A stretch of DNA of 32,868 nucleotides. It comes from an uncultured Olsenella sp. (lineage in GTDB: Bacteria > Actinomycetota > Coriobacteriia > Coriobacteriales > Atopobiaceae). Numbering within the stretch: position 1 is the first letter of the stretch; each line of letters starts with the position of its first letter. Under the pieces are notes generated by a model. That model saw nothing but the letters and a program-made list of their open reading frames with translations. It ran no database searches and was not told the origin of the DNA. Both the position numbers and the translations under genes were made by a program. Positions 1 to 32,868 of the stretch are shown piece by piece. Location of the stretch: positions 1 to 32,868 of the forward strand of contig OMVS01000030.1 of NCBI GenBank assembly GCA_900314575.1, written 5' to 3'.

Positions 1-135
1 CCGGGGCCGCTCGGAGCGCGCCCTCGCGGCCGCGCCGTCGGAGGCGCCGGCGGCGCGGCCGGCCTGTGCGGGGGCGCCCCAGGCCATCGTGGTCTGAGCG
101 TCGCTTCTCGACTGGTCATCTGTGTTCAAGGACAT
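1..135 (-). CDS. Unknown protein, N-terminal 45 residues (cut by window edge)
   Basis: An open frame runs from an ATG at 135-133 to the window edge without a stop. A good ribosome-binding site (AAGGAAGG on the minus strand) lies a few bases upstream. The visible protein begins MSLNTDDQSRSDAQTTMAWG and continues as a low-complexity Ala/Gly/Arg stretch with no recognisable domain. Such disordered N-termini are common ahead of membrane or secreted domains in high-GC Gram-positives, but nothing here shows which kind. It is divergent from the aldolase gene. The start is fairly well supported; the function is unknown. Confidence 0.5.
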   Translation of the reverse strand, partial: MSLNTDDQSRSDAQTTMAWGAPAQAGRAAGASDGAAARARSERPR

Positions 136-431
136 GTGCCTTCCTTAGGTCGAATGAGCCACCCGTGAATTAGCTACCCAGTCTAGAGGGCGCGGCGACG
201 CGCCCCATGAAGCACAGAAAGCTGCCATAGCTCCTACATGTGCCCAGCTACCGCGCGTCCGGGCACGTCCCTGGCGAAGGTGCGCAGGGAGGCGGGGGGC
301 GCGGGCGCCTGGTCCGGGGGTGGCTCGCGCGGCCTGGATTGTGGGTGAAAACGCTATGACGCCGCCCTCGTAGCGGCTATGATGGAAAGAAGCGCGGCAG
401 CACTGCCGTAGTCCCTATGTCAGGAGGTATC
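136..431. other. Divergent intergenic region upstream of the aldolase
   Basis: No gene is seen. It holds a perfect hairpin at 188-205 (GGGCGCG, loop GCGA, CGCGCCC) without a T-run, and a catabolite-operator-like element at 346-359. It also holds a -10-like TATGAT at 378-383 (plus strand, no convincing -35) and the AGGAGG ribosome-binding site at 422-427 that fixes the aldolase start. Confidence 0.5.
346..359 (+). promoter_or_regulatory. cre-like operator upstream of fba
   Basis: TGAAAACGCTATGA matches the Bacillus catabolite-responsive element TGWAANCGNTNWCA at 13 of 14 positions, the exception being position 13 (G for C). It lies 73 bp before the aldolase ATG and about 20 bp upstream of a -10-like TATGAT. 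A LacI/CcpA-family regulator is the natural candidate to bind it. No such regulator is in the window, so this is a sequence match plus inference. Confidence 0.35.
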
Positions 432-1307
432 ATGCTCGTTAACGCAGCAGGCATGCTCAAGGCAGCCAAGGCGGGCCACTATGGGATCGCCGCCTTCAAC
501 ACGAACGACCTCGAATGGACTCGCTCTATCCTGACCGCCGCCGAGGAGACCCAGTCCCCGGTCATCATCCAGTGCACCTCCGGCGCTGCCAAGTGGCAGA
601 AGGGCTTCAAGGTTGTCGCCGACGTCGTGCGCGACATGCTCGACTCCATGGACATCACCGTCCCGGTCGCCCTTCACCTCGACCACGGCTCCTACGAGGA
701 CTGCTTCAAGTGCATCGACGCCGGCTTCACCTCAATCATGTACGACGGCTCGCACGAGGCTGAGTTCCAGACCAACATCGACCATACCAAGGAGCTCGTG
801 AAGCTCGCCCACCAGAAGGGCCTCTCCATCGAGGCCGAGGTCGGCGGCATCGGCGGCACTGAGGACGGCGTGACGGCCGAGGGCGAGCTGGCCGACCCCG
901 CGCAGTGCGAGGCCATCGCCAACCTGGGCGTCGACTTCCTGGCCTGCGGCATCGGCAACATCCACGGCCCGTACCCCGCGGACTGGAAGGGCCTGAACTT
1001 CGACCAGCTCGCCGCCATCCAGGAGAGGACCGGCGACCTGCCGCTCGTCCTGCACGGTGGCTCCGGCATCCCCAAGGAGCAGGTCCTGAAGGCCGTCTCC
1101 CTGGGCGTGGCCAAGATCAACATCAACACCGAGCTGCAGCTCTCCTTCCACTCCGCCATGCGCGCCTACGTGGAGAGCGGCAAGGACCTCGAGGGCAAGA
1201 ACTACGACCCGCGCAAGTTCCTGAAGCCGGGCTTCGACGCCATCACCGAGACCGCCGAGGGCCTCATCCGCGACTTCGGCTCCGACGGCAAGGGCTGGAA
1301 CTTCTAG
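432..1307 (+). CDS. fba: Class II fructose-1,6-bisphosphate aldolase
   Basis: Zinc-dependent cytosolic aldolase that splits fructose 1,6-bisphosphate into dihydroxyacetone phosphate and glyceraldehyde 3-phosphate in glycolysis, and does the reverse in gluconeogenesis. The 291-residue chain has the family landmarks: LHLDHG (catalytic Asp84, zinc His85), YDGSH near 104, EAEVGGIGG (Glu134), GNIHGPY (zinc His178), LHGGSG (His208) and KININTEL. The ATG at 432 is preferred over the in-frame ATG at 417 because AGGAGG (422-427) is correctly spaced for it. The gene stands alone, with a cre-like site upstream and a strong terminator downstream, so it may respond to carbon supply. Tagatose-bisphosphate aldolases (GatY/KbaY) share this fold; no tagatose or galactitol genes are nearby, so the glycolytic role is favoured. 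Confidence 0.93.
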   Translation: MLVNAAGMLKAAKAGHYGIAAFNTNDLEWTRSILTAAEETQSPVIIQCTSGAAKWQKGFKVVADVVRDMLDSMDITVPVALHLDHGSYEDCFKCIDAGFTSIMYDGSHEAEFQTNIDHTKELVKLAHQKGLSIEAEVGGIGGTEDGVTAEGELADPAQCEAIANLGVDFLACGIGNIHGPYPADWKGLNFDQLAAIQERTGDLPLVLHGGSGIPKEQVLKAVSLGVAKININTELQLSFHSAMRAYVESGKDLEGKNYDPRKFLKPGFDAITETAEGLIRDFGSDGKGWNF

Positions 1308-1404
1308 TCCCTGCTGTTGAGGCGGCATAGATCGACGCCAGTGGAGGGCGCCGGGACCCTCGCGTGTGTCCGCGCCCTTCGAGGGAACCTACGTTGATCC
1401 ATGA

Positions 1405-1433
1405 GGGGCCGGCCTTCGGGCCGGCCCCTTTGT
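1405..1433 (+). terminator. Intrinsic terminator after fba
   Basis: A perfect 10-bp stem, GGGGCCGGCC (1405-1414) paired with GGCCGGCCCC (1419-1428), closes a stable TTCG tetraloop and is followed by TTT. It lies about 100 bp after the aldolase stop. Confidence 0.85.
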
Positions 1434-1534
1434 CGTGCCGGGCCCTCGCATGCCCCGAGGGTCTGCGCCTCAGCCCAGCCGCGCCGCCGGGCGAGCCTCG
1501 CCGTGCCCGTCGGGCGCGCAGGCCGAATCAGACC

Positions 1535-1562
1535 GTGACACGCCCCCTCTTCTCCCCATACT
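1535..1562 (+). promoter_or_regulatory. Candidate promoter of the lipoprotein gene
   Basis: A -35-like GTGACA (1535-1540, 5 of 6 to consensus) and a -10-like CATACT (1557-1562, 4 of 6) are separated by 16 bp. They lie 98 bp upstream of the ATG at 1660. This is a pattern match only. Confidence 0.3.
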
Positions 1563-1659
1563 GAAGACATGCTGAAGATGACGTCCTACCGGCTGCCCTG
1601 GCCGCTTGCCAGGCGCGCACATCCGGATCCGATTCAGAGCCGAGGAAGAGGAGGACGAG

Positions 1660-2517
1660 ATGCGCTTCTCCGATTGCGGGAGGGAAGCTCACGACGGGGC
1701 GAGGTCCCACCAAGGATGCGACGGGGACCCCGCTGGCCTCGGCGCAGAGGCGTGCCCGCTCGGGACCGCGCCCGCCTCTGGGCCGTCTGCAGCGGGGACC
1801 GCGAGGAGGAGGGCGTCGAGATGGGCCGTCGCGCTCGTGGCGGCCCTGGTCCTGCCCAACGTGGTCCTAGGGACATGCCTGCTGTCGGGGTGCGCGGACC
1901 GGGTGGTGGGCATCGTGCGCAGGTCGGCCACGAGGCCGATCGACGAGCAGGGGTCGGCCACGAGGGACGCGGACGATGGTGGCGGCTCGGTCGCAGGCGG
2001 GATGGCTGACAAGGGCGGCGAACCCGAGGCGGACACGGACTCGGACGACGAGTCCTACGTGGTCCGCGCGAGGAGCTTCCAGTTCTCCCTGCCCGAATAC
2101 TGGCGCGGCAAGGTGGACGTGGTGGTGGACGGCGACGAGGCCAGGATCTACCCCAAGTGCTGCTCCCCGCTCGGCGGCCAAGACGACGTGACGCCCCTCG
2201 CGAGGCTCGAGCTCGAGGACGGTAAGGTGGCGGAGAACGCTGGCGACATCGGCAACTCTCTGGTATACAGTCAGACGCTCGGTGACAGCCACGTCGAGGT
2301 GTGGGCTACCAACTGGCCCTGGATCATCACGAGCGGCAGCGGCGGTGTCAAGGGGCCCAAGGGACGCGGGCAGCTGAGCGAGTTCGTGGACTTGTCGAGC
2401 GGCGGGACGCTCACTTACATGGAGGCGATGGGCCTGGGCGACCGGGACGCGTCCGTGAGCTCCGCCACGAACGACTACCTCGGCGGCGTGGACTGGGACA
2501 TCAAGGCGACGAGGTAA
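1660..2517 (+). CDS. Putative membrane-anchored lipoprotein, unknown function
   Basis: A 285-residue protein. About 48 residues of polar N-terminus precede a basic RRR (49-51), a hydrophobic segment (about 55-75) and a lipobox-like LLSGC with Cys78. An acidic Ser/Gly/Asp linker and an extracytoplasmic domain of about 150 residues follow (FSLPEYWRGKVDV, then a YPKCCSPLGG stretch). The ectodomain resembles small unannotated surface proteins I recall from Coriobacteriia; no enzyme motif is visible. The start is chosen for its GGAAGAGGAGG site, and no later in-frame start with a ribosome-binding site was found. The long N-terminus is odd for a lipoprotein signal, so either an atypical signal or a single-pass type II membrane protein is possible. 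Confidence 0.6.
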   Translation: MRFSDCGREAHDGARSHQGCDGDPAGLGAEACPLGTAPASGPSAAGTARRRASRWAVALVAALVLPNVVLGTCLLSGCADRVVGIVRRSATRPIDEQGSATRDADDGGGSVAGGMADKGGEPEADTDSDDESYVVRARSFQFSLPEYWRGKVDVVVDGDEARIYPKCCSPLGGQDDVTPLARLELEDGKVAENAGDIGNSLVYSQTLGDSHVEVWATNWPWIITSGSGGVKGPKGRGQLSEFVDLSSGGTLTYMEAMGLGDRDASVSSATNDYLGGVDWDIKATR

Positions 2518-2518
2518 G

Positions 2519-2550
2519 GCGGGGGGCCGCGACGTCAGCCGCGCCCCCGC
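2519..2550. terminator. GC-rich hairpin between convergent genes
   Basis: GCGGGGG (2519-2525) pairs with CCCCCGC (2544-2550) in the 36-bp gap between the convergent lipoprotein and rrf2 genes. No T-run follows on either strand, so a bidirectional terminator role is only suggested. Confidence 0.3.
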
Positions 2551-2553
2551 GTC

Positions 2554-3057
2554 TCAGCACTCGCCTCGTCCGGCGCGGGTGCGCGCCCTGCCGGAGCGGC
2601 TGCCCTTGGGGTGCCAGTCCGTGAGGCCCTCGATCTCGTTCTGGTCGTTGCGGCGGTTGATGATGTCCGCGAGGGTCTTGCTGTCGAGGTACTCCGCCAT
2701 GACCTTGCCGAGGTCGCGCCAGACCGTGACGGTGGGGCAGGTGTTGATGATGGGGCAGATCTCGTCGTTGGTGCAGTCGAGGCAGGCCACGGGGGCGAGG
2801 GAGCCCTCGGCCGCCCGGAGGATCTGGCCCAGGGTATAGTCCTCGGGCCTGCGCGTGAGCCGGTAGCCGCCACCCTTGCCGCGCTGGCTCTCCACGTAGC
2901 CGGCCTTGTGCATGAGCGAGATCACCTGCTCGAGGTACTTGCGCGAGATGTTCTGCCTCCTCGAGACATCGCCGAGTGAAATCCATCCGTCGTGCGTGGC
3001 CAGGTCGGCCATGGCGCGTAGGGCGTACTTGCCCTTGGTGGAGAACATGCCAGACAT
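2554..3057 (-). CDS. Rrf2-family Fe-S-sensing transcriptional regulator of the suf operon
   Basis: A 167-residue winged-helix regulator. The N-terminal Rrf2 domain (MFSTKGKYALRAMADLA, recognition region ISRKYLEQVISLMHKAGYV, wing RGKGGGYRL at 59-67) is followed by Cys92, Cys95, Cys101 and Cys107. The spacing C95-X5-C101-X5-C107 equals that of the cluster ligands in E. coli IscR (C92, C98, C104), so it probably binds an Fe-S cluster and senses cluster supply. The start at 3057 has AAGGGAG six bases upstream; the earlier in-frame ATG (3075) has no such site. It is the last gene of the suf operon, separated from sufU by a 14-bp hairpin. Its likely target is the palindrome at 8393-8416. The residues are seen; the regulatory role is inferred. 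Confidence 0.85.
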   Translation of the reverse strand: MSGMFSTKGKYALRAMADLATHDGWISLGDVSRRQNISRKYLEQVISLMHKAGYVESQRGKGGGYRLTRRPEDYTLGQILRAAEGSLAPVACLDCTNDEICPIINTCPTVTVWRDLGKVMAEYLDSKTLADIINRRNDQNEIEGLTDWHPKGSRSGRARTRAGRGEC

Positions 3058-3093
3058 CTCGCGCTCCCTTCGCATCGTGGTCTGGTCGGGTGC

Positions 3094-3133
3094 GGCCCGG
3101 ACCTGCCGACCACATGGTGGGCAGGTCCGGGCC
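3094..3133 (-). other. Long intercistronic hairpin between sufU and rrf2
   Basis: A perfect 14-bp inverted repeat (GGCCCGGACCTGCC at 3094-3107, its complement at 3120-3133) has a further CCAC/GTGG pairing inside the loop. There is no T-run on the minus strand. It may be an attenuator or an mRNA stability/processing element that lowers rrf2 expression relative to suf, or a DNA operator. Confidence 0.55.
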
Positions 3134-3184
3134 GAATGGTGCGGGGCGCTCGGCGCGGCCCGGAGGCTGCGGCGCTCCCGGGCG

Positions 3185-3649
3185 CTAGGCGCCCTCGGTC
3201 GTGCTCGCCTCCGAGGACACGCCCTTCAGCATCTCGGAGAGGGTGCGCCAGGCGAGCTCCGCGCACTTGACGCGCGCAGGCATGTGGCTCACGTCCTTGA
3301 GCATGGCGGCCTCGTCGAGGTCCTCGTCGAGCTTCTCCGCGTCGGTCTCCTTGCCGGTGACCATGTCCTTGAAGAGCCCGCAGAGGGCGACGGCCTCCTC
3401 GGGGGTCTTGCCGACCATGAGGTCGCTCATCATGTCGGCCGACGCCATGGAGACGGCGCAGCCGTGTCCGGTGTAGGCCGCCTCCTCGATCCTGCCGTCG
3501 TCGCCGAGCTTCACCTTGAGGTGCAGCTCGTCGCCGCAGCTCGGGTTGATGCCGTCGTGCTCGCAGGTGCAGTCTCCCATGTCGTACTTGTAGTCGGGGT
3601 GCGCGACGTGGTCCATGAACTGAGCGTTATACAGGCTAGTTACGTCCAT
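3185..3649 (-). CDS. sufU: SufU-type sulfur-transfer protein
   Basis: A 154-residue U-type protein that takes persulfide sulfur from SufS and passes it to the SufBCD scaffold. The zinc/sulfur residues of B. subtilis SufU (C41, D43, C66, C128) are matched by Cys38 and Asp40 in NPSCGD, Cys64 in GHGCAVSMASADMM and Cys129 in ARVKCAELAW. The insertion after GHGC that distinguishes SufU from IscU is present. The ATG lies inside the sufS end (14-bp overlap, 3636-3649), implying translational coupling. An extra Cys27-X-Cys29 precedes NPSCGD and is not in the B. subtilis protein as I recall it. Confidence 0.93.
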   Translation of the reverse strand: MDVTSLYNAQFMDHVAHPDYKYDMGDCTCEHDGINPSCGDELHLKVKLGDDGRIEEAAYTGHGCAVSMASADMMSDLMVGKTPEEAVALCGLFKDMVTGKETDAEKLDEDLDEAAMLKDVSHMPARVKCAELAWRTLSEMLKGVSSEASTTEGA

Positions 3650-4916
3650 TGAAGATGCTCCAGACTTGCTCGAGGCCCTCGACGAGCCGGTCGATGTCCG
3701 CCTTGTCGTTGTAGAACGCCACGCTCGCGCGGCAGGTGCTGTTGTAGCCGAGGTAGGTGAGCAGGGGCTGCGCGCAGTGGTGACCCGCGCGGATGCAGAC
3801 GCCGCGCATGTCGAGGATCGACGCGACGTCGTGCGGGTGCACGCCGCGGACGTCGAAGCTCACGGCGCCCACGTGGCGCGCGCCGTCGGCGGGGCCCACG
3901 ACGGTCACGAAGTCGAGTCCGGCGAGGGAGTCGGTCAGGTAGCGGGCGAGGAGGCGCTCGCGCCCCTCGACCTCCTCCATGCCGACGGACTCGAGGTAGG
4001 TGAGGTCGGCGTCGAAGGCGTAGGCGCCGGCGGCGTCCTGCGTGCCCGCCTCGAACTTCTGCGGCACGGGCGCCCAGACGGCGTCCTCCTCGGTCACCGA
4101 GTCGATCATCTCGCCGCCGGTCAGGAAGGGCGGCATCCGCTCGAGGAGGTCGTGCTTGCCCCACAGGACGCCGATCCCCATGGGGCCGCCCATCTTGTGC
4201 GCGCTGAAGGCCAGGAAGTCGCAGCCGAGCTCGCGGACGTCGACCTTGAGGTGCGGGACGCTTTGGGCGCCGTCGACCACGCACAGGGCGCCGACCGCGT
4301 GGGCCGCGGCAGCGATCGGGCGGATGTCGTTCTCCACGCCGAGGACGTTGGAGACGTGGGTCACCGAGACGATCTTGGTCCTCGGTCCGATCTTGCGCGC
4401 GACCTCCTCGGGCGTGATGCGGTAGTCGTCCAGCCTGAGGTAGACGAGCTTGGCGCCGGTCCGGCGGCAGACCTGCTGCCAGGGGATGATGTTGGAGTGG
4501 TGCTCCATGATGGAGACGCAGACCTCGTCACCGGGGCCGAGCCCGACGACGTCGGGAAGCGTGTGGGCGAGGAGGTTCAGCGACTCGCTCGCGTTGCGTG
4601 TGAAGATGACGTCGTCTGCGGCCGGCTCGCCGTCCTCGCCGACGGCTCCGATGGTGCGCGCGATGTGGGCGCGGGCGTCGGCGATGGCCTGGGTGGCCTC
4701 GACGGAGAGGCGGTAGAGGCCGCGCAGGGGGTTGGCGTTCATCGTCTCGTAGAAGCGACGCTGGGCGTCGAGCACCTGCCTGGGACGCTGCGACGTGGCG
4801 GCGCTGTCCAGGAAGGCGAGGTCGGGGTTGTCCGCGAGCAGCGGGAAGTCCGCCTTGTACGGGCTCTGGGCGATCAGGGCGAGCTCGTCTGCGGTGAGGT
4901 TCGTGCTGGCTGCCAT
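3636..4916 (-). CDS. sufS: SufS cysteine desulfurase (group II, PLP-dependent)
   Basis: A 426-residue class V aminotransferase-fold enzyme that converts cysteine to alanine and holds the sulfur as a persulfide for Fe-S assembly. PLP is bound by Lys241 (FSAHKMGGP), with His140 in MEHHSN stacking on the cofactor. The persulfide Cys381 is in RAGHHCAQP, the short-loop form typical of group II enzymes that need SufU or SufE. The start at 4916 lies two bases after the sufD stop, with GGGGAGG just upstream inside sufD. The open frame continues upstream of this ATG, but that part overlaps sufD and has no homology. The end overlaps sufU. Confidence 0.95.
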   Translation of the reverse strand: MAASTNLTADELALIAQSPYKADFPLLADNPDLAFLDSAATSQRPRQVLDAQRRFYETMNANPLRGLYRLSVEATQAIADARAHIARTIGAVGEDGEPAADDVIFTRNASESLNLLAHTLPDVVGLGPGDEVCVSIMEHHSNIIPWQQVCRRTGAKLVYLRLDDYRITPEEVARKIGPRTKIVSVTHVSNVLGVENDIRPIAAAAHAVGALCVVDGAQSVPHLKVDVRELGCDFLAFSAHKMGGPMGIGVLWGKHDLLERMPPFLTGGEMIDSVTEEDAVWAPVPQKFEAGTQDAAGAYAFDADLTYLESVGMEEVEGRERLLARYLTDSLAGLDFVTVVGPADGARHVGAVSFDVRGVHPHDVASILDMRGVCIRAGHHCAQPLLTYLGYNSTCRASVAFYNDKADIDRLVEGLEQVWSIFNGRN

Positions 4917-4918
4917 GG

Positions 4919-6061
4919 CTAGGCCTCCCCTTCCGTGTCGGCGCACTCGAGCTCGAGGCCCTCGGCGAGGTCGAGTGCGACCTCCTGGCCGAGGACCGCC
5001 GCAGCGCGGTCGAGGACTGCCCTGCGGGCGGACGCGGTCGGGGAGGAGATCACGGCGTCGTCGAAGAGCGCCCTCACGAAGAGGTCGTTCGCCTCCTCCT
5101 CGCTGAGGCCACGGTCGCGCAGGTACTGCAGCTGCTCGCCGCCGATCGAGCCGATCGTGGCGCCGTGGTTGCCCTGGACGTCGTCCTCGTCGCACAGGAT
5201 GACCGGCATGGTCTTGTTGACCACGTCGTCTCCGGTGACAAGGACCGTCTCCGCCTCGTCGCCCTTGGCGCCCTTGGCGCCGTGGACGAGGTCGATGGTG
5301 GCGCGCAGGCTCTTGTGCGCCGCGTCCGCGAGCACGCCGCTCTCGTCCACATGGGCGCGGCTGTTCTCGCCGCGCTGGCGCACGACGTGGTTGATGTCTA
5401 GGACGTCGGTGCCCCTGCCGAGGTAGCGCGTCTGGAGGTTGATCCTGGCGCGGTCGCCCGCGAGGTCCGCCGCGAGGCCCACGGCCTGGGTCGCGCCGCC
5501 GAGGAGGTACTGGCGCACCTCGATGGTGGCGTCGTCGTCGGCCACGATGCCGACGCTTTCGAGGTGGGTCTCGGCGTCCGGGAGGGCGAGGACCTCGAAG
5601 AGGTGGAGTCTAGTGCGCTTCTCGCACACGATGCGGGTGAGTGCCGCGGAGGTCGCGGCCTCGCTGCCGCCGCCGTGGGCGACCACGACGACCGTCGCCT
5701 CGGCGCCCTCGCGGATCATGACCCCTGTGTCTGCGACCTGGCCGGCGTCGGCGTCTACGTCGACGACGACGGGCTCCGTGCGCACCGTGTTCCGGGGGAC
5801 CTCGACGTAGGTGGCGTCTGCCGCCTGGCTCGTGACCCACTCGGTCACCTTGTCGCCCATGCCGCACTCGATCCTGCCGAAGAGCTGGGGGAGGGCGAAG
5901 TAGACGTCGCCCTTGCGCGAGATCGCGGGCACCGTGAGGGTTATGTCGTTGGCCCTGAGGTAGTTCCAGGTCTCGGCGGGGGGCGTGTTGACGTGGGAGA
6001 GGGTGACCTTGCGGGGCTCGTCCGCGACGGCGGCCCCGAGCGTTGCGTTATCGTCCGCCAT
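4919..6061 (-). CDS. sufD: SufD, Fe-S scaffold subunit
   Basis: A 380-residue beta-helix protein that pairs with SufB and SufC to form the SufBC2D cluster-building scaffold. The C-terminal core carries CDEDDVQGNHGATIG, whose His corresponds to E. coli SufD His360 at the SufB-SufD interface, then an all-helical end (YLRDRGLSEEEANDLF). The start ATG shares its A with the last base of the sufB TAA (TAATG on the minus strand), with GGAAGGAG upstream, so the two are translationally coupled. SufD normally has a less conserved N-terminal half than SufB, as here. Codon use matches its neighbours. Confidence 0.93.
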   Translation of the reverse strand: MADDNATLGAAVADEPRKVTLSHVNTPPAETWNYLRANDITLTVPAISRKGDVYFALPQLFGRIECGMGDKVTEWVTSQAADATYVEVPRNTVRTEPVVVDVDADAGQVADTGVMIREGAEATVVVVAHGGGSEAATSAALTRIVCEKRTRLHLFEVLALPDAETHLESVGIVADDDATIEVRQYLLGGATQAVGLAADLAGDRARINLQTRYLGRGTDVLDINHVVRQRGENSRAHVDESGVLADAAHKSLRATIDLVHGAKGAKGDEAETVLVTGDDVVNKTMPVILCDEDDVQGNHGATIGSIGGEQLQYLRDRGLSEEEANDLFVRALFDDAVISSPTASARRAVLDRAAAVLGQEVALDLAEGLELECADTEGEA

Positions 6062-7488
6062 TAGCCGATCGCTCCTTCCATCTCGAGTTTGATGAGGTTG
6101 TTCATCTCGACCGCGTACTCCAGCGGGAGCTCCTTGGACACGGGGTTGGCGAAGCCGTTGACGACCATGGTGCGGGCCTCGGCCTCCGAGCAGCCGCGGC
6201 TCATGAGGTAGAGGATCGTGTCGTCGGAGATGCGGCCGATCGTGGCCTCGTGGCCGACGCTCGCGGTGGGGTTGCGCACGTCCATGGCCGGGATGGTGTC
6301 GGAGCGGCTGATGTTGTCGAGCATGAGCGACTGGCAGCTCACCGTGGCGCGCGCGTTGTCGGCGTGCTTGCCCACGACGACGGAGCTCCTGAAGGTGTTG
6401 ACGCCGCCGTCCTTGGAGATGGACTTGGTCTCCACCGAGGCGGTCGTGTCGCGGCCGTTGAGGACGACCTTGCAGCCGGTGTCGAGGTCCTGGGTGGCGC
6501 CGGCGAAGGTGATGCCGGTGAACTCGCAGCTCGAGCGGTCCCCCTGCAGGATCGTGGTGGGGTAGAGGTAGGAGACGTGGCTGCCGAAGCTGCCCGAGAC
6601 CCACTCCATCTTGGAGTCCGCCCCCACCTTGGCGCGCTTGGTGTTGAGGTTGTACATGTTCTTGGACCAGTTCTCGATGGTCGAGTAGCGCAGGCGCGCG
6701 TGGTCCTTCACGTAGAGCTCGACCGCGCCGGCGTGCAGGTTGGCCTCGTAGTACTTGGGCGCTGAGCAGCCCTCGATGAAGTGCAGGTCCGCGCCGGGCT
6801 CCACGATGATCAGCGTGTGCTCGAACTGGCCCGCGCCCTGGGCGTTCAGGCGGAAGTAGCTCTGCAGCGGGTACTCGACGGTCACGCCCTCGGGCACGTA
6901 GACGAACGAGCCGCCCGACCACACGGCGTAGTGCAGCGCCGCGAACTTGTGGTCGCGCATGGGGATGAGCTTGCCGAAGTACTCGTGGACGACGGGCTCC
7001 CACTTGGGGTCCTGCAGCGCGTCCTCGATCGTGGTGTAGACCACGCCGTACTTGGCGACCTCCTCGCGCATGTTGTGGTAGACGATCTCCGAGTCGTACT
7101 GGGCACCGACGCCGGCCAGCGAGTCGCGCTCCGCCTGCGGGATGCCGAGGCGCTCGAAGGTGTCCTTGATGTCCTTCGGCACGTCGTCCCAGTCCCTCGC
7201 CTGCTTGGTCTTGGGCGAGACGTACGTGGAGATGTGGTCCATGTCGAGCCCGGCGATGGAGGGGCCCCAGTTGGGCGCCATCTGCCGCTCGTGGAAGACC
7301 TCGAGCGCCTCGAGGCGCAGGTCGAGCATCCACTGGGGCTCGCTCTTCTTCTCGGAGATGGAGCGCACGATCTCGGGCGTGAGGCCGTCGGCGTAGCGCT
7401 CGTATCCCTCCTCGCTCTTCACGAAGTCGTAGATGGAGCGGTCGACGTCGGCGACCTGCGTCCTCTTGACGTCTCGGGTGTCGCTCAC
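6061..7488 (-). CDS. sufB: SufB, Fe-S scaffold subunit
   Basis: A 475-residue scaffold on which the nascent cluster forms. It shows the highly conserved SufB blocks: EPQWMLDLRLEAL, the central beta-helix FIEGCSAPKYYEANLHAG, YSTIENWSKNMYNLNTKRA, and MDVRNPTASVGHEATIGRISDDTILYLMSRG near the C-terminus. Cys residues in FIEGCSAP and in the late helix are candidates for the sulfur channel or cluster. Translation starts at a GTG (7488-7486) that overlaps the sufC TGA by four bases (GTGA), so coupling is expected. Length is normal for the family (about 465-480). Confidence 0.95.
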   Translation of the reverse strand: MSDTRDVKRTQVADVDRSIYDFVKSEEGYERYADGLTPEIVRSISEKKSEPQWMLDLRLEALEVFHERQMAPNWGPSIAGLDMDHISTYVSPKTKQARDWDDVPKDIKDTFERLGIPQAERDSLAGVGAQYDSEIVYHNMREEVAKYGVVYTTIEDALQDPKWEPVVHEYFGKLIPMRDHKFAALHYAVWSGGSFVYVPEGVTVEYPLQSYFRLNAQGAGQFEHTLIIVEPGADLHFIEGCSAPKYYEANLHAGAVELYVKDHARLRYSTIENWSKNMYNLNTKRAKVGADSKMEWVSGSFGSHVSYLYPTTILQGDRSSCEFTGITFAGATQDLDTGCKVVLNGRDTTASVETKSISKDGGVNTFRSSVVVGKHADNARATVSCQSLMLDNISRSDTIPAMDVRNPTASVGHEATIGRISDDTILYLMSRGCSEAEARTMVVNGFANPVSKELPLEYAVEMNNLIKLEMEGAIG

Positions 7489-8255
7489 TCGGCATCACCC
7501 CTCGCCTCAGCCTCGCGCTCGAAGCGCTCGAAGCCGTGGGCGTCGATGTCGTCGATGAGCGAGGCGGGGCCCTCCGCAACGAGGCGGCCCTTCACCATCA
7601 CGTGCGTGCGGTCGACGGTGAGCTTCTCGAGGATGCGGGTGTTGTGCGTGATCATGAGCAGCGCGCCGTCGCAGGTCCTGCGGTAGGCCTCGATGCCGCG
7701 AGAGACGACGGAGAGGGCGTCGACGTCGAGGCCGGAGTCGGTCTCGTCGAGGATGGCCAGCTTGGGCCTGAGCAGCAGGAGCTGGAGCATCTCGATCTTC
7801 TTCTTCTCGCCGCCCGAGAAGCCCACGTTGAGCTCGCGGGTGAGGAAGCTCTGGCTGAGGTCGAGCTCGTCGGCAATCTCGCCCACGCGCTTGCGGAACT
7901 CCTTGGCGGTCATCTTGAGCTCGGGACGCTTCTGGGTGATGGTGCGCAGGAAGCTGTAGAGGGGCACGCCAGGGACCTCGACGGGGGCCTGGTAGGAGAG
8001 GAAGATGCCGGCCAGGGAGCGCTTGTCGGCGCCCTCATCCGTGAGGTCCTGCCCCGCGAACTCGATCCTGCCGGAGCTGACCTTGTAGACGGGGTCGCCC
8101 ATGATCACATGGCCGAGCGTTGACTTGCCCGCGCCGTTGGGCCCCATGAGGACGTGGGTCTCGCCGGCCGCGACCGAGATGTCGATGTCGTGCAGGATGG
8201 GGTTGTCCTCGGTCCCAGCCGAGAGGCCTGATACTCGAAGTAGCTGCTCTGACAT
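7485..8255 (-). CDS. sufC: SufC, ABC-type ATPase of Fe-S assembly
   Basis: A 256-residue soluble ABC ATPase that drives conformational change in the SufBC2D scaffold; it is not a transporter subunit. It has Walker A GPNGAGKST (about 39-47), the Q-loop region LSYQAPVEVPGV typical of SufC, signature FSGGEKKKIEML, Walker B LAILDETDSGLDVDAL (Asp-Glu) and the switch His in MITHNTRIL. An AGGAGAG site precedes the ATG. It is the first gene of the suf operon, with a leader of 100 to 140 bases carrying a promoter and palindrome. Confidence 0.96.
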   Translation of the reverse strand: MSEQLLRVSGLSAGTEDNPILHDIDISVAAGETHVLMGPNGAGKSTLGHVIMGDPVYKVSSGRIEFAGQDLTDEGADKRSLAGIFLSYQAPVEVPGVPLYSFLRTITQKRPELKMTAKEFRKRVGEIADELDLSQSFLTRELNVGFSGGEKKKIEMLQLLLLRPKLAILDETDSGLDVDALSVVSRGIEAYRRTCDGALLMITHNTRILEKLTVDRTHVMVKGRLVAEGPASLIDDIDAHGFERFEREAEARGDAE

Positions 8256-8362
8256 GTGCTTCTCTCCTATGTCCGTCTGATGGCAGAACGCGTGTGGCCC
8301 ACGTCCGGTGCGGGACCGGGCTGGCCTGGGCTGACACGGCTAATGCTACCCCCCTGAGTGCA

Positions 8363-8425
8363 TTTATAGCCGCGGGCCCTTTTGTTTCACGCAATTCATA
8401 CTAATTAGTAGGAATTAAAACTCAA
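8363..8425 (-). promoter_or_regulatory. suf operon promoter region
   Basis: Two overlapping minus-strand promoter candidates exist. P1: -35 GTGAAA (8390-8385), 16-bp spacer, -10 TATAAA (8368-8363). P2: -35 TTGAGT (8425-8420), 16-bp spacer, -10 TAGTAT (8403-8398). The 24-bp palindrome at 8393-8416 covers the spacer and -10 of P2 and abuts the -35 of P1. A protein bound there could therefore repress P2 or activate P1. The sequence alone cannot decide which promoter is used. Confidence 0.5.
8393..8416. promoter_or_regulatory. 24-bp palindromic operator, probable Rrf2 site
   Basis: The arms AATTC and GAATT flank a perfect 12-bp palindrome TACTAATTAGTA. Only the pair 8398/8411 fails to match, so 23 of the 24 bases fit a perfect dyad apart from that one pair. 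It is strikingly AT-rich in a GC-rich region and sits at the suf promoter. Rrf2 proteins bind dyads of about this length, and the operon encodes one (2554-3057). Confidence 0.6.
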
Positions 8426-8476
8426 GGGAAAAGTGGGGAGACAGCGGAAGGGGCCGGGACCGGGGCGGCGCCGCGC

Positions 8477-9790
8477 CTAGACGCGGCGCGAGAGGAAGTC
8501 GAAGACGGCGTGCCAGTAGCGTTCGGGCTCGGCCAGCTCGAGCGTGAGGTGGCCCGCCTTGTCGAAGGACTCGATCCTGTGGTCGAGCGCGGGGGAGAGC
8601 TCGCGCGCCCTGCGCCACAGGAGCGTGGACATGTAGGGGGGCACGAGGGTGTCGCGCGCTCCCTGGAGGAACAGCACGCCCACGCGCAGGTCGCCGAGGT
8701 ACTCCTCGGGGCTCGCGGCGGCGATGTCGTAGCCGCCCCTCTGGTGGCGCAGGTAGGAGCGGACGAGGTCCATGGCCGGGTGCACGTCGAGGCCGAGGCC
8801 GTGGTAGAGGCAGCAGGCGGCCATCCATGCGTCCGTGTAGCAGTTCTCCGCCACGACGGCCGCCACCTCCTCGGGCAGGGACTGCTCGCCGGCGGCCATG
8901 AGCGCCGCGGCGGCCCCCATGCCGCTGCCGTGCAGGACGACGCTGCGCGCGCCCTCGTCCACGGCCCAGCTGGCCCAAGCGACGACGTCGAGGCTGTCGA
9001 GGTAGCCGAGACCGACCCACTCGCCCGCGCTCCGTCCGGACGCGCGCAGGTCGCACACGACGGCCGAGAAGCCCGCCTCGACGTAGTGCCTGACGAGGGG
9101 CATGACCTCCTCCCAGCTACCGCGGTAGTCGTGGAGGAGGACGACCCAGCGCTGGCTGCCGCGGCCGTCGGCGCCCGTCGGCTCGGCGCGGAAGACCCGG
9201 GCGTGCAGCGCGCAGCCGTCGCTCGACGTGACGTCCGCCTCCTCGGGGCCGCCATGCCTGGCGAGCCAGGCGGCTGTGGCGCGGGCCTCGGCCGCGCGAT
9301 TGCGCTCGATCCGCGTGCGCAGGTGCGCCTTGAGCGGGGCCGTGAGCATGGTGCGACGGGGGTCGGCGGGGTCTGCGAGGAAGCCGCCCAGCTCCGCGGC
9401 AGCGGTCCCCTCGGGGGACGGCGCCGCGTCGGAGGCGGAGGCTGCGGGGGAGGGGACGGTGTCCGAGCGCCCGAGGACCGTGCGGGCGAAGCGGCGCGCC
9501 ACAGAGCGCGCGCCGACGAGGCCCGCGAAGGGCAGGACGCAGAAGAGGCAGGTGACGGGCCACCAGCCGATCACCCAGGCGGCGAAGGCGACGAGGAAGA
9601 GGAAGAGGAGCGACATCGCGAGCCGGACGAGAGGCAGGGGGCCGGGCTTGTCCTGGGGCTCCACCTTGCGCAGGACGTTGGTGGGCAGGCGCCTCACCTC
9701 GGCGACGGAGACGGCCGCCGGCGTCGAGAGGGGGCGCGCCCCCTCGAGCCCGTCGAGACCGGAGCCGCCCCTCCGCCTGCCTCGTGCCAT
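8477..9790 (-). CDS. Membrane-anchored alpha/beta-hydrolase-fold protein with altered nucleophile
   Basis: 437 residues. A basic N-terminus is followed by two membrane helices (about 54-75 and 77-93), a low-complexity linker (110-135) and an alpha/beta hydrolase domain (about 185-437) of the kind that includes B. subtilis YqkD. Conserved parts are LLHDYRGSW (219-226), CDLRASGRSAG (246-256), acid Asp380 in QGARDTLVP and His414 in KAGHLTLE. The nucleophile elbow, normally G-x-S-x-G, reads HGSGMGAA (287-294), so Gly290 stands where Ser is expected and the only Ser is one residue earlier. Activity is therefore uncertain. The start has AGGAGGGAG upstream. It is transcribed towards sufC, 221 bp away. 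Confidence 0.8.
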   Translation of the reverse strand: MARGRRRGGSGLDGLEGARPLSTPAAVSVAEVRRLPTNVLRKVEPQDKPGPLPLVRLAMSLLFLFLVAFAAWVIGWWPVTCLFCVLPFAGLVGARSVARRFARTVLGRSDTVPSPAASASDAAPSPEGTAAAELGGFLADPADPRRTMLTAPLKAHLRTRIERNRAAEARATAAWLARHGGPEEADVTSSDGCALHARVFRAEPTGADGRGSQRWVVLLHDYRGSWEEVMPLVRHYVEAGFSAVVCDLRASGRSAGEWVGLGYLDSLDVVAWASWAVDEGARSVVLHGSGMGAAAALMAAGEQSLPEEVAAVVAENCYTDAWMAACCLYHGLGLDVHPAMDLVRSYLRHQRGGYDIAAASPEEYLGDLRVGVLFLQGARDTLVPPYMSTLLWRRARELSPALDHRIESFDKAGHLTLELAEPERYWHAVFDFLSRRV

Positions 9791-9930
9791 GCGCGTCTCC
9801 CTCCTGTGACACCCCGGCGCGCGGTCCGAGGGACGGCGCGGGGCGTCCGTCTCGACGGATCCCCATTATTTAGTAGGTCTTGAAGTATACCCTCGCGGCG
9901 CCTGCGCCCGGTGCCACGAGGGACGCTGTA

Positions 9931-9944
9931 TGGGATTGTTCCCA
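9931..9944. promoter_or_regulatory. Operator-like dyad, copy 1 (TGGGA-N4-TCCCA)
   Basis: TGGGA TTGT TCCCA is a 5-bp-arm dyad with a 4-bp centre. It matches the arms of the dyad at 10260-10273, and both lie in the control region of the PTS operon. Confidence 0.35.
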
Positions 9945-10258
9945 GTTTGTTTCAGGATGATGGAGCGTGGCTGTCATTGATAACATTTGTTGCGCAATCT
10001 GTTCGAGAACTTATTCGCCTCGATTCGGCGAACGGGCTGTACGTCTGGAAGTCGGGCTAGTATAGTTCTTGGTTGTATTTTGTGTGGATAGTCTGTGTTG
10101 AACAGGTGGTGCTGGTTTCGGCTAGTCCAATCGGCTCGCCCGTGGCAGCCTCGCGGGCGCTCGAGTGCGATTTGGCCTCTTCTGGTATCTCGTGGTGGGG
10201 TGTAGGGAGGTACGTGCGCGGCGAGCCAGCGCCTGGGCCGAGGCCCGGTGCCGGGCAG

Positions 10259-10274
10259 GTGGGAAGCTTCCCAC
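10259..10274. promoter_or_regulatory. 16-bp perfect palindrome upstream of PTS IIA
   Basis: GTGGGAAGCTTCCCAC is perfectly palindromic and contains TGGGA-N4-TCCCA, the arms also seen at 9931-9944. It lies 64 bp before the IIA start, downstream of the best -10 candidate, a repressor-like position. Confidence 0.45.
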
Positions 10275-10337
10275 ACCCGCGCGTCATCCACGTCCTTCTC
10301 CCCGCCATGTGTGTAGGGCTGCGCGAAGGGAGAACGA

Positions 10338-10769
10338 ATGAAGTACCTGCTCATCGTAAGCCACGGGACCATGGCGCCGGGGGTCAAGAGCGTCCTCGAG
10401 ATGCTTCTCGGCAAGCGTGACAACGTGCTCGCCTACAGCATGGAGGACGGCGTCTCCGCGGACGACTTCGTCGCCAACCTCAAGAAGGTCATCGAGCCGG
10501 TCACGCCGGACGACGAGGTGGTCGTCCTCGGCGACATCATCGGCGGCTCGCCCCTCACCAACACCCTTAACACCCTGACGGAGAAGGGCCTCCTTCCCCA
10601 CACCATCGCCTTCGGCGGCGTCAACCTGCCGATGGCGATCAGCGCACTCATGGCTATCGAGGACGGTCTTGACGATGACGCCCTCAGGGCACAGGTCCTC
10701 GGCGAGTCCGCGGCGGCCATCAAGGAGGTCGAGCTCGCGATCGCCGACGAGGACGAGGAAGACCTGTAA
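10338..10769 (+). CDS. PTS mannose-family EIIA component
   Basis: A 143-residue cytosolic phosphotransfer protein. The N-terminal MKYLLIVSHGTMAPG carries His9, the site that accepts phosphate from HPr, and VVLGDIIGGSPLTNTLN is the typical central block of EIIA-man. It passes phosphate to the separately encoded EIIB. It starts at an ATG preceded by AAGGGAG and heads a five-gene operon (IIA-IIB-IIC-IID-membrane protein). The sugar cannot be read from this domain; mannose-family systems carry mannose, glucose, fructose, sorbose, amino sugars and others. Confidence 0.9.
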   Translation: MKYLLIVSHGTMAPGVKSVLEMLLGKRDNVLAYSMEDGVSADDFVANLKKVIEPVTPDDEVVVLGDIIGGSPLTNTLNTLTEKGLLPHTIAFGGVNLPMAISALMAIEDGLDDDALRAQVLGESAAAIKEVELAIADEDEEDL

Positions 10770-10808
10770 GGCAAGAAAGGAACCGCAGGAAAGGAAGGAG
10801 CGCAAGAC

Positions 10809-11306
10809 ATGATTAGCTTCGTTCGCATCGATGACCGCATGATCCACGGCCAGACCGTCACGCGCTGGAGTCGCGAGTACCCCTGCGACGGCATCGTCGC
10901 CGTCAACGACGTCGCCGCCAGCAACCCCGTGCTCAAGGCCGCCTACAAGGGCGCCGCGCCGGACAAGAAGATCTTCGTCTGGACGATGGACCACTTCAAC
11001 GAGAAGAAGGACTCGGTCCTGAGCTCGAAGTCCAACTACTTCCTAATCACCAAGAACCCGCTGGACATGAAGCACATCCTCGTGGACCTCGACTTCAAGC
11101 CCTCCGACGTCAAGACCGTCGTCGTCGGCCCCTGCAACGACCGCCCCGGCACCGTGAAGCTGGGAAACAACCAGTCGATCACGCAGGAGGAGGCCCAGGC
11201 GTTCGAGGACATCGAGAACAAGGGCTACGACGTCTGGTTCGCGCTGATCAAGGAGGCGGCCATCGGGCACTGGCCGGACTTCCGCGGCAAGTTCGACCTC
11301 AAGTAG
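10809..11306 (+). CDS. PTS mannose/fructose/sorbose-family EIIB component
   Basis: A 165-residue cytosolic EIIB. MISFVRIDDRMIHGQ places the phosphorylated residue at His13, the histidine (not cysteine) type that defines the mannose family. The block VVVGPCNDRPGTVKLGNNQSIT and the YDVWFALI region fit the sorbose-type IIB domain (PF03830). It lies 39 bp after IIA with a GGAAGGAG site. It hands phosphate to the sugar as it is carried by IIC/IID. Confidence 0.92.
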   Translation: MISFVRIDDRMIHGQTVTRWSREYPCDGIVAVNDVAASNPVLKAAYKGAAPDKKIFVWTMDHFNEKKDSVLSSKSNYFLITKNPLDMKHILVDLDFKPSDVKTVVVGPCNDRPGTVKLGNNQSITQEEAQAFEDIENKGYDVWFALIKEAAIGHWPDFRGKFDLK

Positions 11307-11345
11307 TCCAGGTAGGTCTGACAACAAGGAAGGTGGATTCCTGTC

Positions 11346-12203
11346 ATGACGATCAACATCGTCCAAGCGATATTCCTTGGGCTCTTCGCGTGCCTCGCAT
11401 CGCTCCCGGGCATGGGCGGCACCACCATCGGTAACTACACGCTCGGCCGGCCCCTCGTCGGCGGCCTCATCGTCGGCATCATCATGGGCAACGTCGGCCT
11501 CGGCATCATCGTCGGCGCGGCCATCCAGGTCGTCTACATCGCCCTCGTCACCCCGGGCGGCACGGTCTCCGCGGACGTGCGCGCCGTCACCTACATCGGC
11601 ATCCCCCTCGCGATGATGGGCATCACCGCACAGGGCCTCGACCCCAACAGCGCCGCCGCCGCAGGCTACGCCGCCTCCATCGGCTCGGCCGTCGGCACGC
11701 TCGGCACCGTCCTGTTCTACGGCACCCAGACCATGAACCTCGTGTGGCAGGGCATCGGCTGGAAGGCCATGGATGCCGGTAACTGGGGCAACATCAAGAA
11801 GACGCTGCCCCTCGTCGACTACGTCTTCCCCTGGATCTCCCACATCCTGTTCTCCTTCCTCCCGACCGTCGTGATCTGCATGGCCGGCCCCACCATGGTC
11901 GACCTCATGAAGGAGTACCTCCCCATGGACGGCCTCTTCATGAAGACGCTCTTCACCGTCGGCTCGCTGCTTCCCACCGTCGGTATCGCGATCCTCTGCC
12001 GCCAGGTCATCGACGGATGGCAGGACTGGGTCACCTTCATCGTCGGCTTCATGCTGGCCGCCGTGCTCGGCATGAACCTGATCGCCTCCGCGATCGTCGC
12101 AGTCTTTGTCGCCCTTATTAACTACGAGATCAAGACCATCGCAGCTCGTCCCGCCGTCGCGGCCGGTCCTGCGCTCGACGATGATGACGAGGAGGACATC
12201 TAA
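11346..12203 (+). CDS. PTS mannose-family EIIC (membrane) component
   Basis: A 285-residue integral membrane subunit that forms the sugar channel with IID. The N-terminus MTINIVQAIFLGLFACLASLPGMGG, the glycine-rich LVGGLIVGIIMGNVGLGIIVGAAIQVVYIALVTPGG region and several further hydrophobic segments match the EIIC-man family (PF03609). The C-terminus is cytosolic and acidic (DDDDEEDI). AAGGAAGGTGG precedes the start. IID begins two bases after the stop, so the two are probably co-translated. Confidence 0.93.
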   Translation: MTINIVQAIFLGLFACLASLPGMGGTTIGNYTLGRPLVGGLIVGIIMGNVGLGIIVGAAIQVVYIALVTPGGTVSADVRAVTYIGIPLAMMGITAQGLDPNSAAAAGYAASIGSAVGTLGTVLFYGTQTMNLVWQGIGWKAMDAGNWGNIKKTLPLVDYVFPWISHILFSFLPTVVICMAGPTMVDLMKEYLPMDGLFMKTLFTVGSLLPTVGIAILCRQVIDGWQDWVTFIVGFMLAAVLGMNLIASAIVAVFVALINYEIKTIAARPAVAAGPALDDDDEEDI

Positions 12204-12205
12204 TC

Positions 12206-13057
12206 ATGGCTGAGCTCAAGAAGACTTCGGATGCGACCCGCAAGAGCGTGTTCCTGCGCTGGGCGTACGGCAACCTCACCTGCTTCACGCAGGAGCACAT
12301 GCAGACCTTCGGCTACCTTGCCGCCATGCTGCCCGCCATCGACGAGCTGTACGACAAGGACGAGGACAAGGTCGAGGCGCTGAAGACCTACAGCGCGTTC
12401 TTCAACACCGAGCCGCAGATCGGATCGATCGTCGTCGGCCTGACGGTCGGCCTCGAGGAGGCCCGCGCCAACGGCGAGCCGATGGACTCCGAGACCATCA
12501 ACGGAATCCGCGCCGGCCTCATGGGCCCGCTTGCGGGCCTCGGCGACTCCATCATCGTCGGCACCTTCATCCCCATCCTGCTCGGCATCGCCATGGGCCT
12601 CTCCCAGGGCGGTTCCGTCCTCGGCCCGATCTTCTACATCGTCGCCTGGAACGCCCTCATGTACTTCGGCATGAAGTATGCCTTCGACCAGGGCTACTCC
12701 ATGGGCGGCGCCGCGGTCGAGGCGCTCGTCGGCCCGCAGTCGGCGGCCCTTCGCTCCGCGATCGGCACGGTCGGCACCATGGTCATCGGCGCCGTCGCCG
12801 GCACCTGGGTGTCCATCTCCACCTCCTTCGCCGTCCAGTTCTCCGCGGACAGCGCGTTCGTCCTGCAGAAGACCCTCGACGGCATCATGCCCAAGGCGCT
12901 GAACCTCCTGTTCGTGTACCTGTGCTGGTGGCTCATGACCAAGAAGAAGATCAGCCCGACCATCGTCATGCTGATCCTCGTGGTCATCGCCCTCGTCGGC
13001 TGCATCACCATCCCGGGCATCAACACGTCCTTCTTCGACCCGGGCCTGTCCTACTAG
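12206..13057 (+). CDS. PTS mannose-family EIID (membrane) component
   Basis: A 283-residue partner of IIC (PF03613). The N-terminal amphipathic part contains the family block MQTFGYLAAMLPAIDELY and FFNTEPQIGSIVVGLTVGLEEA. The central IRAGLMGPLAGLGDSIIVGTFIPILLGIAMGL is the conserved IID membrane region, followed by more helices to the C-terminus. A IID subunit is unique to the mannose family and confirms the operon's identity. It is followed 15 bp later by an extra membrane-protein gene. Confidence 0.94.
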   Translation: MAELKKTSDATRKSVFLRWAYGNLTCFTQEHMQTFGYLAAMLPAIDELYDKDEDKVEALKTYSAFFNTEPQIGSIVVGLTVGLEEARANGEPMDSETINGIRAGLMGPLAGLGDSIIVGTFIPILLGIAMGLSQGGSVLGPIFYIVAWNALMYFGMKYAFDQGYSMGGAAVEALVGPQSAALRSAIGTVGTMVIGAVAGTWVSISTSFAVQFSADSAFVLQKTLDGIMPKALNLLFVYLCWWLMTKKKISPTIVMLILVVIALVGCITIPGINTSFFDPGLSY

Positions 13058-13072
13058 CGAGAAGGGACGTCG

Positions 13073-13522
13073 ATGGCACGAGAGGGAGTCAGGCGCCCCG
13101 GCGCCTCGCATGAGACGTCGGACCCGCTGCTCAAGGAGGCGCAGGACCAGACCCGCGCCCTCATGAGGCTCCAGGCCTACAAGCGCCTCGCGTACTCGCT
13201 CGTGGCCATCGGCGTCATCCTCGTCTGGTGGGGCCTCGTGGGAGGGTCGAGCAAGGCGGCCGGCATCGCCGGCGTCGTGCTCGTCGCGATCGGCGTCCCC
13301 TCGAGCGCGGTGCTCTACGTGGGCATCAAGCACGGGAAGCAGAACGTCGAGAACATGCTCTTCGACTACGAGGTCCAGCACGCAGGAAGGCCCTCGACCC
13401 GCGAGGAGATCGACTCCCAGATCATGGGCGAGACGCCCCGAGCGATCGAGAGGGCGATCGATGCCGCCAACAGGCGCTCGGAGGGCCGGACGCACAAGAG
13501 GCGCAAGGCCGGTGGCCGCTAG
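13073..13522 (+). CDS. Small two-helix membrane protein in the PTS operon, unknown function
   Basis: 149 residues. A polar N-terminus with a short helical stretch (about 18-36) is followed by two membrane helices (about 39-56 and 62-84), then a basic, hydrophilic C-terminus ending in KRRKAGGR. AAGGGA precedes the ATG, 15 bp after IID, and a terminator follows, so it is the last gene of the operon. I do not recognise the family: it lacks the features of ManO/DUF956, and no enzymatic motif is visible. Its place suggests an accessory or regulatory partner of the IIC-IID transporter, which is inference from position only. Confidence 0.75.
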   Translation: MAREGVRRPGASHETSDPLLKEAQDQTRALMRLQAYKRLAYSLVAIGVILVWWGLVGGSSKAAGIAGVVLVAIGVPSSAVLYVGIKHGKQNVENMLFDYEVQHAGRPSTREEIDSQIMGETPRAIERAIDAANRRSEGRTHKRRKAGGR

Positions 13523-13551
13523 GGCCACGAGCGCAGAGAGGCAAGAGACTT

Positions 13552-13585
13552 AGGGGGCCCCGGACGCACGTCTGGGGCCCCTTCG
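13552..13585 (+). terminator. Terminator of the PTS operon
   Basis: A 12-bp stem: GGGGCCCCGGAC (13554-13565), loop GCAC, and GTCTGGGGCCCC (13570-13581), with one G-T pair. It is extended by A-T and G-T pairs and followed by a weak TT-rich tail. It lies 30 bp after the last PTS gene. Confidence 0.75.
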
Positions 13586-13771
13586 TCGTGCGCAGGCTCC
13601 TCGTGCGGTGCCCGCCTGCATCCGTCTGCACCCACCTGCCTGCCCGCACCCCCGTTCCCAGGGCGGGTCACGTCGGCGTTACGCCTCCGTACGCGCCGCG
13701 GCCGTGGCCCGCCCATTCGCTAGAATGACCCTTGCAAACCACCTTACGGACTAAGACTGAGAGGAGAGTCC

Positions 13772-14089
13772 ATGGCTCTCAGCAAGCAGGACGTCGCGGG
13801 CATAGCGGACTACGCCCGCATCGCCCTCGATGACGAGGAGCTCGAGGAGATGTGCCGGTACATGAACGAGACCGTGCAGATTCTCCAGCCGATACGCGAG
13901 TACGACCTCGAGGGCGTCGAGCCCACCTTCCATCCCATCGGGGACCTCTCCAACGTGATGGGGGAGGACGTCGTGGACGACTCCGTGCGCGCGCTCGACA
14001 TCGACACGGCCCTCGCGAACGCCGGGGCCAAGCGCGACCGCTACTTCCGCGTGCCCTCGATCCTCGGCAACGACGGGGGTGACCGCTGA
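13772..14089 (+). CDS. gatC: Asp/Glu-tRNA amidotransferase subunit C
   Basis: A 105-residue stabilising subunit that wraps between GatA and GatB. The family pattern is clear: IADYARIALDDEELEEMCRYMNETVQILQPIREYDLEGVEPTFHP, then the C-terminal RDRYFRVPSIL. A GAGGAGAG site precedes the ATG and a -10-like TAGAAT lies at 13721-13726. The stop overlaps the gatA start (TGATG). With GatA and GatB it converts misacylated Glu-tRNA(Gln) and/or Asp-tRNA(Asn) to the correct amide form. The window does not show whether GlnRS or AsnRS is missing. Confidence 0.95.
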   Translation: MALSKQDVAGIADYARIALDDEELEEMCRYMNETVQILQPIREYDLEGVEPTFHPIGDLSNVMGEDVVDDSVRALDIDTALANAGAKRDRYFRVPSILGNDGGDR

Positions 14090-15582
14090 TGGCGAGCCTC
14101 GACGAGCTGAGCTGCGCGCAGATCGCGCGCGGCGTCGCGGACGGGAGCTTCTCCGCCACCGAGGTGGCACGGGCCTCCCTCGACGCCATCGACGCGCGCG
14201 AGGGCGAGGTCCAGGCCTTCCTCGAGGTCTCGCGCGACCTGGCGCTGGCTGCCGCGGCCGAGACCGACCGCAGGCGCGCGGCGGGCGAGCCGCTGGGGCC
14301 GCTTGCAGGCGTCCCCGTCGCCTTCAAGGACAACATGCACCTCGTGGGAACGAGGACCACCTGCGCCTCGAGGATGCTCGAGAACTACGACTCCAAGTTC
14401 ACGGCGACCTGCGTACAGCGCATGCTCGACGCAGGCGCGACGCCCGTGGGCAAGACGAACATGGACGAGTTCGCGTTCGGGTCCTCCACCGAGTCCTCCG
14501 CCTTCCACCGCACCTACAACCCCTGGGACACCACCCGCGTCCCGGGCGGCTCCTCCGGCGGGTCGGCCGCCTCGGTCGCGTCCGGCGAGGTCACCCTCGC
14601 CCTGGGCTCGGACACCGGCGGCTCCATCCGCCAGCCCGCGAGCTTTTGCGGCGTCGTGGGGCTCAAGCCCACCTACGGGGCGGTCTCGCGCTACGGGGTC
14701 GTGGCCTTCGGCTCCTCGCTCGACCAGGTCGGCCCCTTCGGCCGCAGCGTCGAGGACGTCGCGCTCGCGATGTGCGCCCTGACGGCGGGCGGCCGCGACC
14801 CGTACGACTCCACGAGCCAGGACTGCTCGGTCGACTTCCTCGAGCACCTCGAGGACCCGATCGAGGGCGCGACCGTCGGCGTGATCCCCTCGCTCATGGA
14901 GGCGGAGGGCCTGACCGACGAGGTCAGGCACGCGATCGAGGCCGCCGAGCGCGCCCTCGAGGACCAGGGCGCGAGGATCGTGGAGGTCGAGCTCCCCAAC
15001 ATGGCGAGCTCCATCTCGGCCTACTACGTGATCGCGCCCTGCGAGGCCTTCTCGAACCTCGCGCGCTTCGACGGCGTCCGCTACGGCTACCAGGAGCCGG
15101 GCTGCGCCACGCTGGCCGAGCAGACGGCGCTCTCGCGGGCCCACGGCTTCGGCGAGGAGGCCAAGCGACGCCAGATGCTCGGTGCCTACCTGCTCGCCTC
15201 GGGCGTCTATGACCAGTACTACTACCCGGCGCAGCAGGTCAGGACCCTGATCACCCAGGACTACGCGCGCGCCTACGAGGCCTGCGACGTGATCCTCATG
15301 CCGGCGTCCCCGAGGACGGCCTTCCGCTTCGGCGAGATCTCCGACCCGACGCAGATGTACCTCTCGGACATGTACACGATCTCCAACAACATCGCCGGCA
15401 ACGGCGGCGTCTCCGTCCCGCTCGGCCTCGGGGAGGACTCGGGGCTTCCCGTGTCCGCGCAGCTGCAGGGGCCTGCCTTCTCGGACCGCAGGCTGCTGAG
15501 GTTCGCGCGCGCCATCGAGCGCGCGTTCGACGCGAGGGGCAAGGTCGCCCCCGCCTTCGCCGGGAAGGGGGGCGAGCTCTAG
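14089..15582 (+). CDS. gatA: Asp/Glu-tRNA amidotransferase subunit A (amidase)
   Basis: A 497-residue amidase-signature enzyme that frees ammonia from glutamine (or asparagine) for transfer to the misacylated tRNA. The Ser-cisSer-Lys triad is Lys80 (VAFKDN), Ser155 (PGGSSGGSA) and Ser179 (SDTGGSIRQPASFCG). These match Lys79/Ser154/Ser178 of the S. aureus enzyme with a shift of one. Substrate-binding segments around YGAVSRYGVVAFGSSLDQVGP are present. The length is normal. The start overlaps the gatC stop and the TAG is shared with the gatB GTG. Confidence 0.97.
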   Translation: MASLDELSCAQIARGVADGSFSATEVARASLDAIDAREGEVQAFLEVSRDLALAAAAETDRRRAAGEPLGPLAGVPVAFKDNMHLVGTRTTCASRMLENYDSKFTATCVQRMLDAGATPVGKTNMDEFAFGSSTESSAFHRTYNPWDTTRVPGGSSGGSAASVASGEVTLALGSDTGGSIRQPASFCGVVGLKPTYGAVSRYGVVAFGSSLDQVGPFGRSVEDVALAMCALTAGGRDPYDSTSQDCSVDFLEHLEDPIEGATVGVIPSLMEAEGLTDEVRHAIEAAERALEDQGARIVEVELPNMASSISAYYVIAPCEAFSNLARFDGVRYGYQEPGCATLAEQTALSRAHGFGEEAKRRQMLGAYLLASGVYDQYYYPAQQVRTLITQDYARAYEACDVILMPASPRTAFRFGEISDPTQMYLSDMYTISNNIAGNGGVSVPLGLGEDSGLPVSAQLQGPAFSDRRLLRFARAIERAFDARGKVAPAFAGKGGEL

Positions 15583-17150
15583 TGAGGAGCCTTACGGAGG
15601 TGCTCGAGGATTGGGAGGCCGTCATCGGCCTGGAGGTCCACACCGAGCTGACCACGCTCGAGACGAAGCTGTTCTGCAACTGCAGGCTCAGCCACGACGA
15701 CGCGCCCAACACCAACGTGTGCCCCGTCTGCCTCGGCATGCCGGGCGCCCTCCCGGTCCCCAACCGGAAGGCCATCCAGAGCATCGTGATGGCGGGCCTG
15801 GCGACCAACTGCCAGATCCAGAAACACTCGATGTTCTACCGCAAGCACTACTTCTACCCTGACATGTCGAAGAACTTCCAGACCACCCAGGGCCCGGTCG
15901 CGTTCTGCATGTACGGCCACCTCGACCTGGAGGTCTCCGGCGAGGGCGCCAAGGAGCGCCCGGACGGCGTGGAGACGGGGACCGACACGGTGAGCGCGCA
16001 CGACGAGGCGAACCCCGTCGTGGTCCACAAGGCGGACGACGGCTCCTACACCGTGCCCATCAGGATCCTTCGCATCCACATGGAGGAGGACGCCGCCAAG
16101 ATGGTGCACGTGGGCGGCGAGGAGGGCAGGATCGCCAGCGCGACCGAGTCCCTCGTCGACTACAACCGCTGCGGCACGCCCCTGATCGAGCTCGTCACCG
16201 AGCCCGACCTGCGCACGCCCGAGGAGGCCCGCCTGTTCATGGAGAAGCTCCAGCAGACGTTCCGCACCCTCGGCATCTCGGACTGCTCGCTCGAGAGCGG
16301 CTCGATGCGCTGCGACGGCAACGTGAGCCTCAGGCGGCGCGGCACGCGCGGGCTGGGCACCAAGACAGAGCTCAAGAACATCAACTCCTTCAAGAGCCTC
16401 CACGACGGCCTCGAGTACGAGATCCGCCGCCAGGCGGAGGTGCTGGAGGAGGGCGGCGTCATCTACCAGGAGACGCGCCACTGGGAGCCCAACCGCAAGC
16501 GCACCATCGTGATGCGCGTCAAGGAGACGGCCGACGACTACCGGATGATGCCCGACCCGGACCTCGCGCCCTTCGACCTCACGGACGACTTCATCGAGGG
16601 GTGCCGCGCGCGCATCCCGGAGCTACCGGACGCCAAGAGGGACCGCTACGTGTCCGAGATGGGCCTCAAGCGCGTCGACGCGGCGCAGATCGCCGGAGAC
16701 CCCGCGACGGCAGCGCTCTTCGAGGAGGCCTGCTCCGCCGTCGAGGACAAGGTGCGCCCGACGGTGGCGAACGTCGTCGTGAATCTGCTGCCCGCCTTCA
16801 AGGGGCTCACGGCCGCGCAGGTCGCCTCCGTCTCCGGGCTGCTCGCGGCGGACGCAATCACGTTCGCCCAGGCGCGCGAGGTGCTCGAGGCCGTCGACGG
16901 CACCGGCGAGGACCCGGCGAAGGTCGTCGACGAGCGCGGGATGCGCCAGAGCACGGACGCCGGCGCCCTCGAGCCGGTCGTGGACGAGGTGCTCGCGCGC
17001 TGCACGGACCAGGTGCGGCAGTACCGCGAGGGCAACAGGAAGGTCCTGGGCTTCCTCGTCGGCCAGTGCATGAAGGCCTCCAAGGGCGCAGGCGTCAAGG
17101 GCAACCCCAAGCTCTTCAACCAGCTCCTCGCCGCGAGGCTCGAGCAGTAG
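15582..17150 (+). CDS. gatB: Asp/Glu-tRNA amidotransferase subunit B
   Basis: A 522-residue subunit that binds the tRNA, activates its acyl group with ATP and receives ammonia from GatA. It begins with the conserved VIGLEVHTEL, followed by the zinc-binding cysteines in LFCNC and CPVCLGMPGALPVPN. The cradle domain follows (YRKHYFYPDMSKNFQTTQ; GTKTELKNINSFK; QETRHWEP), then a C-terminal YqeY-like helical tail that recognises the tRNA. Translation starts at GTG 15582, sharing a base with the gatA TAG (TAGTG); upstream GGAAGGGGGG is rather far. The insert after MYGHLDLE (KERPDGVETGTDTVSAHDEA) may be a lineage feature. Confidence 0.97.
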   Translation: MRSLTEVLEDWEAVIGLEVHTELTTLETKLFCNCRLSHDDAPNTNVCPVCLGMPGALPVPNRKAIQSIVMAGLATNCQIQKHSMFYRKHYFYPDMSKNFQTTQGPVAFCMYGHLDLEVSGEGAKERPDGVETGTDTVSAHDEANPVVVHKADDGSYTVPIRILRIHMEEDAAKMVHVGGEEGRIASATESLVDYNRCGTPLIELVTEPDLRTPEEARLFMEKLQQTFRTLGISDCSLESGSMRCDGNVSLRRRGTRGLGTKTELKNINSFKSLHDGLEYEIRRQAEVLEEGGVIYQETRHWEPNRKRTIVMRVKETADDYRMMPDPDLAPFDLTDDFIEGCRARIPELPDAKRDRYVSEMGLKRVDAAQIAGDPATAALFEEACSAVEDKVRPTVANVVVNLLPAFKGLTAAQVASVSGLLAADAITFAQAREVLEAVDGTGEDPAKVVDERGMRQSTDAGALEPVVDEVLARCTDQVRQYREGNRKVLGFLVGQCMKASKGAGVKGNPKLFNQLLAARLEQ

Positions 17151-17179
17151 GCGTCCGGCGCCAGGAGACGCTGGGCGAG

Positions 17180-17224
17180 AAGGGCGTGCGGCCGCCGACC
17201 CATGGCGGTCGCACGCCCTTCCTT
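17180..17224. terminator. Bidirectional terminator between gatB and the XRE gene
   Basis: AAGGGCGTGCG plus GCCGCC (17180-17196) pairs with GGCGG-T-CGCACGCCCTT (17204-17220) across a 7-base loop, leaving one mismatch in about 17 bp. It sits between convergent genes (gatB ends at 17150, the XRE gene at 17237) and has A/T ends on both sides, so it probably serves both. Confidence 0.7.
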
Positions 17225-17236
17225 ACGGGCGGGCTC

Positions 17237-17695
17237 CTACTCGAGGTCCACGATCGCGAGCGTCTTGCCCATGGGGGCGAGGAGCTTGAAGAGGGTGTTC
17301 ACCTGCGGGGCGATGTCGCCGCTCTCGATGCGCGAGATGACGGGCTGGTGGATGCCGGCCGCCGCGCCGAGGCGCGTCTGCGAGAAGCCGGCCGCCCGAC
17401 GGGCCGCCGTGAGGTCGCTGATGAGGCGCTGCTTCTCGCACTCGATGAGGTCCACCTCCGAGCTGAGCCCGTAGACCTCGTCGGCGCTGATCCTGAGGCC
17501 CTCGCCGGCCTCGAGCCCGACCCCGCCCGCCATGATGGAGACGTCGGGCAGGGACTCCGGGTCCTCGCGGGCGGCCTCCCACCCCTCCTGCTCGAGGAGC
17601 CGGGCCATGTGGAGCTCCCTGATCTCTCCGGGCTCGAACCACACGATGAGCCTGTCGCCCCCAGGCGAGTACAATGCAACAATCTTCTTACTCAT
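17237..17695 (-). CDS. XRE-family helix-turn-helix regulator (orphan antitoxin-like)
   Basis: 152 residues. The C-terminal third (about 92-150) is an XRE/HTH_3 domain: LTAARRAAGFSQTRLGAAAG, HQPVISRIESG, then NTLFKLLAPMGKTLAIVDLE. It resembles the antitoxin/HigA-like group. The N-terminal 85 residues (beginning MSKKIVALYSPGGDRLIVWF) form a separate beta-rich domain I do not recognise. AAGGA lies eight bases before the ATG. No toxin gene adjoins it. It is divergent from the lysine operon, and the shared 301-bp gap has repeated TTGATGA elements that it may bind. Autoregulation and control of the lysine genes are inferences. Confidence 0.75.
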   Translation of the reverse strand: MSKKIVALYSPGGDRLIVWFEPGEIRELHMARLLEQEGWEAAREDPESLPDVSIMAGGVGLEAGEGLRISADEVYGLSSEVDLIECEKQRLISDLTAARRAAGFSQTRLGAAAGIHQPVISRIESGDIAPQVNTLFKLLAPMGKTLAIVDLE

Positions 17696-17996
17696 TATCG
17701 CGTCCTTCGGGAGTCGACAGCGGTCGCGCGCGATGGGTGGGCCTCCGTGCCCCCTGTGCCTGCAGGGGGTATGCGGGCGCGAAGCTCGTGACGCTCATGG
17801 AGACCCCCTTCGTTGACAGCTGATGAAACCACCATCGTCGGCGTCGCCCCATGGCACCGCGTGGTGTATGGAGTAACGTGGGAGGTCCTCCGGGGAGGCG
17901 CCTCCCGACAATTGATGACTTGTTGATTCTATTCATCAATAATCTATCACGTTTGATGAACCGGGGACGTCACAGAGTCTCAACAGGGAGGTAAAA
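17696..17996. other. Divergent control region, XRE regulator / lysine operon
   Basis: No credible gene is seen in 301 bp. On the XRE side lies a hairpin CCCCCTG-N6-CAGGGGG (17750-17769). Nearer the lysine operon are a perfect 14-bp palindrome GGGAGGCGCCTCCC (17893-17906), an AT-rich stretch with AATAAT (17938-17943) as a possible -10, and three TTGATGA/TCATCAA elements. The ribosome-binding site AGGGAGG for the aminotransferase ends the region. Confidence 0.5.
17912..17959. promoter_or_regulatory. Three alternating TTGATGA elements (probable XRE operator)
   Basis: TTGATGA occurs at 17912-17918 and 17953-17959, and its complement TCATCAA at 17933-17939. Their centres (17915, 17936, 17956) are 21 and 20 bp apart, that is, two helical turns. 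The array forms two inverted pairs over the probable lysine-operon promoter. Binding by the divergent XRE protein is the simplest reading. Confidence 0.45.
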
Positions 17997-19166
17997 GTGG
18001 CCTTAAAGACCAACTCTCAGCTCGAGAGGCTCCGCCTCTCGGGCATCCGCCGCTTCTCGGCGCTCGCCGCGCGCACGCCGGGCTGCGTGTCGCTCACGCT
18101 CGGCGAGCCGGGGGAGGACACGCCGGCGCCCGTGAGGGCGGAGGTCGCCCGCGACCTCGACCGCGGGCTCACGCACTACCCGCCCAACAACGGCTACCCC
18201 TGGCTCAGGGAGGCGATCGCACGCCGCGAGCGCACCCGCGGCGTGCCCGCCGACGTCGCCGACTCTGAGGGAGTGATCGTGACCTGCGGGGCGACCGAGG
18301 CGCTGGCAGTGGCCCTCACGGTCGTCCTCGAGCCGGGGGACGAGGTCGTGATCCCCACGCCAGCCTTCTCGCTCTACGAGTCCCTGACCACCCTCGTGCG
18401 TGGCGTGCCCGTCGCGCTCGACACCGCGCCCGCCGGCTTCCAGGTGAGCCGCGAGGCCCTCGAGGCCAAGGTCACGGGGAGGACCAAGGCCATCGTGCTC
18501 TGCTCGCCCAACAACCCCACGGGCTGCGTTCTCGACGCCGCGAGCCTCGACGCGGTGGCCTGCGCCGCAGCCGAGTACGACCTTTTCGTGATCTGCGACG
18601 ACGTCTACGAGAGCCTCGTCTATGCCAGCTCCTACCAGCGCTTCTCCGCACGTCACCCGGAGCTTTCCGACCGCGTGCTCGTGGCGGGCAGCTTCTCCAA
18701 GCCCTGGGCCATGACCGGCTGGCGGCTGGGGTGGCTCCTGGCCCGGCCGGAGCTGGCGGCGCAGGCGAGCAAGGTCCACCAGTACCTCGTGAGCTCGGTG
18801 CCCGCCTTCGTCCAGCACGCTGCGCTCCGCGCGCTCGAGTGGGACGTGCGCCCGATGCGCGACTCCTACCGGGAGAGGCGCGACCTCACGGTCGCGGCCC
18901 TCGAGGGCATGGGCCTGCCCCTCGTCGAGCCCGAGGGCGCCTTCTACGCCTTCCCGTCCGTCTCCGCCCTCGGCCTCGGGTCCGAGGAGTTCTGCGAGCG
19001 CGCGATCCTGGAGGCGGGCGTCGCCCTCGTCCCCGGCGTGTTCTTCGGCGCGGAGGGCTACGTGCGCCTGAGCTTCGCGTGCGACCGCGAGACCCTCGAG
19101 GAGGGGCTCGCTCGCCTGGCGGGCTTCGTGGGGGCGCTGCGCGCGGAGGGGGGCGAGCGCCGATGA
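17997..19166 (+). CDS. patA: Class I/II aminotransferase, probable N-acetyl-LL-diaminopimelate aminotransferase
   Basis: A 389-residue PLP enzyme of fold type I. Lys235 in SFSKPWAMTGWRLGW binds the cofactor; PNNPTG (171-176), DDVYE (201-205) and a C-terminal YVRLSFA arginine complete the pocket. The start is GTG (17997), with AGGGAGG upstream; no nearby ATG is better placed. It opens an operon that also has an M20 deacetylase, lysA, dapA, dapB and dapH. The step it would fill is conversion of N-acetyl-2-amino-6-oxopimelate to N-acetyl-LL-diaminopimelate with glutamate as donor. The family is certain; the substrate rests on this context. Its stop overlaps the next start (ATGA). Confidence 0.85.
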   Translation: MALKTNSQLERLRLSGIRRFSALAARTPGCVSLTLGEPGEDTPAPVRAEVARDLDRGLTHYPPNNGYPWLREAIARRERTRGVPADVADSEGVIVTCGATEALAVALTVVLEPGDEVVIPTPAFSLYESLTTLVRGVPVALDTAPAGFQVSREALEAKVTGRTKAIVLCSPNNPTGCVLDAASLDAVACAAAEYDLFVICDDVYESLVYASSYQRFSARHPELSDRVLVAGSFSKPWAMTGWRLGWLLARPELAAQASKVHQYLVSSVPAFVQHAALRALEWDVRPMRDSYRERRDLTVAALEGMGLPLVEPEGAFYAFPSVSALGLGSEEFCERAILEAGVALVPGVFFGAEGYVRLSFACDRETLEEGLARLAGFVGALRAEGGERR

Positions 19167-20299
19167 GCGAGGAGATCAGGGAGCCCGACCTCGAGCTGCT
19201 CACCCGCTACCGCCGCGACCTGCACCGCATCCCCGAGCTGGACTTCGACCTCGACGAGACGCTCGCCTACGTCCTGGACCAGCTCCGGCCGCTCGAGGCC
19301 GACCCGCGCGTGAGGGTCTTCTCGCCCTGCCGCTCCACCCTGTGCTGCCTCTTCGACCGCGGCACCGAGCGGGCCTGCGCCGTGCGAACCGACATGGACG
19401 CCCTGCCCGTCACGGAGAGGACCGGGGTCGCCTTCCAGAGCGAGCATGCTGGCAGGATGCACGCCTGCGGCCACGACGGCCACATGGCCATGGCGCTCGG
19501 GCTGGCCCGCCACCTGGCGCTCCACCTGGACGAGCTGCCCAGGAGCGTGCTCGTGGTCTTCCAGCCGGCCGAGGAGACCACGGGCGGCGCCAAGGTCGTC
19601 TGCGAGTCCGGCGTCTTCGAGCGCCTCGGCGTGGACAGGATCTTCGGCTTCCACCTCTGGCCCGACCTCCCTGCCGGACAGGTGGCGAGCAGGCCGGGCG
19701 CGCTGCTCGCCGCCAGCAACGAGGTCGACGTCGCCGTGCGCGGCGTCTCGAGCCACATCGCGAAGGCCGAGCAGGGCAGGGACGCCCTCGAGGCGGCTGC
19801 GCACGTCCTGCTCGACTGCTACGCGTACATGGACGAGCGCCGGACGGAGGAGCCCTGCCTGCTGCGCTTCGGGCACGCCACCTCCGGGACCGTGCGCAAC
19901 CAGGTGAGCGACCTCACGCGCCTGGAGGGGAGCCTGAGGACCTTCTCCGTGGCGATGGGCGAGCGCTGCCGCCGCGAGCTGCCCGAGGTGGCGGCGGCGT
20001 CCGCGGCGCGCCTCGGCTGCGCGGCCGAGGTCCGCTTCTCGGAGGGCTACCCGCCGGTCACGAACGACGAGGCGCTCTTCGGGCTGGTGGCCTCGGCCGT
20101 GCCCGGCCTCGTCAGGCTCGCGGAGCCCCTGCTCATCGCCGAGGACTTCGCGTGGTACCAGCGCTACCTGCCGGGCGTCTTCCTCCTGCTCGGGACCGGC
20201 ACGGGCACGCCCCTGCACTCGGACGCCTTCGACTTCGACGAGGCCGTCCTCCCAACGGATGGCGCGCCTGGCGCCTTGTCCCGGCGCGTGGTAGTGTGA
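19163..20299 (+). CDS. M20 metallopeptidase-family N-acetyldiaminopimelate deacetylase
   Basis: A 378-residue amidohydrolase of the M20D type. It shows HRIPE (21-25), the metal ligands Cys102 and His104 in HACGHDGHMAM, QPAEE (Glu137/138), His163 in FHLWPD and a late HSDAFDFDEAVLP block. In the acetylase route it releases acetate from N-acetyl-LL-diaminopimelate. The ATG at 19163 overlaps the aminotransferase TGA by four bases, which both fixes the start and implies coupling. Related M20D enzymes act on hippurate, indole-acetyl amino acids or N-acetylcysteine; the operon context favours diaminopimelate. Confidence 0.87.
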   Translation: MSEEIREPDLELLTRYRRDLHRIPELDFDLDETLAYVLDQLRPLEADPRVRVFSPCRSTLCCLFDRGTERACAVRTDMDALPVTERTGVAFQSEHAGRMHACGHDGHMAMALGLARHLALHLDELPRSVLVVFQPAEETTGGAKVVCESGVFERLGVDRIFGFHLWPDLPAGQVASRPGALLAASNEVDVAVRGVSSHIAKAEQGRDALEAAAHVLLDCYAYMDERRTEEPCLLRFGHATSGTVRNQVSDLTRLEGSLRTFSVAMGERCRRELPEVAAASAARLGCAAEVRFSEGYPPVTNDEALFGLVASAVPGLVRLAEPLLIAEDFAWYQRYLPGVFLLLGTGTGTPLHSDAFDFDEAVLPTDGAPGALSRRVVV

Positions 20300-20538
20300 T
20301 GCGCACGATAGAGGAGCGAGCACGAAGAGCGCGGGCGAGCCGGCAGGCCGGGACCCCGTGGGAGGCGAGGTTCGCCGAATCTGCGCGCCGGGCGCGGCGT
20401 GCGGGTGGGCATGTGGGAAAGACCCCCATGACTGTCTGCAGGATGCTGCAGGTGCGCTATCTTACGGCGAGCCACACTCCCCTCCGGAGCCTCGCAGGTA
20501 AGCCAGCCGCCTGCTTGCCGGATCGGAGGGAGAGCGTC
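20300..20538 (+). other. Leader region upstream of lysA
   Basis: A 239-bp gap inside an otherwise tight operon. It can fold into several hairpins: 20410-20430 (CATGTGGG, loop AAAGA, CCCCCATG, one mismatch), a doubled CTGCAG (20437-20451) and GGTAAGC-N9-GCTTGCC (20497-20519). No lysine riboswitch or T-box core was recognised. It is open in the lysA frame from an ATG at 20299, but its codon use (ATA, AGA, CGA, GAA, TAT, CTT) is unlike the neighbouring genes, so it is judged non-coding. Confidence 0.45.
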
Positions 20539-21870
20539 ATGGCACGAGGCGAGGCAGGGGCGCCGGAGCGCGCCGCCGCGGCCGGAGGCGTGGGGACAAA
20601 GCGCCCGTTCGTCACGAAGGAGCAGCTCGAGGACATCGCCCGGAGCTACCCCACCCCCTTCTACCTCTACAGCGAGAGGCTCATCCGCGAGAGGGCGCGC
20701 GCCCTCTACGACGCCTTCTCGTGGAACGAGGGCTTCAAGGAGTACTTCGCAGTCAAGGCGACGCCCAACCCCAGGATCGTCTCCATCCTGGCGGAGGAGG
20801 GCTGCGGCTGCGACTGCGCGACGGGCACGGAGCTCCTGCTCGCGGACGCCTGCGGCGTCTCCGGCCACGACGTCATGCTCTCCTCCAACGACACCCCCGC
20901 CGAGGACTATCGCCTCGCGCGCGACATGGGCGCCCTCGTCAACTTCGACTCCTTTGACATGCTCGCCTTCTGGCGCGACAACGTCGGCCCCTTCCCCGAG
21001 ACCGTGTGCTGCCGCTTCAACCCGGGCGGCGAGTTCGAGAGCGCCAACGGCATCATCGGCAGCCCCAAGGACTCCAAGTTCGGGATGACGAGGGAGCAGG
21101 TCGAGCGTGCCTTCGAGGAGCTCGCCGCCCAGGGCGTGCGGCACTTCGGGCTCCACGCCTTCCTCGCCTCCAACACCCTCGGCGACGACTACTACCCGCG
21201 CCTGGCCGAGCAGCTCTTCTCGCTCGCGGCCGAGCTCTCGGGGAGGCTCGGCGTGCACGTGGCGTTCTGCGACCTCTCGGGCGGCGTGGGCGTCGCCTAC
21301 GAGCCCGACCAGCGGCCCTGCGACATCTCCGCCATCGGCGAGGGGGTGCGCGAGGCCTTCGAGCGCATCCTCGTGCCCGCGGGCATGGGCGACCTCAGGG
21401 TCATGAGCGAGCTCGGCCGCTGGCTTCTGGCCCCGGCGGGCGCGCTCGTGACGCGCGTCATCCACGAGAAGCGCACCTACAAGGACTACCTGGGAGTGGA
21501 CGCGTGCGCGGCCAACCTGCTGCGCCCCATGATGTACGGCGCCTACCACCACGTCACCGTGATGGGCAGGGAGGAGGAGCCGGCGGCTCGCACCTACAAC
21601 GTGACAGGCGGCCTGTGCGAGAACGGTGACCAGTTCGCCTGGGACCGGGCGCTGCCCGAGTGCGGTGTGGGCGACCTGCTCTTCGTCCACGACGCGGGGG
21701 CCCACGGCCACTCCATGGGGTTCAACTACAACGGCAGGCTCCGCTCCGCCGAGCTGCTCCTCGGCGAGGACGGCGCGGTGAGCCTCATCCGCCGCGCGGA
21801 GACGCCGGCCGACTACTTCGCCACGCTCGACGTCACGCCCGAGGGCCGCGCCATCCTGGCGCGCCTCTAG
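20539..21870 (+). CDS. lysA: Diaminopimelate decarboxylase
   Basis: A 443-residue fold-III PLP enzyme that makes L-lysine from meso-diaminopimelate. Lys73 in EYFAVKATPNPRI binds PLP. The barrel shows HAFLASNTLGDDYY, CDLSGGVG and ELGRWLLAPAGALV, and the C-terminal beta domain has the catalytic Cys360 in LCENGDQFAWDR followed by AHGHSMGFNYNGRLRSAELLL. The ATG at 20539 has GGAGGGAG upstream and leaves a short disordered N-terminus. The CENGD and GHSMGFNYN variants differ slightly from the common CESGD and ASNYN. A related arginine/ornithine decarboxylase role is unlikely beside dapA, dapB and dapH. Confidence 0.93.
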   Translation: MARGEAGAPERAAAAGGVGTKRPFVTKEQLEDIARSYPTPFYLYSERLIRERARALYDAFSWNEGFKEYFAVKATPNPRIVSILAEEGCGCDCATGTELLLADACGVSGHDVMLSSNDTPAEDYRLARDMGALVNFDSFDMLAFWRDNVGPFPETVCCRFNPGGEFESANGIIGSPKDSKFGMTREQVERAFEELAAQGVRHFGLHAFLASNTLGDDYYPRLAEQLFSLAAELSGRLGVHVAFCDLSGGVGVAYEPDQRPCDISAIGEGVREAFERILVPAGMGDLRVMSELGRWLLAPAGALVTRVIHEKRTYKDYLGVDACAANLLRPMMYGAYHHVTVMGREEEPAARTYNVTGGLCENGDQFAWDRALPECGVGDLLFVHDAGAHGHSMGFNYNGRLRSAELLLGEDGAVSLIRRAETPADYFATLDVTPEGRAILARL

Positions 21871-21902
21871 CGCCAACGGCGCGGGCACGACTGGCAGGAA
21901 GC

Positions 21903-21924
21903 GCGCCACGGCTGGCCGTGGCGC
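21903..21924 (+). other. Intercistronic hairpin between lysA and dapA
   Basis: A perfect 9-bp stem (GCGCCACGG at 21903-21911, CCGTGGCGC at 21916-21924) has a CTGG loop in the 71-bp gap. No T-run follows, and the dapA ribosome-binding site AAGGGGAG starts a few bases later. It may protect or process mRNA rather than terminate it. Confidence 0.5.
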
Positions 21925-21941
21925 CAGGGAAAGGGGAGACA

Positions 21942-22835
21942 ATGGCAGACATCAACGACCTCACGGGCTCGATCGTGGCCCTGGTCACGCCGTTCACCGA
22001 GGACGGCGAGATCGACTTCGGCGCGCTCGACCGCCTGGTCGACTTCCACCTCGAGAACAAGACCGACGGCATCCTCGTGCTGGGCACGACGGGGGAGTCT
22101 GCGACCATGACCGACGCCGAGGACGTCGCCGTGGCCCAGCACGTCGTCAACCGCGTGAACGGGCGCGTCCCCGTCATCGGCGGCGCGGGCTCCAACTCCA
22201 CCAAGGAGTCGCTCAACAAGGCCAGGAGCCTCCAGATGATCGGCGTGGACGGCCTGCTGCTGATCACGCCCTACTACAACAAGTCCAACGAGGAGGGCAT
22301 CTACCGCCACTTCACCACCGTCCTCGACCAGGTGGACGTGCCGTGCATCCTCTACAACGTCCCCAGCCGCACGGGCTGCTCCATCAGCGAGCGCAACGTC
22401 GCGCGCCTGTGCGAGCACCCCAGGGCCATGGGCATCAAGGAGGCCTCCGGCTCCATCTCCTACGCGACGAGCGTCGCCAAGTACGTCTCGCCGACCTTCA
22501 AGCTCTTCAGCGGCAACGACGACATGGTGGTCCCGATCATGTCGCTCGGCGGCTCGGGCGTCATCTCCGTGTGGGCCAACGTGCAGCCCACCGTCGTCCA
22601 CGACATGGTGGAGAGCTACCTCGCGGGCGACACCGGGCGCGCCCTGCGCTACCAGCTCGACGGCCTCGACCTCGTCCACGCCCTCTTCTGCGAGGTCAAC
22701 CCCATCCCGGTGAAGGCCGCCCTCAACCTGATGGGGCTCATCCCCGCCGGGCTCCGCCTGCCGCTCACCACCATCTCGGACGCGGGCCGCGAGCGGCTCG
22801 TCGCGGCCATGAGGGGGGCTGGTCTCGTTGACTAG
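21942..22835 (+). CDS. dapA: 4-Hydroxy-tetrahydrodipicolinate synthase
   Basis: A 297-residue aldolase-class enzyme that condenses pyruvate with aspartate semialdehyde, the first step committed to diaminopimelate and lysine. Schiff-base Lys166 (MGIKEAS), Tyr138 (LYNVPSRTG) and the GTTGES motif (Thr49, Thr50) align with E. coli Lys161, Tyr133 and Thr44/45. Length is typical. The ATG at 21942 follows AAGGGGAG; the frame stays open upstream through lysA but without homology. Its end overlaps dapB by eight bases. Feedback inhibition by lysine is usual in this family but cannot be judged here. Confidence 0.96.
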   Translation: MADINDLTGSIVALVTPFTEDGEIDFGALDRLVDFHLENKTDGILVLGTTGESATMTDAEDVAVAQHVVNRVNGRVPVIGGAGSNSTKESLNKARSLQMIGVDGLLLITPYYNKSNEEGIYRHFTTVLDQVDVPCILYNVPSRTGCSISERNVARLCEHPRAMGIKEASGSISYATSVAKYVSPTFKLFSGNDDMVVPIMSLGGSGVISVWANVQPTVVHDMVESYLAGDTGRALRYQLDGLDLVHALFCEVNPIPVKAALNLMGLIPAGLRLPLTTISDAGRERLVAAMRGAGLVD

Positions 22836-23550
22836 GGTCATCCTCGTCGGCAGCGGTCGCATGGGCACGCTGCTCTCCCAGGCGATAGAGGCCGACAAGG
22901 ACCTCGAGCTCGCGGGGACCTACGACGTCACCAACGTCTCCGAGCTCGACGGCGAGGCCCCCGCGGCCGATCTCGTCATCGACTTCTCCAACAGGGACGC
23001 CCTCCCGCACACCCTGGCCTACGTCCGTCGCTCTCGCGCGGCGCTCCTCCTGGGCACGACGGGCTTCTCCGAGGGGGAGCTCGCCGAGGTGCGCGCCCTG
23101 GGAGAGGCCACCCAGGTGATCTGGTCCGGCAACTACTCCCTCGGCGTCGCCGTGCTGCGCCACGCGACCAGGCTCGCGGCGGAGGCGCTGCCCGGCTGGG
23201 ACGTGGAGATCGTCGAGACCCACCACGCCCAGAAGGCCGACGCCCCGTCCGGCACGGCGGAGATGCTGCTGCGCGAGGTCGACCCCGCGGGCGAGCGCAC
23301 GGTCGCCTACGGGCGGCAGGGCATGGTCGGCGCCCGTCCGAAGGGCGAGGTCGGCATGCACAGCCTGCGCGGCGGCACCGTCGCCGGGACCCACGAGGTG
23401 CACCTCTTCGGCACGGACGAGGAGCTCTGCCTCACGCACCGCGCGAGCTCGCGCCAGATCTTCGTCACCGGCGCCATCGCCGCGGCGAAGCGGCTGGTGG
23501 CGCGCGAGCCGGGCTTCTACACCTTCGACGAGCTGATGTTCGCCGAGTAG
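22828..23550 (+). CDS. dapB: 4-Hydroxy-tetrahydrodipicolinate reductase
   Basis: A 240-residue NAD(P)H-dependent reductase that makes tetrahydrodipicolinate. It has an N-terminal Rossmann motif VGSGRMG (7-13), GTTGFSE (76-82) and the family signature [15 protein letters not shown] with His132/His133 and Lys136. It is of the shorter form seen in Firmicutes and Thermotoga (E. coli has 273 residues). Translation begins at TTG 22828 within the dapA end, served by GAGGGGGG; there is no ATG or GTG nearby before the Rossmann strand. The rare start and overlap suggest coupling to dapA. Confidence 0.94.
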
Positions 23551-23578
23551 GCGGACGAGCAGGACCTGGGGGAGACAT

Positions 23579-24283
23579 ATGGATGCACAGGAAATCATCG
23601 ACTACATCGCCACGGCGCCCAAGAAGACGCCCGTGAAGGCCTACGTCAGGGAGCGCGAGGCGGGCTCGGTCGCCTACCCCGCCTCGGCCCACGTCTTCGG
23701 CGACGGTGCGAGTAAGGTCGTCTTCTGCGACTGGGCGGAGCTCGCGCCCGTGCTCGAGGAGGCGGCGGACAAGGTCGAGGACCTCGTGGTGGAGGCCGAC
23801 AGGAGGAACTCCGGCGTGCCACTGCTCGACGTGAAGGGCGTGAACGCGCGCATCGAGCCGGGCGCCATCATCCGCGACCGGGTCGAGATAGGCGACAACG
23901 CCGTGATTATGATGGGCGCCGTGATCAACGTCGGTGCCGTCGTGGGGGAGGGCACCATGATCGACATGGGTGCTGTCCTGGGCGGTCGCGCCATCGTGGG
24001 CAAGAGGTGCCACATCGGCGCCGGTACCGTGCTCGCGGGCGTGGTGGAGCCCGCCAGCGCCACCCCCGTCGTCATCGAGGACGGGGTGCTCATCGGGGCG
24101 AACGCCGTCGTGATCGAGGGCTGCCGCGTGGGCGCGGGCGCCGTGGTCGCGGCCGGCGCCGTCGTGATTTCCGACGTGCCCCCCAACGCCGTCGTCGCCG
24201 GCTGCCCGGCGCGCGTCATCAAGCAGAAGGACGAGAGGACCTCGGACAAGACCGCGCTCGTCGACGCCCTGCGCACGCTGTAG
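23579..24283 (+). CDS. dapH: Tetrahydrodipicolinate N-acetyltransferase
   Basis: A 234-residue acyltransferase with a left-handed beta-helix. The N-terminal DapH-specific domain ([20 protein letters not shown]) is followed by hexapeptide repeats from about residue 90 to 205 ([29 protein letters not shown] and onward) and the closing [14 protein letters not shown]. It transfers acetyl from acetyl-CoA to tetrahydrodipicolinate, which assigns this organism to the acetylase rather than the succinylase, dehydrogenase or DapL aminotransferase branch. GGGGGAG precedes the ATG. It is the last gene of the operon and ends nine bases from a convergent asparaginase gene. Confidence 0.94.
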
Positions 24284-24292
24284 GGACGCTCG

Positions 24293-25303
24293 CTAGCCCT
24301 CGCTGCGGTCGAAGTTGACGGGCCGGTAGAAGAGGCGCGCGACCTCGTCGGGGTCGCGCGTCTGCCCGAGGACCCACATCGTCTTGGCGACGAGGGCCTC
24401 GGTGGTCATGTCGCCGCCCCTGAGGATGCCCGGGTGGTTGGCGTAGGGCCGGCCCACCTCGTAGACGCCGAGGTCGAGGCCCTCCTCGGGCACCTGCGTC
24501 GTGACGACGAGCGTCCGCCCGCTCCCGACCCAGTCGAAGATGGCCCGCTCCCAGACCCCGCCGTAGGCGGGGATGCCGCCGATGCCGAAGGTCTCGACCA
24601 CGAGGGCGTCGTAGTCGCGCTTGAGCAGCTCGAGGACGCCCGGCGCGAGGCCCGGCGTAAGCTTGAGCACGATGACCCGGCCGTCCAGCCTGCCGAAGAA
24701 CTTCGGGCGCTCCCGCGGCGCCTCAGGCGCGAGGCGTCCGAGGCCCGCGGCGCGGACGATGCGGTCGTTCCTGATGTAGGCGAGCGAGGGGTAGTTGGTG
24801 CTCGTGAAGGCGTTGAAGCTCATCGTGCGCTGCTTGTGGGCGCGGGTGCCCGCGATCGCCTTGCCGCCGAAGACCACGGAGACGTCGCGGCTCCCGTCGT
24901 CGCAGGCGTAGAGGACTGACTGGTAGAGGTTGAGCTTGGCGTCCGTGAAGGGGCTCGCCATCGGCTGCTGGGAGCCGGTCAGCACGATGGGCTTCTCGCT
25001 CCCCTGGACGAGGTAGGAGAGGGCCGCGGCCGTGTAGGCCATCGTGTCCGTGCCGTGGAGGACGACGAAGCCGTCGTAGTCGTCCCAGGCCTCGTCGACG
25101 AGGGCGGCGAGGCGCAGCCAGTCCCGGGGGCGCATGTTGGTGCTGTCGATGTTCATCGGCTGCACGAAGTCCAGCTTGCAGAGCTCCGAGATCATGGGCA
25201 CCTGCTCGGCCAGCTCGCGACCCGTGACCGAGGGCGCCAGCCCGTGGCCGTCCTGCGTGGAGGCGATGGTGCCGCCCGTCGCGACGATGAGAATCCGCTT
25301 CAT
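24293..25303 (-). CDS. ansA: Type I L-asparaginase (cytosolic)
   Basis: A 336-residue enzyme that hydrolyses asparagine to aspartate and ammonia. The N-terminal ATGGTIAS carries nucleophile Thr12, and VLHGTDTM the second Thr85 with Asp86; a likely catalytic Lys157 lies in RAHKQR. There is no signal peptide, so it is cytosolic, of E. coli AnsA type. A GGGAGGAC site precedes the ATG. It faces the lysine operon tail-to-tail; aspartate it makes could feed diaminopimelate synthesis, but that link is inference. Glu-tRNA amidotransferase subunit GatD shares this domain, yet the length and the bacterial setting with GatCAB rule it out. Confidence 0.93.
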   Translation of the reverse strand: MKRILIVATGGTIASTQDGHGLAPSVTGRELAEQVPMISELCKLDFVQPMNIDSTNMRPRDWLRLAALVDEAWDDYDGFVVLHGTDTMAYTAAALSYLVQGSEKPIVLTGSQQPMASPFTDAKLNLYQSVLYACDDGSRDVSVVFGGKAIAGTRAHKQRTMSFNAFTSTNYPSLAYIRNDRIVRAAGLGRLAPEAPRERPKFFGRLDGRVIVLKLTPGLAPGVLELLKRDYDALVVETFGIGGIPAYGGVWERAIFDWVGSGRTLVVTTQVPEEGLDLGVYEVGRPYANHPGILRGGDMTTEALVAKTMWVLGQTRDPDEVARLFYRPVNFDRSEG

Positions 25304-25568
25304 GTGCGTCCTCCCGCTCTGGCCCGCCGCCGTCTGCGGCGGCCCCGGGCCCGTCCGGCCCCTGTGACGCTGGGTAGGATACCGCGTCGGGCGCGTCGCC
25401 GGGCGGGGCGCGGGGCCTCGGGCGGTGCGGGCGCGCCTGGGGCCGGCGCACCGGGTCCGGTGCGTCCGCGGGGAAATGCGGGATAGTTTTGGCGTACGAC
25501 GAAAGTCGGGCGGCTGTCTCCGGCTTTTGTCATATGCTCTTGGTGTTCACGTGCAAAGCGAGGTGGAG

Positions 25569-26132
25569 ATGGGCAAGACGTTCAGAAAGCTCATGCCGCT
25601 GTGGGTCTCGTATCTGGTCCTCGCGGCGCTATCGGCGGCCGGGCCGCTCCTCCAGGGGGCCGGCGGGCTCGTGCGCGGCCACTGGGCCTTCCTCTTCCTG
25701 CTGCCCTTCGCCATCGGCGCGACCCCGTACGGCTTCATCATGGGCGAGGTCGTGCAGCGCCGCACGCGCAGCGTCTCGAGGGCGGCGTGGCGGCTCGGCC
25801 TCATGCACACGCTCGTGGTCTACGCGATCTTCCTCCTCGGCGTCATCGACTTCCTCGCGTCCGCGGCGGACGTGCTCTACCTGCTCCTCTGGCTGGCTCC
25901 GGCGCTCTTCTCCGGCCTGTTTTTCGTGCTCGGCATGCACGTCATGCGCGCCGAGCAGGCGCGCTCGGACGCGCGCTACGGCGTCGAGGTGCGCCGCGGG
26001 GACCCCTGGGCCACCTTCTTCGACCTCGAGTGGGAGGGCGACGAGCCCCAGGGCCGCCAGGGTCCGCGCCGCTCCTCGCCGCGGGCGGTCCGCGAGGCGG
26101 AGGCGGGCAGGCAGGTGCGCGCACGGCGCTAG
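25569..26132 (+). CDS. Four-helix membrane protein, unknown function
   Basis: 187 residues with four predicted membrane helices (about 10-28, 39-59, 79-97 and 103-123) and a hydrophilic, charged C-terminal tail (about 125-187) that should be cytosolic. The N-terminus MGKTFRKLMPLW is basic. The ATG at 25569 is served by GAGGTGGAG; the frame is open further upstream, but that part is Arg/Gly-rich and looks non-coding. I do not recognise a family. It is monocistronic: divergent from ansA and followed by a strong terminator. Confidence 0.65.
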   Translation: MGKTFRKLMPLWVSYLVLAALSAAGPLLQGAGGLVRGHWAFLFLLPFAIGATPYGFIMGEVVQRRTRSVSRAAWRLGLMHTLVVYAIFLLGVIDFLASAADVLYLLLWLAPALFSGLFFVLGMHVMRAEQARSDARYGVEVRRGDPWATFFDLEWEGDEPQGRQGPRRSSPRAVREAEAGRQVRARR

Positions 26133-26194
26133 GGCCGCGCGGCCGCACGGGGTCCCGGACGGGCTCCGGCGGCATGCCGATAACGACGGATGTG

Positions 26195-26226
26195 ACGGGT
26201 CGCGGTGCCTCCACGGCCCGTTTTTT
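26195..26226 (+). terminator. Strong intrinsic terminator before fucO
   Basis: ACGGGTCGCGG (26195-26205) pairs with CCACGGCCCGT (26211-26221), with one mismatch and one G-T pair, around a TGCCT loop. Six T follow (26221-26226). It isolates fucO from the membrane-protein gene. Confidence 0.88.
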
Positions 26227-26250
26227 CATGCCTGAGATAGGCGATTTCAC

Positions 26251-26287
26251 GGGCATAACGCCCGTATGGTTTGGGCATACATATAAA
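26251..26287 (+). promoter_or_regulatory. fucO promoter with GGGCATA direct repeats
   Basis: A -10-like TATAAA (26282-26287) lies 36 bp before the ATG, but no -35 match is found at the proper distance. GGGCATA occurs at 26251-26257 and 26273-26279, 22 bp apart, within overlapping inverted repeats CGGGC-ATAAC-GCCCG and GTATG-N7-CATAC. The missing -35 and the repeats suggest an activator-dependent promoter. Confidence 0.35.
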
Positions 26288-26323
26288 AGTTCGACTGTAG
26301 GCGAAGCATACCTTGGAGGCAGC

Positions 26324-27484
26324 ATGGCACAGCGTTTCGTTCTCAACGGCATCTCGTATCATGGCTCAGGCGCGATCAAGGAGATCCCGGGTGAGCTCTC
26401 GCGGCGCGGCTACGACCACGTCTTCGTCAGCTCGGACCCCGACCTCGTCAAGTTCGGCGTGACCAAGAAGGTCACCGACCTCCTGGACGCGGCCGGCGTC
26501 AAGTGGGACCTCTACGACGAGGTCAAGCCCAACCCCACCATCAAGAACGTGCAGGACGGCGTCGAGGCGTTCAAGCGCTCCGGCGCCTCCGCGATCGTCG
26601 CGATCGGCGGCGGGTCGGCCATGGACACCGCCAAGGCCATCGGCACCATCGCCAACAACCCCGAGTTCGCCGACGTCAAGAGCCTCGAGGGCGTCGCGGA
26701 CACGAAGAAGCACGCCGTCTTCACCATCGCCGTCCCGACGACGGCGGGCACCGCGGCCGAGGTCACGATCAACTACGTGATCACCGACCCGGAGCGCGAG
26801 CGCAAGTTCGTCTGCGTCGACACCAACGACATCCCCGAGGTCGCCGTCGTCGACCCCGACATGATGGCCTCCATGCCCGCGGGCCTCACCGCCTCCACCG
26901 GCATGGACGCTCTCACCCACGCCATCGAGGGCTACACCACCAAGGGCGCGTGGGAGCTCTCCGACATGTTCCACTACAAGGCCATCGAGATCATCTCCCA
27001 CAACCTGCGCGACGCCGTCAAGGAGGCCAAGGAAGGCAAGCCGGGCCACGGCCGCGAGGAGATGGCGCTCGGGCAGTACGTCGCGGGCATGGGCTTCTCC
27101 AACGTCGGCCTGGGCATCGACCACTCCATGGCGCACACGCTCTCCGCGCACTACGACACGCCCCACGGCGTCGCTTGCGCCATGCTGCTGCCGATCTCGA
27201 TGGAGTTCAACAAGCCCGTCGCCGCCCACAAGCAGGCCGGCATCGCCCGCGCCATGGGCATCGACACCTCCGGCATGACGGACGAGCAGGCCGCGGACGC
27301 CGCGATCGCAGCCGTGCGCAAGCTCGGAGAGGACGTGGGCATCCCCAGGACGTGCAAGGGCCTCGTCGAGGCCGACCTCGACCAGCTCGCCGCGGACGCC
27401 CTCGCCGACGCCTGCTACCCTGGGAACCCCCGCGAGGCCACGCCGGAGCAGGTCAAGGACATGTTCCGTCAAATCATGGAGTAG
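26324..27484 (+). CDS. fucO: Iron-containing alcohol dehydrogenase, FucO-type (lactaldehyde reductase)
   Basis: A 386-residue group III dehydrogenase closely resembling E. coli FucO over its whole length (shared blocks PTTAGTAAEVTINYVITD, KFVCVD, HAIEGY, QYVAGMGFSNVGLG, PHGVA). The iron ligands are Asp195, His199, His267 and His281; GGGSAMDTAKA (about 95-105) is the nucleotide-binding region. It would reduce lactaldehyde to 1,2-propanediol with NADH, or act on another short alcohol or aldehyde to balance redox in fermentation. GGAGG lies before the ATG. It stands alone between two terminators; no fucose genes are in the window, so the physiological substrate is open. Confidence 0.9.
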   Translation: MAQRFVLNGISYHGSGAIKEIPGELSRRGYDHVFVSSDPDLVKFGVTKKVTDLLDAAGVKWDLYDEVKPNPTIKNVQDGVEAFKRSGASAIVAIGGGSAMDTAKAIGTIANNPEFADVKSLEGVADTKKHAVFTIAVPTTAGTAAEVTINYVITDPERERKFVCVDTNDIPEVAVVDPDMMASMPAGLTASTGMDALTHAIEGYTTKGAWELSDMFHYKAIEIISHNLRDAVKEAKEGKPGHGREEMALGQYVAGMGFSNVGLGIDHSMAHTLSAHYDTPHGVACAMLLPISMEFNKPVAAHKQAGIARAMGIDTSGMTDEQAADAAIAAVRKLGEDVGIPRTCKGLVEADLDQLAADALADACYPGNPREATPEQVKDMFRQIME

Positions 27485-27562
27485 GGGAGAAGGACGGGCG
27501 CACGTCGGGCCGCCACGAGAGGTCCGGCGGGCGCCCTCGCTCGTCATCGGAAGCCCTTTCGC

Positions 27563-27603
27563 GCGGGGCCGTCGCCTGTGGAGCGGTGGCCCCGCCTTCT
27601 TGT
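27563..27603 (+). terminator. Terminator after fucO
   Basis: GCGGGGCC (27563-27570) pairs with GGCCCCGC (27588-27595), extended inward by CGC/GCG and two G-T pairs to about 13 bp, and is followed by CTTCTTGT. A second GC hairpin without a T-run lies between it and the fucO stop. Confidence 0.6.
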
Positions 27604-27679
27604 GTCGAATGGCCTTCGAGTGGCCTCGACGAGGGCCGCGCCGTTCAGAGACGTGGAGATGCGGCGTTTGTCGGCAAAC

Positions 27680-27691
27680 GATGGTACCATC
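27680..27691. promoter_or_regulatory. 12-bp perfect palindrome upstream of the NlpC/P60 gene
   Basis: GATGGTACCATC lies about 70 bp before the NlpC/P60 start, next to a TTTG-N4-CAAA dyad (27667-27678). It could be an operator. Palindromes of this length occur by chance now and then in 33 kb, so support is weak. Confidence 0.25.
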
Positions 27692-27759
27692 TCGCCTATG
27701 AGATTGTATCCGTGCGTGTGCCCCATGAGGCAGTGCCTGACCATAGGAAGAAGCACCGT

Positions 27760-29094
27760 ATGAAGAGATCCCTCCGTACCAGAATCGCGGCCTGCGCCAT
27801 CGCCGCTACGCTCGTCGCTTCGGGCAGTCCGGTGATCGCGCTCGCGGAAGTCTCCCAGGCGGACGTGGACGCCGCCCGACAGCAGCTCGACTTCCTCTCC
27901 ATGAAGTACGCCGATGTGGACGAGAAGCTCCAGGACACCTACTACCAGCTCGACCAGACCAATCAGGAGTACGCCTCCAAGCAGGCGGAGTCCGAGCAGA
28001 CCAAGCAGCAGCTCGAGCAGGCGCAGGACGCGCTCGCCAAGAGCGTCGCGGCCACCTACAAGTCCGGCGGCGGCGACACGCTCCTCTCGCTCGTGCTCGG
28101 TTCCTCGGACTTCGAGAGCTTCGTCGGCAACGTGGTCTACGCGCAGCAGGTCTCCGACAAGCGCGTCGCGGCCATCAACACCGTGAAGGACCTGAGGAGC
28201 CAGTACGACGACGAGCTCGCGGCGCTCGAGACCCTGAAGGCCGAGCAGGAGCAGCTCGCGAGCCAGCAGGAGCAGGAGGCCGCCGACCTCGCGTCCAGGC
28301 AGGCCGAGCAGCAGTCCTACGTGAACGGCCTGAGCGAGGAGCTCAGGGCCCAGATCCAGGCGGCCGACGAGGCCGCCGTGGCCCAGGGCCAGGCCGCCGC
28401 CCAGGCGGCGCAGGACTCCCTCCAGGACGGCACGTCGGGCGAGTCCGCAGGCCAGCAGGGAGCCGCCACCGACTCCGGGACCTCGGACGCTAACAACGGC
28501 TCCGGCGCCAGCGACAACTCGGGCGCCAGCGACAACTCGGGCTCGGGCACGAACTCCGGATCCGGTACCAACTCCGGTTATAACTCCAGCTCCAGCTCGA
28601 ACTCCGGCTCGGGCTCGAACTCCGGCAGCAACTCCGGTTCCAGCTCCAACTCCAGCAGCAACTCCGGCTCCAACTCCGGGTCGAGCAGCGCCACCACCGG
28701 CAGCCTGACCGCCTCCCAGAGGGCGACCATCGTGGCTGCCGCGTCCTCGCAGCTCGGCCTCCCGTACAGCCACAGCAACACCCCCGGCGTGGGCTGGGAC
28801 TGCTCCGGCCTCGTAGGCTACGCCTACGCGCAGGCCGGCATCACGATCGGTGGCGGCGGCTGGGAGCAGTACTACAGCGTGACCCAGATCGGGCTCGCCA
28901 AGGCGAACGCGACGTCCAACCCCCAGCCGGGCGACGTCGTCTGCTGGTGGGGCAACGTCCCCGGCGGCAACTTCGAGCGCCACGTGGCCCTCTACATCGG
29001 CAACGGCCAGATCCTGCATGCCAACGGGCGCCTGGTCGCGGTCGACAGCCTCAGGCAGTGGAGCCCGTACACCTGCATCGGCCCCCTGGTCTAG
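27760..29094 (+). CDS. Secreted NlpC/P60 peptidoglycan endopeptidase with coiled coil
   Basis: 444 residues. A Sec signal peptide (1-29, ending SPVIALA) is followed by a Gln/Glu/Ala-rich coiled coil (about 30-220) like those of PcsB, RipA and CwlO-type hydrolases. A Ser/Asn/Gly low-complexity linker follows (about 226-314), then a C-terminal NlpC/P60 domain. The catalytic triad is Cys348 (WDCSGLVGYAY), His408 (RHVALYIGNG) and His420 (ILHANG). It should cut peptide stems of the cell wall, probably at division and separation, with the coiled coil holding it inactive until a membrane partner (FtsEX-like) engages; that partner is inferred from the family. AGGAAG precedes the ATG. Confidence 0.9.
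   Translation: MKRSLRTRIAACAIAATLVASGSPVIALAEVSQADVDAARQQLDFLSMKYADVDEKLQDTYYQLDQTNQEYASKQAESEQTKQQLEQAQDALAKSVAATYKSGGGDTLLSLVLGSSDFESFVGNVVYAQQVSDKRVAAINTVKDLRSQYDDELAALETLKAEQEQLASQQEQEAADLASRQAEQQSYVNGLSEELRAQIQAADEAAVAQGQAAAQAAQDSLQDGTSGESAGQQGAATDSGTSDANNGSGASDNSGASDNSGSGTNSGSGTNSGYNSSSSSNSGSGSNSGSNSGSSSNSSSNSGSNSGSSSATTGSLTASQRATIVAAASSQLGLPYSHSNTPGVGWDCSGLVGYAYAQAGITIGGGGWEQYYSVTQIGLAKANATSNPQPGDVVCWWGNVPGGNFERHVALYIGNGQILHANGRLVAVDSLRQWSPYTCIGPLV
28485..28690 (+). repeat. Serine/asparagine/glycine codon repeats in the NlpC/P60 linker
   Basis: Short repeats of AACTCCGG, TCGGGC and related units encode runs such as GASDNSGASDNSG and NSGSGTNSGSG. Direct copies of 12-21 bases lie close together, so the tract could change length by replication slippage while staying in frame. 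Confidence 0.7.
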
Positions 29095-29145
29095 CGAGGC
29101 CACGTCGGTGCGGGCGACCGGCCCGCAACACCACACGAGACGCCC

Positions 29146-29170
29146 AGGCCGCCCCTCGGGGCGGCCTTTT
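29146..29170 (+). terminator. Intrinsic terminator after the NlpC/P60 gene
   Basis: A perfect 8-bp stem GGCCGCCC/GGGCGGCC (29147-29154, 29159-29166) with a CTCG loop, an outer A-T pair and TTTT. Confidence 0.88.
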
Positions 29171-29204
29171 GGTAGCAGACGGCCCCAGCGGAAGGTGGCG
29201 CACG

Positions 29205-30479
29205 ATGCCCACGATGGACGACTACCTCGACTGGCGCGGTGACCTCTCCTTCGACGAGCGCCCGCTGAACGAGGTCGACAACCTCATCCTCTCGACCATC
29301 GCCTACCTCGACCTCGGCGGGATCGTGCCGGGCCCCGGCGGGGGCTCCGTGGCGCTCGGGGCGGCCTTGGGCGAGCTCCTCAGGCGCGCCGGCGGCGACC
29401 TCTCGCCCTACGTGCGCTCGATCGCGCGCATCGAGCCCCCCACGGTCGAGCGGATCGCGAGGTCGCGGCGGTTCTCGCGCCTCTCCGCCCACGACTACGT
29501 GGCGCGCTCCGACGACGCGAGCTCCCTGCAGTTCGCCGCCCTGCAGGTGGACGTCGGGCGCGACGAGACCTACGTCGCGTACCGCGGCACCGACGGCTCG
29601 CTCGACGGCTGGCGCGAGAACTTCATGATCTCCTACGAGGTGACGGAGGCGCAGAGGATGGCGGCCTCCTACCTCGAGGATGCCCTCGCGGCCCCGGGCG
29701 CCGCCGGCCGGCGGCTCTTCGTGGGCGGCCACTCCAAGGGCGGCAACCTCGCCGCCTATGCCGTCGCCGCCTGCCCGGCGGGGCTCCTCGGAAGAATCGA
29801 GCGCGCCTTCAGCAACGACGGGCCGGGCCTGCCCCGCGAGGTCGTGCCGGCAGGCCCCCGCGAGGTCCTCGGCGAGCGTTTCGTCAGGATCCAGCCCGCC
29901 TACAGCGTGGTCGGCCAGATCTTCGACCGCGTGGGGGAGCCGCGCACCTACGTCAGGAGCACCGCCTTCGGCGTGCTCCAGCACGACCCCACGACCTGGG
30001 AGGTGATGGGGGACGGCTTCGTGCGCGCCGACGGCCTCGACGTGGAGGCGGCGGCCTCCGACGAGACGCTGAACCGCTGGATCCAGGCGCGCGACCTCCC
30101 GACGCGCAGGAGCGTGACCAAGGAGCTCTTCGACGTCCTCGGCGCGGGGGGCGCCCAGGAGCTCGACGAGATCGCCTCCTCGCCGCAGGGCATCCAGAGG
30201 GTGCTCGTCTCCATGGGTTCCATGGACGAGGAGACCAAGGAGGTCATGCGCGAGCTCGTGAACGGCATGCTCGCCAGCACCATGGCGGCGCGCAGGGAGA
30301 ACGCGACGCAGGCCGCCGCGGCCATCGTGAAGGTGGCGCGCAGCACGCTCGGGTCCTACCTCAGGCCGAGGACCGCCTCCGAGACCGACGATACGAGCGA
30401 GATCACGAGCGAGGCCACGAGCGCGGAGCCGAACGAGGCCAGCACCACCCCGGACCCGAAGAGGCCGAGCGCGAGATAG
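29205..30479 (+). CDS. DUF2974 alpha/beta-hydrolase (lipase-like) protein
   Basis: A 424-residue protein of the Mbeg1-like/DUF2974 family. The N-terminal MDDYLDWRGDLSFDERPLNEVDNLILSTIAYLD is the typical opening. VAYRGTDGSLDGWRENF (about 125-141) and the nucleophile elbow GGHSKGGN (Ser177) follow, as in lipase-3-like folds. A HDP segment near 263 could give the His and Asp of a triad. No signal peptide is seen; the substrate is unknown. A start at 29205 (GGAAGGTGG upstream) is preferred over the in-frame ATG at 29214. The last 41 residues are a Thr/Ser/Glu/Pro tail encoded by DNA that also encodes, on the other strand, the end of a holin-like gene. Confidence 0.85.
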   Translation: MPTMDDYLDWRGDLSFDERPLNEVDNLILSTIAYLDLGGIVPGPGGGSVALGAALGELLRRAGGDLSPYVRSIARIEPPTVERIARSRRFSRLSAHDYVARSDDASSLQFAALQVDVGRDETYVAYRGTDGSLDGWRENFMISYEVTEAQRMAASYLEDALAAPGAAGRRLFVGGHSKGGNLAAYAVAACPAGLLGRIERAFSNDGPGLPREVVPAGPREVLGERFVRIQPAYSVVGQIFDRVGEPRTYVRSTAFGVLQHDPTTWEVMGDGFVRADGLDVEAAASDETLNRWIQARDLPTRRSVTKELFDVLGAGGAQELDEIASSPQGIQRVLVSMGSMDEETKEVMRELVNGMLASTMAARRENATQAAAAIVKVARSTLGSYLRPRTASETDDTSEITSEATSAEPNEASTTPDPKRPSAR

Positions 30480-30715
30480 CTCGCGAGCTCGAGGGCGAGG
30501 GCGTTGACCACGAAGTGGAACAGGCCAAGCGTGAGCACCGTCAGTGGCAGGGCGAAGAGCCTCATGACCGGCCGCACGAAGGAGTTCACGAGGGCGAGCA
30601 CGGCCGCGAGCACGAGCAGGCCCCCCGAGCCACCGACGACGGTGACCCCCGGCACGATGGCCACGGCGGCGGCGACCGCGACGGCCGTCGCGAGCCAGAG
30701 CCCCACTGCTCTCAT
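30356..30715 (-). CDS. Holin-4 superfamily (YvlD-like) membrane protein
   Basis: 119 residues, almost wholly hydrophobic, with four membrane helices. The pattern ALVNSFVRPVMRLFALPLTVLTLGLFHFVVNALAL is that of the PF04020 family (phage_holin_4_2, B. subtilis YvlD). Most members are chromosomal proteins of unknown role rather than phage holins, and there are no phage genes here. The ATG at 30715 has GGGAGG at good spacing, and the length is standard for the family, so the whole frame is real. Its last 124 bp overlap the end of the convergent DUF2974 gene. Confidence 0.85.
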   Translation of the reverse strand: MRAVGLWLATAVAVAAAVAIVPGVTVVGGSGGLLVLAAVLALVNSFVRPVMRLFALPLTVLTLGLFHFVVNALALELASYLALGLFGSGVVLASFGSALVASLVISLVSSVSEAVLGLR

Positions 30716-30842
30716 GCGAGCCTCCCATCCAAGGACGATCAGGTGTTCCGTATCCTACCCCCCGGAGGGGCGCCCCGTCGGCGTCCACAAAAGAACTGCA
30801 ACTCGTCGGGCTGCCCCCAGACGTCCTTCTCCGTCACGCGGC

Positions 30843-30860
30843 ACTTTAATGCGCTAAAGT
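30843..30860. promoter_or_regulatory. Inverted repeat over the yerC-like promoter
   Basis: ACTTTA (30843-30848) and TAAAGT (30855-30860) form perfect arms around ATGCGC. The right arm overlaps the best -10 candidate (TAAAGT, 29 bp before the ATG). A TrpR-type repressor is encoded immediately downstream, so autoregulation is plausible. Confidence 0.4.
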
Positions 30861-30888
30861 ATCAGGGTCCCGAACGGAGGTGCACGCG

Positions 30889-31251
30889 ATGCCCAAGGAT
30901 GACATGCCCCAAGGCGCCGAGGTGAGCAGGCTCCTCGACGCGCTCTGCCTGCTCGAGTCTGCGGACGAGGCCCGCGCGCTCCTGCTGGACCTCTGCACCA
31001 CGCGCGAGATTGCCGACCTGGCGCAGCGCCTCGAGATGGCGCGCCTGCTCAGCGAGGGCGCCTCCTACCTCAGCGTCTCGAGGCGCACCGGCGCGAGCTC
31101 GACCACGGTGAGCCGCGTGTCCAAGTGCCTGAACAACGGCGCCGGGGGCTACCGCCTCGTCCTCGCGCGCCTCGCAGGAGAGCACGGCGCCACGGGGGGA
31201 GAAGGACCTGCGGCAGGCGAGGCCGCGCCGCCGGCGTCGCCGGGCGAGTGA
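30889..31251 (+). CDS. TrpR-like YerC/YecD-family DNA-binding protein
   Basis: 120 residues. The core EVSRLLDALCLLESADEARALLLDLCTTREIADLAQRLEMARLLSEGASYLSVSRRTGASSTTVSRVSKCL-type sequence (11-81) is the Trp-repressor superfamily fold; its helix-turn-helix spans about 41-80. YerC proteins lack clear tryptophan dependence and their regulon is poorly known. The C-terminal 25 residues are a Gly/Ala/Pro tail. The ATG at 30889 follows GGAGG by eight bases; a GTG three codons earlier is less well placed. It precedes the AddB-like gene by 134 bp. Confidence 0.87.
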   Translation: MPKDDMPQGAEVSRLLDALCLLESADEARALLLDLCTTREIADLAQRLEMARLLSEGASYLSVSRRTGASSTTVSRVSKCLNNGAGGYRLVLARLAGEHGATGGEGPAAGEAAPPASPGE

Positions 31252-31385
31252 GGGGGCCGGGTCCGGTGGGCGGCTATCGCCGCGGTCGGCCGTGACGCGG
31301 GCGGCACCGTCGCCAGCGGGGCGCGGCTGCGCCCATTCTTGTCCCGGCGGTGGGGTAGCATGTCCCCCACGAGGAGAGGGGAAGC

Positions 31386-32868
31386 ATGACACTCCACATC
31401 ATCCAGACCAACGACTACGGCATCGTGTCCGCGCCCTGCGCGCGGGTCCTCCGGGAGGCCGTCGCCTCGACGGGGGCCGCGGCGCTCCTCGCGCCCTCGC
31501 TCGGCCAGGCGCTCGACATGCAGCGCGCGCTCGCGGACGAGGAGGGCCTCGCGCTCGGCGTCACGTGCACCACGCCGGGCCTGTGGGCCAAGGAGCGCTG
31601 GGGCGTCTGGGGCGACGGCTCCGCGATCGTCTCCGCGCGGGAGCGCTACGTTCTTCTGCGCCTCGTGGTGGCCGACGCCTCCGAGGGGGACCTCGCCGGG
31701 CTCCCCGCCACCCCCGGCCTCGTCAAGACGCTCGCGCGCCTCGCCTCCTCCTCGCTGCCGTGGCTCCCGCTCGCCAAAGACGGCCGCGTCGACGACGCCG
31801 ACCCGCGCGCCGCCGGGCTCGGACGGGGCGAGAGGGCCGTGCTCTCGCTGCTCGGCGCCTACCGCGGCGCCCTGCGCGAGCGCGGCCGCGTCGAGGCCTG
31901 CGAGGCGATGGTGCGCCTCCCGGAGGCGCTCGAGGAGGCCGGCGCCGCGGCCGTCCCCGTCGTCCTCAACGGGGTCGCCCCCGCCTCCGCGGCGGAGCGC
32001 GCCCTGGCGGTGGGCCTGGCGGCCGCCGCCCCCGTGTGCTGGGTCGTGCCGGTCGACGCTGGCCCGGCGTCTGACGTCTCGCGCGATCTCGTCGCCACGC
32101 TTCGCTCCGAGGCCGGCGCCGCGGGAGTCGAGGTGGCGTGCGAGGAACCCCTCGGCGGGACGGGCGCACCCGCCAGCGGAGACGAGCTCTCGCGTCTGCG
32201 CGCGTCCCTGTTCCGCGCCGACGTCGCTCCCGTGGAGCCGCAGGGGCAGGTGAGGTGCGCGCTCGCGCTGGGCCCGCTCGCCGAGGCGGAGCTCGTCTGC
32301 CAGGAGGTCACGGGGCTCGTCGCCGAGGGCTGCACGGACGTCGTCGTCGCCTGCCCCGACCCCGCGAGGACGTGGGACGCCCTCGCGCCCAAGCTCGCCG
32401 CCCGCGGCCTTCTCGCCGAGGGCTCCGTCCAAAGGCGGGTGGCGGACCTCCCCGCGACGAGGGCCTTCCTCGGCTTCGCCGCGCAGGTGGCCCAGCTCCA
32501 GGAGCTCGCCTGCTCCTGGCCGGAGGACGAGCAGGGCGAGGAGGGCCCGGTGCCCGCCCTCGGCGACATGTCGTGGTGGCCGCCCCGGGCGCTCACCGAC
32601 TTCCTTCTCTCCGACGCGTCCGGGGTCGCCAGGGAGCGCGCCTACGCGCTCGACCTGAAGTGGCGCGGCAACCGCATGCTCTCGCCCGCGCAGGTCCTCG
32701 CCCAGCTCCAGAGGCGCGCCTCCACCTCCGACGAGGTCGCCCGCGCCACGGCGGCCCTGCTCAGGGGCCGCCTGTCGACCGCCGCCCTCGAGCTCGAGCG
32801 CGGCGTCCGCGCGCGGCTCGAGGCCAGGCGCGCGCTCGACCCCGACGGGGTCGCCCGCGCCGGCGGCG
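31386..32868 (+). CDS. Putative AddB/RexB-like PD-(D/E)XK nuclease-family protein, N-terminal part
   Basis: An open frame of 494 codons runs off the window; a GAGGAGAGGGG site precedes the ATG. It begins MTLHIIQTNDYGIVSAPCAR and continues as an Ala/Leu/Arg-rich helical protein with segments such as ALLAPSLGQALDMQRALADE and CQEVTGLVAEGCTDVVVACPDP. The latter resembles the helicase-like half of AddB/RexB, where a pseudo-ATPase domain scans DNA ends. No Walker A motif is visible, as in RexB-type proteins. The C-terminal nuclease motifs would lie outside the window. I recall similar yerC-addB neighbours in Coriobacteriia. The assignment is moderate and rests on overall pattern rather than a catalytic motif. 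Confidence 0.55.
   Translation, partial: MTLHIIQTNDYGIVSAPCARVLREAVASTGAAALLAPSLGQALDMQRALADEEGLALGVTCTTPGLWAKERWGVWGDGSAIVSARERYVLLRLVVADASEGDLAGLPATPGLVKTLARLASSSLPWLPLAKDGRVDDADPRAAGLGRGERAVLSLLGAYRGALRERGRVEACEAMVRLPEALEEAGAAAVPVVLNGVAPASAAERALAVGLAAAAPVCWVVPVDAGPASDVSRDLVATLRSEAGAAGVEVACEEPLGGTGAPASGDELSRLRASLFRADVAPVEPQGQVRCALALGPLAEAELVCQEVTGLVAEGCTDVVVACPDPARTWDALAPKLAARGLLAEGSVQRRVADLPATRAFLGFAAQVAQLQELACSWPEDEQGEEGPVPALGDMSWWPPRALTDFLLSDASGVARERAYALDLKWRGNRMLSPAQVLAQLQRRASTSDEVARATAALLRGRLSTAALELERGVRARLEARRALDPDGVARAGG

Follow-up and report, generated by a model that had tools for sequence, protein, structure and literature searches.

Introduction

In Escherichia coli, the DNA binding of the Rrf2 regulator IscR is governed by a [2Fe-2S] cluster. 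IscR represses or activates, depending on the promoter (PMC8593673). Its type 1 operator has the consensus ATASYYGACTRWWWYAGTCRRSTAT, and a glutamate in the recognition helix keeps the apo-protein off type 1 sites (PMC3899308). In Myxococcus xanthus, the Rrf2 protein RisR represses suf through an imperfect palindrome with AT-rich flanks, located at the promoter and with the core GAC-N7-GTC (PMC9973013). IscR of Thermincola potens (PDB 4cic) is a Gram-positive Rrf2 regulator of Fe-S genes, and CymR of the Bacillales and Cpe1786 of Clostridium perfringens are Rrf2 proteins that control cysteine synthesis genes (cysK). A role in cysteine-dependent control of Fe-S genes has been proposed for Cpe1786 (PMC2940859), and the motifs of IscR and CymR have been reported to be alike (PMC3828012).

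Here we describe a suf locus from an uncultured Olsenella sp., located on a stretch of 32,868 nucleotides to which we refer as the window. As in the case of E. coli IscR, its Rrf2 protein is encoded inside an Fe-S assembly operon thought to be under its control, and the two systems share the X5-X5 cysteine spacing, the recognition-helix glutamate, an operator (here putative) over the promoter and, in the model proposed below, negative feedback. They differ in that rrf2 closes the suf operon whereas iscR opens the isc operon, in that Val stands in place of His107 and there is an additional Cys98, and in that no evidence was found here for a type 2 site or for activation. With RisR, the locus has in common an Rrf2 protein as putative suf repressor and an imperfect promoter palindrome in AT-rich surroundings, but the palindrome reads CCTACT-N4-AGTAKG and the GAC core is absent. 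Putative control of cysK is shared with CymR and Cpe1786; in contrast to these, the regulator gene lies in the suf operon, and its product scores under the CymR equivalog cut-off and has four cysteines. The suf Rrf2 protein probably acts in the manner of IscR or RisR, on targets of the CymR kind, and we class it with neither.

Results and discussion

The suf operon

The operon occupies the minus strand of the window in the order sufC, sufB, sufD, sufS, sufU, rrf2. The genes sufC (7485-8255; TIGR01978, 276.8 bits, cut-off 212.8), sufB (6061-7488; TIGR01980, 640 bits), sufS (3636-4922, start approximate; TIGR01979, 501 bits) and sufU (3185-3649; TIGR01994, 142 bits) were assigned by family matches; sufD (4919-6064) matches TIGR01981 below the curated cut-off (E=9.9e-49) and was assigned by position and similarity. 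The presumed regulator gene, rrf2 (2554-3075), encodes a member of the Rrf2 superfamily (PF02082, 128.8 bits, cut-off 30; TIGR00738, 125.6 bits, cut-off 73.3), an assignment to which the cysteine conservation described below adds. Rrf2 is its only Pfam match, which places it outside the SufR family.

The terminal position of rrf2, pointed out in the preliminary description, is no local oddity. It is conserved in relatives: every named locus with a complete sufCBDSU-rrf2 operon ends in rrf2. The distance between sufU and rrf2 is often 0-11 bp in relatives, compared with 109 bp here, where the gap holds a strong, perfect 14-bp hairpin (3094-3133, minus strand). The hairpin has no U-run and was rejected as an intrinsic terminator; it might instead reduce read-through or influence how the mRNA is processed. 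In relatives, repeats of the GGGACTGTCCC type are found in the same gap.

A near-perfect dyad upstream of sufC

The sequence AATTCATACTAATTAGTAGGAATT, at positions 8393-8416, reads AATTCCTACTAATTAGTATGAATT on the suf strand and forms a near-perfect dyad, with 12-nt arms, no spacer and 11 of 12 pairs complementary. It is located 161 bp 5' of the sufC start. A 24-bp, AT-rich palindrome broken at one base pair and standing out in GC-rich DNA had been claimed for this site, and the claim holds in each part: the sole asymmetric pair is 8398/8411, and the GC content is 29% at 8380-8430 versus 69% over the whole window. The window contains two 24-bp palindromes with at least 11/12 pairs, against a mean of 0.28 in its dinucleotide shuffles. 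The other one, at 32781, is GC-rich, and the suf dyad is the only AT-rich palindrome of its quality in the 33 kb, with none in 60 dinucleotide shuffles.

No second copy of the 24-bp dyad was found in the 2.1-Mb genome when up to three mismatches were allowed. A candidate second site at C85:27776 (two mismatches), beside which no Fe-S or cysteine gene was recognised, was treated as a chance occurrence. The suf region has no Rfam match to a riboswitch or other RNA; elsewhere in the window there is a lysine riboswitch (20301-20467, plus strand, 58.6 bits).

The dyad was said not to resemble the type 1 site of E. coli IscR, which is correct in the strict sense. The ungapped match to ATASYYGACTRWWWYAGTCRRSTAT covers 14 of 25 positions (shuffle mean 14.4) and a gapped alignment gives a p of about 0.15, so we rejected the dyad as an E. 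coli type 1 site.

Conservation in the Atopobiaceae

Atopobiaceae are a family of gut and oral bacteria. The close named relatives of the organism are Olsenella porci and rumen and pig-gut Olsenella or Coriobacteriales MAGs; the family was taken as Atopobiaceae from the names of further relatives. SufC was located in 127 of 129 genomes of the family, and 110 upstream regions were read. They were searched with the pattern AATHCC-N8-ASTAKGAWTT (AAT-H-CC-N8-ASTA-K-GAWTT), which has 16 specified positions, at a threshold of at least 14. The preliminary description had proposed conservation upstream of suf in relatives as a check, and the dyad passed: 97 of the 110 regions reach the threshold, a count of genomes and not of independent events. 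Because the search preselects the sites that were later scored by matrix, the controls are the only guard; the pattern was found at this threshold in 1 of 2,200 shuffles, in none of 106 flanking segments (-700 to -400) and, when reversed, in none of the 110 regions. Regions below 14/16 mostly contain variants such as AATCCCACTTCCAGTGGGGTATT. Exact matching across the 129 whole genomes gave 76 matches, and none for the reversed control pattern.

The most conserved parts of the dyad are the outer AATWCC and AGTAKGAWTT, rather than the inner TACTAATTAGTA that had first been noticed. The left half AATWCC is conserved like the right half, with 1.75-1.85 bits at T3, C5 and C6.

A second, more symmetric site is present 64-67 bp upstream in the genera g30 and g31, and 83-104 bp away in g22, g23 and g24. 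Of the two operators upstream of sufC in g30 and g31, only the downstream one has a TTG at promoter distance. Looping or cooperative repression by paired operators is possible in these two genera.

Pfam detects no Rrf2 gene in two genomes, G013 and G026, which also lack a dyad scoring above shuffles; both are small (1.5 and 1.0 Mb) and may be related, and they represent at most two events. In G004 and G115 the suf-type rrf2 was not seen either, but here the contig stops a short way downstream of sufC, which makes them uninformative on the absence of the gene. The link between the suf site and the Rrf2 protein is one of association. Family-wide conservation, joint absence and co-occurrence agree with the match first drawn between the palindrome and the 3'-encoded regulator, and the dyad (8393-8416, minus strand), conserved 5' of sufC in nearly all Atopobiaceae, is very probably its operator.

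The promoter within the dyad

The suf promoter consists of a -35 element TTGAGT (8420-8425) and, 16 bp downstream, a -10 element TAGTAT (8398-8403), both on the minus strand. The -10 element lies within the right half of the operator, and its last T, at 8398, is the asymmetric base of the dyad. In the window the promoter matches at 8 of 12 positions, which is under the threshold of the scan; the arrangement, in which the dyad overlaps a promoter TTGNNN-N16-TA[CG]TAT, is found in 13 genera. The TTG is kept at a fixed distance from the operator, at offset -9 in 66% of genera by weight and at -10 in 15%.

Base 19 of the dyad varies with this TTG. Sites with a correctly placed TTG mostly carry T at base 19 (61 of 70), which completes the -10 element; those that lack one mostly carry G (51 of 57), and symmetry is restored. 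By genus, the T:G ratios are 11:2 and 3:13, respectively (Fisher p = 7e-4). Since the same base either completes the -10 element or restores symmetry, the near-symmetry of the dyad appears to be a trade-off between its roles as operator and as promoter.

It could be argued that the conservation reflects an AT-rich promoter alone, with incidental symmetry, as the -10 element is in the right half and the -35 element is conserved alongside. However, the left half, which falls in the promoter spacer, is as conserved as the right, and sites without that -10 element (class B) keep the dyad in a more symmetric form. Furthermore, cysK and PFOR share the half-site (see below), and there is no dyad where Rrf2 is absent. 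We regard this explanation as extremely improbable.

The preliminary description listed two promoter candidates at the dyad and suggested that bound protein could repress one and activate the other. The embedded promoter stood up to comparison, being kept in 13 genera. The second candidate, with the -10-like element TATAAA (8363-8368, minus strand), is present in the window and probably no promoter: it has no counterpart in either of the two same-genus genomes, for which we rejected it, and the promoter scan found no -35 element of quality to pair with it. The idea of dual action draws on the presence of both -10-like elements in the window and on E. coli IscR, which does either at different promoters (PMC8593673). 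With the downstream element unconserved and the operator-embedded promoter conserved, the pattern points instead to plain repression, and we consider activation of a downstream promoter very improbable. Repression is also favoured by the geometry, because a protein on the dyad would cover the -10 element and the spacer.

The Rrf2 protein

Numbered from the ATG at 3075, the cysteines of the suf Rrf2 protein form the motif C98-X2-C101-X5-C107-X5-C113. Three of them (C101, C107 and C113) have the X5-X5 spacing of IscR. The motif agrees with the Cys-X5-Cys-X5-Cys plus one extra cysteine read initially, which was numbered from an ATG six codons later, and every one of the 59 readable relatives has all four cysteines. 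The recognition helix contains the glutamate (YLEQ). Three residues past the third cysteine, the position of the IscR His ligand is occupied by Val116, with Val in 57 of 60 relatives; the type of cluster, and even cluster binding, can therefore only be presumed.

The best NCBIfam equivalog match is IscR (TIGR02010, 109.8 bits, under the cut-off of 207.55), above CymR (NF047409, 84.3 bits, under the cut-off of 195), and the protein is below the equivalog cut-offs of IscR, CymR, NsrR and RirA alike. The nearest protein with a solved structure is T. potens IscR (98.7 bits).

The 3'-encoded Rrf2 proteins form one clade (SUF3, support 99/99). In most genomes sampled from sister families, an Rrf2 gene lies immediately 5' of sufC in divergent orientation; its product has C98, C107 and C113, with Leu in place of C101. 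The intergenic regions contain dyads of similar half-sites and promoters of the TTGAC-N17-TATCTT type. We considered a relocation of rrf2 from the divergent position with the operator staying in place; the SUF3 and divergent clades are well supported and are not sisters in the tree, which does not support this scenario. One genome placed outside the family, G208, has a suf operon of the Atopobiaceae type with a 3' rrf2 nested in the SUF3 clade, possibly acquired by horizontal transfer.

One or more Rrf2 paralogues are found in most relatives. The genome studied here encodes a second Rrf2 protein (C76:3250-3636), which is 29% identical and also has a CxxC-x5-C-x5-C motif.

Sites at cysK, cysE and PFOR

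Beyond suf, exact sites are located at the pyruvate oxidation gene PFOR (seven genomes, four genera), cysK (three genomes), cysE (two genomes, G046 and G048) and before a homoserine sulfhydrylase-like gene, the gene names being taken from translated N-termini and not from a family search. A scan with free spacing for paired half-sites (AATWCCTACT) upstream of cysK and PFOR found them before cysK in 20 of 24 genomes, this one included, and before PFOR in 10 of 29, compared with 0 of 53 inside the same genes. The cysK dyad of this genome, on contig C63, is TATTCCTACTTGCAAACTAGGAATA, 124 bp upstream; the scan found no site at its PFOR. The suf regulator thus has, with cysK and cysE, putative sites at cysteine synthesis genes, a trait of the CymR type.

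The spacing is 7 in 19 of 20 cysK sites, one base wider than the 6 seen mostly at suf, so outside the genus g15 another Rrf2 protein could read cysK. Paralogues might then divide the sites, the suf Rrf2 protein binding the 24-bp form and a CymR-like Rrf2 protein the 25-bp cysK form. Besides the spacing, the presence of more than one Rrf2 in most genomes and of a second Rrf2 gene adjoining a cysK copy in g6, g13 and g21 fits such a division. Yet these cysK-adjacent paralogues are confined to few genera, and about a quarter of suf dyads (28 of 107) likewise score best at the longer spacing. Moreover, in g15 (G027, 98% complete; G028, 99%) no Rrf2 other than the suf protein exceeds the Pfam cut-off and dyads are present at both suf and cysK, which indicates that one protein may serve both. 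We consider a division among paralogues possible, if rather doubtful.

The cysK and cysE targets, which resemble the CymR regulon, also raise the question of whether the protein is a cluster-free thiol or cysteine sensor like CymR instead of an Fe-S sensor. The lack of His at the IscR ligand position and the proposal of cysteine-dependent Fe-S gene control by Cpe1786 (PMC2940859) are in line with this. We find it unlikely, in view of the invariance of the four cysteines and their X5-X5 spacing, as in IscR and NsrR, the linkage of the gene to suf and not cysK, and the higher score for IscR than for CymR, both under cut-off.

Proposed mechanism

Our preferred explanation, which we hold to be likely on the comparative evidence, is that the suf Rrf2 protein is an IscR-like, probably cluster-sensing repressor, whose regulon would join Fe-S assembly, cysteine synthesis and PFOR. 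Within it, we infer binding, the cluster, the direction of the response and the use of one protein for all sites. The suf dyad would serve an autoregulatory loop as its operator. A dimer of the Rrf2 protein, made from the end of sufCBDSU-rrf2, would bind there and shut out RNA polymerase, since the -10 element and most of the suf promoter spacer fall inside the operator. If IscR and RisR are a guide, the cluster-loaded form would be the one that represses suf. When the supply of Fe-S clusters falls short, the cluster would be lost or not made and repression would lift; the whole operon, including rrf2, would then be transcribed, restoring supply and repressor together.

As the same half-site is present at cysK, cysE and PFOR, the regulator probably adjusts two things to cluster status: the supply of cysteine, from which SufS takes its sulfur, and a major consumer of Fe-S clusters. 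More tentatively, we speculate that a single four-cysteine Rrf2 protein responds to Fe-S status and controls all three of cluster assembly, cysteine synthesis and PFOR, merging roles held separately elsewhere by IscR and CymR, with the one-base spacing difference between the suf and PFOR sites and the cysK sites setting different responses; this is conceivable, though we would not yet favour it.

The asymmetric base of the dyad illustrates how one sequence can be both an operator and a -10 element. Because the family is culturable and the locus supplies a regulator together with a defined operator, a promoter and additional candidate targets, Gram-positive suf regulation becomes testable. Taken together, the sites at suf, cysK and PFOR hint that sulfur supply, cluster assembly and central anaerobic metabolism are connected.
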